Below are positions 1 through 64,000 of a stretch of 64,000 nt of DNA, one piece after another (the first letter of the stretch is position 1; each line of letters begins with the position of its first letter). A program made the translations under genes and the position numbers. Under the pieces are notes generated by a model. That model had not been told where the DNA came from. It did not search any database and saw only the letters and a program-made list of their open reading frames with translations. The DNA comes from Maricaulis sp. Its GTDB lineage: Bacteria > Pseudomonadota > Alphaproteobacteria > Caulobacterales > Maricaulaceae. The stretch spans positions 1 to 64,000 of the forward strand of contig NZ_JAEPOL010000014.1 in assembly GCF_017642925.1 (NCBI RefSeq), written 5' to 3'.

Positions 1-11
1 CGAGCGATATC

Positions 12-536
12 ATGGTTCTGGCTCACGATGTTCTTGAAGACACCGAAGTGCTTCAACTGGAGGGCCGCGTTAAGTGGTACGATCCCGCGCGCGGGTACGG
101 GTTCATTGACGCGGTCGATGGCGAGGGCGACATCCTGCTCCACGCCAGCTGTCTGCGCCGTTTCGGGCAGGGTCCGGCCTTGCCGAACGCCAAAGTGGTC
201 TGCAAGGCCGTCCGCGGCGACAAGGGGCGTCAGGCCATTGAACTGGTCGAGATGAGTGGCGGCGACACGCAGGCCGAGGTGCGGCCCCGGCGTTTCCATC
301 CCTATGCCGTTTCCAGCGCGCCCTTCTGCCAGGCCGTGGTGAAGTGGTTCGATCCGCTGCGCGGCTATGGCTTCGTCAATTGCGCGGAAGTGGAAGGCGA
401 TGTCTTCCTGCATGCCGCCACGCTGCGCCGCGCCGGTCTGGAAGATGTGGCACCGGGCGATACGCTGGAAGTGCGCTGCCTCGAGGGGCCCAAGGGCGCT
501 CTGGCTGCGGAAATCCGGCCTGCTCCGGGCGTTTGA
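12..536 (+). CDS. Cold-shock protein with two CSD domains
   Basis: A 174-residue protein made of two cold-shock domains, expected to bind single-stranded RNA/DNA in the cytoplasm. The first starts near residue 18 (VKWYDPARGYGFI, then DILLHAS) and the second near residue 108 (VKWFDPLRGYGFV, then DVFLHAA), so both RNP1- and RNP2-type motifs are present. Double-CSD proteins of this length are typical of Caulobacter relatives, whereas enteric Csp proteins are about 70 residues with one domain. Only 11 bases lie upstream, so the start cannot be tested: no ribosome-binding site is visible and the reading frame is open to the window edge. The N-terminus may therefore be longer. Confidence 0.9.
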   Translation: MVLAHDVLEDTEVLQLEGRVKWYDPARGYGFIDAVDGEGDILLHASCLRRFGQGPALPNAKVVCKAVRGDKGRQAIELVEMSGGDTQAEVRPRRFHPYAVSSAPFCQAVVKWFDPLRGYGFVNCAEVEGDVFLHAATLRRAGLEDVAPGDTLEVRCLEGPKGALAAEIRPAPGV

Positions 537-626
537 GCCGGGCAGGTTCGATCCGGCTGTTGATGACGGGCTCGCGGCGTCTGTCCGGCGTTGCGCAACG
601 CGCAGACGCCCGCTAGCTTCCGGCAC

Positions 627-1274
627 ATGCGCAGCTTGATCCTTTCCCTTCTGGTCGGCCTTTCCGCGCCGGCCTGGGCGCAGGACGCCGAACCGGCGGC
701 CGCAACGCCCGATACCACCGTTTCCGGTCCCACCGCGGAAGTGTCCGCCATCGCGTTTGGCGGGCCCGAGCCGGTCGTCATCGACAGCGCCGATGGCCGG
801 CATGTCTTCACGGCCGAGCTGGCGACCACGCCGGACCAGCTGGAACGCGGCCTGATGTGGCGCGAGACGCTGGATCCCGATGCCGGCATGCTGTTCCACT
901 ATGCTCCGCCCCGCCGCACGGCGATGTGGATGGAAAACACGCTGATCGATCTCGACCTGGTCTTCATCGCGCCGGACGGCGAAATCGTGAAGATTGTCGG
1001 CCACGCCCAGGCCGGTTCGCGCCGCAGCCTGGCGTCGGACGCCGTGGTGGCCGGCGTTCTGGAACTGCCGGCGGGCCGCACATTCGAGCTGGGTATCCGC
1101 CCGGGCGACACGGTGCGCCACGCGTTCTTCGGCAATGTGGACGAAGGTGCGGACGACGCGGCGCCGGCTGCGGAAGAAACCGCTGAAGAAACGTCCGAAG
1201 ATACAGATGCCGAGGCCGCCGGCGAGGCGGATGCGGATACGCCTGCACAGGATACGCCCGAAGACGCGCAGTAG
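627..1274 (+). CDS. DUF192 family secreted protein
   Basis: A 215-residue protein with a signal peptide (hydrophobic stretch ending in PAWAQ), then a DUF192 domain from about residue 50: FTAELATTPDQLERGLMWRE, the GMLF segment, a TAMWMENT motif, and AGVLELPAG. DUF192 proteins are small beta-rich periplasmic or secreted proteins of unknown biochemical role. The last 45 residues are an acidic Ala/Glu/Asp-rich tail that looks disordered and is not part of the domain. The start at 627 is chosen over an in-frame ATG at 591 because it places the signal peptide at the very N-terminus. It is followed closely by tRNA-Pro. Confidence 0.82.
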   Translation: MRSLILSLLVGLSAPAWAQDAEPAAATPDTTVSGPTAEVSAIAFGGPEPVVIDSADGRHVFTAELATTPDQLERGLMWRETLDPDAGMLFHYAPPRRTAMWMENTLIDLDLVFIAPDGEIVKIVGHAQAGSRRSLASDAVVAGVLELPAGRTFELGIRPGDTVRHAFFGNVDEGADDAAPAAEETAEETSEDTDAEAAGEADADTPAQDTPEDAQ

Positions 1275-1314
1275 GCTTGCCTAAAGGCGAGGGCGCTTAC
1301 ATAAGGGCAATATT

Positions 1315-1391
<77 letters not shown>

Positions 1392-1437
1392 TTGACCGGT
1401 TTTTTGCCGGTCCATGCGGTTGAAATGGGAGACGCGC

Positions 1438-1743
1438 ATGTTCGCGAGGATCTATCGTCCGGCCCGCAATGCGATGCAGTCGGGCCGCGGCAAGACGAAG
1501 AAGTGGGTGCTCGAGTTTTCGCCGGAGATGGCGAAAAAGCCGGATCCGCTGATGGGCTGGACGTCCAGCTCGGACATGCGCAGCCAGATCCGCCTGAAGT
1601 TCGACAGCCAGGAGGACGCGGTGGCCTACGCCAAGCGCCAGGGCATCCCCTTCCAGGTCGTCGAGCCGCACGAACCCAAGCGGTACGAGAAGTCCTACGC
1701 AGACAATTTCTCCGCCGATCGCAAACAGCCCTGGTCGCACTAG
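1438..1743 (+). CDS. NDUFS4-type complex I accessory subunit
   Basis: A 101-residue protein matching the ETC complex I subunit family (bacterial homologue of mitochondrial NDUFS4, an 18-kDa accessory subunit of NADH:ubiquinone oxidoreductase). Family marks are [13 protein letters not shown] near the N-terminus, the W-L-EF segment, [11 protein letters not shown], and [17 protein letters not shown]. In alphaproteobacteria the gene usually stands apart from the nuo operon, as here. The internal ATG at 1438 is preferred over 1414 because homologues begin at the M-x-RIYRP motif. It lies between two tRNA genes and may share a transcript with them. Confidence 0.88.
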
Positions 1744-1758
1744 ACCGGAGCCTGTCTG

Positions 1759-1835
1759 GCCTCCGTAGCTCAACCGGATAGAGCGCCCGCCTTCTAAGCG
1801 GATGGTTGCAGGTTCGAGTCCTGCCGGGGGCGCCA
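1759..1835 (+). tRNA. tRNA-Arg (TCT anticodon)
   Basis: A 77-nt cloverleaf. Acceptor GCCTCCG pairs with CGGGGGC, with one T-G wobble. The anticodon loop is CTTCTAA (anticodon TCT). The outermost anticodon-stem pair looks like C-A, a mismatch. The T-arm contains GGTTCGAGTCC and CCA is encoded. Its last six bases, GCGCCA, are also the start of the tandem repeat that follows. Confidence 0.95.
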
Positions 1836-2198
1836 TTTCTCGATTGCTTCCGCTCCGCTCGAACCCGTACCCGGTCGCACTGCCGGTGGCGGGGGCGATG
1901 CTCACATGGAACGCGCTCAGGGCTGTGGGGTTTGGACTCGATCGCGTCGGGCCCGTCATCTTTCCTTTGTTCCCGCTCCGCTCGAACCCGTACCCGGTCA
2001 CACGGCCGGTGGTGGGGTTCGTGGTCACACGAAGCGCGCTCAAGGCTGCGGGGTTTGAGGCTGGTCCTCCCACCTGCGCCATTTTTCCTTTGTTCCCGCT
2101 CTGCTCGACCCGAGCTTGGCTCCGCCTTCGGTGGCGGGGTCGATGCTCACATGGAACGCGCTCAAGCCTGCGGGATTTGGATTTGATCCAAAAGCGGT
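1830..2198 (+). repeat. Three tandem 123-bp repeats starting in the tRNA-Arg 3' end
   Basis: Units run at about 1830-1952, 1953-2075 and 2076-2198. The marker GAACCCGTACCCGG is at 1861 and 1984, and a diverged copy is at 2107, so the period is exactly 123. The GCGCCATTT junction that forms the end of tRNA-Arg (1830) recurs at 2076, two periods later. Units 1 and 3 share GATGCTCACATGGAACGCGC. The copies are imperfect and I see no convincing gene in them. The remaining stretch to 2428 holds no feature I can support apart from the leader of the next gene. Confidence 0.85.
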
Positions 2199-2428
2199 GC
2201 TGGGCCTGGCTCGCGCGGAGAGGAACAAGGAAAAGCGCTGTTCGCGCGCTTGCAAATGACGGCGCGCAGCCGGGACAGATGTCGGCATCATGCACCTTGG
2301 ATACACGTTCCCGGACCAACGGAATTTTCCCCAGATCGACGATCTCCAGGTGATTGCGCTACAGTCTGTTCTGGAAACGCAGCGCCGTGTGAGTATGAGA
2401 TCGAAACGGGTACGAAGAAGGTTGTACT

Positions 2429-3421
2429 ATGATTGACGAGGATGCATTGGACCGGGCCCAGGACAAGGCGTTCGATGCCTGGGATGCTCCAAGCAAGGCC
2501 AAGCGAACGGCCCTGGCGAGGGAGGCGCTGGCGATTTCCCCTCTCTGCTCTGACGCCTACGTTATCCTGGCTTTGGAGGCGGGGAGCGACGAAGAGGCGC
2601 TCAACCTGTACAGGCAAGGGGTCGAAGCAGGTGAAAAGGCTCTGGGCAATACAGTTTTCAAAGAAGACGCCGGGCTCTTCTGGGGGCTGATCGAAACCCG
2701 GCCGTATATGCGCGCACGCCAGGGTCTGGCCGACGCGTTGCTCAGGCTGGGCCATCATAACGAGGCGATCGAACATTATATGGACCTGCTGCGCCTCAAC
2801 CCAGACGACAATCAGGGCGTCCGGTACGCGCTGATGGACACGCTTCTCACCACCGGTCGCGACAGCGAAGCAAAAACGCTCTTCAAGCAATATCGCGAGG
2901 ACGAATCCGCTGCATGGCTCTATGCCCGGGCTTTGTTGTCCTTCCGTCAGAGCGGCGACAGTGCAGCATCCCGCAAGTGGCTGTCGCAGGCCACGGACGC
3001 CAACCCCCTTGTTCCTGGCTATCTGCTGGGGAAAAAGGCCATGCCGAAAAGGCTTCCGGACTTCTACACTCCTGGCGATGCCAGCGAAGCGATCGTCTAT
3101 ACCGAAAGCGCCAGTTCGGCCTGGGAGGCGACCGAAATGGCTCTGGCCTGGTTGGACACGACGGCTGCGCGGCCGGATTCTGACGTCGTCGCAGCCCCGG
3201 CCCCGCGCGACGAGGCGATCGACAGGGCTGTTCTGGCCCTGCTTTATCTCGGTCTGCACGATGGCGACAGGGCATGGAAGAGCTTCGACTGGAGCGCCCT
3301 CGATCGACTGCATGCCCAGGGCCTCATTTCCGACCCGGCGAGCCGGGCGAAGTCCGTCCGGTTCACCGAAGACGGTCTGGAACTGGCCCGCGCCCGCTTT
3401 CACGAACTGTTCGGAGATTGA
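2429..3421 (+). CDS. ST7-like tetratricopeptide repeat protein
   Basis: A 330-residue soluble protein with no signal peptide. Residues about 30-170 match the bacterial ST7/TPR family: a DAYVILA segment, FWGLIETRPYMRAR, a TPR-like helix pair, and LNPDDNQGVRYALMDTLL, a hallmark of the family. Such proteins are thought to be helical protein-binding scaffolds; the bacterial partner is unknown. The C-terminal 130 residues (after SAAWLYARALLSF) are less conserved in appearance. The ATG at 2429 begins directly before the family-like N-terminus. It stands alone, ending in a convergent arrangement with the phosphatase operon and a strong terminator. Confidence 0.75.
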   Translation: MIDEDALDRAQDKAFDAWDAPSKAKRTALAREALAISPLCSDAYVILALEAGSDEEALNLYRQGVEAGEKALGNTVFKEDAGLFWGLIETRPYMRARQGLADALLRLGHHNEAIEHYMDLLRLNPDDNQGVRYALMDTLLTTGRDSEAKTLFKQYREDESAAWLYARALLSFRQSGDSAASRKWLSQATDANPLVPGYLLGKKAMPKRLPDFYTPGDASEAIVYTESASSAWEATEMALAWLDTTAARPDSDVVAAPAPRDEAIDRAVLALLYLGLHDGDRAWKSFDWSALDRLHAQGLISDPASRAKSVRFTEDGLELARARFHELFGD

Positions 3422-3515
3422 ACAAGGGAGCATGTTCCTGACGTGCAAGTCCCCGCAGCCCCCGCGTATTTCGTACGAGCATCGACGCCATTACCGATGG
3501 CAACGCGCAATGAAG

Positions 3516-3547
3516 AGCGCCCCGGACCGTGTGTCCGGGGCGCTTTT
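3516..3547 (+). terminator. Rho-independent terminator between convergent genes
   Basis: A perfect 12-bp stem, AGCGCCCCGGAC (3516-3527) with GTCCGGGGCGCT (3533-3544), closes a 5-nt loop and is followed by TTTT. It sits between the ST7-like gene and the PhoD gene, so it could stop transcription from both sides, although the T-run favours the + strand. Confidence 0.85.
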
Positions 3548-3567
3548 CGTGTCGATACGGCGTGGAT

Positions 3568-5520
3568 CTAGTCTGCGGTGTAGGGGAAGGGCGCACCGCC
3601 GATGAATTCAGGGGCCGACTGTTCGGGACGCCCGGAAGGCACCGTGATCCGCGTGCGCCGTGCGGGCGCGATGGCCGGCTCTGCCTCGTGCGCGGGACGC
3701 ATCATGTCTTCATGTGTGAAGACAAGATATTCCACGTCGAACCGGTCGGCTGTGGCCCTGGCAAGGGCGATGCCGTAGGCGTCGCTGTCCAGATAACGAA
3801 GGCCCGTATTGCGTCGCTCGGCTGTTGTCAGGGCCTCGGCATCGGGGGCGCCGGTTTCGAGCCAGCCGGCGGTCCGGGCGTGTCCGTAGAGGATGGTCGA
3901 ATTGAGCCAGGCCACCCGCTCGCCGCCGGGCCCGGCATCGGAGAACAGGCGCGGGATCATCCCGTCCGGATAAAGCCGGCGTACATGCAGGTCGAAGACC
4001 CGGAAATAATTCGTGGAGGATATCCCTGCCACGGCAAACTCGTTGGCCGACGGCCCGCAGTCCAGCCCTTCGCCCAGCACGCTGGAGAAATGCATGTGGT
4101 GGTCGCCGGTGAGCGAAACGACGTTTTCGATGTTCTCTGCCTGCACGTAGCGCAGGAATTCGAGACGTTCGGCGGGATAGCCGTCGAACGCGTCGATGTT
4201 CATCGCCGTCTCGACCGGTTCGATCTCGTGACGCACGAAGGTGTAATCCAGTGTCATCGACGACATGGGCACCGACAGGGCACAGACTTTCCATGTGGCA
4301 TCCGACTGTTTCAACGAGCGCTTCAGCCAGGCTTTCTGTGTATCGCCCCACATTGTGCCGACCGGCCGATCGGCGACGGGATCCGCCGCCGCGCGTCCGG
4401 CATCCCAGCGCGCGACCTCCTCGACCGGAAGGATTGCATGGGGGTGGAAGGAAAGCTCCAGGGCGCGCTCGGGCGGTATGGGGTGTTCCGACCGGAAGGA
4501 CCGGCTGTCGGTCAGAAACAGGTCCAGCCGCGCGCCCCAGCGCAAGCGCCGCGGAATGACCAGGCTATGCGTGGCAGTCTCGTTCGCCGCCGCACCTTCC
4601 GGCGTGTCCAGTGCGGCGTTCGCGACATCGGCAAGTTCGAAGTCCCGGGCGAACTGGTCTCCGGCAAGGCCTGACAGGCGTGCCGGAATGTATTCGAACC
4701 AGGCCTGGTTCGCGGCCATCTTTCGTTCCTGCGCCGGCGTGCCGGCGGGGTCATAGGTCGAGACGGACTGCCAGGAATTGTTGGAGAATTCATGGTCGTC
4801 CCAGATCGACAGGAAAGGCCAGCGTCCCCGGGCGCGCTGCAGCCACGGATCCGACAGATAGGTGCGATACAGATGGCGATAATCGTCAAGCGTGACGGCA
4901 TGATCGGTGCGCGCGCCGTCCGTTTCCGGCCAGGCGAGATCGCGGGCGAGCCCGCTCATGGCAAAGATCTGCTCATAGATGAAGTCGCCGAGGAAAAGCA
5001 CGAAATCCAGATCGGCGCCGTCTTCCCCCCGGGTGAGCAGGTGGCGGTAGGCGTGATAATGGCCGGTCTGGAAATTCTGGCACGATGCAAAGGCGAACTG
5101 TACGTCCTCGGCGCTGTCCGCTGCCGGGGCTGTGCGTGACATTCCCGTTGGCGACATCGCGCCGTCGTCGCGCAGGAAACGGTAGTAAAGGCGCTGACCC
5201 GGCTGCAGGCCGTCGACCACGACACGCACGGTGTAGTCCGCGTCGGGCCCCGTCTCGACTGCCCGCTCGACAATGAGCGAAGCAAAGCCGGCGTCGGTTG
5301 CGACTTCCAGGTGGCCGCTGGCAGTCCCGCCGGCTTCAGGCGGCAGCATACGGGTCCACAAAACGATGCCATCCTCTGTCGGATCGCCCGAGGCCACGCC
5401 CTGGGGGTAGACATCCGGCGCGAGCCGGCTTGGTACGGCGTGTGCGGCAAAGGCCGGGCGGGCCGTGGCCGCAAACGTCGTTGCGGACAGAGCGAGAAGC
5501 AGTGTGCGGCGGTTGATCAT
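3568..5520 (-). CDS. phoD: PhoD-family alkaline phosphatase/phosphodiesterase
   Basis: A 650-residue exported metallo-phosphoesterase of the PhoD family, expected to cleave phosphate mono- or diesters outside the cytoplasm. It has a Tat-type signal (NRRTLLLAL) with an Ala-rich cleavage region, then the N-terminal PhoD domain (YPQGVASGDPTEDGIVLWTR), and the catalytic core: SCQN near 146, GDFIYE near 178, WDDHEFSNN near 240, and GDHHMH in the C-terminal half. The ATG at 5520 is chosen over one at 5526 because AGGAGA lies at proper spacing only for the inner start. The gene begins 11 nt after the stop of the TonB-dependent receptor, so they form one transcript. Confidence 0.92.
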   Translation of the reverse strand: MINRRTLLLALSATTFAATARPAFAAHAVPSRLAPDVYPQGVASGDPTEDGIVLWTRMLPPEAGGTASGHLEVATDAGFASLIVERAVETGPDADYTVRVVVDGLQPGQRLYYRFLRDDGAMSPTGMSRTAPAADSAEDVQFAFASCQNFQTGHYHAYRHLLTRGEDGADLDFVLFLGDFIYEQIFAMSGLARDLAWPETDGARTDHAVTLDDYRHLYRTYLSDPWLQRARGRWPFLSIWDDHEFSNNSWQSVSTYDPAGTPAQERKMAANQAWFEYIPARLSGLAGDQFARDFELADVANAALDTPEGAAANETATHSLVIPRRLRWGARLDLFLTDSRSFRSEHPIPPERALELSFHPHAILPVEEVARWDAGRAAADPVADRPVGTMWGDTQKAWLKRSLKQSDATWKVCALSVPMSSMTLDYTFVRHEIEPVETAMNIDAFDGYPAERLEFLRYVQAENIENVVSLTGDHHMHFSSVLGEGLDCGPSANEFAVAGISSTNYFRVFDLHVRRLYPDGMIPRLFSDAGPGGERVAWLNSTILYGHARTAGWLETGAPDAEALTTAERRNTGLRYLDSDAYGIALARATADRFDVEYLVFTHEDMMRPAHEAEPAIAPARRTRITVPSGRPEQSAPEFIGGAPFPYTAD

Positions 5521-5531
5521 GGCCATTCTCC

Positions 5532-7610
5532 TCAGCGCGGCCGGGTATCGCCGCCGAAGCGGGTGGTGACTTCCAGCATGACGGTGCGCGGATCGGCCGG
5601 GTAACCGAACGTCCCGGCCCCGGCGACCACGAGACCGCGGGTGAAATATTCCTCATCCGTCAGATTGCGTCCGCTCAGGGCGATCCGGAATGCCTCGGCG
5701 TCGTAGGCCAGCGTGGCGTTGAGCGTGGTGTATTCGGACTGGAAGTCCGTATTGGCCGCGTCATAGGCCATCTCGCCATAGTGTGTGGCATCGATTGACG
5801 CGAAGACGCCGGACGGGTGCGTATAAACCGCCCCGGCGGTCAGCGCGGTTTCCGGGATCAGTTCGATCCGGTTGCCGCTGTAGTCCAGCGGGTTGCCGAG
5901 TGTGTCAAACGTGCGGAAATCCTCGTACTCGGCATCGGTCAGGCTTGCCGATGCAAACAGTTCCAGCCTGTCGGTCGGGGAGTAGCGGGCGCCCAGCTCA
6001 AAGCCGGCAGAGCGGGCGCTGGAGGCGTTGTCGACCACAGTGCCTGTCTGGAAAGGCGAGGTGGACAGGACGACGCTGCGCTGGATCTGCATGTCGGTCC
6101 AGTCGATGTAGAAGGCCGCGGCATCGATCTCGAGCGCGCCGTCCAGAAATACGCCCTTCAGTCCAAGCTCGTATTGCCAGACGTCTTCCTGGTCATAACC
6201 CGGATCGCCCGGGTTCGAGATGAAGATCGAGCCGGCCCGGAAGCCGCGCGTGACCGAGCCGTAGACCTGCATGTCATCCTGCGGCCGCCAGGCAAGCACA
6301 AGCTTGGGCTGGAGCGAGGTATAGTCGTCGGAGTGCGACTGCAGCGGGGCGCCCGCGGCAACGCGATAGTCTGCGTCCTGATCTTCGAAGGCCAGGCGCA
6401 GGCCCGTGGTCAGTGTCCAGTCCTGCGACAGCTGGGTCTCAGCCTCACCGAACAGGGCGATGGCGCGGGTCGACTGCCGCTGGGACTGGTCGAGCAGAAG
6501 CAGGTTGAGCGGTGTGAAGAGAGTCGTGCTGCGGAAGGCGTGGCGCTCGTCCAGGAAGTAGAGGCCGGCGACCCAGCTCGACGCATGGCCGAAGAGCGGC
6601 GCATCGCCGGCGAGACGGAATTCCTGGGAAAAGCTGTCGAACCGGTCTTCCTGGCCCAGAAGGACCGGAGACAGCACCGCCGAGAAGCGTGCGATGCGGT
6701 CGGCACTGGCATAAGCGGTGATGGAGGTGAAATCGGCGCCGAGGAGCGGGCCCTCGATTGTCACGACCGGCAGAACCAGCTGACCGTAGCCCGTTCCCAG
6801 GTCCGGCGCGATGCTTTCACCCGGCGTCTGTACCGGCACGAGATTGTCGGCATTGTTGTCATAACGGTCATAAGTCAGCCGCCCCACAACCCGCCAGTCC
6901 CCATTGTCCCAGCCGGCCGTTCCGCGCAGGGTGAAATCCTCGGTGGCATGCGCATCGTCCAGACCGAGCACGGTATTCTCGATGAAACCCTCACTCTGTT
7001 CGTACCGGCCAGCGAGGCGGAAGAAGAGATTGCTTTCCTCCAGCGGCCCGCCGAGAGCCGCACGCAGGCCGTAGGTTTCGCCGCTGCCGCCATAAACCGT
7101 GACTGAGCCAGCATCGCCTTCGCTGCCATCGCGCGTGACGATGCTGACAACGCCGGCATTGGTGTTGCGGCCGTAGAGTGTGCCCTGCGGTCCCTTGAGG
7201 ACTTCCACGCGTTCCACGTCCAGCAGGCGGTAGGTGTTGTTGTAGGGAGCGATGACGCCATCGATGGCCGTCGAGAAATTCTGGTTGTCCGATGTGCCGG
7301 TGGCCCCGATACCACGATAGGCAAGGCGATACTGGCCGTCGGCGAATTCGGCCATATCGAGCCCGGCGATGCCGGATGCCAGGGCTGCGATGTCCAGCAG
7401 GCGGGCATTCTCCAGAGCGTCGGCGGTCAGGACGTCCAGGCTGGCGGCGACGTCTTGGGCGCGCTGCTCTCGTTTCTGGGCCGTGACGACGATGACGTCG
7501 GCATCGGTCTCCTCCGAAACCTGGCCGGACTGGGCACTTGCCGGCAGCGGAAGGCCGGCGGCGGCGATGGCGGCGAACGCGGCCGCGCGCATCAAGGCGG
7601 TTTTTCTCAT
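5532..7610 (-). CDS. TonB-dependent outer-membrane receptor
   Basis: A 692-residue outer-membrane transporter powered by TonB. A signal peptide ends at ASAQ, followed by a TonB-box region (DVIVVTAQKR), a plug domain (about 50-160, including VEVLKGPQGTLYGRNT and GVVSIVTRDG), and a beta-barrel with the RNLTDEEYF signature and an aromatic-type C-terminal strand. The substrate cannot be read from sequence, but the adjacent phoD in the same operon suggests an organophosphate or a phosphorylated compound. The start is an ATG with GGGGA about 7 nt upstream. It is divergent from the double-TetR regulator, which is the obvious candidate regulator. Confidence 0.93.
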   Translation of the reverse strand: MRKTALMRAAAFAAIAAAGLPLPASAQSGQVSEETDADVIVVTAQKREQRAQDVAASLDVLTADALENARLLDIAALASGIAGLDMAEFADGQYRLAYRGIGATGTSDNQNFSTAIDGVIAPYNNTYRLLDVERVEVLKGPQGTLYGRNTNAGVVSIVTRDGSEGDAGSVTVYGGSGETYGLRAALGGPLEESNLFFRLAGRYEQSEGFIENTVLGLDDAHATEDFTLRGTAGWDNGDWRVVGRLTYDRYDNNADNLVPVQTPGESIAPDLGTGYGQLVLPVVTIEGPLLGADFTSITAYASADRIARFSAVLSPVLLGQEDRFDSFSQEFRLAGDAPLFGHASSWVAGLYFLDERHAFRSTTLFTPLNLLLLDQSQRQSTRAIALFGEAETQLSQDWTLTTGLRLAFEDQDADYRVAAGAPLQSHSDDYTSLQPKLVLAWRPQDDMQVYGSVTRGFRAGSIFISNPGDPGYDQEDVWQYELGLKGVFLDGALEIDAAAFYIDWTDMQIQRSVVLSTSPFQTGTVVDNASSARSAGFELGARYSPTDRLELFASASLTDAEYEDFRTFDTLGNPLDYSGNRIELIPETALTAGAVYTHPSGVFASIDATHYGEMAYDAANTDFQSEYTTLNATLAYDAEAFRIALSGRNLTDEEYFTRGLVVAGAGTFGYPADPRTVMLEVTTRFGGDTRPR

Positions 7611-7651
7611 GGTGCAATCCCCAACTTGCCACCGGCTCGAGCGAGCCCGGT

Positions 7652-7761
7652 ACGAATGTTCAGTAAAACTACGTCAACGGCATCGAGTTGTCGTTCATGA
7701 GGCGCGATATGACAGATATACGTGACGGTGTTGTGACGGCCTCAATAGTACGTTCGTTCAG
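7652..7761. promoter_or_regulatory. Possible operator repeats between receptor and TetR genes
   Basis: Two 12-nt direct repeats, ACGAATGTTCAG (7652-7663) and ACGTTCGTTCAG (7750-7761), match at 9 of 12 positions and flank the shared divergent promoter region. They could be sites for the adjacent TetR-type protein, but this is pattern-reading only and not a known operator. Confidence 0.25.
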
Positions 7762-7842
7762 TTTTATGATGCCTTTGGCAGAATTCGGTTTGTTCTTTCT
7801 GCCGAAACTGCCTATGACGGAGCAAACAGGACGGGGAAGAAT

Positions 7843-8970
7843 GTGACGGACATTGCGAGCACGGCTGACACGGCCCGTAGACGGCTGGCCGACTGCGCGG
7901 CGGCGCTCTGGCTGGAGGCGGGGCCTGGTGCTGTGAGCTTCGGGCAGGTGTCGGCCCGTACCGGCTTGCAAAAATCCCTCGCCGCCTATCACTTCCCCAC
8001 GGTTGGAGCCCTGCGTGCTGCAGCGGCAGACCGGGTGCTCTCTGATTTCTGCAATCGGGTCCGTCTTGTGGCAGAAGAGCTGGCGGCCTATTCGTCAAAG
8101 GAGGCGAGCGGTCCGCGAATATGGGCTCAGCTGGTAATGCAGGCGCTGGGACCCCAGGGACACGGCCTGGCGATCCTGGAAATCGCCTTTCTCGCACTCG
8201 ACGACGCGGATTATCGTCGTCGCATCGTGCGTCTTGCGGCCGGTCTGCGCCGGATCGTGCGATGTCTGGGGGAGGCGCGGCAGCCGCGCGAGCCGCGTAC
8301 GGCTTTTGCGCTGGTCGTGGGAGCCTTGCTCACCCATGCGGCTCGCGGACATGGCCCCCATCACCTGTTCGCGCTCGATCGTGAGCTCGAAGAAGCCTTC
8401 GCCGGACCGGGCTTGCCGCGTCATCGGCACCGGACGCCCGGCGTCGGGCCGGCGCCTTCAGTGGCTGGGGCCCCGGTCACGACCCCGCGCGAGCAGATCC
8501 TGGATGCCGCAATCGACCTTCTGGCCGACGACGCCCTGCGCGCGATGTCCCACCGCAGCCTGGCACGCCAGGCCGGCCTCTCATTGTCGGCCACGACCTA
8601 TTACTTCGCATCCAAGACCGAAATCTTCGAAGCGGCGCTCGAACGCCTGATCGAGAGAGCGCAGCACGCACTGGCGAACAGCGCGAGCACTGCGGGCCCG
8701 ACTTCCTGGGACATGGACAGCCTGGTGGAGACCTTGACCGAATTCTATCTCGAAGAGGGACAGGCGGCGACGCGCGCCCATCTCAATATCGGTCTTCTGG
8801 CCGGACGCACGCCCTCCATGCACGCGGCGATGGAAGACTTCTACGCACTTCAGATCGCGAACTTCATCCGGCTTCTGGGCGAAGCCGGTACAGGCGGCAG
8901 CGGCGATCGGACCGCCTTTTTGTACAAGCTGATTTCCGGCCATCTGATGCTCAGCCTGCTGGACATGTAG
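7843..8970 (+). CDS. Tandem TetR-type transcriptional regulator (two HTH domains)
   Basis: A 375-residue regulator, about twice the usual TetR length. The second half (from residue 214) is a textbook TetR N-terminal domain: TPREQILDAAIDLLADDALRA, SHRSLARQAGLS, and TTYYFASKTEIFEAAL. The first half has a weaker copy of the same fold: RRRLADCAAALWLEAG, VSFGQVSARTGLQKSLAAYHFPT. Each is followed by a helical segment like a ligand-binding domain, so it looks like two TetR proteins in one chain. The start is GTG at 7843, since ATG at 7841 runs straight into a stop. It is divergent from the TonB receptor/phoD operon, which it probably controls. Confidence 0.85.
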   Translation: MTDIASTADTARRRLADCAAALWLEAGPGAVSFGQVSARTGLQKSLAAYHFPTVGALRAAAADRVLSDFCNRVRLVAEELAAYSSKEASGPRIWAQLVMQALGPQGHGLAILEIAFLALDDADYRRRIVRLAAGLRRIVRCLGEARQPREPRTAFALVVGALLTHAARGHGPHHLFALDRELEEAFAGPGLPRHRHRTPGVGPAPSVAGAPVTTPREQILDAAIDLLADDALRAMSHRSLARQAGLSLSATTYYFASKTEIFEAALERLIERAQHALANSASTAGPTSWDMDSLVETLTEFYLEEGQAATRAHLNIGLLAGRTPSMHAAMEDFYALQIANFIRLLGEAGTGGSGDRTAFLYKLISGHLMLSLLDM

Positions 8971-8987
8971 CGAGCCGACAGGCGCGG

Positions 8988-9146
8988 TCAATCCCGTCTG
9001 CGTCCGCCTCCGTTTGCGGAGAAGGTCACCGAAAAGGCGATGCCGATGATCAGGGGGACCCAGATCGGCAATTCGCCGACACCGGGGGCGTCGAGCGCGG
9101 CGGCGATGTGATCGTCGACCAGCCACCACAGAAGAAAAAGCCACAT
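8988..9146 (-). CDS. Small single-pass membrane protein, 52 aa
   Basis: A 52-residue ORF starting MWLFLLWWLVDDHIAAAL. It has a hydrophobic, Trp-rich N-terminus, an acidic/helical middle, a second hydrophobic stretch (IWVPLIIGIAFSVTF) and a basic tail GGGRRRD. No family is recognised. Support for reality: a purine-rich AAGGGA about 8 nt before the ATG, a start only 23 nt after the stop of the metC-like gene on the same strand, and no competing gene. It would be the last gene of the cysK-sseA-metC operon. It ends 17 nt from the convergent TetR gene. Confidence 0.5.
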   Translation of the reverse strand: MWLFLLWWLVDDHIAAALDAPGVGELPIWVPLIIGIAFSVTFSANGGGRRRD

Positions 9147-9169
9147 GTCTACGTCCCTTTCGTGCTGGA

Positions 9170-10318
9170 TCAGGCGACGGCGGCGAACCCCCGTTCCAGA
9201 TCGGCGATGAGGTCTTCCGGCGCTTCCAGGCCGATGGCGAAGCGGATCAGGGCGCCGTCATGGCGGTGCGCGGTCTTGGTGCGCTTGAGCTGGGGGTCGC
9301 AATGGATCGCCAGGCTCTCATAGCCGCCCCAGGAAAAGCCCATGCCGAACACGTCGAGCGCATCGAGGAAGCGCTCGCTCTTCGGAATGTCCCAGCCGGG
9401 GAACTCCACCGAGAACAGGCCGCAGCCGCCGGTAAAGTCGCGCTGGAACAGGGCGTTGTCGGGATGGTCGGCATGAGCCGGGTGCAGGATACGGCCGGTC
9501 TCCGGACGCGATTTCAGCCAGTCGGCGATGGCCATCGAAGACGCAAAGCTGCGCTCCATCCGCACCGCCATCGAGCGCAGGCCGCGCAGGGCGAGATAGA
9601 CATCGTCGGGCGCGGTGTGGAAGCCGAAGCTCCGCTCGGTCGCCTGCAGGCGCGCAAACAGCGCCTCGTCTCGCGCCACCACGGCGCCCATCAGGAGATC
9701 GGAATGCCCGCCGACATATTTGGTCAGCGCCTGGGCGGCATAATCGACGCCCAGCTGCAGCGGTTTCAGGGTCAGCCCCGCGCTCCAGGTATCGTCGATA
9801 ATGGTGATGACGCCTTTCTCGCGCGCGACCTTGGCGATGGCCGGAATATCCTGCATCTCCATCGTCAGGGAGCCGGGCGATTCCAGCAGGATGGCCTGGG
9901 TTTCGTCCGTGATAAGATCGGCGATCTCCGCGCCCATGCGCGGCGCGAAGAATTCCGTCTTCACGCCGAATTTCGGCATGGTGGTCAGAAGGAAATTGCG
10001 CACCGGTCCGTAGATGCAATCGGCCGCCAGCACCGTCCCGCCAGCCTCGACCGAAGCCAGGATGGAGAGCGTGTTGGCCATCAGGCCGGAGGAGGTGAGG
10101 GCACAGCCCGCACCGCCCTGCAGCTCGGTCAGCGCCCCGCGCAGGGCCTGGTGGGTTTCCAGACCGACCCGGCCGTAATGCACGCGCCCCTGCGGGAAGT
10201 CGTAAAGCTCGGCCGCTGACGGGGCGAGCATGGTCGAGCCGCGGGCGACAGACGGATTGACCTGTCCGCGTTCGTCGTGCGGCCGTCCAAGCCGGGTGAG
10301 CCGGGTTTCGTCCTTCAT
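9170..10318 (-). CDS. metC: Cystathionine beta-lyase (Cys/Met metabolism PLP enzyme)
   Basis: A 382-residue fold-type I PLP enzyme of the Cys/Met metabolism family. Visible marks are the N-terminal TRLTRLGR, YGRVGLETHQALRGALTELQGG, LASVEAGGTVLAADCIYGP, the DDTWSAG segment and the PLP-lysine region QALTKYVGGHSDLLMG. The spacing and the SDLLMGAV sequence favour cystathionine beta-lyase (cleaves cystathionine to homocysteine, pyruvate and ammonia) over cystathionine gamma-synthase, although the family is hard to split by eye. The ATG at 10318 is chosen over an upstream start because AGGGA lies 6 nt before it. It begins 8 nt after the stop of sseA. Confidence 0.82.
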   Translation of the reverse strand: MKDETRLTRLGRPHDERGQVNPSVARGSTMLAPSAAELYDFPQGRVHYGRVGLETHQALRGALTELQGGAGCALTSSGLMANTLSILASVEAGGTVLAADCIYGPVRNFLLTTMPKFGVKTEFFAPRMGAEIADLITDETQAILLESPGSLTMEMQDIPAIAKVAREKGVITIIDDTWSAGLTLKPLQLGVDYAAQALTKYVGGHSDLLMGAVVARDEALFARLQATERSFGFHTAPDDVYLALRGLRSMAVRMERSFASSMAIADWLKSRPETGRILHPAHADHPDNALFQRDFTGGCGLFSVEFPGWDIPKSERFLDALDVFGMGFSWGGYESLAIHCDPQLKRTKTAHRHDGALIRFAIGLEAPEDLIADLERGFAAVA

Positions 10319-10326
10319 CAAGTCCC

Positions 10327-11145
10327 TCAATCTGTTTCGACAGGCGTATCGCTGCGGCTGCCCCATTCTGCCCAGGACCCGTCATAGACAGCGGCCGTGC
10401 GGCCTTCGCGCTCCAGGGCAAGCGCAAGGATGCAGGCCGTCACCCCGGAGCCGCAAGTGGTAATGACGGGCGTATCGTCGCGCAGACCCGCATCATGAAA
10501 ACCAATGGCGTCGCCGATGAGTCGCCCGTGCGCGTCCAGCAGTCCCGCGAAGGGCAGGCTCAACGCGCCGGGCATGTGTCCGCTACGCATGCCGGGGCGC
10601 GGTTCGGCTGTCTTGCCGGCAAAGCGCGCTGCGGGACGGGCATCGAGAATCTGGTGCGTGCCGGATGCGACTGCATCCAGCACAGCCTCTCGGCCGGCGA
10701 GACGCCGAGGCTGGAATTCAGCCGTGAAGTTCCCTTGTGACCAGGTCTCTGCGGGCCTGGTCTCGACCGGGCCGCCCTCGGCCAGCCAGAGCGGCAGTCC
10801 GCCGCTCAGCACGCGTACGGCCTCATGTCCCATCGCCCGGAACATCCACCACACGCGCGCTGCGCTGAACAGGCCCATGCGGTCATAGACGATCAGCTCG
10901 CTGTCCCGGTCGATCCCCAGGGCGCGGGCATGACGCTCGAAGACGTCCGGCGGCGGCAGCATGTGGGGCAGGGGCGAGGTCTCGTCCTTCACCGTGTCGA
11001 TATCGATCGGCCGGGCGCCCGGAATATAACCCGTCACGCGCGGCTGCGGCCCGCCCTCGAAAGTCCAGGTCGCGTCGAGAAAGACGGTTTCGGCGGCGCC
11101 GTGCTGCCTGAGAGCATCGGCGACGGAGATGACCGGGTCGGTCAT
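10327..11145 (-). CDS. sseA: 3-mercaptopyruvate/thiosulfate sulfurtransferase
   Basis: A 272-residue cytoplasmic sulfurtransferase with two rhodanese domains: residues about 1-140 (FLDATW, GYIPGARPIDID, VIVYDR-type strand) are inactive, and about 160-270 carry the active loop with CGSGVTA. That loop is the form seen in 3-mercaptopyruvate sulfurtransferases. It transfers sulfur from mercaptopyruvate or thiosulfate to an acceptor. Its ATG overlaps the cysK stop by 4 nt (ATGA), so translation is coupled. Together with cysK and the metC-like gene it forms a sulfur-handling operon. Confidence 0.9.
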   Translation of the reverse strand: MTDPVISVADALRQHGAAETVFLDATWTFEGGPQPRVTGYIPGARPIDIDTVKDETSPLPHMLPPPDVFERHARALGIDRDSELIVYDRMGLFSAARVWWMFRAMGHEAVRVLSGGLPLWLAEGGPVETRPAETWSQGNFTAEFQPRRLAGREAVLDAVASGTHQILDARPAARFAGKTAEPRPGMRSGHMPGALSLPFAGLLDAHGRLIGDAIGFHDAGLRDDTPVITTCGSGVTACILALALEREGRTAAVYDGSWAEWGSRSDTPVETD

Positions 11146-12146
11146 GCCTCCATCCAGGCCGGCACCGGCAGGCCCTTCTCGCGCAGGAAGTCGGGATTGT
11201 AGAGCTTGGACTGGTAGCGCGAGCCGTGATCGCACAGCACGGTCACGATGGTGTGGCCGGGGCCCATATCGCGCGCCATGCGGATGGCACCGGCGATATT
11301 CACCCCCGACGATCCGCCCAGGCAAAGGCCTTCCTGCGTGATCAGATCGAAGATCAGGGGCAGGGCTTCCTCGTCGGAGATGCGATAGGCCCGGTCGACC
11401 TTGGTATCGACGAGATTGGCCGTGATGCGGCTCTGGCCGATACCTTCGGTGATGGAGGTGCCTTCTGATTTCAGCTCGCCATGGGCGAAATAGCCGTAGA
11501 GCGCTGCACCGCCGGGATCGGCGATACCGATCTGCACATCGGGATTTTTCGCCTTCAGCCCGGCCGACAGGCCGCCCAGCGTGCCGCCCGAACCGACTGC
11601 ACAGATGAAGCCGTCGACCTTGCCGTCCGTCTGGTCCCAGACTTCCTGCGCCGTCGTGGCCGCGTGGAAATCGCGATTGGCGGTATTGTCGAACTGGTTG
11701 GCCCAGATCGCCCCATTGGGTTCGCTCTTGGCCAGTTCCTCGGCCAGCGTGCCGGAATAGCGCGCATAGTGATTGGGGTTGGAATAGGGGACGGCATCGA
11801 CCTCGATCAGCTCGGCGCCGAGAAGCCGGATCGCGTCCTTCTTTTCCTTCGACTGGGTGCGCGGGAAGACAATCACCACCTTGTAGCCCAGGGCAGCGCC
11901 GACCATGGCCAGACCGATCCCGGTATTGCCGGCCGTGCCTTCCACGATCGTACCGCCGGGTTTCAGTGCGCCGGATTTCTCCGCCGCACGGATGATGCCC
12001 AGCGCGGCCCGGTCCTTGATCGATCCGCCGGGGTTGAGAAATTCCGCCTTGCCGAGGATCTCGCAGCCCGTCGCCTCGGAGGCTGCGTTGAGCCGGATCA
12101 GCGGCGTGTTTCCGATCAGGTCGATAACGGACTTGGCGGGGGTCAC
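11142..12146 (-). CDS. cysK: Cysteine synthase A
   Basis: A 334-residue fold-type II PLP enzyme (O-acetylserine sulfhydrylase) that makes cysteine from O-acetylserine and sulfide. Seen: IGNTPLIRLN near the N-terminus, the PLP-lysine segment NPGGSIKDRAA, EGTAGNTGIGLA, and GSGGTLGG for phosphate binding. It is longer than the typical 310 residues; the C-terminal region (DHGSRYQSKLYNPDF) matches the CysK/CBS-type family. The GTG at 12146 has GGAG about 9 nt upstream and gives the expected N-terminus. It is the first gene of the operon and overlaps sseA by 4 nt. Confidence 0.92.
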   Translation of the reverse strand: MTPAKSVIDLIGNTPLIRLNAASEATGCEILGKAEFLNPGGSIKDRAALGIIRAAEKSGALKPGGTIVEGTAGNTGIGLAMVGAALGYKVVIVFPRTQSKEKKDAIRLLGAELIEVDAVPYSNPNHYARYSGTLAEELAKSEPNGAIWANQFDNTANRDFHAATTAQEVWDQTDGKVDGFICAVGSGGTLGGLSAGLKAKNPDVQIGIADPGGAALYGYFAHGELKSEGTSITEGIGQSRITANLVDTKVDRAYRISDEEALPLIFDLITQEGLCLGGSSGVNIAGAIRMARDMGPGHTIVTVLCDHGSRYQSKLYNPDFLREKGLPVPAWMEA

Positions 12147-12262
12147 GGGCGCTCTCCAGTTTTGCGGACGTTGCGGGCGATATAGGCATCGACTTGTCGG
12201 GCCTCCAGCAACAAAACGCAAATCCGGCGATCCGGATTGCAGCTTGGTGCGTAGAACCGGGT

Positions 12263-12865
12263 ATGAAAACGCTCGCCCTGATCCTGCTGACGGCCGTCGC
12301 ATCGCCGGCGCCCGTGCCAGCCGAACCGCCCGCCGATCTCGTGTTCGACGTCCTGCGCAATGGTCAGGAGTTCGGGCGGCACGAAGTCCGCTTCGATGCG
12401 GGGCAGGACGGGGCTCTCCTGGTCGATATCGATATCGAACTCCGGGCGGGCCTGGGCCCGATAACCGTCTTTCGCTACGAGCATTCCTCAGAAGAAGTCT
12501 GGCGCGACGGTCAGCTCGTCTCGCTGGAAGCCGAGACGCTGAAGGATGGCGACCGGGTTGCGGTCGATGTCGAACGCGGCAGCGATGCCGGTCTTGCCGA
12601 CCTGATGCCCTCAAGCCACTGGCTGGGCTATGACGTGGCGCTCACGCGGATCCTGAATACCGAAACCGGCGAGCCCATGCCCGTGGAGATCGAGGATCTG
12701 GGCCTGGAGACGATCGAGACGGCATCCGGCACGATCGAGGCGCGCCGTATCCGCATGACCGGCACGCTGACGGTCGACCTCTGGTACGACGCGGAAGGCC
12801 GCTGGGTCGGTTGCGCGTTCGAAGCGCGCGGCCAGTCGATCCGCTACGTCCTGCAGGACGCCTAG
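12263..12865 (+). CDS. DUF6134 family secreted protein
   Basis: A 200-residue protein with a signal peptide (MKTLALILLTAVASPAP) and a beta-rich domain of the DUF6134 type: DLVFDVLRNGQEFGRHEVRF, FRYEHSSEEVWRDGQLVSLEAET and LWYDAEGRWVGCAFEARG. The function is not known; the fold recalls lipoprotein- or outer-membrane-associated proteins that bind hydrophobic ligands, but this is inference. The start at 12263 is chosen over 12194 because it gives a clean signal peptide. The stop TAG shares the CCTAGG palindrome with the stop of the convergent photolyase gene. Confidence 0.72.
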   Translation: MKTLALILLTAVASPAPVPAEPPADLVFDVLRNGQEFGRHEVRFDAGQDGALLVDIDIELRAGLGPITVFRYEHSSEEVWRDGQLVSLEAETLKDGDRVAVDVERGSDAGLADLMPSSHWLGYDVALTRILNTETGEPMPVEIEDLGLETIETASGTIEARRIRMTGTLTVDLWYDAEGRWVGCAFEARGQSIRYVLQDA

Positions 12866-14331
12866 GCGTTCTCTTCGGCGGTTTGCGACTTCATCTGTTC
12901 GAAGGCGGCGAGAGCGGCCTCACGTCCCGCTTTCAGGTCGACGACGGGGCGCGGATAGCTGCGTCCCAGCTCCACGCCCTGCGATGCAAGCTGTCCGGCC
13001 GACACCTCCCAGGGCGCATGGATGTCGCGTGTCGAAAGACTGACGAGCTCGGGCACCCAGCGGCGGACATAATGGCCGTCCGGGTCGAATTTCTCGCCCT
13101 GGGTCGCCGGATTGAAGATGCGGAAATAGGGCGCCGCATCGGCGCCGGAGCCGGCGACCCATTGCCAGCTTGCGGCATTCACCACCGGATCGGCATCGAC
13201 CAGCGTATCCTCGAACCAGGCCATGCCGTCACGCCAGTGACAGCCGATATGCTTGATCAGGTAGGAGGCGGTGATCATGCGCGGACGATTGTGCATCCAG
13301 CCGGTCTTCCAGAGCTCGCGCATCGCCGCATCGACCATGGGAATACCGGTCCGGCCGCGCTGCCAGGCCTCGAGGCCTTCGGGATTGTCGCGCCAGGGGA
13401 AGTGATCGAAGCGCGGGTCGAAATTCTTCTGCCGCAGATCGCCGAAATGATGCACCAGATAATAGGCAAAGTCGCGCCAGCCGATTTCCGCGAGGTATTT
13501 TTCGGCTGCCCCGAAGGACTGCCCGCGCTCGGCCTGCAGCTGGACGCGGTGCCAGACCGTGCGGGGCGAAATCTCGCCCCAGCCCAGATGCGGCGACAGG
13601 CGTGACGTGCCGAACAGGTCGGGCCGGTCGCGATGGGTCTTGTAGTCGGGCAGCGCCTCGCCGAGGAAGGTTTCAAGCTGTTTGCGGGCCGCCGCTTCGC
13701 CGGGCGTCCAGCGATCATGGAAACCGGCGGCCCAGTCGGGCTTGACCGGCAGCAGCTCCCAGTCTGCCAGATCGTCGCTGGCAATCGCATCGGCTGCGAT
13801 CAGCCTGTCCGGTGAGGGCAGGGGCGCGCGGGGCGAAAAGTCTTTCTGTGCGGCCCGCCAGAAGGCGCTGAACACCTTGTAGGGCTGGCCGGAGCCGTTG
13901 AGCACGCTGGCCGGATCGATCAGGGTCGTGGCGCGGAAGGCGCGCGGCCGGACATCCGCCGCCTGCAGCGCCTCGGCGATATCGCGGTCGCGCGCAGCGA
14001 TCCAGGGCCAGTCGACCCGGTTCCAGAAAACCTCGCGCACGCCGGCCTCGCGTACGATCTGCGGGATCAGATCGGCCGCCGCGCCCTGGCGCAGGCTGAG
14101 CCTTCCGCCCAGGCGTTCGATATCGGCCGCAAGGGCGGTCAGCGAATGATGCAGCCACCAGTCCGCCGCCGCGCCCGGTGACAGGCGCAGGGCCTTATCG
14201 TCTTCACGAATATAGACAAACAGGAGCGGGCGGCCGCTCTGGACCGCGGCATGCAGTGCCGGATTGTCGGCCAGGCGAAGGTCGCGCCGGAACCAGACGA
14301 GTGCAGGTGCGGTGGCGGTTGCAGTTGCCAT
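12862..14331 (-). CDS. phrB: Deoxyribodipyrimidine photolyase
   Basis: A 489-residue blue-light DNA repair enzyme that splits pyrimidine dimers using FAD. The N-terminal antenna domain begins LVWFRRDLRLADNPAL. The C-terminal FAD domain carries GRTGIPMVDAAMREL, TGWMHNRPRM, HIGCHWRDGMAWFEDTLVDAD and NAASWQWVAGSGADAAPYFRIFNP, all typical of class I CPD photolyases. The start ATG is at 14331; the frame stays open upstream but no homologous sequence is there. The promoter region is shared with the divergent kdsA. It is convergent with the DUF6134 gene. Confidence 0.95.
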   Translation of the reverse strand: MATATATAPALVWFRRDLRLADNPALHAAVQSGRPLLFVYIREDDKALRLSPGAAADWWLHHSLTALAADIERLGGRLSLRQGAAADLIPQIVREAGVREVFWNRVDWPWIAARDRDIAEALQAADVRPRAFRATTLIDPASVLNGSGQPYKVFSAFWRAAQKDFSPRAPLPSPDRLIAADAIASDDLADWELLPVKPDWAAGFHDRWTPGEAAARKQLETFLGEALPDYKTHRDRPDLFGTSRLSPHLGWGEISPRTVWHRVQLQAERGQSFGAAEKYLAEIGWRDFAYYLVHHFGDLRQKNFDPRFDHFPWRDNPEGLEAWQRGRTGIPMVDAAMRELWKTGWMHNRPRMITASYLIKHIGCHWRDGMAWFEDTLVDADPVVNAASWQWVAGSGADAAPYFRIFNPATQGEKFDPDGHYVRRWVPELVSLSTRDIHAPWEVSAGQLASQGVELGRSYPRPVVDLKAGREAALAAFEQMKSQTAEENA

Positions 14332-14454
14332 GAGTGTCCTGTGGATCGATAAGGGCCTTGTCTGAATACGCCGCCGACCCGATATCGGATCAGGCGAGCG
14401 ACACCAGCGCCGGCGGCAGGCCGGCTGCAGAACGAGGCCCGAAGGAGGCCGTGA

Positions 14455-15303
14455 ATGAGCCAGGTCAATTCCGTGATTTCCGTACCCCGTCCCGGTCGCG
14501 ATCCGATCGAGATCGGCAATGACCGCAAGCTCACCTTCATCGCCGGCCCCTGCCAGCTGGAAAGCCGCGAACACGGGCTGGAAGTCTCCCAGCAATTGCG
14601 CGAGATCGCCGACCGTCTCGATGTCGGCCTGATCTACAAGACGTCCTACGACAAGGCGAACCGCACCTCGCTCTCGAGCGCGCGCGGCATGGGGCTGGAA
14701 GCCTCGCTGCCGGTATTTGCCGAGATCCGCGAGAAGACTGGCCTGCCGGTGCTGACCGATGTGCACACGGCCGAGCAGGCCAAGCTCGCCGCCCAGGCCG
14801 TCGACGTGATCCAGATCCCGGCCTTCCTGTGCCGCCAGACCGATCTGCTGATCGCGGCGGCCGAAACCGGCAAGCCGGTGAATGTGAAAAAGGGCCAGTT
14901 CCTGGCGCCCTGGGACATGAAGAATGTCATCGCCAAAGTGGCCGATGCCGGCAATCCGAATGTCATGGCCTGTGAGCGCGGCGCCAGCTTCGGCTATAAC
15001 ACGCTCGTCTCCGACATGCGTTCACTGCCGATCATGGCCAGCTTCGGCGCACCCGTCGTGTTCGACGCGACCCATTCCGTGCAACAGCCCGGCGGGCAGG
15101 GCACGACCTCCGGCGGCCAGCGCGAATTCGTGCCGACCCTGGCGCGTGCGGCCGTCTCCGTGGGCGTTGCCGCCGTCTTCATGGAAACCCATCCGGATCC
15201 CGACAATGCCCCGTCGGACGGCCCCAACATGGTGCCGCTGAGCGAATTCGAAGCCCTGGCGGCCCGTCTTTTGGAGTTCGATGCGCTGGCGAAAGGCCTC
15301 TAG
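14455..15303 (+). CDS. kdsA: 3-deoxy-8-phosphooctulonate synthase (KDO8P synthase)
   Basis: A 282-residue cytoplasmic TIM-barrel enzyme that condenses arabinose-5-phosphate and phosphoenolpyruvate to KDO-8-phosphate for lipid A/LPS inner core. Signature segments: [61 protein letters not shown], and [20 protein letters not shown] lies a few bases before the ATG at 14455. KdsA is usually near pyrG/eno in proteobacteria; here it stands alone, divergent from the photolyase and convergent with the DUF3089 gene (4-nt overlap). Confidence 0.96.
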
Positions 15304-16505
15304 CGGAATTCCCTGCGGTCGGGGATGGGTACGACAGGCGCATCCTCGACTTCCTCGATTCCGTCCAGTGCCGGCGCCCAGCGGCGCTCCTCCTGCAGGA
15401 TGGTCGAGAGATTGAGGCTGCGCCGCGCCGCATCCAGCCGCAGATCCTCGTAGAAGAGGTTGAAGGGCGGGACGCGGTATTCCTCGGCCATCCGGTTGGG
15501 GCGGCGCAGATCGGCATAGTCCGGCTCCTCCACGAACAGGATTCCGTCACCGCACTGGGCACCGGTCTGCCCGGGCACGGGTGCTGGCGTTGAATCCGGC
15601 GGCAGGCCTTCAGCCGCGACACCGCCGCGATGCAGGCGTGCCGAGGCGTATTCCGCCGTGCGCGCCGACAGGATCGGATTGACGCACAGGAGGCCGCGCC
15701 CGTCGACAAAGTCCAGACCGCCGCGCGGCGTCCAGGTCATCGAGCGTTCGGTGAGGATGCGGATACGGGCCTCCTCGCCCGGGCGGGCGTAGGAATAGGC
15801 CAGCACGCAGCGCACATCCTCGGGCGTCTCGCAGGGCGGGATATCGGCCAGAACAGTGTTGAACAGGTCCAGCGGGACCGGCGATTCGAGGATATAGGCC
15901 GCGATCAGCCGCTCGCGCAGTTCCGGATCGGGCGCGACCCGTTCGATCAGCAGGCCCAGCACGTGGAACCCGCCCTGGCCGACCCCGGCCAGCAGGATCG
16001 GCCGGTCATCGCCTGCCTGCATCAGGAAAGCCTCGAAGGCGCGTTCGACATCACCATAGGCAAACTGCCGCGCCAGGATCGAATCCTCGCGATTATTCAT
16101 GAAGGTATAGAGCGCCGCCTGGCGGTATTTCGGCGCAAAGAGCACGCCGGAATTGGCGAAGGGCGCGGCATAATTGGGCAGCATGGTGCGCGTCACCGCC
16201 TCGACGGCGCGCTCCTTGTCCAGCTCGGCATTCCAGTTCGAACCGCCCGAATAGGTGGTGGGGTGCACGAAGAAGACCGCCGGCTCGTCCTCGCCGGTGA
16301 AGGTGCCGCGGGCGAACCAGGCCTCGGCGCTGGCATAATTGGCGCCGCGCGGCGGGGTGTAGGTCTGGAAGGGTTCGCCGGGGTCCTGGAAGGTCTGGTA
16401 GATCTGGTCACGCAGGGCCCAGCTGGTCAGCGCTAGCAGGACCAGAAACCCGGCCGCACCGGCCAGCATCATCCAGCGGGCGATCGAGACAGGATTGGCC
16501 TTCAT
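15300..16505 (-). CDS. DUF3089 alpha/beta-hydrolase-like protein lacking the serine
   Basis: A 401-residue protein with an N-terminal transmembrane anchor (about 12-30, [19 protein letters not shown]) and an alpha/beta-hydrolase-like domain of the DUF3089 family: [16 protein letters not shown] near 78, [15 protein letters not shown] near 121, and YGDVERAF. In this family the nucleophile elbow is normally GHSQG. Here residues 174-178 are GVGQG, so the expected serine at 176 is glycine. The protein may be a non-catalytic binder or use other residues. The start is an ATG at 16505. Its 3' end overlaps kdsA by 4 nt in convergent orientation. Confidence 0.8.
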
Positions 16506-16646
16506 GCCGTCACGGTCTCCCTGCAGACTTGCCGGAAGGTGTCGCGTGCCGAGATTGGCGCACCGGAATCCATAACGTAGACTACCCTTGCTGCGGGGGA
16601 ATCAGCTCATTTCACGCGCCTTGCGCCGTCCGGACACGGGAGTGCC

Positions 16647-17309
16647 ATGTTTCGCTGGCTTCGCAACAGTTTCCTCACCGGGATCGTTATCGCAACCCCG
16701 TTGGGTGTGACGCTTTATCTGATCGTCGCATTCGTCGGCTTCGTCGACAATGTCGTCAAGCCGCTGATCCCGGCGCGCTACAATCCGGAAAACTATCTGC
16801 CCGGCGATTTCACCCTGCCCGGGCTGGGCGTGTTGATCGCGGTGGTGATCCTGACCCTGCTGGGTGCCTTCGCCGCCAATGTGTTCGGCCGGACGCTGAT
16901 CAATCTGGGCGACCGGATCGTCGCCGGCGTGCCGCTGGTGCGCAATGTCTATGGCGCGCTGAAGCAGATCATGGAGACGGTGTTTTCCGGAAAGAGCAAT
17001 TCCTTCAAGGAAGTCGTGCTGATCGAATACCCGATGAAAGGGCTCTATGTGGTCGCTTTCGTCTCGGCCAATGGCGACAATAATCTGAAGGAAAAGATTT
17101 CCGACGATGTGGTCGGCCTGTTCGTGCCCACAACGCCCAACCCGACTTCCGGCTTTCTGCTCTACACGCCCAAGAAGAACACCATCCCGATCGACATGTC
17201 GGTGGAAGAGGCGGCCAAGCTGATCATCTCCTTCGGCATGGTCACGCCGGACAAGCTGCCGCGCGATGTGCGCGCCACCCTGCCGCCGGAAATGTTCACC
17301 CGGACCTGA
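16647..17309 (+). CDS. DUF502 membrane protein
   Basis: A 220-residue inner-membrane protein of the DUF502 family: two transmembrane helices (about 8-30, FLTGIVIATPLGVTLYLIV, and about 55-80, GVLIAVVILTLLGAFAANV) with a cytoplasmic C-terminal domain showing GDRIVAGVPLVRNVYGALKQ and PTTPNPTSGFLLYTP. Family members are common in bacteria and archaea but their function is not known. The gene overlaps recG by 14 nt at 17296-17309 in convergent orientation, and this whole arrangement is common in alphaproteobacteria. Confidence 0.82.
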   Translation: MFRWLRNSFLTGIVIATPLGVTLYLIVAFVGFVDNVVKPLIPARYNPENYLPGDFTLPGLGVLIAVVILTLLGAFAANVFGRTLINLGDRIVAGVPLVRNVYGALKQIMETVFSGKSNSFKEVVLIEYPMKGLYVVAFVSANGDNNLKEKISDDVVGLFVPTTPNPTSGFLLYTPKKNTIPIDMSVEEAAKLIISFGMVTPDKLPRDVRATLPPEMFTRT

Positions 17310-19380
17310 GCATGCGCACGCCCTGGTCCTGTTCAAACAGGTAGAGCAGGACCCGCAGGGCCTCGCCGCGATCGCCTGTCAGTTCAGGGTCCTGATGGAC
17401 CAGCAGGCGGGCCTGGTCATTCGCTTCGGCGATCAGTTCGCCATGCGCTTCCATATCGGCGAGACGGAAGTCCGGCAGACCGCTCTGGCGCAGGCCCAGC
17501 GGATCGCCGGCGCCGCGCAGGCGCCAGTCCTCCTCGGCGATGCGGAAACCGTCATCGGTCTCGCGCATGGTCTCCAGCCGCGAGCGGGCCGTCTCGCCCA
17601 GCGGGCCCTTGTACAGGAGCAGGCAGGAGGAGGGCTTGTCGCCCCGGCCGACGCGTCCGCGCAGCTGGTGCAATTGCGCCAGGCCGAAGCGTTCGGCGTG
17701 TTCGATGATCATCACCGTGGCGTCGGGCGCATCCACGCCGACCTCGATCACCGTGGTCGCGACCAGCACATCCATTTCGCCATTGCGGAAGGCGGTGGCG
17801 GTGGCTTCTTTCTCGGCCGCCTTCATGCGGCCATGCAGCAGGCCGACGCGCTGATCCCCCAGTGCGGCCCGCAAATGCCGCCAGCGATCCTCGGCGGCAG
17901 AGAGTTCGGACTGTTCGGATTCCTCGACCAGCGGACACACCCAGTAGACCCGGTCGCCACGGCCGATCGCGCGGCGCACACCCTCCACCACCTCGTCCAG
18001 CCGCTCCATCGACACGAGCCGCGTTTCCGGCGGGATACGCCCGGCCGGTTTCTCGTCCAGGCGCGACACGTCGAGATCGCCATAGACAGCGAGCGACAGG
18101 GTGCGCGGGATCGGCGTGGCGGTCATCACCAGCGTGTCGGGCTTGTGCCCCTTGGCCGTCAGCCGCATGCGGTCGGAGACGCCGAAACGGTGCTGTTCGT
18201 CGATCACGACCAGGCCGAGATCGGCGAATTCGATGCCCTCCTGGAAGAGCGCATGGGTACCGCAGACCACATCCACTGTGCCGGCGGCCATGCGCTCCAG
18301 GATCTCCTTGCGCGCCGTACCCTTGTCCCGGCCGGTCAGGGCGATCACGGAAAGTCCTGCCGGTTCAAGCAGCTGCGCCAGGGTCTTGGCGTGTTGCCTT
18401 GCCAGGATTTCCGTCGGCGCCATGATCGCGGCCTGCGTGCCGGCCTCGGCGGCCTGGGCCGCAGCGAGGGCCGCGACGAACGTCTTGCCGGCGCCGACAT
18501 CGCCGTGCAGCAGACGGGTCATCCGCTCGCCGGACTCCATGTCGGCACGGATCGCCTCGAAGGCCCGTGTCTGGGCGCCGGTCGGTGCGAAAGGCGCATT
18601 GTCGAGAATGGCCCGGACCTTTTCGCCGGTTCCTTTGAGCGCCCGGCCGGACTGGGCCTTGCGGCGTGCCCGCACCAGCTGCAGGGCGAGCTGGCGGGCA
18701 AACACCTCGTCAAAGGCAAGCCGCGCGCGCGCCGGATGCGACGGATCCAGATCGGCAGCGGATTCCGGCGCGTGCAACATGCGCACGGCCTGGCGGAAAT
18801 CGGGCCAGCCCCTCTCGCCGCGCATGTCGTCCGGCAGCCATTCGGGCAGGGCAGGCACCATGGCCACCGCGCCGGACACCGCCTTGCGCATCGTCTTGCC
18901 GACAAGCCCGGCGGTGAGCGGATAGACGGGCTCGATCAGCGGCGTGCCGGTGGCTTCTTCCTCGGTCATCACCAGATCGGGATGCAGCATCTGGATTTCC
19001 GAGCCATAGCGTTCGCAACGTCCCGAGACGATGCGGCTCTCGCCCACGGGCAGGATGCGCTGCAGATAGTCGGGGCGGGCATGGAAGAAGACGAGATGCA
19101 GGAAACCTGTCCCGTCATACATGCGCACCTTGTAGGGCTGGCCCTGACGGCGGCCGGGCACATGTTCCTCGACCGTCGCGGTGAGGGTGACGATCTGGTC
19201 TTCCGGCGCATCGATCACACTGACCTGGCGCGACCGGTCGACGATGCTGGCCGGTTTGAGAAACACCACATCCTTCACCCGCGGCCCCGCCACCTTGGCG
19301 ACAAGCGTGGCCAGCCGGGGGCCGATACCGGGCAGGGCGGTGACGTCCTGGAACAGGGGGAAGAGAATCTCTGGGCGCAT
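17296..19380 (-). CDS. recG: ATP-dependent DNA helicase RecG
   Basis: A 694-residue helicase that remodels stalled replication forks and Holliday junctions. The N-terminal wedge/OB domain (about 1-150) begins RPEILFPLFQDVTALPGIGP. The helicase core has GDVGAGKT (Walker A), APTEILARQH, the DExH-type box VIDEQHRFG, TATPIPRTL, and HGRM...ATTVIEVGVDAPDATVMIIE. The C-terminal RecG wedge-associated region follows. Length matches the family. The ATG at 19380 gives the canonical N-terminus. It is divergent from sdhE and close to mfd, another repair translocase of related architecture. Confidence 0.97.
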   Translation of the reverse strand: MRPEILFPLFQDVTALPGIGPRLATLVAKVAGPRVKDVVFLKPASIVDRSRQVSVIDAPEDQIVTLTATVEEHVPGRRQGQPYKVRMYDGTGFLHLVFFHARPDYLQRILPVGESRIVSGRCERYGSEIQMLHPDLVMTEEEATGTPLIEPVYPLTAGLVGKTMRKAVSGAVAMVPALPEWLPDDMRGERGWPDFRQAVRMLHAPESAADLDPSHPARARLAFDEVFARQLALQLVRARRKAQSGRALKGTGEKVRAILDNAPFAPTGAQTRAFEAIRADMESGERMTRLLHGDVGAGKTFVAALAAAQAAEAGTQAAIMAPTEILARQHAKTLAQLLEPAGLSVIALTGRDKGTARKEILERMAAGTVDVVCGTHALFQEGIEFADLGLVVIDEQHRFGVSDRMRLTAKGHKPDTLVMTATPIPRTLSLAVYGDLDVSRLDEKPAGRIPPETRLVSMERLDEVVEGVRRAIGRGDRVYWVCPLVEESEQSELSAAEDRWRHLRAALGDQRVGLLHGRMKAAEKEATATAFRNGEMDVLVATTVIEVGVDAPDATVMIIEHAERFGLAQLHQLRGRVGRGDKPSSCLLLYKGPLGETARSRLETMRETDDGFRIAEEDWRLRGAGDPLGLRQSGLPDFRLADMEAHGELIAEANDQARLLVHQDPELTGDRGEALRVLLYLFEQDQGVRMLRSG

Positions 19381-19457
19381 CCTTATCTATCTTATCGGCA
19401 AGTTGCGCGGCTGCCACCGGTCGACGCGGGCTTTCAACGGGACTATATGCGCCCATC

Positions 19458-19751
19458 ATGACCGATACGCTCGACACCCAACGCAAGAAACTGCGGATCC
19501 GCGCCTGGCGTCGCGGCTTCAAGGAAGCCGACCTGATCCTCGGCCGCTTCTGCGATGACAATATCGACAGCCTGGACAAGGCTGGCCTCGACGCGGTCGA
19601 GGCCCTGCTCGACCAGTCCGATCAGGATGTGTACGGCTGGATCATCGGGCGCGAGCCCGTTCCGGCCGAATTCGACACGCCGGTGATGGACCGGCTCAAG
19701 GCGTTCCGCGTCGATGCGGACGCAGCCTTCGGCGACGGGCCGAAAGCCTGA
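19458..19751 (+). CDS. sdhE: SdhE succinate dehydrogenase flavinylation factor
   Basis: A 97-residue soluble protein of the SdhE/DUF339 family that helps covalent FAD attachment to succinate dehydrogenase. Visible: RIRAWRRGFKEADLILGRFCDDN near residue 14 (the RG-x-E core is RGFKE) and a helical C-terminus ending in PKA. Length fits the family (about 90). The gene is not next to sdh genes but lies between recG and mfd on the opposite strand from recG, the usual arrangement in many alphaproteobacteria. The ATG lies 77 nt from the divergent recG start. Confidence 0.9.
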   Translation: MTDTLDTQRKKLRIRAWRRGFKEADLILGRFCDDNIDSLDKAGLDAVEALLDQSDQDVYGWIIGREPVPAEFDTPVMDRLKAFRVDADAAFGDGPKA

Positions 19752-19772
19752 TATTCGCGAGGCAGCGCAGAC

Positions 19773-23264
<3,492 letters not shown>

Positions 23265-23330
23265 CGGGCCCGGGCCTGCTGAACTCATTCTGTTTTTCTC
23301 GGCTCCATCTCGTTTCCCCGGCCCTATCTC

Positions 23331-23361
23331 CTTTCCCCGGACTTGTTCCGGGGAAAGCGTT
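23331..23361 (+). terminator. Palindromic hairpin after mfd (possible terminator)
   Basis: A perfect 11-bp stem, CTTTCCCCGGA (23331-23341) and TCCGGGGAAAG (23347-23357) around a 5-nt loop, followed by CGTTTT. It could end the mfd transcript. It also belongs to the family of TTCCCCGG-type palindromes seen at 29.0 and 36.8 kb, so it may be a repeat rather than a dedicated terminator. Confidence 0.55.
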
Positions 23362-23394
23362 TTGGTCAGGTTGGCCCCTTGGAAAGCAGGGCGG

Positions 23395-24093
23395 TTACCG
23401 CCAGCGGAAGCTGATGAAGAAACAGCCCAGACTGCCCAGGAGAAACATCAGTCCGGGCACCAGGAACCAGCGCAGCGGGTTGGGTCGAGTGACAAGCGCG
23501 TGGTGGTTCAGCTGGAAATAACGCCGCCCGCCCTCGACCTCTTCGTAATAGCCATTGCCGCGATGCTGGTCTGTGGAGACATCAAGCTGATCAATCCGCT
23601 CGCGCATGGCGCGGATCTGATCGTGGCGGGGATGGTCGGCAGGAACCTCTGAGCGCACGACATCAAAGGCATTCGGACTTTCATCGAGCTGCAGGACTCC
23701 GTCGGAGCGATAGCGATAGAGATTTGCGTCCTGTGACAGATCGATGCGGGACAGGCCCAGCGCGCCGCCGCCCATCATCAGGAAGACCAGGCCGGCCAGC
23801 AGCCAGCCGCGTGTCAGGCGCAAGCGTCCGGCCTGTCCGGCCAGCACGGCGGCGCGCACTTCGCGGATTTCGCGCAGACGGTCGAGTTCGGCGGCCGAGA
23901 CGCTTTCGCTGAGCTCGGCCGTATCGATGCCGAACACCTCGACAAGGCGCTCGAAGACATCGTCCGACGGGTAGGATCGCCCGGTTTCCAGCTTGGACAG
24001 ATAGGATTGTTCGATCCGCGCCTTGGCGGCGGCCTCGGGCTGGGTCCAGCCTCTGTCTTCGCGCTTCTGGCGCAGATAGTCACCGAATTTCAT
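23395..24093 (-). CDS. Membrane-anchored XRE-type HTH regulator
   Basis: A 232-residue protein. Residues 1-65 form a Cro/C1-type helix-turn-helix (FGDYLRQKREDRGWTQPEAAAKARIEQSYLSKLETGRSY as visible segments). After a short linker come a transmembrane helix (about 95-115, WLLAGLVFLMMGGGAL) and a second near the C-terminus (about 207-227, WFLVPGLMFLLGSLGCFF). Between them lies a roughly 85-residue extracytoplasmic region. DNA-binding proteins of this layout are usually sensors, but the signal is unknown. The ATG at 24093 is chosen over the upstream frame extension because it starts the HTH directly. It is divergent from a small membrane-protein gene. Confidence 0.8.
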   Translation of the reverse strand: MKFGDYLRQKREDRGWTQPEAAAKARIEQSYLSKLETGRSYPSDDVFERLVEVFGIDTAELSESVSAAELDRLREIREVRAAVLAGQAGRLRLTRGWLLAGLVFLMMGGGALGLSRIDLSQDANLYRYRSDGVLQLDESPNAFDVVRSEVPADHPRHDQIRAMRERIDQLDVSTDQHRGNGYYEEVEGGRRYFQLNHHALVTRPNPLRWFLVPGLMFLLGSLGCFFISFRWR

Positions 24094-24327
24094 GATCTTC
24101 CTCACGGTCTGGCCGCAGCGCATCTGCTCGGCTCGTTCCGGAAGTCTTGGAAAGTCCCGAACCGACTTGAAGAAGAATAACAAGGACTATCCGGGAAAGC
24201 GCAGGAATTTCTTGTGTTGCCGGCATCCGTTGGGGCGTCCGCTGCTGCCAGGGCTCCCCGGAACGGGGGAGAGACCGTTCTGCTGATTCCCGCGAGGCTG
24301 CGGCATCATCAAGCGGGGAGATGCGCG

Positions 24328-24645
24328 ATGGACGCCTCGAAGGAAATTCTCACACCGGCCTTCCAGATCCTGACCGGGCTGAGCTTCATGCTGTTTTTGC
24401 TGGTCATGCTGCGGATACGCGCGGTGCTGCGCGGGGCCGGCGGCATGCTGCTGAAGCTTGCCATGCTGGGGATCCCGCTGGGCTTTCTGGTCCTGGCGCA
24501 GGCCGGGCGCGAATATTCGCTCGGCGGTGCAGCCGGCCTGCTGCTCGCGGCCGGTGGCTGTTTCTTTGTCAGCCTCGTCCTGATGGGTGGCGGAATGGTT
24601 CTGCTGGTGCGCGACGGCCCGGTCGGCGGCAAGCCTCAGGCCTGA
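24328..24645 (+). CDS. Small integral membrane protein, three TM helices
   Basis: A 105-residue protein with three predicted transmembrane segments (around ILTGLSFMLFLLVMLRI, MLLKLAMLGIPLGFLVLAQ, and LLLAAGGCFFVSLVLMGGG) and little soluble sequence. No family is recognised. GGGGAG lies 7 nt before the ATG at 24328. It ends by overlapping the PopA-like gene by 10 nt in convergent orientation. It is divergent from the XRE gene, so a functional link as a membrane partner is possible but unproven. Confidence 0.6.
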   Translation: MDASKEILTPAFQILTGLSFMLFLLVMLRIRAVLRGAGGMLLKLAMLGIPLGFLVLAQAGREYSLGGAAGLLLAAGGCFFVSLVLMGGGMVLLVRDGPVGGKPQA

Positions 24646-25952
24646 GCGACGATCTGGGCCGGGCTCTGCAGGGCCCGTATTGCCCGCTCGACCAGGGTTT
24701 CCGCGGTCTCGCCGGTGCGCACCGGAACGGGCGCGGCCCGCACGGTCAGCCTGAAAGGATGCAGCGGATCCTCGCTCTCGAAAGCCGTGCATTCCGCGAT
24801 CGCGGCGATCCGGGAGGCGACACAGTCAATGCCCGGCGCGTCCGTGAAGGGCAGGACGGCCAGGAAGACGTCGCTGGAGAAGCGGGCGGCAGCGTCCTCG
24901 GTACGCAGCAGGTGACGCAGCATTGCGGCAAACTGGCGGCGCGCCTTTTCGGCCGAGGCATCGTCGGGCCGTTCGCGGCCTTCCGGCAGCATGATCTGCA
25001 GGGCAATGAGCGCAAAGCTCAGCTCGTCGCGGGCCGACACGTTCAAAAGGTCCTGGATGTGTGACACCAGGAAGCCGGAATTGAACAGGCCGGTCTCGAT
25101 ATCCAGCGTGCGCGGATCGCGGCAGGCATCCAGCGCCGCCTTGGCCTGGCGCCGGCGCTTGCGCTCCTCGGTCAGGGTCAGGATGCGCTCGCGCAGCTCC
25201 GCATCGCCCGCGGAGGGTTCCAGAATGTCGGATACGCCGCGCGCAAAGGCTTCATCGGAGGTCTGGGCGTCGACGCGGTCGGCCAGCAGCACGACCGGGG
25301 TGTGGTAGAGCCGGGCATTGCGGCGCATGGCCGAGGAGATGGTGAAGGCGATCTCGCGCTTGCCGGTCGCATTCAGCACCACGGCGTCGAAGGGCCGCTC
25401 GTGCAGATAGTCGAAGGCGGAATAGGAGGAAAAGGCGGCGACGACATCGGCGCCGGCCTGTTCCAGCACATGCTGCAGCCCCATGAAGCGCGGCGAGGCA
25501 TCGCCGACATAAAGTATGCTGGGCGGTGTGTCCTGGCGGTCCACCTGCGGACGGCCGCGGCCGTAGAGCGCGGTGACTTCGGCGCGGCGGGCGGCGACGA
25601 TTTCCATCGCATGCAGGCGGAAGAGGGCGCGCAGGCGGGCCGCGATCTGTACGGCCGGCGCCGGATCGCGCAGCCAGGCATCCACCGTGTCGCGCGGGGC
25701 GAGACCGGCCGGTCCGACCACGAGTATCGGCAGGGCCTGGTCGGAAAAGCGTGCAAAGGCGCGCAGCCCGTCATCGATATCGTTTTCACATTCGGCGAGG
25801 ATCACGCCGCCGGCCCAGTAGTGATGACGCCGGGCAGGCGGGCTGTCAGCCCGGACGATGCGGCAATTCAGGGCCAGCCGGCCCAATTGCTCCGCCAGTC
25901 CGTCCACGCGGCCGGATAGTCCGAATACAAGGACGTCGAGCGAGCGTCCCAT
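24636..25952 (-). CDS. popA: PopA-like c-di-GMP effector (REC-REC-degenerate GGDEF)
   Basis: A 438-residue protein with two receiver-like domains (about 1-125 and 145-265, second beginning SILYVGDASPRFMG) and a C-terminal GGDEF domain from about 285. The active-site motif that should be GGEEF is SSDVF (residues 359-363), so cyclase activity is unlikely. The inhibitory-site motif RxxD is intact as RTED at 350-353, exactly nine residues before the signature, as in PleD. This matches PopA of Caulobacter, a c-di-GMP-binding protein that directs CtrA degradation via RcdA. The ATG at 25952 follows a strong AGGGGGA. A PopA identity is likely but not certain. Confidence 0.68.
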   Translation of the reverse strand: MGRSLDVLVFGLSGRVDGLAEQLGRLALNCRIVRADSPPARRHHYWAGGVILAECENDIDDGLRAFARFSDQALPILVVGPAGLAPRDTVDAWLRDPAPAVQIAARLRALFRLHAMEIVAARRAEVTALYGRGRPQVDRQDTPPSILYVGDASPRFMGLQHVLEQAGADVVAAFSSYSAFDYLHERPFDAVVLNATGKREIAFTISSAMRRNARLYHTPVVLLADRVDAQTSDEAFARGVSDILEPSAGDAELRERILTLTEERKRRRQAKAALDACRDPRTLDIETGLFNSGFLVSHIQDLLNVSARDELSFALIALQIMLPEGRERPDDASAEKARRQFAAMLRHLLRTEDAAARFSSDVFLAVLPFTDAPGIDCVASRIAAIAECTAFESEDPLHPFRLTVRAAPVPVRTGETAETLVERAIRALQSPAQIVAQA

Positions 25953-26045
25953 TCGTCCCCCTGCCGATTTGAGCGCTGATGCCGTATTTCGCGAGTTTGT
26001 CACAAGTGCCACGCTTCTGGAACAAACGAATCAAAGGTTGGCGAC

Positions 26046-27134
26046 ATGAAACCCCAAGGACCTCTAAAAGGCGTTAAGGTAATTGAGTTTGTCGGACTGG
26101 GTCCGGCCCCTTTCTGCGCCATGATGCTCTCCGATATGGGCGCAGATGTGATCCGCGTCGACCGCAAGGGCGCGCTGGGCGGGGGGCATGCCGACGTTCT
26201 GGGCCGTGGCCGGCGCTCGATTGCGCTGGACCTGAAGGACGAGGCCGAGCTGGCCCTGTGCCGCGATCTCATCGGCAAGGCGGACATCCTGCTGGAAGGC
26301 TATCGCCCCGGCGTGATGGAACGCCTGGGCCTGGGGCCCGATGTGGCCCTGGCTGCCAATCCGGCCCTCGTCTATGGCCGCATGACGGGCTGGGGCCAGT
26401 ACGGACCGCTCGCCCATGCTGCCGGCCATGACATCAATTATGTCGCCCTGTCCGGCGCGCTCGGCGCGATCGGCAGCAAGGAGCAGCCGGCCATCCCGCT
26501 CAACCTGGTCGGCGATTTCGGCGGCGGGGCGATGTATCTCGCCTTTGGCGTGCTGGCCGCGCTGCACCATGCGCGCACCGACGGGGAGGGTCAGGTGGTG
26601 GATGCGGCGATTGTCGACGGTGCCGTCTCGCTGATGGCCTCGCAGCACCAGCTCGCCGCGGTCGGCCTGTGGTCGCCGGAGCGCGGCCGCAACCTGCTCG
26701 ACGGCGCGGCGCATTTCTACACCGTCTATGAATGCGCCGATGGCGGTCATGTGTCGATCGGCCCGCTTGAGCCGGAATTCTACGCCCTCCTGTGCACGAA
26801 ACTGGGTGTCGATGCCCAGGCCCTGCCGGCCGACTGGTCGGGCCGCAACTGGGAGGAGGCGAGGCCGGTCTTTGCCGATCTCTTCCGTCAGAAGACCCGC
26901 GATGAATGGTGCGAGCTGCTGGAAGGCACGGATGTGTGTTTCGCTCCGGTGCTCAATTACGAGGAATCCGCGGCCCATCCGCACATGCGCGAGCGCGGCA
27001 GCTATGCCGAACCGGGCGGGGTGCGCCAGCCGGCCCCGGCGCCGCGCTTCTCCCGCACACCCGGCGCCATCCAGGGACCGGCGCCTGTGCCGGGCGCCGA
27101 CCGTGAGGCGATTTTGGCTGATTGGGGAATATAG
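26046..27134 (+). CDS. CaiB/BaiF CoA-transferase family, alpha-methylacyl-CoA racemase-like
   Basis: A 362-residue family III CoA-transferase fold. The start (LKGVKVIEFVGLGPAPF, then MGADVIRVDR) and the GHDINY, GDFGGG and EPEFY segments fit the alpha-methylacyl-CoA racemase branch, whose catalytic His, Asp and Glu lie in those places. The expected reaction is epimerisation of 2-methylacyl-CoA thioesters before beta-oxidation of branched acids. True CoA transferase activity cannot be excluded. The start ATG is at 26046, 93 nt from the divergent PopA-like gene. It ends 4 nt from the convergent pentapeptide gene. Confidence 0.82.
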   Translation: MKPQGPLKGVKVIEFVGLGPAPFCAMMLSDMGADVIRVDRKGALGGGHADVLGRGRRSIALDLKDEAELALCRDLIGKADILLEGYRPGVMERLGLGPDVALAANPALVYGRMTGWGQYGPLAHAAGHDINYVALSGALGAIGSKEQPAIPLNLVGDFGGGAMYLAFGVLAALHHARTDGEGQVVDAAIVDGAVSLMASQHQLAAVGLWSPERGRNLLDGAAHFYTVYECADGGHVSIGPLEPEFYALLCTKLGVDAQALPADWSGRNWEEARPVFADLFRQKTRDEWCELLEGTDVCFAPVLNYEESAAHPHMRERGSYAEPGGVRQPAPAPRFSRTPGAIQGPAPVPGADREAILADWGI

Positions 27135-27138
27135 CCAG

Positions 27139-28425
27139 CTACCGGTCCAGCAGACGGTCGGTGCCCAGGGCGCCGGAGAGCGCATCCGGCGACAGCTGTG
27201 CACCGGCCATCCGCGCATAGGCGAGATCGGTGCCGGTCAGCCTCGCCTGTTCCAGATTCGCATCGCGCCAGTCGCTGTAGCGGCACTGGGCCTTGTCCAG
27301 CTGCACCGGCAGCACACGCCCGCCGCCCAGGGTGAGCGGCGTCAGCCGGGCGCCCGTCAGATCGGCATGGGTGAGCCAGGCACCGCTGAGATCTGCGCCG
27401 CGCAGATCGGCACCGGCAAGCTTGCAGCCGCGCAGATCGGCCCCGGCCAGGCGGGCGCCCTGCAATTCGCAGCCGCTGAGATCCAGCCCGGCCAGACAGG
27501 CCCGCGGTGCGCGCAGCGCAGTCAGGGCCCGCCCGGCGAGCGAGCCGGCAGGACGCAGGTCGAGGGCGGTGAAATCGACCGGCTGGCCGCTGGCGCTGCC
27601 GCGCACCTGCTGGATATGTTCGGTCAGCCGCGTCTCGGCCTCGCGCGCCGTCAGCACGCCGGCCGGTTCCGGGATGGGGCGGTCGGGATGGGCGCCGGTC
27701 TGCATGTCGCGCGTGACCGCCATGTCGAGCCGGGCGCCCTCCATGTCGCAGCCGCGAAGATCGGCGGCGGTCAGCGACGCGCTGGAAAAATCCGTTCCGG
27801 CGACCAGCGCCAGCGCGAAACGCGCGCCCTCCAGATCGCTGCGGCACAGGCGGGCTCCGGACAGGTTGGCATCCTCGAACCGCGTTTCGCGCGCCGAAAC
27901 GCCGCTCAGCCGGGCCCCGGCCAGCGAGGCCCCGGAAAAGTCCGCATCGTCGAGCGTGCTGGCCTGAACCGTCGCCGGCTTGCCGTCATGGCCGGGCAGG
28001 GGGCGTTCGCGGAAATCCGCGCCGGCACAGCGCGCCGCGACAAGCCGGGCACCTGTGAGATCGCAGCCGCGCAGATCGGCACCCTCGAGCCGGGCGCCGA
28101 CCAGACTGGCCTGACGCATCACGGTCCCGCGAAAGCCGGCACCGCGGCAGTCCGCCCCGTCAAATCGTGCGTCGGAGAGGTCGCTGTCGGAAAAGTCGGC
28201 ATCGCGCAGATCGCAGCCGCTGAAATCCTGGCCGGCCAGGGCCGCGCCGCGGAAGACCGCACGCGCGCCGCCGGCTTCGCCCGTCAGGAAAGCTGTGTGC
28301 AGCCGGCACGAAGTTTCGATGCCGGCCCGGTCCCAGCTGCGGGATGCATGTGCGGTCAACGGTTCATCCGTGCGGCCTGAAACATGGTGTGCAACTGCGA
28401 TACCCAAGCGCCCGCATGCTGGCAA
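27139..28425 (-). CDS. Pentapeptide-repeat protein with adjacent SOS box
   Basis: A roughly 428-residue protein dominated by pentapeptide repeats (runs such as ADLRGCDLTGARL), which fold into a right-handed beta-helix; known members such as Qnr and MfpA mimic DNA and protect gyrase. Two repeat blocks (about 50-250 and 285-415) are joined by a linker. No ATG is available in frame: the longest option is TTG at 28425, with another TTG at 28359, neither with a good ribosome-binding site, so the start is uncertain. The region similar to its paralogue begins near residue 43. A GTTC-N7-GTTC site lies 41 nt upstream of the TTG. No enzymatic domain is seen. Confidence 0.7.
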   Translation of the reverse strand: MPACGRLGIAVAHHVSGRTDEPLTAHASRSWDRAGIETSCRLHTAFLTGEAGGARAVFRGAALAGQDFSGCDLRDADFSDSDLSDARFDGADCRGAGFRGTVMRQASLVGARLEGADLRGCDLTGARLVAARCAGADFRERPLPGHDGKPATVQASTLDDADFSGASLAGARLSGVSARETRFEDANLSGARLCRSDLEGARFALALVAGTDFSSASLTAADLRGCDMEGARLDMAVTRDMQTGAHPDRPIPEPAGVLTAREAETRLTEHIQQVRGSASGQPVDFTALDLRPAGSLAGRALTALRAPRACLAGLDLSGCELQGARLAGADLRGCKLAGADLRGADLSGAWLTHADLTGARLTPLTLGGGRVLPVQLDKAQCRYSDWRDANLEQARLTGTDLAYARMAGAQLSPDALSGALGTDRLLDR

Positions 28426-28465
28426 GCGGCGGTGCCGGAGGCGACGGACATGAATGATGAATAGC

Positions 28466-28480
28466 GTTCATGTCGGGTTC
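28466..28480. promoter_or_regulatory. LexA/SOS box-like direct repeat (GTTC-N7-GTTC)
   Basis: GTTCATGTCGGGTTC reads GTTC, seven bases, GTTC, the published LexA operator form of alphaproteobacteria such as Caulobacter and Rhodobacter. An 8-bp inverted repeat GACATGAA/TTCATGTC (28447-28454 and 28467-28474) overlaps it. It could control the minus-strand pentapeptide gene or the plus-strand RNA candidate, or both. A site like this can occur by chance in a window of this size, so placement is the main support. Confidence 0.45.
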
Positions 28481-28482
28481 AG

Positions 28483-28608
28483 CGGACCTTTGGCAATGTC
28501 CGTCTCGAGACCGGCGAACACCCTGTAGTCCCTCGCTCGTTTTCCGGTCTCGATATCGCTTAGATAGAACCGAAACGCCGGCTGCCCCCAACAGCCGGCG
28601 TTTCTTTG
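28483..28608 (+). ncRNA. Candidate structured small RNA or 5' leader
   Basis: No gene covers this stretch, yet it folds into three stacked hairpins: CGGAC/GTCCG (28483-28487 with 28498-28502), a perfect 9-bp CGAGACCGG/CCGGTCTCG (28506-28514 with 28544-28552) with a C-rich 29-nt loop, and a 13-bp terminator stem (28572-28604) followed by T-rich sequence. The upstream SOS-box-like site could lie in its promoter. Either a free-standing small RNA or an attenuated leader for the gene at 28700 would fit. It resembles no RNA family I recognise. Confidence 0.4.
28572..28608 (+). terminator. Strong Rho-independent terminator
   Basis: GAAACGCCGGCTG (28572-28584) pairs perfectly over 13 bp with CAGCCGGCGTTTC (28592-28604) around a 7-nt loop, followed by TTTG and further T residues. 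There is no coding gene directly upstream on this strand. Confidence 0.85.
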
Positions 28609-28699
28609 TTTCAGCAGGGCAAAACAGGGGTGACAGGTTTTGTCCTGGCGGCCTGTCAGAGTGATCTCCATCGAAGATGAACACGGATGGAGAGCCCCA

Positions 28700-28951
28700 A
28701 TGGCCATCGCGATCAATGCCTATGTCGAAGGTGCAGGCGGCGTTCTGCGCAACATGGTCCCGCACCGTTTCCGCGACGGTTTCTTCCGCATGCAGCGCCC
28801 CGGCGACGATATCGACTGCCTGCACGTGGAAGACCTGCGCTCGGTGTGCCGCTATCTCAACAAGGGCTACCAGCTCGCCATGAGCTCGGCCGACGGCCAC
28901 TCCATGCCCTCTTGGCAGCCGGCAGAAATGGTGCGCATCGCGGTGCGGTGA
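28700..28951 (+). CDS. Small conserved-looking hypothetical protein, 83 aa
   Basis: An 83-residue soluble protein beginning MAIAINAYVEGAGGVLRN and containing RFRDGFFRMQRPGDDIDCLHVEDLRS and a C-terminal MVRIAVR. No family is recognised. The start ATG at 28700 has GGAGAG 6-10 nt upstream. Upstream CTCCAT (28666-28671) can pair with ATGGAG (28687-28692), covering that ribosome-binding site, and an additional 7-bp stem (28631-28637 with 28652-28658) precedes it. The long structured leader suggests regulated translation, and the start site is well placed for it. Confidence 0.55.
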   Translation: MAIAINAYVEGAGGVLRNMVPHRFRDGFFRMQRPGDDIDCLHVEDLRSVCRYLNKGYQLAMSSADGHSMPSWQPAEMVRIAVR

Positions 28952-28993
28952 CCTTCCAACGACCAACCGCCAGTTTCCCCGGATTTATTCTTT

Positions 28994-29064
28994 CCCCGGA
29001 TTCATTCCGGGGCCTGCCAAAGCCTCAAGCGCACACTCAACCAGACCCCGGCACAAGGCCGGGG
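28994..29064. repeat. REP/BIME-like inverted palindrome pair
   Basis: Two palindromes: CCCCGGATTCATTCCGGGG (28994-29012) and CCCCGGCACAAGGCCGGGG (29046-29064). The second is the reverse complement of the unit at 36841-36859. They stand in opposite orientation in the gap between the 83-aa gene and the WYL regulator, like bacterial interspersed mosaic elements. They may also act as convergent terminators. Confidence 0.65.
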
Positions 29065-29087
29065 AAAACAGAGTGTACGGGCGCGCC

Positions 29088-30080
29088 CTAAGGCAGCCCC
29101 GGAAAGTCCCCGCGGCGATGGCCGGCGACCATGTCGGCCAGCGCTTTGGGCTCCAGTACCTCGACCTGGTCGCCCCAGGCATAGAGGTGCCAGCACATTT
29201 CCAGAAGACCGCTGGCACGGAAGCGCACGATCACCGAACCGTCCTCGAGCGTTTCGGTCGATTGCAGCGGGTGGAAACGGTAGCGCAGGGCGTGGGGCGC
29301 GGCGGCGGGGGTGAATTTCCAGACCACATCGCCGAACTCGGCCTCGTTCTGGAACACGCCGAAGGAGCGGTTGGCATAGGCTTCCAGGTCGAAGGCCTCG
29401 TCACGGGCGAACCAGTCCTGCGTCACCAACGCGCTCTCGATATCCTCGACCCGGTAGTGACGCATCACCGTGTCGCCGCGTTCTCGGTCGCGGCCGACCA
29501 GATAGCGCCGCGCGCCCAGCAGCAGGCCATAGGGTTCCACCCGGCGGGTCTTGGCGGCGCTGTCCTGGCGCCCGCGATAGGCGATCTCCAGTACGAAGGG
29601 GCCTTTCAGCGCCTCGGCAATGGCGCTGTCGATGCGCGGGTCCGAGGCCGGCTGCGGGCCGGGACGGGCGGCATGGCCCATGGCTTCCAGCAGCGCTTCC
29701 TCATCGGCTTCCAGCCCCGGGCGCCGCTTGTCGGGCATCAGGATCTTGATGGTTTCGCGCAACGAGCGCAGCTGCCCGGCCTCGCGGGTCAGGCCCTGGC
29801 GGTCCAGCGTCGTGCCGGCGAGTTCCAGCGCGGCGACCTCGTCAGCCGTGGGCGCAAAGAATTCCGCCACCCGGCGGCGCGGCACGCGCCAGCGCTTGTG
29901 GCCTTCGGCGTCGACATAATCCTCGGTGTCGGGGAAGACGCGCACCAGCGCATCGGTCATCCGCTGGGCGGTGCGGCGCACACAATCGAACTCCGCCTCG
30001 ATCTCGTTCAGCGAGACGCCGGCATAGCCGCTGGCCATGCGCGCCAGCTGCAACAGTTCCACGGCCTTGGAAAACGCCAT
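29088..30080 (-). CDS. WYL-domain transcriptional regulator
   Basis: A 330-residue helix-turn-helix regulator. An N-terminal HTH (MAFSKAVELLQLARMASGYAGVSLNEIEAEF as separate helices) is followed by a WYL domain from about 165 (FVLEIAYRGRQDS, then VEPYGLLLGARRYLVGRDRE) and a WCX-type C-terminal region. WYL domains bind nucleotides or nucleic acids and often regulate DNA-damage or phage-defence genes; the target here is unknown. The only substantial neighbours are the divergent BrkB-type gene and the convergent 83-aa gene. The start ATG at 30080 places the HTH at the extreme N-terminus. Confidence 0.85.
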   Translation of the reverse strand: MAFSKAVELLQLARMASGYAGVSLNEIEAEFDCVRRTAQRMTDALVRVFPDTEDYVDAEGHKRWRVPRRRVAEFFAPTADEVAALELAGTTLDRQGLTREAGQLRSLRETIKILMPDKRRPGLEADEEALLEAMGHAARPGPQPASDPRIDSAIAEALKGPFVLEIAYRGRQDSAAKTRRVEPYGLLLGARRYLVGRDRERGDTVMRHYRVEDIESALVTQDWFARDEAFDLEAYANRSFGVFQNEAEFGDVVWKFTPAAAPHALRYRFHPLQSTETLEDGSVIVRFRASGLLEMCWHLYAWGDQVEVLEPKALADMVAGHRRGDFPGLP

Positions 30081-30167
30081 CGGGTTATCCTAGTTTCACG
30101 GGCAAGCGGGGCAGCCTGGACACGACTGATTCCGTTTTCGTGCGGCAGAGGGCCCGTTTGGCAGGCA

Positions 30168-31067
30168 ATGTTCAAGTCCATTCGCAAACACATTCCGGAC
30201 TCGCATCCGGTGATCGACGTGCTGACGATCGTCATCAAGGCGGTCAGCCGGTCGATGGCGCGCGACGTGATGCTGTTCGCCGGCGGCGCCTCCTATTTCG
30301 GCATGCTGGCCCTGTTTCCCGCCATGGCGCTGGCCATGTCGGTCTATGGCCTGACCAATGATGTCTCCGATGTGGAAGCCCAGATCGCGCGCTTTGCCGG
30401 CATCATGCCGCAGGGCGCCCAGGATTTCGTGCTGAACCAGATGGCACGGCTTGCCGTGGCGCCGATCTCGGCGCTGTCGGTGAACGGGGCCATTGCTCTG
30501 GCCATTGCCCTGTTTGCCGCCTCGCGCGGGGTGAAGGCGGTGATCGCCGGGCTCAATCATCTCGCGGAAGACCAGGACATCCGCAATGTCATCCATTTCA
30601 ACATCCTGGCGATGGGATCCGTGCTGATCGGCGGGATGATGCTGACCCTGGCCAATCTGGCCGTGCTGGCCATCCCGGTCCTTCTGCGCAAGGTGTTCGT
30701 GCTTCTGGGGCTGGAGCCTCTCGATTTCGGGGGACTCGTGAATGAATGGACCGCGGCCGCCCTGGTGATGTTCGTGGCGCTGGAACTGCTCTACCGGATG
30801 ACGATGCGCCGCCGGTCCGAAGCCGTCAGCTGGCGGGCCTCCACGGTCGCGGCCCTGGTGTCGACCGGTCTCTGGCTGGGACTGTCGAAAGGTTTTTCGC
30901 TCTATGTCGGTCAGGTGATCGATTTTGGCGTCTACGGGTCACTGGGCGCCCTTGTCGTCTTCCTTCTGTGGATTTATTGGTCGGCCTATGCGGTGTTCTT
31001 CGGTGGCGCGCTGGCGATCGAGATCGACGCCCGTTACGGCACGCGCCGGGACCGGACCACAGGCTAG
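30168..31067 (+). CDS. YihY/virulence factor BrkB-type membrane protein
   Basis: A 299-residue inner-membrane protein with about six transmembrane helices and the family features: an amphipathic N-terminal segment, DVMLFAGGASYFGMLALFPAMALAMSVYGL, a long central loop, SVLIGGMMLTLANLAVLAIPVLL, and the C-terminal LGALVVFLLWIYWSAYAVFFGGALAIEID. The function of the family is unresolved; early ribonuclease BN naming was an error. The ATG at 30168 is chosen because the upstream frame is antisense to the WYL gene. Confidence 0.85.
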   Translation: MFKSIRKHIPDSHPVIDVLTIVIKAVSRSMARDVMLFAGGASYFGMLALFPAMALAMSVYGLTNDVSDVEAQIARFAGIMPQGAQDFVLNQMARLAVAPISALSVNGAIALAIALFAASRGVKAVIAGLNHLAEDQDIRNVIHFNILAMGSVLIGGMMLTLANLAVLAIPVLLRKVFVLLGLEPLDFGGLVNEWTAAALVMFVALELLYRMTMRRRSEAVSWRASTVAALVSTGLWLGLSKGFSLYVGQVIDFGVYGSLGALVVFLLWIYWSAYAVFFGGALAIEIDARYGTRRDRTTG

Positions 31068-31145
31068 GCAGGCGAGGCGGCTGGATTTCTGCTGCGCCCG
31101 CGATATAAACATGAACCAGTTATCAACTTTGACGCAGAGGTCTGC

Positions 31146-31850
31146 ATGAAAAAGGTATATCCTGACGCCAAGGCGGCCCTGGACGGCCTCGTCTTCGATG
31201 GCATGACGTTGATGGCGGGCGGGTTCGGCCTGTGCGGCATTCCGGAAAACGCCATTGCGGCCCTGCACGCAGCCGGCGTGAAGGATCTCACCGTGATCTC
31301 GAACAATTGCGGGGTCGACGGTTTCGGTCTGGGCATCCTGCTCGACGCCAAGCAGATCAAGAAGATGGTCTCGTCCTATGTCGGCGAGAACAAGGAATTC
31401 GAGCGGCAATTCCTGTCCGGCGAGCTGGAGCTGGAATTCAATCCCCAGGGCACGCTGGCCGAGCGCATCCGCGCCGGCGGTGCGGGCATTCCGGGCTTCT
31501 TCACCAAGACCGGCGTCGGCACGATGATCGCGGAAGGCAAGGAACACCGCGAATTCGACGGCGAGACCTATATCATGGAAACCGGCCTGACCGCCGATGT
31601 CTCCATCGTGAAAGCCTGGAAGGCGGACCCGGAAGGCAATCTCGTCTTCCGCAAGACCGCCCGCAATTTCAACCCGATGATGGCGACGGCCGGCAAGGTG
31701 ACCATCGCCGAGGTCGAGGAAATCGTCGAACTGGGCGAACTCGATCCGGACCAGATCCACACGCCCGGCATTTTCGTGCAGCGCCTGTTCAAGGGCGAAT
31801 TCGAAAAGCGCATCGAACAGCGCACCATCCGCGAAAGGGAGAGCGCATAA
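31146..31850 (+). CDS. scoA: 3-oxoacid CoA-transferase subunit A
   Basis: A 234-residue subunit of succinyl-CoA:3-ketoacid CoA-transferase, which activates acetoacetate with CoA from succinyl-CoA. It has the CoA_trans signature: [37 protein letters not shown], and [18 protein letters not shown]. The glycine-rich N-terminus binds CoA; the catalytic glutamate is in the B subunit. Length matches the family. The ATG at 31146 follows the divergent-free gap after the BrkB-type gene, and its stop overlaps the scoB start by 1 nt. Confidence 0.95.
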
Positions 31851-32509
31851 TGGCCTGGACACGCGACGAAATGGCGGCCCGCGCCGCCCAGGAACTGGAA
31901 GACGGTTTCTACGTCAATCTCGGCATCGGCATCCCGACCCTGGTGGCGAACTATATCGGGGACGATATCGACGTCACCCTGCAGTCGGAGAACGGCATGC
32001 TGGGCATGGGGCCTTTCCCCTATGACGACGAGGTCGATCCCGACCTGATCAATGCCGGCAAGCAGACCATCACCGAGCTGCGCCGCACCTCCTATTTCTC
32101 GTCCGCCGACAGTTTCGCGATGATCCGCGGTGGCCATATCGACATTTCGATCCTGGGCGCGATGGAAGTGTCCGAGACGGGCGATATCGCCAACTGGATG
32201 ATCCCGGGCAAGCTGGTGAAGGGGATGGGCGGCGCCATGGACCTGGTCGCCGGCGTCAAGCGCGTCGTGGTGATCATGGACCACGCCAACAAGGCCGGCG
32301 AGCCCAAGCTGCTGAAGACCTGCACCCTGCCGCTGACCGGCCAGGCCTGTGTCGACCGCATCATCACCACGCTCGGCGTGTTCGATGTGAAGGGCGATCA
32401 TCTCGAACTGATCGAGCTGGCTCCGGGGGTCACGCTGGACGAGATCAAGTCGAAGACCGAAGCGAGCTACACAGTCTCGCCGCAGCTGAAAGAACACGCG
32501 ACGGCCTGA
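31850..32509 (+). CDS. scoB: 3-oxoacid CoA-transferase subunit B
   Basis: A 219-residue beta subunit completing the enzyme with scoA. Visible marks are [15 protein letters not shown] and the catalytic glutamate motif [10 protein letters not shown] near residue 45, then [27 protein letters not shown] and [21 protein letters not shown]. Its ATG shares one base with the scoA stop, so the two are translationally coupled and form a heterotetramer. A perfect 12-bp terminator follows at 32559. Confidence 0.95.
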
Positions 32510-32558
32510 ACCGGCCTGACCTGACGCAAAAGTAATCAGCGCTAACTTGTTGACCTGC

Positions 32559-32591
32559 AAGGCGGCTCACCAAAGTGTGAGCCGCCTTTAC
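32559..32591 (+). terminator. Rho-independent terminator after scoAB
   Basis: AAGGCGGCTCAC (32559-32570) pairs over 12 bp with GTGAGCCGCCTT (32577-32588), loop CAAAGT, followed by TTA. It closes the scoAB operon. Confidence 0.9.
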
Positions 32592-32649
32592 AAGGTTTAA
32601 TCCTGCCCCCGCACCGCAGTGCTATGAAAGCCGGGCGAGGGAGGAAAAC

Positions 32650-35600
32650 ATGCCGCTCACCCGATTGTCATTGAGCAATCCGGCCGCCGTGTGCGTCGGA
32701 ATTGCCCTGATCGTGCTGATGGGCATTCTTGCCTTCACACGCCTGCCCATCCAGCTCTTCCCGGACACGGAACGTCCGCAGGTCAATATCGCCACCTTCT
32801 GGCGCTCGGCCTCGCCGCTGGAAATGGAATCGGAAATCGTCGAGCCGCAGGAACAGCTCCTCACCGGACTGCCCGGGCTGGAGGAGATGCGCGTCTTCAC
32901 CAATGAGGGCGCGGCCTTCATCAACCTCACCTTCGCGCTTGAAACCGACATGACGCAGACGGCGATCGAGATCTCGAACCGCCTGTCGCAATTGCCGCCG
33001 CTGCCACGCGATGCGGTCGGTCCCAATGTCGGCGGGTTCGGCGGCGACGCCCAGCAGAGCCTGATCTGGTTCTTCGTCCAGGCCTTGCCCGGCAATCCGC
33101 TGGAGATCCACGACTATACCAGCTTTATCGAGGACACGGTGGTGCCGCGCCTCGAGGCGATCCCGGGCGTGGCCAGTGTCAATATCGGCTGGGGCCAGCG
33201 GCCCGAGGAATTGCTGATCACGGTCGATCCCTACCGCGCCGCCGCGCTGGGCGTGACCCTGCCGCAGATTTCCGGCGCCATCGCCAATAACCAGGATGTG
33301 TCCGGCGGCAATGCCGAGATCGGCCGCCGCTCCTACCAGATGCGCTTCGAGGGCGAGTTCGAACCGTCCGAGATGGGCGATCTGGTGATCGTCTGGCGCG
33401 ACGGCACGCCGGTGCGCCTGTCCGATGTCGCCACGGTCGAGGTGACCTATGGCGAGCGCACGAATTTCACCTATCAGAACGGCAATCCGGCGATGGGCAT
33501 CGAAGTGCGCCGCCAGCAGGGCGCCAATGTGCTCGCCGCGCTGGACGCGGTGAAGGCGGAAGTCGCGACGATCAACGAGACACTGCTCGCCGAACGCCAG
33601 CTGGTCATGGCGCCGTCCTTCGACGCCTCGGTCTTCATCATGCGCGCCATCGACCTGTTGCGCACCAATCTGCTTCTGGGTGTGGCGCTGGCGATTTTCG
33701 GCCTTTGGCTCTTCCTGCGCCGGGCGCGGGCGACGCTGATCATCTCGCTCGCCATCCCGGTCTCGCTGCTCTCCACCCTGATCGTGCTCTTCCTGCTGGG
33801 CCGCTCGCTCAACGTGATCTCGCTGGCGGGCCTCGCCTTTGCCACGGGCATGGTGATGGATGCGGCGATCATTGTGCTGGAGAACATCATCCGCCGGCGC
33901 GAGGGCGGTGAGGATGCGCACACCGCATCCGAACGCGGCGCCGGCGAGGTGTGGGGCGCGCTGCTCGCCTCCACAACCACGACTGTCGCGATCTTCCTGC
34001 CGATCATTTTCACCCGCAATGCCGAGGGCCAGATCTTCGCCGATCTCGCCATCACCATCGCGGTGGGCGTTGCGGTGTCGATGATCGTCGCCATGACCAT
34101 CCTGCCGGTGGCCGCGAAATACTGGGTGCGCGACCGCGCGACCCGGACGCGCCAGCCCATGCTCAACCGGATCGCCTCGGGCGTGATGACGCTGAGCGAC
34201 AGTCCGCGGCGCCGCCTGGCGCTGGCCGGCACGCTGATCGCCATTCCGCTGGCCCTGACCTGGTTTCTGCGGCCGGATCTGGACTATTTGCCGCCGGTGA
34301 AACGCGATGCGGTGGACGCTTTCCTGATCTTCCCGCCCGGCTCCAATCTCGACTGGATCGAGGACGAGGTCGCCGCCACCGTCATCGAACGCCTCGAGCC
34401 CTATATGAGCGGCGAGCGGGAACCGGCGCTGCGCAACTACTATTTCGGCACTTTCCCCGGCGGTACCGGGGCGACGGCCGGCATCCGCGTGCAGGACCAG
34501 TCACAGGTCGGCGAGCTGGAGCGTATCGTCCGCGAGGAGATCATCACCGGCATTCCCGACGTGTTCGGCTTCGCCCAGCAGGGCGATCTGTTCGGCGGCT
34601 TCTCCCAGGGCGGCAATATCCAGGTGAATATCCAGTCCGCAGATGCCGAGGCGCGGGCCCGGGCGACCCAGGTCGGCCTGACCATGCTGCGCGAGCGCTT
34701 CCCGGGCGTGAACATCAATGCCAATCCGCCGCCCCAGGCGACCCAGCCGCGCCTGACCCTGGTGCCGGACGACCGGCGGATCCAGGAGGCCGGATGGGCG
34801 CGCCGCAATGTGGCGGGCATGATCGCCATGCTCGGCGACGGCCAGTTCATCGGCGAGTATTTCGACGGCGAGACGCGCATGAACATGATCCTGCGCTCCA
34901 CCCCGTGGGAAACGCCGGACGAGCTGACCGGCATGCCGGTGGCGACCCCGTCCGGTGCCGTCGTGCCGCTGGGCGATCTGGTGGATATCCGCGAGGAAGT
35001 GGGGGCGGGCGCCATCCAGCGTCTCAACCGCCGCCGCACCGTCACCATCAATATCAACCAGCCGGAAAATGTCTCGCTGGAAGAAATCCTGGAGACCGTG
35101 CGCACCGAGATCGAACCGGCCATGCGCGCCGAACTGCCGGCCGACGGCTCGATCGTCTATGGCGGCAGCGCCGACAGCCTGAACCGGGCCATCAACACCA
35201 TGCTGATGAATATGGGCATGGCGATGGTGATCCTCTTCCTGATCCTGGCCGGCATGTTCCGCTCGCTGCGCGACGCGCTGCTGGTCCTCGTCTCGATCCC
35301 GCTGGCCGGGGTAGGCGGTGTGGTGATGCTGCAGGTGCTGAACCTGTTCGTCTCCCAGCCGCTCGATCTTCTCACCATGATGGGCTTCGTCATCCTTCTG
35401 GGCCTGGTGATCAATAATGCCATCCTGCTGGTCGACCAGACCCGCCAGGGCGAGCGCGAAGGCCTGGCCCGGCGCGAAGCGGTCGACCAGGCCCTGCGCG
35501 TGCGCCTGCGGCCGATCTTCATGTCGACCATGACCAGTCTTCTGGGCATGCTGCCTCTTCTGCTGGTGCCCGGCGTCGGCTCGACCATCTATCGCGGTCT

Positions 35601-35733
35601 GGCGGCTGCGATTGTGGGCGGTATGAGCGTCAGCCTCATCTTCACCCTCGTTCTCATTCCCTGCCTCCTGCGCCTGGGCGAATTGCGCCAGTCCCGCGCG
35701 GTGGCAGATCCGGCCCCCGCGCCGGCCGAATAA
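32650..35733 (+). CDS. RND-family efflux transporter permease
   Basis: A 1027-residue inner-membrane proton antiporter with the two-fold RND layout: N-terminal IVLMGILAFTRLPIQLFPD, a periplasmic porter domain, SLAGLAFATGMVMDAAIIVLEN in the first membrane half, and GFVILLGLVINNAILLVDQTRQG in the second, ending with VLIPCLLRLGEL. In the first half the AcrB Asp-Asp pair is Asp-Ala, as seen in several RND branches. The substrate is unknown; the sequence is closest to the HAE-type multidrug branch. GAGGGAGG lies just before the ATG. The adaptor gene follows, the reverse of the common adaptor-first order. Confidence 0.92.
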   Translation: MPLTRLSLSNPAAVCVGIALIVLMGILAFTRLPIQLFPDTERPQVNIATFWRSASPLEMESEIVEPQEQLLTGLPGLEEMRVFTNEGAAFINLTFALETDMTQTAIEISNRLSQLPPLPRDAVGPNVGGFGGDAQQSLIWFFVQALPGNPLEIHDYTSFIEDTVVPRLEAIPGVASVNIGWGQRPEELLITVDPYRAAALGVTLPQISGAIANNQDVSGGNAEIGRRSYQMRFEGEFEPSEMGDLVIVWRDGTPVRLSDVATVEVTYGERTNFTYQNGNPAMGIEVRRQQGANVLAALDAVKAEVATINETLLAERQLVMAPSFDASVFIMRAIDLLRTNLLLGVALAIFGLWLFLRRARATLIISLAIPVSLLSTLIVLFLLGRSLNVISLAGLAFATGMVMDAAIIVLENIIRRREGGEDAHTASERGAGEVWGALLASTTTTVAIFLPIIFTRNAEGQIFADLAITIAVGVAVSMIVAMTILPVAAKYWVRDRATRTRQPMLNRIASGVMTLSDSPRRRLALAGTLIAIPLALTWFLRPDLDYLPPVKRDAVDAFLIFPPGSNLDWIEDEVAATVIERLEPYMSGEREPALRNYYFGTFPGGTGATAGIRVQDQSQVGELERIVREEIITGIPDVFGFAQQGDLFGGFSQGGNIQVNIQSADAEARARATQVGLTMLRERFPGVNINANPPPQATQPRLTLVPDDRRIQEAGWARRNVAGMIAMLGDGQFIGEYFDGETRMNMILRSTPWETPDELTGMPVATPSGAVVPLGDLVDIREEVGAGAIQRLNRRRTVTININQPENVSLEEILETVRTEIEPAMRAELPADGSIVYGGSADSLNRAINTMLMNMGMAMVILFLILAGMFRSLRDALLVLVSIPLAGVGGVVMLQVLNLFVSQPLDLLTMMGFVILLGLVINNAILLVDQTRQGEREGLARREAVDQALRVRLRPIFMSTMTSLLGMLPLLLVPGVGSTIYRGLAAAIVGGMSVSLIFTLVLIPCLLRLGELRQSRAVADPAPAPAE

Positions 35734-35747
35734 ACCGGAGCCCCGAC

Positions 35748-36812
35748 ATGTTGCGATCCTTCATCTGCCTCGCTGCCGGCTCCGCCGCGCTCCTGGCCGC
35801 CGCGCCCGCCGCGGTGCTGGCCCAGCAGGGCCCGCCGCCGGCCGTGGTGCGCACCGCCGAGATCGTCCAGCGCGACATGGCCCGCACCGTGATGACACCG
35901 GCCAGCGTGATGGCGCGCAATGATGCCCGCATCGCCGCGGAGGCCTCCGGCCGGGTCACCTTCGTGGCCGAGCCGGGCGACATGATCGAGACCGGCGGGC
36001 TGATCGCCCAGCTGGACGACCGCCAGGCCCGCATCCAGCTCGACGAGGCCCGCGCGCGCCTGGCCCGTGCCAACTCGAACGCGACCTACCAGAATGCCGA
36101 GGCCGACCGCTACGAAGGCCTCGCCGCCAACGGCACCGTGCCGGCCAACCGGCTGCGCGAGGTCGAACTCGCCCGCGATCTGGCCGACCAGGATCTGCGC
36201 GAAGCCCGGGCTGCGGTGATGCGCGCCGAGCTGGAGCTGGAACGCACGCAGATTGTCGCACCGTTTCCGGGCCGGGTCGCGGAACGCCTGATCCAGGCCG
36301 GGGAAATCTCCGCCCCGGGACGCGAAATCGTCCGCCTGGTGGATATCGAACACAAGGAAGCCGTCGCCCAGGTGCCGGTCGCCATCGCGCCTTTCCTGGA
36401 AGTGGGCCAGGAGGTCACACTGTCGCTCGCCAACGGCACCAGCCAGCGCGCCCCGATCCGCGCCATCATCCCGGTCGGCGACGCCGTCTCGCGCACGTTC
36501 GAGGTGCGCATCGACCTCACCGGTTCCGACTGGATCGTCGGCTCGGCCGCCCGCGCGGCCTTCCCGGCCGAAACCCCGCGCCTGCAGGCCGCGGCGCCCT
36601 ATGACGCCGTCGTACTGCGCGCCAGCGGCAGCCATGTCTTCGTCGTCGATGACGAACACATCGCCCGTCAGGTCGCTGTCGTGGCCGGCGTGCGCGAAGG
36701 CGGCTATGTCGCCATCGACGGCGATGTGGAAGCCGGCCAGCGCGTCGTCGTCTCCGGCGCGGAGACATTGAGCGACGGCCGCCCGGTCCAGGAACTCGGC
36801 GAGGACGCTTAG
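35748..36812 (+). CDS. RND efflux periplasmic adaptor (membrane fusion protein)
   Basis: A 354-residue periplasmic adaptor with a signal peptide (LAAGSAALLAAAPAAVLAQ), a lipoyl-type biotinyl domain (ARIAAEASGRVTFVAEPGDMIETGGLIAQLDD), an alpha-helical hairpin (about 85-160), and beta-barrel and membrane-proximal domains (RTQIVAPFPGRVAERLIQAGE, VTLSLANGTSQRAPI). It would link the RND permease to an outer-membrane channel; no TolC-like gene lies in the window. The ATG at 35748 is 14 nt after the permease stop. Confidence 0.9.
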   Translation: MLRSFICLAAGSAALLAAAPAAVLAQQGPPPAVVRTAEIVQRDMARTVMTPASVMARNDARIAAEASGRVTFVAEPGDMIETGGLIAQLDDRQARIQLDEARARLARANSNATYQNAEADRYEGLAANGTVPANRLREVELARDLADQDLREARAAVMRAELELERTQIVAPFPGRVAERLIQAGEISAPGREIVRLVDIEHKEAVAQVPVAIAPFLEVGQEVTLSLANGTSQRAPIRAIIPVGDAVSRTFEVRIDLTGSDWIVGSAARAAFPAETPRLQAAAPYDAVVLRASGSHVFVVDDEHIARQVAVVAGVREGGYVAIDGDVEAGQRVVVSGAETLSDGRPVQELGEDA

Positions 36813-37131
36813 GCCTGCGTTTCAATGACTGCTGTATTTCCCCCGGCCTTGTGCCGGGGCCTGGCATGCGGAGCATGCAGTGGCGCCGCGTACTCGCCGA
36901 CAGCACTGGGCCCCGGCACAAGGCCGGGGAAAGTGATGGGGAGGCGAGGGCAAGCGCCGACGCCTTTCCTCCCCGTTCATCGGGAGGGGCCGCCGCGTCA
37001 GCGGCGGAGTGGTGGCGCTTGTCTGTGCTGCTTTCTGGCGCTGCGCGCCACCCCTTCGACCCCTCCTTCGCCAGGGCGAAGAAGGGGCCACTTCCCCACG
37101 CGTGTGGGGAAGAAAGAGGGGCAGATCGCCG
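36813..37131. repeat. Intergenic mosaic of GC-rich palindromes
   Basis: This 319-nt gap has no gene I can support. It holds an inverted pair of REP-like units (CCCCGGC...GCCGGGG at 36841-36859 and 36911-36929), a CCGCCGC/GCGGCGG hairpin (36990-36996 with 37001-37007), and CTTCCCCAC/GTGGGGAAG with loop GCGT (37091-37099 with 37104-37112), plus further imperfect arms. The last is a plausible terminator for the RND operon. Confidence 0.7.
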
Positions 37132-37656
37132 TTATTCCGCGCTGGCGAGGGCGGCTTTCCTGACGCCGGCGGCGAGGGTCTCGAACACGAATTCCGAGGT
37201 CGAGCCGGACATGCGCAGCACCTGGGTGGGCAGATTGTTGGAGATCAGCACCAGGTCGGGCTTGCCGTCATTGATCACATTCTGGCCGCCGATCCACCAG
37301 TTATTGGTGGAGGAATAGGAGCCCTGGGCCAGGTAGAGCGTGATCGGCGCCGCATTGGAGAAGGTCACGGTAACACCGAACATGAAGTTCAGCTCGTCCG
37401 GCGTGCCGCCGCCGCCCTTGGGCGCGTATTCATGATACTCGCCGCCGGCCAGGCTGTTGAATTTCTGCGCCACGGCATCGGATTTCTTGCGGCCGCAATT
37501 GACCGTGATCTCCCAGACGCCACTGCCCTTGTTCTTGGCCGTCGGGCCTGACTCATAAGGCTGTCCGTCGGTGATCACGAAAGTGCCGTCGATATAGCTG
37601 ATGCTCTCGATCTGGTCGGATTCGAGGGTCACGGTGTTGGAATGGGAAGAAGTCAT
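37132..37656 (-). CDS. Hypothetical protein, 174 aa
   Basis: A 174-residue protein with no signal peptide and one Cys. The sequence is rich in Ser, Thr, Asn and Gly, with segments DSISYIDGTFVITDG-like near 20 (ESISYIDGTFVITDGQPY), FMFGVTVTFSNAAPITLYLAQGSYSSTNNWWIGGQN in the middle, and LISNNLPTQVLRMSG. This reads as a beta-rich fold but I do not recognise a family. An AT-rich TATAGT-containing stretch lies upstream near 37740. It is an isolated gene, in the same orientation as sdaA but with a clear gap. Codon use looks like the rest of the window. Confidence 0.55.
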   Translation of the reverse strand: MTSSHSNTVTLESDQIESISYIDGTFVITDGQPYESGPTAKNKGSGVWEITVNCGRKKSDAVAQKFNSLAGGEYHEYAPKGGGGTPDELNFMFGVTVTFSNAAPITLYLAQGSYSSTNNWWIGGQNVINDGKPDLVLISNNLPTQVLRMSGSTSEFVFETLAAGVRKAALASAE

Positions 37657-37773
37657 CTCGTTCGCCTTTTCATTTCTGACAGTCAGAAGAGGGGGAATGC
37701 GAACTACACACCCGGAGCGGGCCGGGTTGCGTGATGCTACTATAAATCAATCCCGTCCACAACGAATCACGCG

Positions 37774-39153
37774 TCAGCAATAGACGACATTCACCGCGAG
37801 ACCGCCCTTCGAGGTCTCCTTGTACTTTTCCTGCATGTCCTCACCGGTCTGGCGCATCGTCTCGATCACCTGGTCGAGCGAGACCTTCATGTCGGCGGAG
37901 GTGGCGCGCAGGGCGAGACGGGCGGCGTCGATCGCCTTGATGGCGCCGATGGCATTGCGTTCGATACAGGGGATCTGCACCAGACCGCCGACCGGGTCGC
38001 AGGTCAGGCCCAGATTATGCTCCATGCCGATCTCCGCGGCGTCCTCGATCTGGTGGTTATTGGCGCCCATGGCTGCCGCCAGTGCCGCAGCCGCCATCGA
38101 ACAGGCCACGCCGACCTCGCCCTGGCAGCCGGCCTCGGCGCCGGAGATCGAGGCATTCTTCTTGTAGAGCGAGCCGATCGCGGCGGCCGTCAGGAAGAAG
38201 CGCTGCAGCGCTTCCTCGTCGTCGGGATCGCGGTGATACTTGTCGAAATAGCGCGCCACGGCCGGAATGATGCCGGCGGCGCCATTGGTGGGGGCGGTGA
38301 CGACGCGGCCGCCGGCGGCGTTCTCCTCGTTCACGGCCATCGCCCACAGATTGATCCAGTCCATCGGGGCGAGGGGATCCTCGTCCGGGCTCACCGGATT
38401 GGCCAGGATATCGCGATGCATCTTCGGCGCGCGCCGCTTGACGCCCAGCCCGCCGGGCAGCACGCCGTCCTCGGTGAGGCCGCGATCGATACAATCCTCC
38501 ATCGCGCGCCACAGGCCTTCAATGCCGGCGCGGATCGTGTCCTCGGGCAGGAAGGTGCGTTCATTGGCCAGCATGATGCGGTGGATGGACAGGCCTTCGC
38601 GCTCGCCGATCTCCAGGAGTTCGGCCGCGGAGTTGAAGGGGAAGGGCTCGCCCTCCTTCACATCGGCCGCCGAATTGCGCCCGGCCTCGTGCTCGTCGAT
38701 CACGAAACCGCCGCCGATGGAATACCAGATCTCCTCGCGCACGACATCGCCATGCTGGTCATAGGCAAAGAATTTCAGCGCGTTGGAGTGGAAGGGCAGG
38801 CGCACATCGCCGCGGAAATCCAGATCGCCCTTTTCCTCGAAGGCGATTTCCCGGCCATTGGCCAGTTTCAGCGTCTTCTCGCTGCGGATACGGGCCAGCC
38901 GGTCCGGGATGGTGTCCGGATTGATCTTCGACGGATCGCTGCCCTCCAGGCCCAGCAGCACAGCCGTATCGGTGCCATGGCCCAGCCCGGTCAGGGCGAG
39001 CGAGCCATAGAGCTCGGTCTTCAGACGGGCGACACTGCCGCCATCGGCCAGGCAGCGCTCGACAAAGATTTTCGCGGCCTTCATCGGCCCGACCGTGTGC
39101 GAGCTGGAGGGGCCGACACCGATCTTGAACAGGTCGAAGACACCGAAATGCAT
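37774..39153 (-). CDS. sdaA: L-serine ammonia-lyase (single-chain)
   Basis: A 459-residue Fe-S enzyme that deaminates L-serine to pyruvate. The N-terminal beta domain begins [25 protein letters not shown], and the catalytic alpha domain carries the cluster cysteines within [16 protein letters not shown] and [18 protein letters not shown]. Both domains are in one chain, as in proteobacterial SdaA/SdaB. The ATG at 39153 has GGAG about 9 nt before it. It is not next to serine or glycine genes; it is divergent, in the sense of facing, from the TetR gene upstream on the same strand. Confidence 0.95.
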
Positions 39154-39259
39154 GGCGCGAACTCCTTGAAACCGCTGCGGGGTTGATCAGCGGGCGACGG
39201 GAAACTAGTCGGCCTTGAAGACGCGCGAAACCCCGTTTCGCCATTGCCGCAATGTGCGG

Positions 39260-39934
39260 TCAGGCCGGCGCCAGGGTGCGCTCGCAGATCTCGCGCATCT
39301 CGGCGAGCCAGAGGGCCTCGTCCGTCTTCACCGGGTCGGCCAGAAGGCGATAGCGCATGGCACTCCAGACCAGGAAGATCAGCATGCGCACGCGTTCCGG
39401 TGCCGGCTGCGGCACCAGGTCCTCCCAGCCCGCCACGGCATCGCACCACACATCGGCCAGCGCATCGAAAGAGCGCTGATGATGCTCCGGCGCCGCGATC
39501 TGGGCTTCCAGATAATGCATGTCGGTGTCGAAGAAGGCCGCATCGCCATCGGCGGCGCAGGTGATCTCCACCATGCGGGCCAGCTGTTCGCGCCAGGGGC
39601 CGTGTCCGGCTTCGACGACCTGTTCGCGGATCCGCGCGCGCAGTGTGTCCATGACATGGCGGACATAGCCGGAATGCAGGGCCGCCTTGTTGGGGAAATA
39701 CTCGTAGATCGTACCGATGGCGAAACCGGATTCATCCGCCAGCGCCCGCATGGTCAGCGCGTCCGGACCGTCGCGCCGCCAAATCCGAACATAGGCGTCA
39801 TAGATCGCCTGGACGGTGAAACGGGCGCGCGCCTGGACCGGGCGTTTTCGCGGGCGGGGCAGGGCATCTGCCGCCGGCGTGCGCGCGGTCGACAAATCCG
39901 AACCCCGTGCGGGCCGCGACCTGCTATCACTCAT
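39260..39934 (-). CDS. TetR-family transcriptional regulator
   Basis: A 224-residue regulator with a basic, Pro/Arg-rich 30-residue N-terminal extension, then a TetR HTH (ARARFTVQAIYDAYVRIWRRDG, ALADESGFAIGTIYEYFPNKAAL) and a helical ligand-binding domain. It is divergent from the DUF2855 gene with only 35 nt between starts, so it most probably regulates that gene and itself. The ATG at 39934 is the best visible start. The ligand is not predictable. Confidence 0.87.
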   Translation of the reverse strand: MSDSRSRPARGSDLSTARTPAADALPRPRKRPVQARARFTVQAIYDAYVRIWRRDGPDALTMRALADESGFAIGTIYEYFPNKAALHSGYVRHVMDTLRARIREQVVEAGHGPWREQLARMVEITCAADGDAAFFDTDMHYLEAQIAAPEHHQRSFDALADVWCDAVAGWEDLVPQPAPERVRMLIFLVWSAMRYRLLADPVKTDEALWLAEMREICERTLAPA

Positions 39935-39969
39935 GGCACATCTTCCACTTCCCGACCGGCAGGACCGAT

Positions 39970-41058
39970 ATGAGCGAGTATACCCGTCTTCTCACCGACA
40001 AGGGCGATCTTGGCAGCACCCGTCTGGAAACCGGCCCCGTACCGCAGGCCGGGCCGGGCGAGATCGTGCTGAAACTCGACCGTTTCTCGCTGACGACCAA
40101 TAACATCACCTATGCCGCCTTCGGCGACGCCATGCAGTACTGGCACTTCTTCCCGACTGGCCAGGAAGGCTGGGGCCATATGCCGGTCTGGGGTTTTGCC
40201 GATATCGTCGCTTCGGATATCCCGGGCCTCGAAGCCGGCGAGCGCTTCTACGGCTATTTCCCGATCGCCAGCCATGTCGTGATGAAGCCGGAGCGGATTT
40301 CCGAGCGCGGCTTCTATGACGGCGCCGAACACCGCCAGGCGCTGGTCTCGGCCTATAACCAGTATACGCGCTGCAGCGCCGATACGGTCTATGCACCGGA
40401 GCGCGAGGCTTTCCAGGCGCTTTACCGGCCGCTCTTCATCACCTCCTTCATGCTGGCCGATTATCTCGTCGACAATGATTTCTTCGGCGCCCGCCAGCTG
40501 ATCGTCTCCAGCGCCTCGAGCAAGACGGCCTATGGCACCGCCTTCTGCTTGGGCAATGATCGCATCCCCACGACCGGCCTGACCTCGCCGCGCAATGCCG
40601 CCTATGTCGAGGGGCTGGGCTGTTATGACGGCGTGGTGGCCTATGGCGATGTCGAAAGCCTGGATGCCGGCATACCGGCCATCTATGTCGACTTCTCCGG
40701 CGATAATGGCCTGCGCGAACGCATCCACCGGCATTTCGGCGACAATCTCGTGCATGACTGTTTTGCCGGCTCGGCTGCCAATACCGATTTCATCGGCGAG
40801 CAGGACCTGCCCGGACCCAAACCGGTCTTCTATTTCGCGCCCAACCAGATCAAGAAGCGCAACAAGGACTGGGGTCCCGCCGAGGTCACCCGCCGCTACA
40901 ACCAGGCCGAGTCGGACTTCTTCGCCCATCTCGACAGCGCCAGCCCGGCCTGGGTCAGTCTCGACGAGGCCAGGGGCTTCGCCGGCGCGCAGGCCGTCAT
41001 TGCCGATCTTGCTGCCAATGGCGGCGATCCGGCCACCGGTCATGTGATCGCGCTCTAG
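39970..41058 (+). CDS. DUF2855 family protein (MDR-like oxidoreductase fold)
   Basis: A 362-residue protein of the DUF2855 family, distantly similar to the medium-chain dehydrogenase/reductase superfamily. Visible: GDLGSTRLETGPVPQAGPGEIVLKLDRFSLTTNNITYAAFGD at the N-terminus, GQEGWGHMPVWGFADIV, and the Rossmann-like ARQLIVSSASSKTAYG where the nucleotide-binding turn should be. No catalytic zinc site is evident. The substrate is unknown; the neighbouring TetR suggests an inducible detoxification or catabolic role. The ATG at 39970 is chosen because the frame upstream overlaps the TetR gene. Confidence 0.75.
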   Translation: MSEYTRLLTDKGDLGSTRLETGPVPQAGPGEIVLKLDRFSLTTNNITYAAFGDAMQYWHFFPTGQEGWGHMPVWGFADIVASDIPGLEAGERFYGYFPIASHVVMKPERISERGFYDGAEHRQALVSAYNQYTRCSADTVYAPEREAFQALYRPLFITSFMLADYLVDNDFFGARQLIVSSASSKTAYGTAFCLGNDRIPTTGLTSPRNAAYVEGLGCYDGVVAYGDVESLDAGIPAIYVDFSGDNGLRERIHRHFGDNLVHDCFAGSAANTDFIGEQDLPGPKPVFYFAPNQIKKRNKDWGPAEVTRRYNQAESDFFAHLDSASPAWVSLDEARGFAGAQAVIADLAANGGDPATGHVIAL

Positions 41059-41246
41059 CGTGACCCTGCCCCTTGTGGGGCAGGGGGACCGCGCCGCAGG
41101 CGCGGTGGATGGGGTGGGGGCGCGGGGCCTGCCATTTCGTACCTGGACGGCTCACACCGGGCTTCACCCCTTCCGGCCCGAGGCTTCGCCTCGGCCCACC
41201 TTCCCCGTCAAGGGGAAGGACGACGGGAACAGCGGTTTATCCCCGC
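41059..41246. repeat. Intergenic mosaic of palindromes after DUF2855 gene
   Basis: At least four tandem hairpins: CCCTGCCCC/GGGGCAGGG (41064-41085), ACCGCGCC/GGCGCGGT (41088-41107), CCGAGGC/GCCTCGG (41178-41194) and CCTTCCCC/GGGGAAGG (41199-41219). It resembles the array at 36.96-37.11 kb. The first hairpin could terminate the DUF2855 transcript. Confidence 0.7.
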
Positions 41247-42482
41247 CTAGGTTACGGCAGCACGGGCGTGGAAGTGCGGTTTATCCCACGCCCGTGTCGT
41301 CATGATATCCTGCAGAATTTCGACGGCCTGCCACACATCCTCGTGGCTGACATAAAGCGGGGTGAAACCGAAGCGCATGATGCCCGGATCGCGGTAGTCG
41401 CCGATCACACCGCGGTCGATCAGGGCCTGGACGATCGGGTAGCCATGCTCGTGGGTGAAGGAGACCTGGCTGCCGCGGATCGCGGCATCGCGCGGACTGG
41501 CGAGGGTGAAACCGTGCCCGTCCAGACGGGCTTCGACCTGCTCGATGAAAAGGTCACACAATGCGACAGATTTGGTGCGGATATGGGTCATCTGTGTATC
41601 CGCAAAGATGTCCAGACCGCACTCCAGTGAGGCCATTGCGAGAATGCTCGGCGAGGAGCATCTGAACCGGTCAATGCCGGGCGCCGGCTCATATATGTCA
41701 CTGAAATCAAACGGCCGCGCATGGCCCAACCAGCCGCTGAGCACCGGCATGACACGGTCCTGGTGCCGCTCGGCGACAAAAATGAAAGCCGGCGCACCCG
41801 GTCCGCCATTGAGATATTTATAGCCGCAGCCCACCGCGAAATCGGCATTGCAGGCATTCAGGTCGATCGGCAGGGCTCCGGCAGAGTGACACAGATCCCA
41901 GATCACCAGCACGCCCCTGTCCTGCGCCGCCCGCGTGATCGCCTGCATGTCGTGCAGATAGCCGGTCTTGTAGTGAGCCTGGGTGATCAGCAGCGCCGCG
42001 ACCGTCTCGTCGAGCGCATCGACCAGGTCTTCCGTCGCCACCAGCCTGTGTTCCACCCGGCCGCCGGAGGCCGCCGCCAGACCCTGCATCATATAGACAT
42101 TGGTCGGGAAATTACCGGTCTCGGACAGGATGATAGACCGTTCGGGCTGTAACTGAATACAGGCCGACAGGGCCTTGAAAATATTGATCGACGTCGAATC
42201 GGCGACAACGACTTCCTCGGGCTTCGCGCCGATCAGCGGGGCCACCTTGCCGCCCAGCCGGCGGGGCATGTCCATCCAGTGATTGGTGTTCCAGGAGCGG
42301 ATCAGATCCCGGCCCCATTCGCGTTCGACCACATCGGCCATCCGCGCCGCCGCAGCCTTCGGCCGGGCACCCAGCGAATTGCCGTCCAGATAGATCACCC
42401 CGTCTGGCAGGTCGAACCGGTCCCGGAAATCGCGCAGCGGATCGGCGGCATCGAGGGCGCGGACGTCTTCGAGCGTTTTCAT
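41247..42482 (-). CDS. kynU: Kynureninase
   Basis: A 411-residue PLP enzyme that cleaves kynurenine (or 3-hydroxykynurenine) to anthranilate and alanine. Segments: YLDGNSLGARPK near residue 30, ADSTSINIFKALSACIQL, LLITQAHYKTGYLHDM, WDLCHSAGALPIDL, and the PLP-lysine region VGCGYKYLNGGPGAPAFIFV. The ATG at 42482 starts 18 nt after the kynA stop, so the two form an operon. The third enzyme of the pathway (arylformamidase, kynB) is not in the window. Confidence 0.96.
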   Translation of the reverse strand: MKTLEDVRALDAADPLRDFRDRFDLPDGVIYLDGNSLGARPKAAAARMADVVEREWGRDLIRSWNTNHWMDMPRRLGGKVAPLIGAKPEEVVVADSTSINIFKALSACIQLQPERSIILSETGNFPTNVYMMQGLAAASGGRVEHRLVATEDLVDALDETVAALLITQAHYKTGYLHDMQAITRAAQDRGVLVIWDLCHSAGALPIDLNACNADFAVGCGYKYLNGGPGAPAFIFVAERHQDRVMPVLSGWLGHARPFDFSDIYEPAPGIDRFRCSSPSILAMASLECGLDIFADTQMTHIRTKSVALCDLFIEQVEARLDGHGFTLASPRDAAIRGSQVSFTHEHGYPIVQALIDRGVIGDYRDPGIMRFGFTPLYVSHEDVWQAVEILQDIMTTRAWDKPHFHARAAVT

Positions 42483-42500
42483 GTGAGGCCTCGTGAAGCT

Positions 42501-43349
42501 TCAGAGCGTGGTGCGCACGGTCCAGATTTCCGGGAAGAAGCGCAGGTCCAGCGCCTTGACGAGATAGGACACACCCGACGTGCCGCCCGTGCCCTTACGA
42601 TAGCCGATAATGCGCTCGACCGTCTTCATGTGGTTGAAGCGCCATTGCTGGAATTTGTGCTCCAGATCGACCAGTTTCTCGCCCAGCTCATAGGCTTCCC
42701 AATGGGTCTCGCTGTCGCGATAGATGGTGCGCCAGACATCCTCGACCGCTTCGGACGGTGCATAGGGCTGGGTCCAGTCACGCTCGACCAGCTCGGCCGG
42801 AATGGCATAGCCGCGGCGGGCGAGCAGGCGCAGGGTCTCGTCCCACAGGCTGGGCAGCTCCAGCGCCCGCGTCACCATCTTGTGGGCCGGCGGATTGTGC
42901 TTGTGCACACGGGCGAGGGCAGCATTCTTGTTGCCCAGCCGGTATTCCAGCGTGCGATACTGGAAGGACTGGAAGCCCGAGCTCTGGCCCAGCGCATCGC
43001 GGAAGGCGAGATAGTCGGCCGGGGTCATGGTGGAGAGCACGTCCCAGGCATGGATCAGCTGTTCCTGAATGCGGCTGACGCGGGCGAACATCTTCAGCGC
43101 CGGCCCGACCTCGTCGCGCTGCAGATGGGCGATCCCGCCCTCGGTCTCGTGCAGCACCAGCTTCATCCACAGCTCACCGACCTGGTGGATGACGATGAAC
43201 AGCATCTCGTCATGCTCCTGGGTCAGGCATTTCTGCGAGGTGAGGAGCCGTTCCAGCCCCAGATAGCCGCCATAGGACATGGCGTCCTTGAAGTCCCAGT
43301 GGATGTCCTCGCCGGACACGTCCACGCTGGACGAGAATTGCTCGCTCAT
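42501..43349 (-). CDS. kynA: Tryptophan 2,3-dioxygenase
   Basis: A 282-residue heme enzyme that opens the indole ring of L-tryptophan to N-formylkynurenine. Seen: SYGGYLGLERLL, HDEMLFIVIHQVGELWMKLVLHE, SGFQSFQYRTLEYRLGNKN, and the C-terminal FQQWRFNHMKTVERIIGYRKGTGGTSGVSYL. The heme-ligand and substrate-binding residues lie in these blocks. It is the first gene of the kyn operon, divergent from the HupE-like gene. Confidence 0.97.
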   Translation of the reverse strand: MSEQFSSSVDVSGEDIHWDFKDAMSYGGYLGLERLLTSQKCLTQEHDEMLFIVIHQVGELWMKLVLHETEGGIAHLQRDEVGPALKMFARVSRIQEQLIHAWDVLSTMTPADYLAFRDALGQSSGFQSFQYRTLEYRLGNKNAALARVHKHNPPAHKMVTRALELPSLWDETLRLLARRGYAIPAELVERDWTQPYAPSEAVEDVWRTIYRDSETHWEAYELGEKLVDLEHKFQQWRFNHMKTVERIIGYRKGTGGTSGVSYLVKALDLRFFPEIWTVRTTL

Positions 43350-43503
43350 TCTGCCTCTCCCGCGGATCGGTTCGGGCGGATCGGGCCGCCGTCCTGTTCG
43401 TGTTGCCCCGGTCTAGCCTGCTTCGCCGCCAACCGCGAGCCGCGCTTGAAGCGGGCGGCGGGTGTGGCTAGCGTCTGCGCGCATCATGCCGGGGGAGACA
43501 GCC

Positions 43504-44091
43504 ATGCTTGCCGAAGTCAGCGAACAGACCGTGTGGGACGTGATCGGGCTCTATCTGCAGCTTGGCTATACCCACATCCTGCCCAAGGGGCTGGACCATA
43601 TCCTGTTCGTGCTGGCGCTGTTCTTCGCCTCGACCCGGCTCAAGCCGCTGGTCTGGCAGATCTCGGCCTTCACGGTTGCGCATACGCTGACACTCGGCCT
43701 GGCAACGCTGGGCCTGGTGACACTGCCGGGCTCGATCGTCGAGCCGATCATTGCGCTGTCGATCGCCTTCGTCGCGGTGGAAAACCTGGTCTTCAAGGAC
43801 ATGACCCGCTGGCGGCCGCTGGTCGTCTTCGTTTTCGGTCTTTTCCACGGGCTCGGCTTTGCCGGCGTGCTCTCCGAACTCGGCCTGCCCGCCGGACAGC
43901 TGGTGCCGGCCCTCTTGAGCTTCAATGTCGGTGTGGAACTGGGCCAGCTGACCATCGTGCTCGGCTGCTGGCTGGCCCTGCACCGTTTCCGCGACGCAGC
44001 CTGGTATCCCTGGCTGGTGCGGATCGTGTCTGTCGGGATCGCACTGATCGCGCTCTGGTGGACGCTGGAGCGGACGCTTCTCGCCGGCTAG
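43504..44091 (+). CDS. HupE/UreJ-2 family membrane protein
   Basis: A 195-residue integral membrane protein with six hydrophobic helices and the family marks GYTHILPKGLDHILFVLALFF (near the N-terminus), FTVAHTLTLGLA, and FGLFHGLGFAG, which place conserved His residues in helices. Members of this class resemble nickel/cobalt permeases but the substrate is not established. The start at 43504 follows GGGGGAGA at good spacing; upstream GTG and ATG starts at 43462 and 43486 are less well placed. It is divergent from kynA. Confidence 0.82.
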   Translation: MLAEVSEQTVWDVIGLYLQLGYTHILPKGLDHILFVLALFFASTRLKPLVWQISAFTVAHTLTLGLATLGLVTLPGSIVEPIIALSIAFVAVENLVFKDMTRWRPLVVFVFGLFHGLGFAGVLSELGLPAGQLVPALLSFNVGVELGQLTIVLGCWLALHRFRDAAWYPWLVRIVSVGIALIALWWTLERTLLAG

Positions 44092-44109
44092 CGCAAATGA
44101 AAGACAGCG

Positions 44110-45036
44110 CTATTTTCCGCCGGGAGCGTAGCCGAGCCGGATTTCGGAAATCCGCAAGGTCGTGTCTGCCCGGCCGGAACTATAGGTCCCGACATAGATA
44201 TCGTAGACACCGCGCGTGCCGGCCGTGAAGCTGATCCCGGCATCCGTGCCGATGGCGTCGTCATTGCAGAACCATTGTCCGTCCGGCGCATTGATCGCCA
44301 GGGTCGTGTCTGCATTGCCGTCGGTGTAGATGTGCAGCGTGCCCGAGCCGTTATAGGTCAGCTGCACCGTCGGCGCGTAATCGACATAACCGCGGCACTG
44401 GCTGGAGATCGCGTCGGCCGCGCGGATATTGCCGCCCGCCTGCAGATGGATCTGTTCCGGATCCGGCAGGAAACCGCCATTCAGGGTGACATTGTAGCGG
44501 GCCGGCGCCGAGATATCGACGCCGCTGGCGCTTTGCATGTTGAGCCCGCCGCGCACGGTGGCCTCGCCCAGTTCCGAGATAAACAGCGTAGCCGGAACCC
44601 CCGATCCCGTCGAATAGGTGCCGACCCAGATGTCGTAGCGGCCCGACTGGGGTGACGGCCAGTGGAGAAGGGGGTTGAACGGCGCGTCGGCACCGTCATC
44701 GTCGCAATACCAGCGCCCGTCCGGGCCGTTCACCACCAGCGTGGTGTCGGCTTCGGAATCGACATTGATGAAGAGGTCCTGCGAACCGGCCGTGTAGTAG
44801 AGCGAGAAGTCCGGCGCATTGGCGATATAGCCGCGGCAGTTGGAAAACCGGTTCTGCGCCCGGATCGATCCGCCGGCGGTCAGGCGCCGCTCATACGGGT
44901 CCGGCAAAAAGCCGGAGGACAGGTTGATCGAACCGAAGGACGGCTGAAGCGAGTAGTCCTGGGCTGACACCACCGGCGTGAAGACCAGCGCGGCGGCGAT
45001 TCCGGCGGCAGCCGGGCGAAGGAAATCCTGGAACAT
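44110..45036 (-). CDS. Secreted protein with two repeated beta domains
   Basis: A 308-residue exported protein with a signal peptide (RPAAAGIAAALVFTPVVSAQ), then two similar halves. Each has GGFLPDP-type entry, GSIRAQNRFSNCRGYI / GNIRAADAISSQCRGYV, DTTLVVNGPDGRWYCDDD / DTTLAINAPDGQWFCNDD, and GRYDIWVGTYSTG / GVYDIYVGTYSSG, each with two Cys that could form a disulfide. The repeat looks like a pre-peptidase C-terminal type beta domain without a peptidase. Function unknown. Its start has a weak GGGG. It lies downstream of the M2 peptidase gene on the same strand but is separated by that gene's terminator. Confidence 0.7.
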   Translation of the reverse strand: MFQDFLRPAAAGIAAALVFTPVVSAQDYSLQPSFGSINLSSGFLPDPYERRLTAGGSIRAQNRFSNCRGYIANAPDFSLYYTAGSQDLFINVDSEADTTLVVNGPDGRWYCDDDGADAPFNPLLHWPSPQSGRYDIWVGTYSTGSGVPATLFISELGEATVRGGLNMQSASGVDISAPARYNVTLNGGFLPDPEQIHLQAGGNIRAADAISSQCRGYVDYAPTVQLTYNGSGTLHIYTDGNADTTLAINAPDGQWFCNDDAIGTDAGISFTAGTRGVYDIYVGTYSSGRADTTLRISEIRLGYAPGGK

Positions 45037-45150
45037 GAGCAACCCCCTGTCTGCTGTTGTGACAGGGTAGTCCGTCGCGCCTGCACGCGGCAATTGCAGA
45101 ATGGCCGGTTGTGACAATTTGCCGATCAGCGAAGCGATCCGCCGGAAACG

Positions 45151-45180
45151 AAAAAGGCGGCCCCGAAGGACCGCCTTTCC
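45151..45180 (-). terminator. Terminator after the M2 peptidase gene
   Basis: Read on the minus strand, AAAGGCGG pairs with CCGCCTTT (45153-45160 with 45171-45178) with one C-A mismatch and a CC/GG extension around a 4-nt loop, followed by TTTTT. It lies 22 nt past the peptidase stop. Confidence 0.8.
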
Positions 45181-45201
45181 CGATTTCCAGTAAAGCGGAA
45201 T

Positions 45202-47109
45202 CTACCAGCCGCAATTGCGGTCGGCGTTTTCCTCTTCCAGATAGGTCATGAGCGGCTGGAAGTAGGAGATGATGGCCGAGCCATCCATTTCCCGGGTGCC
45301 GGTGAAGGCTTCCAGCGCGTCCGGCCAGGGCTGGGACGCGCCCATTTCCATCATCGCATTGAAGCGCGCGCCGACTTCCTCGTTTCCATAGATCGAGCAA
45401 CGGTGCAGCGGGCCTTCCCAGCCGGCCATCTCGCAGGCCGCTTCGTGGAACTGGAACTGCATGATGAAGCTCAGGAAATACCGCAGATACGGCACATTGT
45501 TCGCGATGTGATATTTCGAGCCCGGATCGAAGGCGTCACCCGGCCGGTCGGTCGGCGGCACAATGCCCTGATAGCTCTCGCGCAGCGCCCACCACTGTTC
45601 GTTATACTCCTCAGGCGTGATCTCGCCGCGCAGGACCTGCCAGCGCCACTGATCCATCATCACCGCGAAGGGCAGGAAGGCGATCTTGTCGAGAGCGGTA
45701 TCCATCAGCAGCGAAAGGTCGGCGCTCTCGTCCGGCATGTCGGCCTCGTCGAGCAGACCGATCTGCACCAGGTATTCCGGTGTCACGGACAGTGCGATGA
45801 AATCGCCGATCGCTTCGTGGAAGCCGTCATGGGCGCCGGTCTGGAACAGCACATCCTGTTCGTTATAGGCGCGCTGGTAGAAATTGTGGCCGAGCTCGTG
45901 GTGCACGGTGACGAAGTCGTCGCCATTGACGCGCGTGCACATCTTGATGCGCAGATCGTCTTCGTAATCCATGTTCCAGGCCGAGGCGTGACAGGCGACC
46001 TGGCGGTCGCGCGGCTGGGTGATCAGCGAGCGTTCCCAGAACGTATCGGGCAGCGGTTCCATGCCCAGCGAGGTGAAGAAGCTTTCCGCCGTTTCCACCA
46101 TCTGGTGCTGGTCATAGCCGGCCTCGACGAGCAGGTCGTCGAGATTATAGGCCGGACCGCTCTCGCTGACCGAGGCCACATCGCTGAGCGACGCCCAGGA
46201 CTGGGCCCACATATTGCCCAGAAGGTCGGCCCGGATCGGGCCATCGGCCGCCTGGATCTCGTCGCCATAGAGATCGTTCAGATTGGCGCGGACATGGCAG
46301 TGCAGCTGCTGGTAAAGCGGCTCCACCTGGCCCCACAGGCGCTCGACTTCCGCTTCCATCTCGTCAGCCGGCATGTCGTAGTTGGACAGCCACATCTGGG
46401 CGAGGTTGTCGAAACCGAGGTCGCGGGCGCCCTGGTTGGCGATCTCGACCATCTCGGCATAATCCGTCGACATCTGTGCTGGATCATAGGCGCGGCGCCA
46501 GCCATCCCAGACATGCGCCAGGAATTCCGGATCGCGGCTGGTCCGCATGATGTTTTCCAGCTCGTTGTGATCGACCATCTCGCCGTCGATCTCCATCAGG
46601 CCGGACGAGTAGGACGAGCCCATGCGCGTCGTCAGCTCGGACAGGCGCGCCGCTGCCGCACTGTCGGCCGGCGCGGGCAGGGTGATGCCAGCACGCAGGA
46701 AGTTCATCTTCCGCGCCATGGTCTCGGGCAGGTCTAGATCGGCATAGCGGGCCGTCTCGCCAGCTGCGGCGACGGACATCTCGGTGGCCTGCGTCGACAT
46801 GCGCTCGAGCAGCCAGTTGGTGTCGTAGGTGATGAAGTTGTTCTGGACCCAGGCCGTGCGCGAGGCGAATTCGCCAAACTCGCGCATCTCCGCCTCGGTC
46901 TCGGCCAGGAAGGCTTCGGCATCGGCGACGGTGACATCGCCCGCCTCGGCGCTCCCGGCGCCGGAGGCCGCGCTGCCGGTCCCGCTTTCAGTCCCGCTCG
47001 TTGCCTGTTCGCCGGCATCCGGCACGGAGCCGAAGCCCGGTCCGAAATAATAGACGCCGGCGCCGGCCAGAATGGCGCCGATCGCGACGCCGCCCAGTAG
47101 TGCTCTCAT
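45202..47109 (-). CDS. M2-family zinc peptidase (ACE-like peptidyl-dipeptidase)
   Basis: A 635-residue exported metallopeptidase homologous to angiotensin-converting enzyme. It has an N-terminal hydrophobic signal/anchor (LLGGVAIGAILAGAGVYYF), a low-complexity Gly/Ser/Ala linker, and the M2 core with zinc motif HHELGHNFYQRAYNEQ and downstream EAIGDFIALS, supplying the two His and one Glu ligands. It would release dipeptides from peptide C-termini in the periplasm. No lipobox is visible. The ATG at 47109 has GGGGAGAG 6 nt upstream; an upstream start at 47160 lacks this. Confidence 0.92.
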   Translation of the reverse strand: MRALLGGVAIGAILAGAGVYYFGPGFGSVPDAGEQATSGTESGTGSAASGAGSAEAGDVTVADAEAFLAETEAEMREFGEFASRTAWVQNNFITYDTNWLLERMSTQATEMSVAAAGETARYADLDLPETMARKMNFLRAGITLPAPADSAAAARLSELTTRMGSSYSSGLMEIDGEMVDHNELENIMRTSRDPEFLAHVWDGWRRAYDPAQMSTDYAEMVEIANQGARDLGFDNLAQMWLSNYDMPADEMEAEVERLWGQVEPLYQQLHCHVRANLNDLYGDEIQAADGPIRADLLGNMWAQSWASLSDVASVSESGPAYNLDDLLVEAGYDQHQMVETAESFFTSLGMEPLPDTFWERSLITQPRDRQVACHASAWNMDYEDDLRIKMCTRVNGDDFVTVHHELGHNFYQRAYNEQDVLFQTGAHDGFHEAIGDFIALSVTPEYLVQIGLLDEADMPDESADLSLLMDTALDKIAFLPFAVMMDQWRWQVLRGEITPEEYNEQWWALRESYQGIVPPTDRPGDAFDPGSKYHIANNVPYLRYFLSFIMQFQFHEAACEMAGWEGPLHRCSIYGNEEVGARFNAMMEMGASQPWPDALEAFTGTREMDGSAIISYFQPLMTYLEEENADRNCGW

Positions 47110-47182
47110 TGGTCTCTCCCCTTCATGCCCGGAACGGGCGATTGGCTTACCCGCGCCCATCCTCGCCTTATCGGCTTGCGGG

Positions 47183-47638
47183 TCAAGCGCCGCGCGCCGA
47201 GGCGGCCTGCCGCATGACGCGCTCCATACCGTCCAGAAAGGCCGACCTGTCCTTCGGTCCGAAAGGCCGGGCGCCGCTGGTCACGGTTCCGGCCTCGCGA
47301 AGGTCGCTCATCAGATTCCGCGTCGCCAGAGAGGCACCGATATTGTCGGTCGTCCAGAGCTTGCCACGCGGATCGATCCCGATGGCGCCTGCCTTGATGC
47401 AGCGGTCGGCGAGGGGGATGTCAGCCGTCACGAAGACATCGCCCGGACCGATCTGTTCGGCGATCCAGTTGTCGGCGGCGTCGAGACCTTCATTGACGAT
47501 CACCAGCCGCGCCCATTGGGAATTTGGCCGGCGCAGGCCGCCGTCGCAGACGAAGAGCATTTCGGTGCGGTGGCGTTCACCGACCCGGATGATCTCGTCC
47601 TTCACCGGACAGGCATCGGCATCGACATAAATGGTCAC
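47183..47638 (-). CDS. UPF0178 (YaiI/YqxD) family protein
   Basis: A 151-residue protein starting [15 protein letters not shown], the signature of the UPF0178 family, with [30 protein letters not shown] and [16 protein letters not shown] later. Structure resembles PIN-type nucleases (acidic residues clustered), but the activity is not established. The start is GTG at 47638, overlapping the stop of the M14 peptidase gene by 4 nt (GTGA), so the two are translationally coupled. The ORF extends upstream but reads antisense to that gene. Confidence 0.82.
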
Positions 47639-48768
47639 CGCAGGCGATCCACCAGGGCCAGCATGGCATCGAGATTGGCGGCGCCCAGCTTGCGGCAGCG
47701 CTCCGGCGACCAGCCATGCTCGCTGTCCGGCAGGTCGGCATTGTCCTTGAACGGCATTTCCAGCGTCATCGCCAGGCAGCGGAATTCGTTCGCCAGATAG
47801 TTCGTGCAAACCGACAGGTTGGCGGTACCCGGGGCATCGACGGCATAGCCGTGCGCGGTCTGGAAGTCCGGGCTCGCCGTCTTCAGTGCCGCTTTGTAGG
47901 CGTCGAGCAATTCCTGGCCCTTCGCGTCGAAATTCGGGGCGCCTTCACCGCCGGCGATGAAGTTGTAGGGCAGGGCCTCGTCGCCATGGACGTCGAGTGC
48001 CAGGTCGATCCCGGTCTCGCGCATGCGGTTGAGCACGTGGAAGACTTCCGGCGAGTTCTCGACGCTGGCCTTGTCCCATTCGCGATTGAGATTGACGCCC
48101 TTGGCATTGGTGCGCAGGTGCCCGCGTTTACTGCCATCCGGGTTCATATTCGGAACGATGTGGAAAACAGCGCGGTCTCGCAGGACACGGGCAACCGGGT
48201 CTTCATCGTCGAGCAGGCGGCCGACAAACCCTTCCATCCACCATTCCGCCATGGTCTCGCCGGGGTGCTGGCGCGCCGTCACCCAGATCGTGCGCTTGCC
48301 GCTGCCCGGCGTGCCGACGCGCAGGAGGTCCATCGCCTGACCGTCGAGAGTCTCGCCGAGGACTTCAAGGTCGACATCGACATGGGTCTGCGCCCAGGCA
48401 ATGAGGTTCTGGTGGCGCTCCATCGAATAGGGCGCGAAATAGGCATACCAGACCGTGTCGCATTCCGGCGTGTGGTGCAGCGTCAGGACACCGTCGGCAT
48501 ACTCTGTGTCGATCCGGAACCAGGTCTCCCGGTCATAGGAGGCGCAGGCGCGATAGTCCGGCCAGCCTTCCAGATAGGCGGCGCCGCCGGCATTCTCGAT
48601 CGCCATGGAAAGCGCCGAGCCGCGCGCTCCGGTCACCCGGAAGTGGAACCATTGATAGAAATCCGACCCGTTATCCTTGCGGATTTCCAGGCGGACGCGT
48701 TGCGGATCTGCGGCATCGAGAACCTCGATATTGCCGCTGTCGAAAGCGTCGGTGATGTGAAGGCTCAT
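47635..48768 (-). CDS. M14-type cytosolic carboxypeptidase
   Basis: A 377-residue zinc carboxypeptidase without a signal peptide. The N-terminal domain ([37 protein letters not shown] region) is the type found in cytosolic carboxypeptidases, followed by the M14 core: [16 protein letters not shown] (His and Glu zinc ligands), [35 protein letters not shown], and the catalytic region [10 protein letters not shown]. This group includes enzymes that trim polyglutamate or protein C-termini, but the bacterial substrate is unknown. The ATG at 48768 is chosen over 48825. It couples to the UPF0178 gene. Confidence 0.85.
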
Positions 48769-48887
48769 GGGGTCGTCTCCGGCAGCTCGCGAAAGGGTGA
48801 CTGGCTTGTGAGGGGGATAGCCCATAATGCCCGTTCGAGATACGGGGCGGCGGCATGTGCCGGTTCGCCAGGAGCCTGGAGGCCTGA

Positions 48888-49370
48888 ATGAAAACCTGGA
48901 TCTGGCGGATCGTCACGATCGGACTGCCGCTTTTCGTCTGCGCGATCTTTCTCGATTCGCTGCGCTACAAGTTCACCGACGCCGCAGAGACACAGGTGAT
49001 ATTCGGCCTGCTCGACGATTGGGCGGCCAGCTGGGGTGCCGCAGGCCTGTTCGGCCATACCGGGCTGTTCAGCCAGTACGTCATCGGTTCGGCCGAGCTC
49101 GTGGCTTCCGCGCTTTTGATCGCGGGGTTCCTGCCGGGGCTGAAACGTCTTCAGGCGCTGGGCAGCCTGCTGGGCCTTGCGATCATGACCGGCGCGGTCA
49201 ATTTCCACCTGTTCACGCCGCTGGGCATCGATCCGAACAATGATGGCGGCGGCCTGTTCGTGGCGGCCTGCCTTGTCTGGCTGTCCTGTCTTGCCTTGCT
49301 GGTGATCAACCGTCACGAGGCGGCCGGGCTGGGCCGTGATCTGTTGCGCGCGCTGCGCACCAGCCGGTAG
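48888..49370 (+). CDS. DoxX-like membrane protein
   Basis: A 160-residue membrane protein with four predicted helices (WRIVTIGLPLFVCAIFLDSL, GSAELVASALLIAGFLPGL, LQALGSLLGLAIMTGAVNFHLF, FVAACLVWLSCLALLVI), similar in layout to DoxX/SURF4-like proteins. The role is unknown. The start ATG follows GGAGG-type sequence. Its 3' end overlaps the msrQ gene by 58 nt in convergent orientation; both frames look protein-like in the overlap. Confidence 0.65.
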   Translation: MKTWIWRIVTIGLPLFVCAIFLDSLRYKFTDAAETQVIFGLLDDWAASWGAAGLFGHTGLFSQYVIGSAELVASALLIAGFLPGLKRLQALGSLLGLAIMTGAVNFHLFTPLGIDPNNDGGGLFVAACLVWLSCLALLVINRHEAAGLGRDLLRALRTSR

Positions 49371-49987
49371 CCCAGCAGCAGGGCCAGAATGCCGCCATGG
49401 ATCCACGGCATCGGCTGATTGCCCTTTTCCATGAAGCCATGGTGCAGCACGGCCAGGATCGCGATGGGATAGATCGCCCAGTGCAGTCGCTGCCAGCGCC
49501 GGGCGCCCAGCCATCGCACCATGGCATTGAACGAGGTAATGGCCAGCGGGATCAGGCCGACAAAGGCCGCCATGCCCAGCGTGATGTAGATCCGCTTTGC
49601 GATATCCTCCCAGAGGCCCGCAAACATGCCGGCAATGCTCATATTCGCCGCGATCAGGAGATCGAGCCCCAGATACGCAGCAACGTGCAGCAGGGCGTAC
49701 CAGAATGCCGCCAGCCCGATCCGCCGGCGTACCTTCATGATCGGCAGCCAGCGCGTGATATCGCGGAACGGCGTCACCGCCAGCGAGATCAGGAGGATCC
49801 GCAGCGCCGTGTCGCCGAGGAAGCGGTGGGTGGTTTCGATCGGATTGAAGCCCAGGGCGTGCGGCTGACCGTTGAGCAGCATCGCCCATTGCCAGCCGAG
49901 CCAGAGCCCGGGCAGGGCCAGCAGCCAGAAGGTGAGGGGTTTCAGCCAGTGACGGCCGAAACTGCGCAGGACCGCACGCTTGGCCAT
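49313..49987 (-). CDS. msrQ: MsrQ heme-binding membrane subunit
   Basis: A 224-residue inner-membrane cytochrome b-type protein that passes electrons to MsrP. Features: six predicted helices, THRFLGDTALRILLISLAVTPFRD with a heme-ligand His, RRRIGLAAFWYALLHVAAYLGLD, and LHWAIYPIAILAVLHHGFMEKG. It partners with the catalytic MsrP next to it. Start ATG is 49987, 3 nt downstream of the msrP stop. The 58-nt convergent overlap with the membrane-protein gene is unusual. Confidence 0.93.
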   Translation of the reverse strand: MAKRAVLRSFGRHWLKPLTFWLLALPGLWLGWQWAMLLNGQPHALGFNPIETTHRFLGDTALRILLISLAVTPFRDITRWLPIMKVRRRIGLAAFWYALLHVAAYLGLDLLIAANMSIAGMFAGLWEDIAKRIYITLGMAAFVGLIPLAITSFNAMVRWLGARRWQRLHWAIYPIAILAVLHHGFMEKGNQPMPWIHGGILALLLGYRLVRSARNRSRPSPAAS

Positions 49988-49990
49988 GGC

Positions 49991-51004
49991 TCAGTGATTC
50001 TCGATCAGGTCCATGCCGGCATAGAGATGCGCGACCTGTTCGGAATAGCCGTTGAACATCTCCGTCTCGCGGCGATTGAACAGATTGCCGCCGATCACGC
50101 GCTCGGTCTGCTGGCTCCAGCGCGGATGGGCGCGGTTCGGATTGACGTTGGAATAGAAGCCGTACTCGTTGGGCGCGGCCTTGTTCCAGGCGGTTTCCGG
50201 CTGCTGGGAGACAAAGCTGATCCGGGTGATCGACTTGATCGACTTGTAGCCATACTTCCACGGCACGACGAGCCGGACCGGGGCGCCATTCTGGTTGGGC
50301 AGGACATCGCCATAGAGACCGACCGCCAGGAAGGCGAGCTCGTTCATCGCCTCATCCATGCGCAGGCCTTCGACATAGGGCCAGTCCAGCACGGGGAAAC
50401 GCGTGCCGCGCATCTCGCGCCGGTCGAGATAGGTCTCGAAGGCGACATAGCGCGCGTCCGCGGTCGGTTCGAACTGCTGCAGCACGCTGGCCAGTGGTAC
50501 ACCGATCCAGGGGATCACCATCGACCAGGCCTCGACGCAGCGCAGCCGGTAGATCCGTTCCTCCAGAGCGCCGAAATCGACGACGTCTTCCAGGGCGAAA
50601 CGTCCCGTCCGTCCGGCATGACCGTCGACCTCGATCGACCAGGGATCGACCGACATCTCATGCGCGTGCCGGGCAGGGTCAGACTTGTCGACGCCGAACT
50701 CGTAGAAATTATTGTAGCCGGTGACGGCATCGATGGGGGTGAGCGGATCGGGGACGCTGTAGCCGGTCTCGGCGTATTGCAGCCCGCCTGAAGCCGGTGC
50801 CGGCTGACGGGCCGCGGCTGTGCTGGAAGCCGCAGTCGCGGCGCTGGTGGAGGCCTCGGTCTCGGCCCCGCCGCAACCGACAAGACCGGTCACCGCAGCG
50901 GCACCGCCAGCCGCCATGATCTGCCGCCGGTTGATGTAGAGTGCGCGCGGCGTCACGTCCGCTTCGCGCCCCTGCCAGGGTTTGGGCTTGCGATAGAAAA
51001 ACAT
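49991..51004 (-). CDS. msrP: MsrP protein-methionine-sulfoxide reductase catalytic subunit
   Basis: A 337-residue molybdoenzyme exported by Tat that repairs oxidised methionine in envelope proteins. A twin-arginine motif (NRRQIMAAGG at about 25) precedes a low-complexity Ala/Ser linker. The molybdopterin domain has the catalytic cysteine in RLRCVEAWSMVIPW (Cys156), EFGVDKSDP near 102, and VPWKYGYKSIKSI. The linker of about 30 residues between the signal and the domain is longer than usual. It is upstream of msrQ in one operon, as in E. coli. Confidence 0.95.
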   Translation of the reverse strand: MFFYRKPKPWQGREADVTPRALYINRRQIMAAGGAAAVTGLVGCGGAETEASTSAATAASSTAAARQPAPASGGLQYAETGYSVPDPLTPIDAVTGYNNFYEFGVDKSDPARHAHEMSVDPWSIEVDGHAGRTGRFALEDVVDFGALEERIYRLRCVEAWSMVIPWIGVPLASVLQQFEPTADARYVAFETYLDRREMRGTRFPVLDWPYVEGLRMDEAMNELAFLAVGLYGDVLPNQNGAPVRLVVPWKYGYKSIKSITRISFVSQQPETAWNKAAPNEYGFYSNVNPNRAHPRWSQQTERVIGGNLFNRRETEMFNGYSEQVAHLYAGMDLIENH

Positions 51005-51182
51005 GGCTTCGATCCACAGCTAGCGTTGTCGATCCTGATAATAGGGCGCAAACGCGCCGCGTCTTCCCGGTCCACGCGATCGTGATGAGGATGTCAGGCC
51101 ATCGTGCGGCCCGAATGCCGGATGGCTTGACGCCGGGACCGGCTTGAGACCAGTTGATGCAGACAGCAGATCGATCGGTGCC

Positions 51183-52727
51183 ATGCCCCGCCAGACTTCC
51201 CGCTCCGCCCTCAATGTCCGCAATGCCACCTTGCAGGACATCCCCGGTATCGTCGCGCTTTCCGGCAAGGTCTATCCCGTCATGGGGGCCTATTCGGAAA
51301 GCGAGATCCAGGGTCAGCTCATCAATTTTCCCGAAGGCCAGGTCGTCGTCGAATACGAGGGCGAGGTGGTCGGCTATGCGGCCAGTTTCATGATCGACGA
51401 GGCTGCAGCGCTGTCTCCGCACACCTGGGATGCGATCACGGGCAACGGCTATGCCTCGCGGCACAATCCGAAGGGCGACTGGCTCTACGGCATGGAAATC
51501 TGCGTTGATCCGGACCGACGGCGTCTGCGTATCGGACAACGCCTTTATGATGCCCGGCGTGAACTGGCCGAACGGCTGGAACTCAAGGGCATCGTGTTCG
51601 GCGGCCGGATGCCGCACTGGAAACGGCGGCGCAAGCAGTATTCGACGCCGAAGGCCTATCTCGCGGCCGTGATGGCCCAGGAAGTCGCCGATCCGGTGAT
51701 CCGCTTCCAGACCCGTATGGGGTTCGAGCCGATCGGTGTGCTCAAGGCCTACCTGCCGTCGGACCGGGAATCCGGCGGCTACGCCACCCACATGGTCTGG
51801 CGCAATCCCTATGCGATCGAGCAGACCAAAAGCGAAAGCGCGCCACCGGGATCGAAGGATGTCGTGCGCGTCGCGACCGTACAGTTCCAGCAGCGCCGCG
51901 TGTCGAGCTTCGAGGAATTCATCGGCAATATCGAATACTTCGTCTCGGTGACCTCGGATTATCGCTCCGATTTCGTGGTCTTCCCCGAACTCTTCACGCT
52001 GCAGCTCCTCGCCCTGGAGGAGACGCGCCTGACGCATGCCCAGTCGATCGAGCGGCTCACCGAGTACACGCCGCGCTTCGTCGAGGAGATGCGGCAGATG
52101 GCTATCAGCTACAACATCAACATCATCGGCGGCTCGCACCCGACCCGCACCGATGACGGGGACATTCAGAACGTCGCCTATGTCTTCCTGCGCGACGGGT
52201 CCGTGCACGCCCAGGAGAAGATCCACCCGACACCGTCGGAACGGCACTGGTGGAATATCAAGGGCGGCGACCAGCTCGGCACGATCCAGACCGATTGCGG
52301 TCCGGTGGGCATCCTCATCTGTTACGACAGTGAATTCCCCGAGCTTGCCCGCAAGCTGGCGGATGAGGGCGCGAAAATCTTCTTCGTACCGTTCTGCACC
52401 GATAACCGGCAGGGCTATATGCGGGTGCGCTACTGCTCCCAGGCCCGGGCCATCGAAAACCAGTGCTATGTCGTGATGTCCGGCAATGTGGGAAATCTGC
52501 CGGGTGTGGAAAACATGGACATCCAGTACGCCAAGTCTTGTATCCTGACGCCGTGCGACTTCAACTTTGCCCGCGACGGGATCGCTGAGGAATGTTCGGA
52601 AAATGTCGAGACGGTCTCGATCGCCGATCTCGATCTGACCGACCTCGACTGGGCCCGCCAGGAAGGCACGGTGCGCAATCTGCGTGATCGCCGCTTCGAC
52701 CTCTACGCCATCCGATGGAAGCGGTAG
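51183..52727 (+). CDS. GNAT acetyltransferase-carbon-nitrogen hydrolase fusion
   Basis: A 514-residue bifunctional protein. Residues about 10-210 form a GNAT acetyltransferase (VYPVMGAYSESEIQGQLI, then MEICVDPDRRRLRIGQRLYDARRELAE). Residues about 227-510 are a nitrilase-superfamily hydrolase with an intact triad: Glu269 in FPELF, Lys346 in AQEKIHPTPSE, and Cys380 in LICYDSEFPE. It acetylates an unknown amine and hydrolyses or transfers an amide. The ATG at 51183 is chosen over a TTG at 51144. It overlaps the next gene by 13 nt and is the first of a coupled operon. Confidence 0.88.
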   Translation: MPRQTSRSALNVRNATLQDIPGIVALSGKVYPVMGAYSESEIQGQLINFPEGQVVVEYEGEVVGYAASFMIDEAAALSPHTWDAITGNGYASRHNPKGDWLYGMEICVDPDRRRLRIGQRLYDARRELAERLELKGIVFGGRMPHWKRRRKQYSTPKAYLAAVMAQEVADPVIRFQTRMGFEPIGVLKAYLPSDRESGGYATHMVWRNPYAIEQTKSESAPPGSKDVVRVATVQFQQRRVSSFEEFIGNIEYFVSVTSDYRSDFVVFPELFTLQLLALEETRLTHAQSIERLTEYTPRFVEEMRQMAISYNINIIGGSHPTRTDDGDIQNVAYVFLRDGSVHAQEKIHPTPSERHWWNIKGGDQLGTIQTDCGPVGILICYDSEFPELARKLADEGAKIFFVPFCTDNRQGYMRVRYCSQARAIENQCYVVMSGNVGNLPGVENMDIQYAKSCILTPCDFNFARDGIAEECSENVETVSIADLDLTDLDWARQEGTVRNLRDRRFDLYAIRWKR

Positions 52728-53197
52728 CCGTCCGCGAAGCTGGCCGGGACGACCTCCCGGCAATCGACGCGATCGAAGCAGCCAGCTTCGACCGCGACCG
52801 TTTTCCGCGGCGCAATCTCGCCCGGATGCTCAAGGGCGGACGGACCCGCTTTTTCCTGGCGGACGAAGGTGCGGGATATCTCGCGCTGAGTTTGCGGCGC
52901 GGTGCGCGCAGCGGACGAATCTATTCCCTGGCAGTCCATCCGGGTGCGCGTGGTCGGGGAATTGCGAGTGCCCTGATCGAGGCTGCGAGAACCAAGGCGC
53001 GGTCGGAGAGACTGCGTTCGCTGCGCCTTGAGGTCCGGGAGAGCAATCTGGCTGCACGCCGGCTCTATGAGCGCGAAGGATTTTGCTTGCGCGAGCGGCG
53101 TCCGGCCTATTACGAGGACGGCGAAGCGGCCCTGCAACTCGAAGCGCTCCTTGAACCTCAGGAGCCGGCACGGACCCGGGAGACACCGATCTCGTGA
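52715..53197 (+). CDS. GNAT-family N-acetyltransferase
   Basis: A 160-residue acetyl-CoA-dependent transferase of the RimI type, with AVHPGARGRGIASALIEAAR as the acetyl-CoA loop and LRSLRLEVRESNLAARRLYEREGF at the C-terminus. Its substrate is unknown. The ATG lies inside the end of the previous gene (13-nt overlap), and its stop overlaps the next GTG by 4 nt, so it is translationally coupled on both sides. It is therefore probably part of one pathway rather than a general ribosomal-protein acetylase, though that cannot be ruled out. Confidence 0.85.
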   Translation: MEAVAVREAGRDDLPAIDAIEAASFDRDRFPRRNLARMLKGGRTRFFLADEGAGYLALSLRRGARSGRIYSLAVHPGARGRGIASALIEAARTKARSERLRSLRLEVRESNLAARRLYEREGFCLRERRPAYYEDGEAALQLEALLEPQEPARTRETPIS

Positions 53198-54684
53198 GCG
53201 ACTGGCTCATTCTCGTCGAACACGCCACCGACGTGGCGCAGCACGAAACGCCGCACAAGGTTCTGCGTGTGCGGGATTATCTGGCGAACCCGCGGCTCTT
53301 CATGTCGCGCCGTCCCAATATCATCAATCTCGCCCGGTCCTATGCCTACCAGTCCAACGGCTATTACGCGTCGCTGCTGGCCGAGGCGCGCGGCCACCGG
53401 ATCGTGCCGACGGCCCAGTCGATGGTCGAGCTGTCGCGCAAGACGCTCTACGCCCAGGCACTGCCGGAACTCGATGCGGCCCTGGCGCGTGAGACCGAAG
53501 GACGGAACATGCCGGCCGGCCCACTCCTTGTGGCCTTTGGGCGCGTGCATGAACCGGGACTGAAACGGTTCGGGCGGCTGCTGTTCGACTGGTTCCGGGT
53601 CCCCGTGCTTGAAGTTAGCCTCAATCCGGGCGGCCGGATCGAGCGGATTCGTCCGGTCCCGCCCAACACGCTGAAAGGCGAGGCGCGGGACTTTTTCCTC
53701 GAGAGCCTTGACGCCCATACGGGCCGGGCCTGGACGGCCCAGAAGGACCGGGTGCCGGCGCGCTGGTCCTTGGCCGTGCTGGCCGATCCAAAGGAAGCCC
53801 TGCCGCCCTCGAGCCCGGCCTCGCTGAAACGCCTCGCAGCGGTTGCAGCAAAAATGGGTGTCGAAGTCGCGCCCATCGGGCCGAATGACCTTTCCAGCCT
53901 CGCGGAATACGACGCGCTGTTCATCCGGGCGACGACGGCGATCGACAATTACACCTACCGCTTTGCACGGCGGGCTGAACAGGAAGGCATGCCGGTCATC
54001 GATGACACGGCTTCGATGATCCGCTGCACCAACAAGGTCTTCCTGAAAGAGCTGATGGAGCTGGGCGGTGTGCCGTGTCCACGCACTGAAGTGCTGGACG
54101 AAAACCAGTCCCTGGACGGGCTGATCGAGCGGCTGGGCAGCCCGGTCGTTCTGAAGGCACCGGATGGCTCCTTCAGCCGCTCGGTCCACAAGGTCGCCAA
54201 CGAAGCCGAGCTGAAGGAACGCGCCAAGGCGCTGTTCAAGGACACGGCCCTGATCATCGCCCAAGAATACATGCCGACCGCCTATGACTGGCGGGTCGGC
54301 GTACTGGATGGCAAACCCCTCTATGCCTGCAAGTACAAGATGGCGCGCGGCCACTGGCAGATCATCAAGCATGGCGAGGGCGGCAAGGTGACCGAAGGCG
54401 GTTCGGAGACCGTTGCCGTCGAGAATGCTCCGGCCGAGGTGATTGATGTCGCCGTAAAGGCGGCCCGCATGATCGGGCAGGGGCTTTACGGCATTGATCT
54501 CAAGCAGAACGACCGCGGCGTCTTTGTCATCGAGGTCAATGACAACCCCAATCTCGACGGAGAGGTGGAAGGCCTGGTGCTCAAGGACGCGCTCTGGCAG
54601 TCCATCATCAGCTGGTTCGCAGACCGCCTGGAGCGCCGCATCGGTGGCGTGCCGGGCCAGGCCGGGCGGGACGCGGGAGTCTGA
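53194..54684 (+). CDS. RimK-like ATP-grasp ligase with RLAN domain
   Basis: A 496-residue amide/peptide ligase. The N-terminal 190 residues are a RimK-like ATP-grasp N-terminal (RLAN) domain: HKVLRVRDYLANPRLF, PNIINLARSYAYQSNGYYASLLAEARGHRI. The C-terminal ATP-grasp domain (about 265-480) has DDTASMIRCTNKVFLKELMELGGVPCP, VVLKAPDGSFSRSVHKV, IAQEYMPTAYDWRVGVLDGKPLYACKY, and the metal-binding GIDLKQNDRGVFVIEVNDNPNL. Such enzymes join a carboxylate to an amine using ATP via an acyl-phosphate. The start is GTG at 53194 with GTGA overlap; the substrates are unknown. Confidence 0.9.
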   Translation: MSDWLILVEHATDVAQHETPHKVLRVRDYLANPRLFMSRRPNIINLARSYAYQSNGYYASLLAEARGHRIVPTAQSMVELSRKTLYAQALPELDAALARETEGRNMPAGPLLVAFGRVHEPGLKRFGRLLFDWFRVPVLEVSLNPGGRIERIRPVPPNTLKGEARDFFLESLDAHTGRAWTAQKDRVPARWSLAVLADPKEALPPSSPASLKRLAAVAAKMGVEVAPIGPNDLSSLAEYDALFIRATTAIDNYTYRFARRAEQEGMPVIDDTASMIRCTNKVFLKELMELGGVPCPRTEVLDENQSLDGLIERLGSPVVLKAPDGSFSRSVHKVANEAELKERAKALFKDTALIIAQEYMPTAYDWRVGVLDGKPLYACKYKMARGHWQIIKHGEGGKVTEGGSETVAVENAPAEVIDVAVKAARMIGQGLYGIDLKQNDRGVFVIEVNDNPNLDGEVEGLVLKDALWQSIISWFADRLERRIGGVPGQAGRDAGV

Positions 54685-54688
54685 CGCA

Positions 54689-55069
54689 ATGTCTTACGAA
54701 GGTCGCTGTCATTGCGGGCGCGTGGGCTGGACGCTGAACGCCGAGCCGCAATGGCTGACCCGCTGTAATTGCTCCTATTGCCGGCGCAGCGGGGCGCTCT
54801 GGGCCCATGCGAGCCAGGCCGAGATCAGCGTGCATGGATATCCCGCCGACAGGATCCACTACACGCACGGCGAGGCAATGCTCGCCTTCGTGTCATGCCG
54901 GCATTGCGGCTGCACGACACACTGGGAGAACCTGTCCGCGGGCTCCGATGGCCAGAAGCCGGAAGAGACGCGTATGGCTGTCAACGCCGCCATGTCGGAT
55001 CCCGACCAGATTTCGCATCTGCGAATCCGTCACTTCGACGGCGCCGACAGCTGGGACTTTCTCGATTAG
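54689..55069 (+). CDS. GFA-family zinc protein (CENP-V/GFA domain)
   Basis: A 126-residue protein with the GFA/CENP-V metal motifs CHCGRV (about 8), NCSYCRRSG (about 28) and SCRHCGC (about 73), giving the cysteines that bind zinc. The family contains a formaldehyde-activating enzyme named on glutathione, but most members have unproven activity. The ATG at 54689 is 4 nt after the ATP-grasp stop, so it is likely co-transcribed and the last gene of the operon. It may act on the product or on an aldehyde/thiol intermediate, which is speculative. Confidence 0.85.
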   Translation: MSYEGRCHCGRVGWTLNAEPQWLTRCNCSYCRRSGALWAHASQAEISVHGYPADRIHYTHGEAMLAFVSCRHCGCTTHWENLSAGSDGQKPEETRMAVNAAMSDPDQISHLRIRHFDGADSWDFLD

Positions 55070-55075
55070 CGGTGC

Positions 55076-55207
55076 TTATTGGTCCGCGGCGTCCTGGACC
55101 GCTTCACCCGCATCCTCGACGTCTTCTCCGGCGCCGTGAACGGTGTTGCAGGCGGCCAGCGAAAGCGTGGTCAGCGCAAGAAGAAGGCCGGTCACAAGGT
55201 TTTTCAT
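55076..55207 (-). CDS. Entericidin-like small lipoprotein A
   Basis: A 43-residue lipoprotein: signal peptide MKNLVTGLLLALTTLSLAAC with lipobox LAAC, then a short mature part NTVHGAGEDVEDAGEAVQDAADQ. This matches the entericidin family, tiny lipoproteins first described as a toxin/antidote pair but common as single or paired genes of unclear role in alphaproteobacteria. The inner ATG at 55207 is chosen because it begins the lipoprotein signal. It ends 6 nt from the convergent GFA gene. Confidence 0.82.
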   Translation of the reverse strand: MKNLVTGLLLALTTLSLAACNTVHGAGEDVEDAGEAVQDAADQ

Positions 55208-55318
55208 CGCAACAATCTCCATTTGCAGAACGTGTGCAGGAGATACGCATAAGTGCAGGAAAGGGTTCCACACCCCGTCCCGAAACCTTGTGAGGACCTG
55301 TTGGTTTGCCGGCAGTGC

Positions 55319-55447
55319 CTAGCTTGATGCGTCCTGGACGGCCTCGCCGGCGCGTTCGACATCCTGTCCGATACCGCGGATGGTGTTGCAGGCAGCAAGC
55401 GAGAGGGCAGTCAGGGCGATCAGGACGCCGGTAGCGAGCTTTTTCAC
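55319..55447 (-). CDS. Entericidin-like small lipoprotein B
   Basis: A 42-residue lipoprotein starting with GTG at 55447: a LATGVLIALTALSLAAC signal with lipobox, then NTIRGIGQDVERAGEAVQDASS. It is clearly paralogous to the downstream 43-aa protein (shared LATG/LVTG, LSLAACNT, AGEAVQDA). GAGGAAA lies about 9 nt before the GTG. The two genes are 111 nt apart in the same orientation, a tandem pair. It is too short for most automatic gene calls. Confidence 0.78.
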   Translation of the reverse strand: MKKLATGVLIALTALSLAACNTIRGIGQDVERAGEAVQDASS

Positions 55448-55522
55448 GGGGCGATTTCCTCTTTGGAACACAAGGGAAGACTAGCATGCACGGGCCGGTT
55501 GAAAAGCCGGATACGCGCGGTT

Positions 55523-56662
55523 TCACGATGCGATGAAAACCTGGTCCTGTTGGCGCAGCCGCGTATCGGTCTCGCAACGGGAAAACCAGGCCAGCTCGGG
55601 GGCGCTGCCATCGAAACGCGGAGCGAAGCGGCGTCCGCCCGCTCCTTCCAGGCTGCGAAGGTCGCAGCCGGAAAAGCGAGCATGAGCGAGTTTGCAGTTC
55701 CGGAAGGACGCGCCGCGCAGGTCGGCGCCAGTAAAGTCGGCATCGCGCAAATCGGCGCCATCGAAGACGGCTCCAATCAGCCGGGCGCCGGTAAACGGGA
55801 CGCCCACAGCACAACAGTTCCTGAAAGACGCACCAGCCAGAGCGGTTCCAGAGAAGTCGCGACCGCAAACGCGGACATCTTCGCCATCGAAGCGTGGAAC
55901 TGCGCCCTCGCGCCCCTGGGTTAGGGTCCACAGATTGCCAGCGCGGATGCGGTCCTGCAGGCCGGGTCGGGCGTCGCGCGCCTCGGGTGTCGGATCCCGC
56001 AAGGCGCCAGACAGGGCGTTGGCGTCCAGTCGGGTATTCGCAAGTGACACGCCGGTCATGATGGCGCCGTCGAAACGGGCACCCAGAAGGTTGGCGCCGC
56101 TGAGATCGGCCTCCGAAAGAATGGCATCCGAGAAGTCAGCCCCCTGAAGCCGTGCACCATTGAGGCGCGCGCCCTTCAACGAACAGTGTGAGAAATCCAC
56201 GCTGGCGACCGGGCCATTCTGTCCGCCATGCAATTGACGGTCATTGTGGACGACATGGCGGACGAACCGCTCTTCTTCGTCAATGCGGGCCAGTTCCGCA
56301 CTCCGGAAGTCGGCCTCATCAAGCCGAGCGCCGTTCAGGCGTGTTCCTCGCAGGGATACGCCCCGCAGGTCGGCCCGGCCCAGATCGCTGCCGCGAAAAT
56401 CGCATCGCTCAAGCCGCGAGCAATAGAATGATGCAAAGCGCAGATCGCTCTCGGCAAAACGGCCGCCCGACAGATCGCAGCCAATGAACTGGATTCCCTC
56501 TAGTTTCCGGCGAAGCAGGCGCAGGTCGCTAAGCGTGCCAAAACGGAAGACGGCGCGACATCCTCCAGGAACACCCTGCACGAAGTCTTCATGTGCCGCG
56601 ATCAGTTCCTCATTGGAGGTATGCCCCATGTCCCGTCGGTCCCGCTTCTTTGCATCTGTCAA
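55523..56662 (-). CDS. Pentapeptide-repeat protein, second copy
   Basis: A 379-residue pentapeptide-repeat protein, paralogous to the one at 27-28 kb. The N-terminal stretch HEDFVQGVPGGCRAVFRFGTL corresponds to HTAFLTGEAGGARAVFRGAAL in that gene, and both have two beta-helix blocks joined by a linker (here about 145-165 and 210-250) and a C-terminal ALDGS-type cap. A DNA-mimic or scaffold role is possible but no partner is evident. The start may be ATG at 56662 or at 56629; neither has a strong ribosome-binding site. No SOS box is seen upstream. Confidence 0.75.
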   Translation of the reverse strand: MTDAKKRDRRDMGHTSNEELIAAHEDFVQGVPGGCRAVFRFGTLSDLRLLRRKLEGIQFIGCDLSGGRFAESDLRFASFYCSRLERCDFRGSDLGRADLRGVSLRGTRLNGARLDEADFRSAELARIDEEERFVRHVVHNDRQLHGGQNGPVASVDFSHCSLKGARLNGARLQGADFSDAILSEADLSGANLLGARFDGAIMTGVSLANTRLDANALSGALRDPTPEARDARPGLQDRIRAGNLWTLTQGREGAVPRFDGEDVRVCGRDFSGTALAGASFRNCCAVGVPFTGARLIGAVFDGADLRDADFTGADLRGASFRNCKLAHARFSGCDLRSLEGAGGRRFAPRFDGSAPELAWFSRCETDTRLRQQDQVFIAS

Positions 56663-56838
56663 ACCTGTGCGGCCAAGCTTAAAATCGGGTCAAGCCCGGG
56701 CTGTTTCCTGCTGATATTGCGGCATAATTTATTAGGCGAGCGCGTGTCGATCGAGGACGAACGCAAGGCGGTCAAGCGCGCCGACGCGGACGCGCTCACG
56801 GTCTAGGCAGTCCCTGTGCCGCCTGCTATTCCCGCCGG

Positions 56839-57501
56839 ATGACGGCGTTCCGCGAATACGAAAAATGGGCGTTCACCGCGACGGGCGGTGATGACGCGCC
56901 CGTCTTTCCCGATGGTTGTCGCGACGTCCTCGTGATCGAGACGCGGGCCGGTCCGCCGCGCATTGTTCTGACCGATCACGACCTCGTGCCGCGGCAGGTT
57001 CAACTGATAGCGGGAACACACATCACCGGCTACCGGCTTCGTCCCGGTTCGCAACTCGATCCGGGCGCTCTGGACGCCATTGCAAGACAGCCCGGCGATG
57101 CAGAGACCATACTCACGGCAAGCCTGCGCGATCCCGACGATCTCGGCGATGCAATCCTGGCGCTGACCCGGCCGGGGGCCAGCCTTGGATCCGTGGCCGC
57201 AGCGGCCGGCGTATCGGAACGCACCCTGCAGCGGCGATTTCGCGAATTCGATCTGCCTGCGCCCGACTATTGGCGCCTGCTGGCGCGGGCACGCCGCGCC
57301 GCGCAATCCTTCGCGTCGGCATGCACGCTGGCCGACATTGCCGGTGAAAACGGCTATGCCGACCAGGCCCACATAACGCGCGAATGCCTGCGCTGGTTCG
57401 GGGCGACGCCGGCCAGGCTGCGCGGGGATCCGCGCCGTCTTGGGTTGATATCTCAGCCGGCGCTGGGCAACTGGACCGCAGAACAGATCTCCACCAGATA
57501 A
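56839..57501 (+). CDS. AraC-family transcriptional regulator
   Basis: A 220-residue regulator whose C-terminal half carries the AraC-type DNA-binding domain: ASLGSVAAAAGVSERTLQRRFREFDLPAPDYWRLLARARRAAQ and CTLADIAGENGYADQAHITRECLRWFGATPARLR. The N-terminal 110 residues form a short cupin-like sensing domain (PVFPDGCRDVLVIETRAG). It overlaps the convergent VOC gene by 49 nt. Whether it regulates that gene is unknown; no operator is visible. Confidence 0.85.
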   Translation: MTAFREYEKWAFTATGGDDAPVFPDGCRDVLVIETRAGPPRIVLTDHDLVPRQVQLIAGTHITGYRLRPGSQLDPGALDAIARQPGDAETILTASLRDPDDLGDAILALTRPGASLGSVAAAAGVSERTLQRRFREFDLPAPDYWRLLARARRAAQSFASACTLADIAGENGYADQAHITRECLRWFGATPARLRGDPRRLGLISQPALGNWTAEQISTR

Positions 57502-57848
57502 CCGTCCGGATCGCTGACATAAGACGTGATCTGGCCCCAGGGCTCCTCGCGCGCATCCTGCTTCAGCGTGGCGCCGGCTTTGACGGCGCGGGCGAGGGCG
57601 GTTGGCACGTCCTCTGTCTCGAACGCCAGTTCAAACACCGGTGCATTGGCATCCGGCTTTTGGGGCGACTTCCCGAGCTGCCGCATCAGGGCCGTCGAGG
57701 AAAAGGCCAGCCGCGTCTCGCCGGTTTTCAGTTCGCCATAGTCTCCGCTTTCATGCAGGAAGTTCCGCTCCAGTCCGAAGGCGGCTTCGTAGAAGGCCAT
57801 CGAGGCAGCGACGTTGTCGACATAGAGGATGGTGTAGCGAAAGATCAT
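57453..57848 (-). CDS. VOC-family glyoxalase/bleomycin-resistance-like protein
   Basis: A 131-residue protein of the vicinal oxygen chelate fold: IFRYTILYVDNVAASMAFYEAAFGLERNFLHESGDYGELKTGETRLAFSS at the start and FETEDVPTALARAVKAGATLKQDAREEPWGQITSYVSDPDGYLVEICSA at the end, with candidate metal ligands His and Glu in those blocks. Members include glyoxalase I, dioxygenases and antibiotic-binding proteins, so no specific reaction is claimed. The ATG at 57848 gives the standard N-terminus. It overlaps the AraC gene by 49 nt. Confidence 0.83.
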   Translation of the reverse strand: MIFRYTILYVDNVAASMAFYEAAFGLERNFLHESGDYGELKTGETRLAFSSTALMRQLGKSPQKPDANAPVFELAFETEDVPTALARAVKAGATLKQDAREEPWGQITSYVSDPDGYLVEICSAVQLPSAG

Positions 57849-58070
57849 GCGGGGACTCCGGTGTGCAAAAGCGATCCCGGACATCTAGCGCATGTCATGC
57901 CAGCCCGTCTTGAAGGATCGCGACAGGCATGCGGCCTTGGCGGAGGGGACGAACCGATATCGAACCCGCAGGGTTCGCAAGCGCGACGGCGCGCCGGGCA
58001 AAGTTTCAAAAGGGTGGCAGGCCGCCCCGTCGGAGGCATTTGCGAAGCAATTGCCGCGGGATCAAGACAA

Positions 58071-58158
58071 TGGCGGAGGGGGAGGGATTCGAACCCCCGG
58101 AACCTCGCGGTTCAACGGTTTTCAAGACCGCCGCAATCGACCACTCTGCCACCCCTCC
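58071..58158 (-). tRNA. tRNA-Ser (TGA anticodon)
   Basis: An 88-nt class II tRNA with a long variable arm. On the minus strand, acceptor GGAGGGG pairs with CCCCTCC, the anticodon loop contains TTGAAAA (anticodon TGA), the variable arm is GC-rich (AACCGCGAGGTT), the T-arm has GGTTCGAATCC, and CCA is encoded. Confidence 0.97.
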
Positions 58159-58333
58159 GGTCCAGCGCAGATAACGGCGATACGGTCGCCGGCGCAAGTA
58201 TGGATGCCAGAACGCGTCGCAGGCGCGGCGCCGCGGGTGCGCTGAACAGTCGCGACATGAAACAGGGTTACCCTCCCTTCACCAATCCGGGATAATCTCG
58301 CTCCAGTTTCGTCAGCGGAAATCCGGTTCAGCC

Positions 58334-59242
58334 TTGTCCAGACTGTCTCTCGCTCTTGTTGGCCTCGCCGCTGCGTCGCTCGCAGCGTGTGCATCCTCGC
58401 CCGAACGCTATTCCAGCTATCCGGCCTCGGTACCGTCGACGCCACCGCAGACGACGAGCGGCACGGCGACGCCGGTCGATATCGATGTGGCAGGGTTGAT
58501 TGCGACAGACAGCGGTCACCAGAAGGTCGGCAACCCCTATCGCGTGGGCAGCCGGACCTATCGTCCGCAGCGCGACGATCGCTATGACCGCACCGGAATT
58601 GCGTCCTGGTATGGTCCGAACTTCCACGGAAGACCAACGGCCAACGGCGAAGTCTTCGACCAGTACGCGATGACGGCCGCGCACACGACCCTGCCCATTC
58701 CCTCGATCGCGGAAGTCACCAATCTTGAAAACGGGCGCAGCATCATCGTTCGCGTCAATGATCGCGGCCCCTTTGTGGACGACCGCATCATCGACCTGTC
58801 ACGGGCCGCGGCGACCGAGCTGGATTATGTCGGCTCGGGCCTTGCCCGCGTACGTGTGCGCTATCTCGGTCCGGCCCATCCTGACGCGCCGCCGCCTCAG
58901 CGCAATGTCCGGCTTGCCGGCACACCGGCTTCCGCCATCGCTGGGCAACCATCCAGCCCCGCCACGGCCCAGACCGTCGCCGCCGTCGAGGACATTCCGG
59001 TCCGCGCCGGACGGGATGTGACGCTGCAGCTCGGTGCTTTCAGCGATGCGGACAATGCCGACCGGCTTGTCCAGCGCGTCGCCGGAGCGGGAGAGGTTTG
59101 GGTCGAGCCCGGTCAGTCCGACCATGGCCCGATATATCGCGTCTTCTTCGGACGCTGGGCCGATCGCAGCGGCGCCGATGCGGCACGGGCCAGCCTGGCC
59201 GACTGGGGCGTTTTCGGCGCCCGGATCGTCGCCCTCGACTGA
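58334..59242 (+). CDS. rlpA: RlpA septal-ring lytic transglycosylase with SPOR domain
   Basis: A 302-residue lipoprotein with lipobox LAAC, a double-psi beta-barrel domain (RTGIASWYGPNFHGRPTANGEVFDQYAMTAAHTTLP, VNDRGPF) and a C-terminal SPOR domain (VTLQLGAFSDADNADRL, YRVFFGRWADRSGADAARASL). RlpA trims stem-less peptidoglycan and localises to the septum through SPOR. The start is TTG at 58334, the only one that places the lipoprotein signal correctly. It begins the cell-envelope-replication cluster rlpA-dacC-tmk-holB-tatD-MBL. Confidence 0.93.
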   Translation: MSRLSLALVGLAAASLAACASSPERYSSYPASVPSTPPQTTSGTATPVDIDVAGLIATDSGHQKVGNPYRVGSRTYRPQRDDRYDRTGIASWYGPNFHGRPTANGEVFDQYAMTAAHTTLPIPSIAEVTNLENGRSIIVRVNDRGPFVDDRIIDLSRAAATELDYVGSGLARVRVRYLGPAHPDAPPPQRNVRLAGTPASAIAGQPSSPATAQTVAAVEDIPVRAGRDVTLQLGAFSDADNADRLVQRVAGAGEVWVEPGQSDHGPIYRVFFGRWADRSGADAARASLADWGVFGARIVALD

Positions 59243-59341
59243 GCCTGCTGCGTCCGTGGCGCTGGACGCCATGGTCTTGCCGCGCTTTGATGCTTCCTGT
59301 TGCCAAGCCGCCCCATCTGATTCCGGCCAGGGAGTTCCTCC

Positions 59342-60487
59342 GTGCGCAGTCTTCTTGCGATTCTTCTTCTCGCCATTCCGGTTGCAGCCGCACCGGCCGT
59401 CGCCCAGAACACCTATGAGACCGATGCCAGCCATGCGGTGATCATGGATTTCGAGACCGGCACGATCCTGTTCTCGAAGAATGGCGACGAGCCCATGCCG
59501 CCGGCCTCCATGTCCAAGATGATGACGGTGCTGATGGCCCTGGAGGCCATCGAGTCGGGCTCGCTGTCGCTGGACGATGAACTGCCCGTGTCCGAAGAGG
59601 CCTGGCGCCGCGGCGGCGCCGCGTCCGGATCGTCGACCATGTTTCTGGACGTGAACAGCCGGGCCCGCGTCGAGGACCTGCTGCGCGGTGTCATCATCCA
59701 GTCCGGCAATGACGCCTGCATCGTCCTCGCCGAGGCGATCGGCGGCAGCGAGGCGGCCTTCGCCGACATGATGACCCAGCGTGCCCGCGAGCTGGGCCTG
59801 GAGAATGCGCACTTTGCCAATTCCACGGGCTGGCCCGATCCGGATCACATGGTCAGCGCGGAAGACCTTGCCCGCATTGCCCGGATCCTCATCCGCGATC
59901 ATCCGGATTTCTATGGCATCTGGGCCGAGCGGGAATTCACCTATAACGGCATCCGCCAGTACAACCGAAACCCGCTGCTCGGTGTGTTCTCCGGTGCCGA
60001 TGGCCTGAAGACCGGCCACACGGAAGACAGCGGCTACGGCCTTGTTGGATCTGCCGAACGCGATGGCGAACGCCGCATCATCGTTTTCAACGGCATGGAT
60101 TCGAATTCGGCCCGCGCCGCCGAGGCCGAACGCATGATGCGCGCCGCGCTCACCGATTATGGCGTCTACAATCTTTTTGCGGCCGGTGACACGGTGGAGC
60201 ATGAAGCCGAGGTCTTCATGGGGACGGTATCCACTGTCGCGCTTCGTGTCGACGAGGATATTGCCGTCGGCCTGCACCGCCGGGCCCGCCGCGACATGAC
60301 GGTTTCCGTGAACTATGAAGGCCCCGTTTCCGCGCCGATCGCGGAAGGCGATGTCATCGCCACGCTGACGGTCGAAGCGCCCGGCATGGAGCCCCAGGAC
60401 TTCCCGCTGGTCGCCGCGAATGACGTTCCCCGCAAGGGGCTGATGGGCCGTATCGGGGCTGCACTTGTCCACATGATCCGGGGCTGA
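59342..60487 (+). CDS. dacC: D-alanyl-D-alanine carboxypeptidase (PBP5/6-type)
   Basis: A 381-residue periplasmic penicillin-binding protein that removes the terminal D-Ala of peptidoglycan. A signal peptide ends at AVAQ. The S11 core has SMSK (Ser56-Lys59), SGN at 121-123 and KTG at 223-225. The C-terminal domain (VALRVDEDIAVGLHRRARRDM, VSVNYEGPVSAPIAEGDVI) and a final amphipathic helix (MGRIGAALVHMIRG) match membrane-anchored DacC/PBP5. The start is GTG at 59342. The tmk gene starts 5 nt later. Confidence 0.94.
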   Translation: MRSLLAILLLAIPVAAAPAVAQNTYETDASHAVIMDFETGTILFSKNGDEPMPPASMSKMMTVLMALEAIESGSLSLDDELPVSEEAWRRGGAASGSSTMFLDVNSRARVEDLLRGVIIQSGNDACIVLAEAIGGSEAAFADMMTQRARELGLENAHFANSTGWPDPDHMVSAEDLARIARILIRDHPDFYGIWAEREFTYNGIRQYNRNPLLGVFSGADGLKTGHTEDSGYGLVGSAERDGERRIIVFNGMDSNSARAAEAERMMRAALTDYGVYNLFAAGDTVEHEAEVFMGTVSTVALRVDEDIAVGLHRRARRDMTVSVNYEGPVSAPIAEGDVIATLTVEAPGMEPQDFPLVAANDVPRKGLMGRIGAALVHMIRG

Positions 60488-60492
60488 TCGGC

Positions 60493-61125
60493 GTGCGGGG
60501 CAAGTTCATCACACTTGAAGGCGGCGAGGGTGCCGGCAAGACGACGCTGATCAAGGCCTTGCAGGCGGCGCTTGCGGCAAAAGGCCTGGATGCGGTCGTC
60601 ACCCGGGAGCCGGGCGGTACGCCCGGCGCCGAAGTCCTGCGCGACATCCTGCTCAAGGGGGCAACGGATCGCTGGTCTCCGGTCACCGAGGCGTTGTTGA
60701 TGTATGCCGCGCGCGTCGATCACGTCGAACGGTTGATCGAGCCGGCGCTGGCGCGCGGCGCCTGGGTGATTTCCGACCGTTTTGCCGATTCCACCCTGGC
60801 GTATCAGGGCACGGCCGGCGGCGTTCCGCTCGAGCGGATCCGCCAGCTGCATGAGGCCGCGCTGGGCGACTTCCGCCCGGATCTGACCCTCGTGCTCGAT
60901 CTCGACCCGCGGACCGGGCTGGAGCGGACGGTCGCGCGCGGCGAGGATGCGACCCGTTTCGAGCGTTTCGACGCGGACTTCCATGCGCGTCTGCGCCAGG
61001 CTTTTCTGGATATCGCAGCGGACGAGCCTGAGCGCTGCGTTGTGCTGGATGCGGGTTCCGATGCGGATGCCGTTGCCGCGGCGGCTCTTCAGGCCATCGA
61101 GACGCGGCTCGGCGCCCCGGCATGA
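60493..61125 (+). CDS. tmk: Thymidylate kinase
   Basis: A 210-residue P-loop kinase that phosphorylates dTMP to dTDP. The P-loop is GGEGAGKTT near residue 10, followed by VVTREPGGTPGAEVLRDIL, MYAARVDHVERLI, VISDRFADSTLAYQG and the Asp-rich lid. Length matches the family. The start is GTG at 60493, and the stop overlaps the holB start by 4 nt. The coupling to holB is common in proteobacteria. Confidence 0.96.
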   Translation: MRGKFITLEGGEGAGKTTLIKALQAALAAKGLDAVVTREPGGTPGAEVLRDILLKGATDRWSPVTEALLMYAARVDHVERLIEPALARGAWVISDRFADSTLAYQGTAGGVPLERIRQLHEAALGDFRPDLTLVLDLDPRTGLERTVARGEDATRFERFDADFHARLRQAFLDIAADEPERCVVLDAGSDADAVAAAALQAIETRLGAPA

Positions 61126-62165
61126 GTACCGATCCGGATACCGGGTCCGACGTCCAGCCGGGCTGCCTGCCGCCGCGCGAGCGCTATGACCTGTTCGGCC
61201 ACGAGGCCGCTGAGCAGGCTTTCGCGAAGGCCTGGCAGAGCGGACGCCTGCATCACGCCTGGATGATCACCGGGCCGCGCGGTGTCGGCAAGGCCAGCTT
61301 CGCCTGGCGCGCCGCACGCCGGGTTCTCGGTGCCGCGCCGATGGAGGAGGGCGGCCCGCTCGGCTCCAGCCCGCAGGACCCGGTCTGCAAACTGCTGGAG
61401 GCCCAGGCCAATCCGGATCTCCTGCTGCTGCGGCGTCCCTGGGACGACAAGCGCAAGCGCTGGCGCGCCGAGATCACGGTGGAAGAAGCGCGACGGGCGC
61501 CGCATTTTTTCGAAATGAGTTCCGGTGCCAAGGGCGGCTGGCGGGTCTGTATCGTCGACAGTGCCGACGAGATGAACACCAATGCTGCCAACGCCTTGCT
61601 GAAAACTCTTGAAGAGCCGCCGCAACGTGGTGTCCTGTTTCTCGTGACCCATACGCCAGGCCGTTTACCGGCCACCATCCGCTCGCGCTGCCGCCGGCTC
61701 GACCTGCGCGCGCCCTCCGTCGAGGCGACAGCGGACTGGCTGGCCTCCGTCAGCGATGCCACCGCCGGCGATGCCCTGGCTGCGTCCAGGCTGGCTGCGG
61801 GCGCACCGGGGCGGGCGCTGTCCCTGCATGTCTCGGGCGGGGTCGGCCTGGCCCGCGATGTCGAGGCCATCGTGGAGAAAGGGCGTTCGGCCGGCGAGCC
61901 GGAAATGCGCCGCCTGGCCGACCGGATTTCCACCAAGGCCGGCGAGGATCTGCGCGGGTTGTTCTACGAGGCGCTGGCCGGTGCCCTGCGCAATCAGGCG
62001 CGCCGCCGAGCCGCCAATGGCGAAGACGTGACGGCCTGGCTTGCTGCCTGGCGGGAGCTTGGTTCGCTTGTCCGGGATGCCGAGGCACTTTATCTCGACC
62101 CGAAACAGAGCGCGCTGGCAGCCCTTTCAATTGCCCGGGACGCTGCGCGCAAGGAAGTCGCCTGA
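61122..62165 (+). CDS. holB: DNA polymerase III subunit delta'
   Basis: A 347-residue clamp-loader subunit. It has the AAA+ core: HHAWMITGPRGVGKASFAWRAAR (Walker A-like), DSADEMNTNAANALLKTLEEPPQRGVLFLVTHTPGRLPATIRSRCRRLDL (with the arginine-finger region SRC). It acts with the tau/gamma and delta subunits to load the sliding clamp. Length is normal. Its ATG overlaps tmk by 4 nt. Confidence 0.95.
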   Translation: MSTDPDTGSDVQPGCLPPRERYDLFGHEAAEQAFAKAWQSGRLHHAWMITGPRGVGKASFAWRAARRVLGAAPMEEGGPLGSSPQDPVCKLLEAQANPDLLLLRRPWDDKRKRWRAEITVEEARRAPHFFEMSSGAKGGWRVCIVDSADEMNTNAANALLKTLEEPPQRGVLFLVTHTPGRLPATIRSRCRRLDLRAPSVEATADWLASVSDATAGDALAASRLAAGAPGRALSLHVSGGVGLARDVEAIVEKGRSAGEPEMRRLADRISTKAGEDLRGLFYEALAGALRNQARRRAANGEDVTAWLAAWRELGSLVRDAEALYLDPKQSALAALSIARDAARKEVA

Positions 62166-62173
62166 GACCGGTC

Positions 62174-62956
62174 ATGTTCATCGACACACACGTCAATCTT
62201 CACGGCGAGCAATTTGCCGACGATCTCGACGCCGTCATCGAACGGGCCCGCGCGGCTGGCGTTGAGCGCATGATCGCGATCTGCTGCCGTCTGAGCGATT
62301 TCGAAGCCGTCTCCGCCATCGCCGAGGCGCATGACGACATCTACTGTACGATCGGCGCCCATCCGCACCACGCCAAGGACCGGCCGGACATCACCGCCGG
62401 CGAGCTGGTCGAGATCGCCCGCCACCCCAAGGTCGTCGGTATCGGCGAGACCGGGCTGGATTTTCACTATGGCTATTCCCCGCGCGAGGACCAGTTCGCC
62501 AGCCTGAAAGCCCATATCGAGGCGGCGCGCCAGACGGATCTGCCGCTCGTCCTGCATACCCGTGAAGCGGATGAGGCGATGGCGGATCTTCTGGAAGAGG
62601 AAATGGGGAAGGGGGCCTTCCGACCCTTGCTGCACTGCTATACCGGCGGCGCCGATCTGGCCCGCCGGGCCGCCCGTCTCGGCGCATATTTTTCGGCGTC
62701 CGGCATTGTGACCTTCAAGAAGGCCGAAGATGTGCGGGCCGTGTTTCGCGATGAAGTTCCGGATGACCGGGTGATCCTGGAGACCGACTGTCCCTATCTC
62801 GCGCCCGTGCCGCACCGTGGCAAACGTTGCGAGCCGGCCTTCCTGCCCGATGTCGCGACGGGGCTGGCTGCCGTGAAGGGCTGGACGGTCGAGGACTGCG
62901 CAGCCCGGACCACACAAGCCGCGCTCAACCTGTTCGACCGGATCGAGAAACCGTGA
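62174..62956 (+). CDS. TatD-family metal-dependent hydrolase
   Basis: A 260-residue TIM-barrel nuclease/hydrolase. Family marks: GAHPHHAKD near 60, IGETGLDFHYGYSPREDQ near 95, VLHTREADE near 130, LLHCYTGGADLARRAARLGAYFSASGIVTF, and ILETDCPYLAPVPHRGKRCEP. The first metal motif is normally HxH; here it is HVN (His6-Val-Asn8), so one ligand is changed, which may be a lineage feature. The ATG at 62174 is 8 nt after holB. MetG, often found between these genes, is absent. Confidence 0.92.
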   Translation: MFIDTHVNLHGEQFADDLDAVIERARAAGVERMIAICCRLSDFEAVSAIAEAHDDIYCTIGAHPHHAKDRPDITAGELVEIARHPKVVGIGETGLDFHYGYSPREDQFASLKAHIEAARQTDLPLVLHTREADEAMADLLEEEMGKGAFRPLLHCYTGGADLARRAARLGAYFSASGIVTFKKAEDVRAVFRDEVPDDRVILETDCPYLAPVPHRGKRCEPAFLPDVATGLAAVKGWTVEDCAARTTQAALNLFDRIEKP

Positions 62957-63813
62957 CGGGTCTGGTCCGGATAACCCTGCTGGGCACCGGATCCTCGGGC
63001 GGCGTGCCGCGTGCGAATGGTGATTGGGGTGACTGCAATCCGAACAACCCGCGCAATCGCCGCCGCCGGTGTTCCGCCCTGGTGGAGCGGGCCAGGACCC
63101 GTGCCGATCTGGATGGCGGAGAGGCGGTGACCCGGGTCGTGATCGATACCTCGCCGGACTTCCGGGAACAGATGCTGTCAGCCCGGGTGACGCGGATCGA
63201 CGGTGTGGTCCTGACCCATGATCATGCCGACCAGACCCACGGCATCGACGATCTGCGGGCCTTTGCATACCTGCAACGTCAGCGCATCCCTGTGTGGATG
63301 GACGCCCCCACAGCAGCAACATTGGTGTCGCGTTTCGGCTACACATTCGACACACCGCCGGGCTCCAGCTATCCGGCCATTCTCGATCGCCGCGACATGC
63401 CGCATTTCGGCGAGCCGGTGTCGATTGACGGGCCGGGCGGTGAGGTTTCGCTCATTCCGGTCGACCAGGAGCACGGATCGATCCGCTCGCTCGGCTTCCG
63501 GATCGGCGACATCGCCTATTCGCCGGACATCAACGCCTTGCCGGAGGCGAGCGTGCCGCTGCTGGACGGTGTGGGCTGCTGGATTGTTGACGCCCTGCGC
63601 CGCGAACCGCATCCGACACATTTCACCGTCGACGATGCCCTCGCCGCGCTGGAGCGCGTCGGCGCCCGCTTCGGCGTGCTGACGAATATGCACATCACGC
63701 TGGACTACGACGTGCTGGTCGACACGCTGCCCGAGCATGTCTGGCCCGGCTATGACGGGATGCGCCTGATCTGGGATGGCGAGAGCGTGCGGTTCGACGA
63801 CGTTCCGGAATAG
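62953..63813 (+). CDS. MBL-fold metallohydrolase (PhnP-like)
   Basis: A 286-residue metallo-beta-lactamase-fold protein resembling PhnP/RNase Z-type phosphodiesterases. Segments: LLGTGSSGGVPRANGDWGDC at the N-terminus, VIDTSPDFREQMLSARVTRIDGVVLTHDHADQTHGIDDLR (the HxHxDH-type site), and the C-terminal LTNMHITLDYDVL. The natural substrate is unknown, though PhnP cleaves cyclic phosphodiesters. The GTG at 62953 overlaps the tatD stop by 4 nt (GTGA), so it is translationally coupled and likely ends the cluster. Confidence 0.88.
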   Translation: MTGLVRITLLGTGSSGGVPRANGDWGDCNPNNPRNRRRRCSALVERARTRADLDGGEAVTRVVIDTSPDFREQMLSARVTRIDGVVLTHDHADQTHGIDDLRAFAYLQRQRIPVWMDAPTAATLVSRFGYTFDTPPGSSYPAILDRRDMPHFGEPVSIDGPGGEVSLIPVDQEHGSIRSLGFRIGDIAYSPDINALPEASVPLLDGVGCWIVDALRREPHPTHFTVDDALAALERVGARFGVLTNMHITLDYDVLVDTLPEHVWPGYDGMRLIWDGESVRFDDVPE

Positions 63814-63819
63814 GGTTCC

Positions 63820-64000
63820 TCAGCCCTCATGGCTGGCGAAAACCGACAGGTTGTCGCCGGAAAAGGCATAGACATCATAGGGTTCGCTATAGCCCGGCAC
63901 TTTCATCCCCGGCGATCCGGCCGGCATGCCCGGTACCGCGATACCGGCAATCTGCGGCCGGGTGTCCAGCATTCGCAGGATATCCTCGGCCGGCACATGC
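63820..64000 (-). CDS. DUF411 metal-binding protein, partial (cut by window edge)
   Basis: Only the last 60 or so codons are in the window. The visible sequence runs HVPAEDILRMLDTRPQIAGI, then AVPGMPAGSPGMKVPGYSE and a Tyr/Asp-rich end, stopping at 63820. The GMP-GSPGM segment is typical of the DUF411 family, small periplasmic proteins linked to metal (copper) handling. The 5' part, including any signal peptide, is outside. It is convergent with the MBL gene, 6 nt apart. Confidence 0.7.
   Translation of the reverse strand, partial: HVPAEDILRMLDTRPQIAGIAVPGMPAGSPGMKVPGYSEPYDVYAFSGDNLSVFASHEG

Follow-up and report, generated by a model that had tools for sequence, protein, structure and literature searches.

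Positions 28466-28611 of the window, the 64,000-nucleotide stretch of Maricaulis sp. DNA analysed in this study, are likely to constitute the gene for a trans-acting small regulatory RNA activated by FeuP, in which both the control by FeuP and the pairing with mRNAs are predicted. The transcript itself is a prediction, which conservation, covariation and the terminator strongly support, in agreement with the small-RNA interpretation offered by the sequence-only reading. Judged from its sequence, the gene looks like a new family of a known kind, set apart from the small RNAs ChvR and GsrN by their described features. The following parts were assigned to the gene.

28466-28481, forward strand: FeuP-type box GTTCATGTCGGGTTCA, of the form GTTCA-N6-GTTCA (equivalently TTCA-N7-TTCA), which lies 5' of the RNA in relatives, is shared with PepSY-FeuP operons and agrees with a published candidate motif; formerly read as an SOS box
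28494-28499, forward strand: -10-like hexamer CAATGT, predicted, 12 nt 3' of the box, with a TA/CA-type hexamer equally spaced in most relatives
28504-28611, forward strand: putative small RNA of about 105 nt, its 5' end placed from the -10-like hexamer and its 3' end from the terminator
28505-28553, forward strand: stem-loop 1, with a C-rich loop and a 10-bp stem, assigned from the fold and the covarying stem
28528-28536, forward strand: loop word GTCCCTCGC, the presumed pairing seed, identical in 38 of 38 aligned copies
28554-28566, forward strand: small TATC/GATA hairpin, taken from the Maricaulis alignment
28572-28611, forward strand: intrinsic terminator with a 13-bp stem, the loop CCCCCAA and a T-rich tail, with two-sided changes in 7 of the 13 pairs across 19 genomes

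The segment 28481-28611 was predicted to fold at -55.5 kcal/mol, compared with -35.6 +/- 3.5 kcal/mol for shuffled sequences (z -5.6), and none of 200 shuffles was as good. The proposal that the whole intergenic region is structured was therefore correct for this segment; however, the region comprises two units, and the leader alone (28611-28720) gave a z of -1.2, with 30 of 200 shuffles as good. Three successive stems and a T-rich terminator had been proposed for the first unit. The long stem, with the arms TCGAGACCGG (28505-28514) and CCGGTCTCGA (28544-28553) and read here as 10 pairs, and the 13-bp stem were found as written, and the terminator was confirmed by the arms 28572-28584 and 28592-28604 followed by TTTGTTT. 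The first small stem (GGAC/GTCC, approximately 28482-28503), in contrast, overlaps the -10-like hexamer and therefore probably belongs to the promoter rather than to the RNA; judged by eye, it was not retained in the aligned relatives. The TATC/GATA hairpin paired in 94.7% of the cells of the 19-genome Maricaulis alignment and showed no two-sided changes. An unrelated terminator in another genome (locus L334 of G002) carries the loop CGCCCCCAACG, which is the same as that of the RNA's terminator. Since this CCCCCAA-type loop also occurs at a hairpin without the loop word, the terminator loop is not peculiar to the small RNA.

The small RNA was present 5' of the 83-aa gene described below in all 19 Maricaulis genomes searched, and the DNA at 28440-28700 gave a direct sequence match in 16 of them. 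In a plain MAFFT alignment of the 19 Maricaulis sequences, the structure paired in 97.4% of cells, and two-sided changes numbered 23, compared with 4.6 in shuffled and 0-4 in slid controls; of the five measures used, that of further pair types did not exceed the shuffles on this alignment (120/500). A second alignment of 38 copies, which was fitted to a covariance model and consequently leans towards structure, contained 119 two-sided changed cells, compared with 28 shuffled and 5-38 slid, and both helices covaried; 38 of the 40 candidate sources had passed the cut for this alignment, L193 and L195 being left out. Both main stems thus carried compensatory changes, the property on which the sequence-only reading had made its structured RNA depend.

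Furthermore, when 348 genomes of the order were searched with the covariance model R1, 58 gave a match at E <= 0.001. Apart from the primary Maricaulis copies, 36 R1 places were read; the loop word was found in 21 of them and was absent in 15, and the latter were excluded from later alignments. RNA copies were thereby located by the covariance model in 21 further genomes of the order. Four more secondary low-scoring R1 places, together with one that was re-read, all proved to be hairpins without the loop word. A second model, R2, matched 38 of 385 genomes of the class at the same threshold, the window's own genome included. Of the 29 R2 loci examined in other genomes, one contained GTCCCTC at a place unlike this RNA and 28 did not contain the word; R2 therefore gives no support outside the order.

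The homology of the far copies is backed by their shared gene position. Six of the 13 far RNA loci lie between a gene for a CaiB-type CoA-transferase and one for a CoA-transferase subunit A, three more have a subunit A or YihY gene next on the 3' side, and four have none of these neighbours. Homologues of the CaiB-type and subunit A genes flank the locus in the window as well (26046-27134 and 31146-31850), with four genes besides the RNA between them. The gene adjoining the RNA promoter in the window is a divergent pentapeptide-repeat gene (27139-28425). Matches to it were found at 18 of 19 Maricaulis loci; its place beside the RNA is taken in G006 by the CaiB-type gene. In addition, locus L195 carries the small RNA in two tandem copies, in both of which the first half of the box is degenerate.

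No Rfam family reached its gathering score for the region. In the open-access literature searched, no description of this RNA or of a FeuP-controlled small RNA was found. GsrN of Caulobacteraceae resembles the Maricaulis RNA in its conserved C-rich 5' loop, which is thought to pair with G-rich mRNA sites. As described in PMC5869019, however, GsrN has six tandem C, a sigma-T promoter and a position usually near ecfG/phyR, whereas the Maricaulis RNA has the loop GTCCCTCGC and, by eye, no sigma-T promoter; these described features set the two apart. The small RNA ChvR of Caulobacter crescentus is under the control of an envelope-stress two-component system, as is predicted for the Maricaulis RNA, and uses stem-loops for pairing. 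It is described in PMC6237742 as specific to C. crescentus, located 5' of recF/gyrB and driven by ChvI. Judged against that description, the Maricaulis RNA is not a ChvR copy, since it has a FeuP-type box that differs from the reported ChvI motifs, lies at another locus with different neighbours and is more widely distributed.

The box was found 5' of the RNA in 19 of 19 Maricaulis copies and in 19 of 22 other copies, the full box being absent in the remaining three. A -10-like hexamer follows 11-12 nt past the box in 18 of 19 Maricaulis; among the 19 boxed far copies, the distance was 12 nt in 14 and 15 nt in five, as determined with a scorer that tested offsets of 8-17 and favoured 12 where scores were equal. 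A simple sigma-70 scan of 28380-29060 detected no promoter of the TTGACA/TATAAT type, which is expected if activators replace the -35 element.

The sequence-only reading took the GTTC-N7-GTTC form of the box, GTTCATGTCGGGTTC at 28466-28480, for an SOS-like site, in which case the small RNA would be repressed by LexA and induced by DNA damage. The sequence is present and formally matches the SOS consensus GTTCN7GTTC quoted in PMC6237742, and the ChvR of the same source illustrates that small RNAs can be damage-induced, though without an SOS box. However, GTTC-N7-GTTC occurs in the window at chance frequency (2 found, 1.56 expected), and the 18 lexA loci found in the genus (17 of them over the family cut-off) carry GTTCTAYAWGTGTTC-like boxes, one being GTTCTACAAAGGTTC, and never GTTCA. 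The genus lexA boxes are thus of the GTTCTACAAGTGTTC type in 18 of 18 loci, with T rather than A after the first GTTC, and the RNA's GTTCATGTCGGGTTC differs from them. Moreover, 9 of the 19 boxed far copies have ATTCA in one half, by which the GTTC-N7-GTTC match is lost, and the extended box is common to FeuP operons. SOS control was therefore rejected on the lexA boxes of the genus and the chance frequency, and this explanation is considered highly improbable.

The evidence on the box points instead to FeuP. GTTCA-N6-GTTCA occurred at 86 sites in the 19 genus genomes, compared with 13 for the reversed pattern; in 18 genomes of other genera that bear the RNA, the numbers were 80 and 24. Of the 86 genus sites, 19 are the small RNA's own, 55 others were examined and 12 are outside the count. 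The 55 examined boxes lie before a PepSY-response regulator gene pair (17), before genes for PPC-type secreted proteins (17), before another small family (3) or before none of the named gene classes (18); these fractions do not describe a random sample, because 32 of the 55 loci were hand-picked, 20 of them mostly for resemblance to recurring classes. The box stands directly 5' of the PepSY-response regulator genes in 17 of the 19 genus genomes and was not found before this operon in the other two (G016 and G018). Outside the genus, a FeuP operon was present at one of the 30 box loci read among the 80 sites.

The response regulator of this operon is 71% identical to FeuP of Sinorhizobium meliloti, the best of 10 places in the record labelled pSymB. 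In S. meliloti, the gene order is feuN-feuP-feuQ, and the feuN promoter contains ATTCA-N6-ATTCA, a distance of 12 nt and TAATGA. According to a start-site study in S. meliloti (PMC3616915), TTCA-N7-TTCA lies 5' of 12 genes, five of which are FeuP-dependent, and was proposed as the FeuP site; the spacing of the Maricaulis box is that of this published candidate. The link between FeuP and the box rests on the operon position and on this published motif discovery. Moreover, FeuP is required in Sinorhizobium for nodule invasion, the system responds to a host peptide in the periplasm, and hyperactivation of FeuPQ costs viability, as stated in PMC3616915 and PMC12486126.

The two systems thus share the box and its spacing at the feuN promoter as well as a regulator of 71% identity, and they differ in two respects. 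The S. meliloti targets quoted are protein genes (ndvA and feuN), whereas the Maricaulis box precedes an RNA as well. In addition, a PepSY-domain protein (L051:1542-1889) without BLAST similarity to FeuN stands in the feuN position before the FeuP-like gene; it may act on the same kinase as a periplasmic modulator of another type. The Maricaulis kinase gene, of which the 5' fragment alone was compared, is weakly FeuQ-like (23%, E 0.002). The PPC-type secreted-looking proteins at L048, L054, L056 and 14 other loci share the FeuP-type box, many of them have GFTPDPY motifs, and the Pfam PPC domain was confirmed for the one protein tested. These appear to be a FeuP-controlled surface protein family in Maricaulis, as predicted from their boxes.

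The RNA could be real and yet be driven by another regulator of the OmpR family, such as ChvI, UzcR or a similar protein, and PMC6237742 and PMC12864828 provide a precedent in the ChvR of Caulobacter, which is driven by ChvI and UzcR. The reported ChvI motifs (TTGC-N3-GCAA and GCC-N8-GCC) and UzcR motif (CATTAC-N6-TTAA) differ from TTCA-N7-TTCA, however, and the box marks the FeuP operon itself. Control by ChvI and UzcR was set aside on the difference between these published motifs and the RNA's box, and control by any other regulator of this family is regarded as improbable.

Downstream of the terminator lies a gene for a protein of 83 aa, and its own elements bear on whether the RNA might be a long 5' leader of this gene.

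28630-28644, forward strand: GTGACAGGTTTTGTC, an element of regulator type that belongs to the 83-aa gene and recurs, unchanged or in variant form, in 19 Maricaulis
28657-28662, forward strand: -10-like hexamer CAGAGT of the 83-aa gene, predicted from the sequence, 12 nt past GTGACAGGTTTTGTC
28665-28693, forward strand: hairpin spanning the ribosome-binding site used by the 83-aa gene, in which GGAG has an unpaired probability of 0.00
28700-28951, forward strand: open reading frame of the 83-aa gene, found in all 19 Maricaulis among 137 family genomes

The gene had no match in the 118 other family genomes (E <= 0.001), and its product had no Pfam or NCBIfam match. Across the 19 Maricaulis, 40 of the 83 positions are invariant, including C40, C50, H22, H42, H67 and W72; the AlphaFold model of the protein was too poor for use (mean pLDDT 56). 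The motif GTGACANNTTTTGTC occurs exactly in 14 of the 19 genomes and as variants in the other five, 63-88 nt 5' of the start codon, with a search pattern that was widened once the variants were known. Among 407 loci compared, the exact GTGACANNTTTTGTC was found in 57, all of them copies of the place upstream of the 83-aa gene. From its sequence, GTGACAGGTTTTGTC has the appearance of a second site for an activator, and the 83-aa gene, with a promoter element to itself, is predicted to form a separate unit.

In the window, TCTCCATC (28665-28672) and GATGGAGA (28686-28693) pair over the GGAG that precedes the ATG at 28700, and none of 100 shuffles gave an unpaired probability of GGAG as low. In 18 of 19 leaders, pairing of the ribosome-binding core exceeded the mean of the shuffles, G009 showing the opposite. 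RNAalifold, however, found no common helix over the ribosome-binding site in 18 of the 19 leaders, G011 with its insertion being omitted, and the partner of the hairpin shifts register between clades as judged by eye. The earlier proposal that the Shine-Dalgarno sequence is sequestered accordingly holds as a strong prediction for this species and those closest to it, and across the genus as a tendency, but not as a helix shared across the leaders, which an RNA thermometer or sequestering leader would be expected to keep. Sequestration of the ribosome-binding site is plausible in this species on the basis of the predicted folds, and would not be part of the small RNA.

If the 83-aa gene had a long 5' leader that included 28504-28611, as the sequence-only reading had also suggested, transcription would be attenuated at 28572-28611 and translation controlled by the last hairpin. 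The RNA and the gene lie on the same strand with 88 nt from the T-rich tail to the start codon, the predicted folds pair the ribosome-binding site, and the RNA and the 83-aa gene co-occur in 19 of 19 Maricaulis. Nevertheless, a conserved promoter-like element and a -10-like hexamer stand between the terminator and the gene, which makes attenuation unlikely; none of the 13 far RNA loci that were tested has the 83-aa gene closer than 1.5 kb; and a search of the 118 other family genomes did not retrieve it. Attenuation was rejected because of the separate promoter elements and the distribution, and the leader explanation as a whole is judged unlikely.

For the small RNA as a separate gene, targets were sought with the complement of the 9-mer seed next to ATG. 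This search gave 76 matches in the 19 genus genomes. The reversed pattern, which as a control retains Shine-Dalgarno bias, gave 21. Among the genus matches read, GCGAGGGAC beside ATG recurred most at lysC, and the exact seed complement stands 5' of lysC in 11 of 19 genomes. The duplex between the loop and lysC was in the best 5% of shuffles in 4 of 19, and orthologous ribosome-binding sites are not independent. Outside the genus, 26 genomes gave 107 seed-plus-ATG matches, some of which are the opposite strand of the RNA gene itself, and lysC was not among the 70 loci read there. Furthermore, the density of these matches was no higher in the 16 genomes that bear the RNA (69 matches) than in the 10 without an R1 match (38 matches). 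Because of the 4 of 19 duplexes, the non-independent sites, the lack of lysC outside the genus and the lack of enrichment, lysC is a weak candidate and is treated as a mere lead. The loop was also compared with PPC leaders, and 1 of 12 was in the best 5% of shuffles.

That the targets found are weak candidates would also fit an RNA that binds a protein or encodes a small peptide instead of pairing with mRNAs, and the invariance of the loop could reflect a protein site. On the other hand, the C-rich loop is of a type suited to pairing, and the short frame whose ATG lies at 28497 shares bases with the -10-like hexamer and, by eye, is not kept across the alignment. This alternative is considered fairly unlikely, though slightly less so than the leader or another regulator.

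With pairing as the preferred function, the following course of events is proposed. An envelope signal would be received by the sensor kinase, by which FeuP would be activated. FeuP would then bind GTTCA-N6-GTTCA, which would substitute for a -35 element, and recruit RNA polymerase to the -10-like hexamer 12 nt 3' of it, as the architecture of the promoter suggests. The RNA of about 105 nt would end at the 13-bp terminator, and its invariant loop GUCCCUCGC may pair with GCGAGGGAC-like mRNA sites that overlap the Shine-Dalgarno sequence and thereby block translation. In this way, the small RNA would supply the activator FeuP with a repressing arm. The sigma-E small RNAs of enterobacteria are a comparable repressing arm of an envelope-stress activator. 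It is further conceivable, although rather doubtful at present, that the FeuPQ envelope-stress system has in this order an ancient noncoding arm, the small RNA, that FeuP uses this one conserved RNA to repress a set of mRNAs bearing GCGAGGGAC, and that the 83-aa gene is additionally held by a hairpin at its ribosome-binding site that can open.

With a conserved FeuP-box RNA that carries an invariant seed, repression by the FeuP system becomes directly testable. Moreover, the small RNA may serve as a simple reporter for the FeuP system in marine stalked bacteria.
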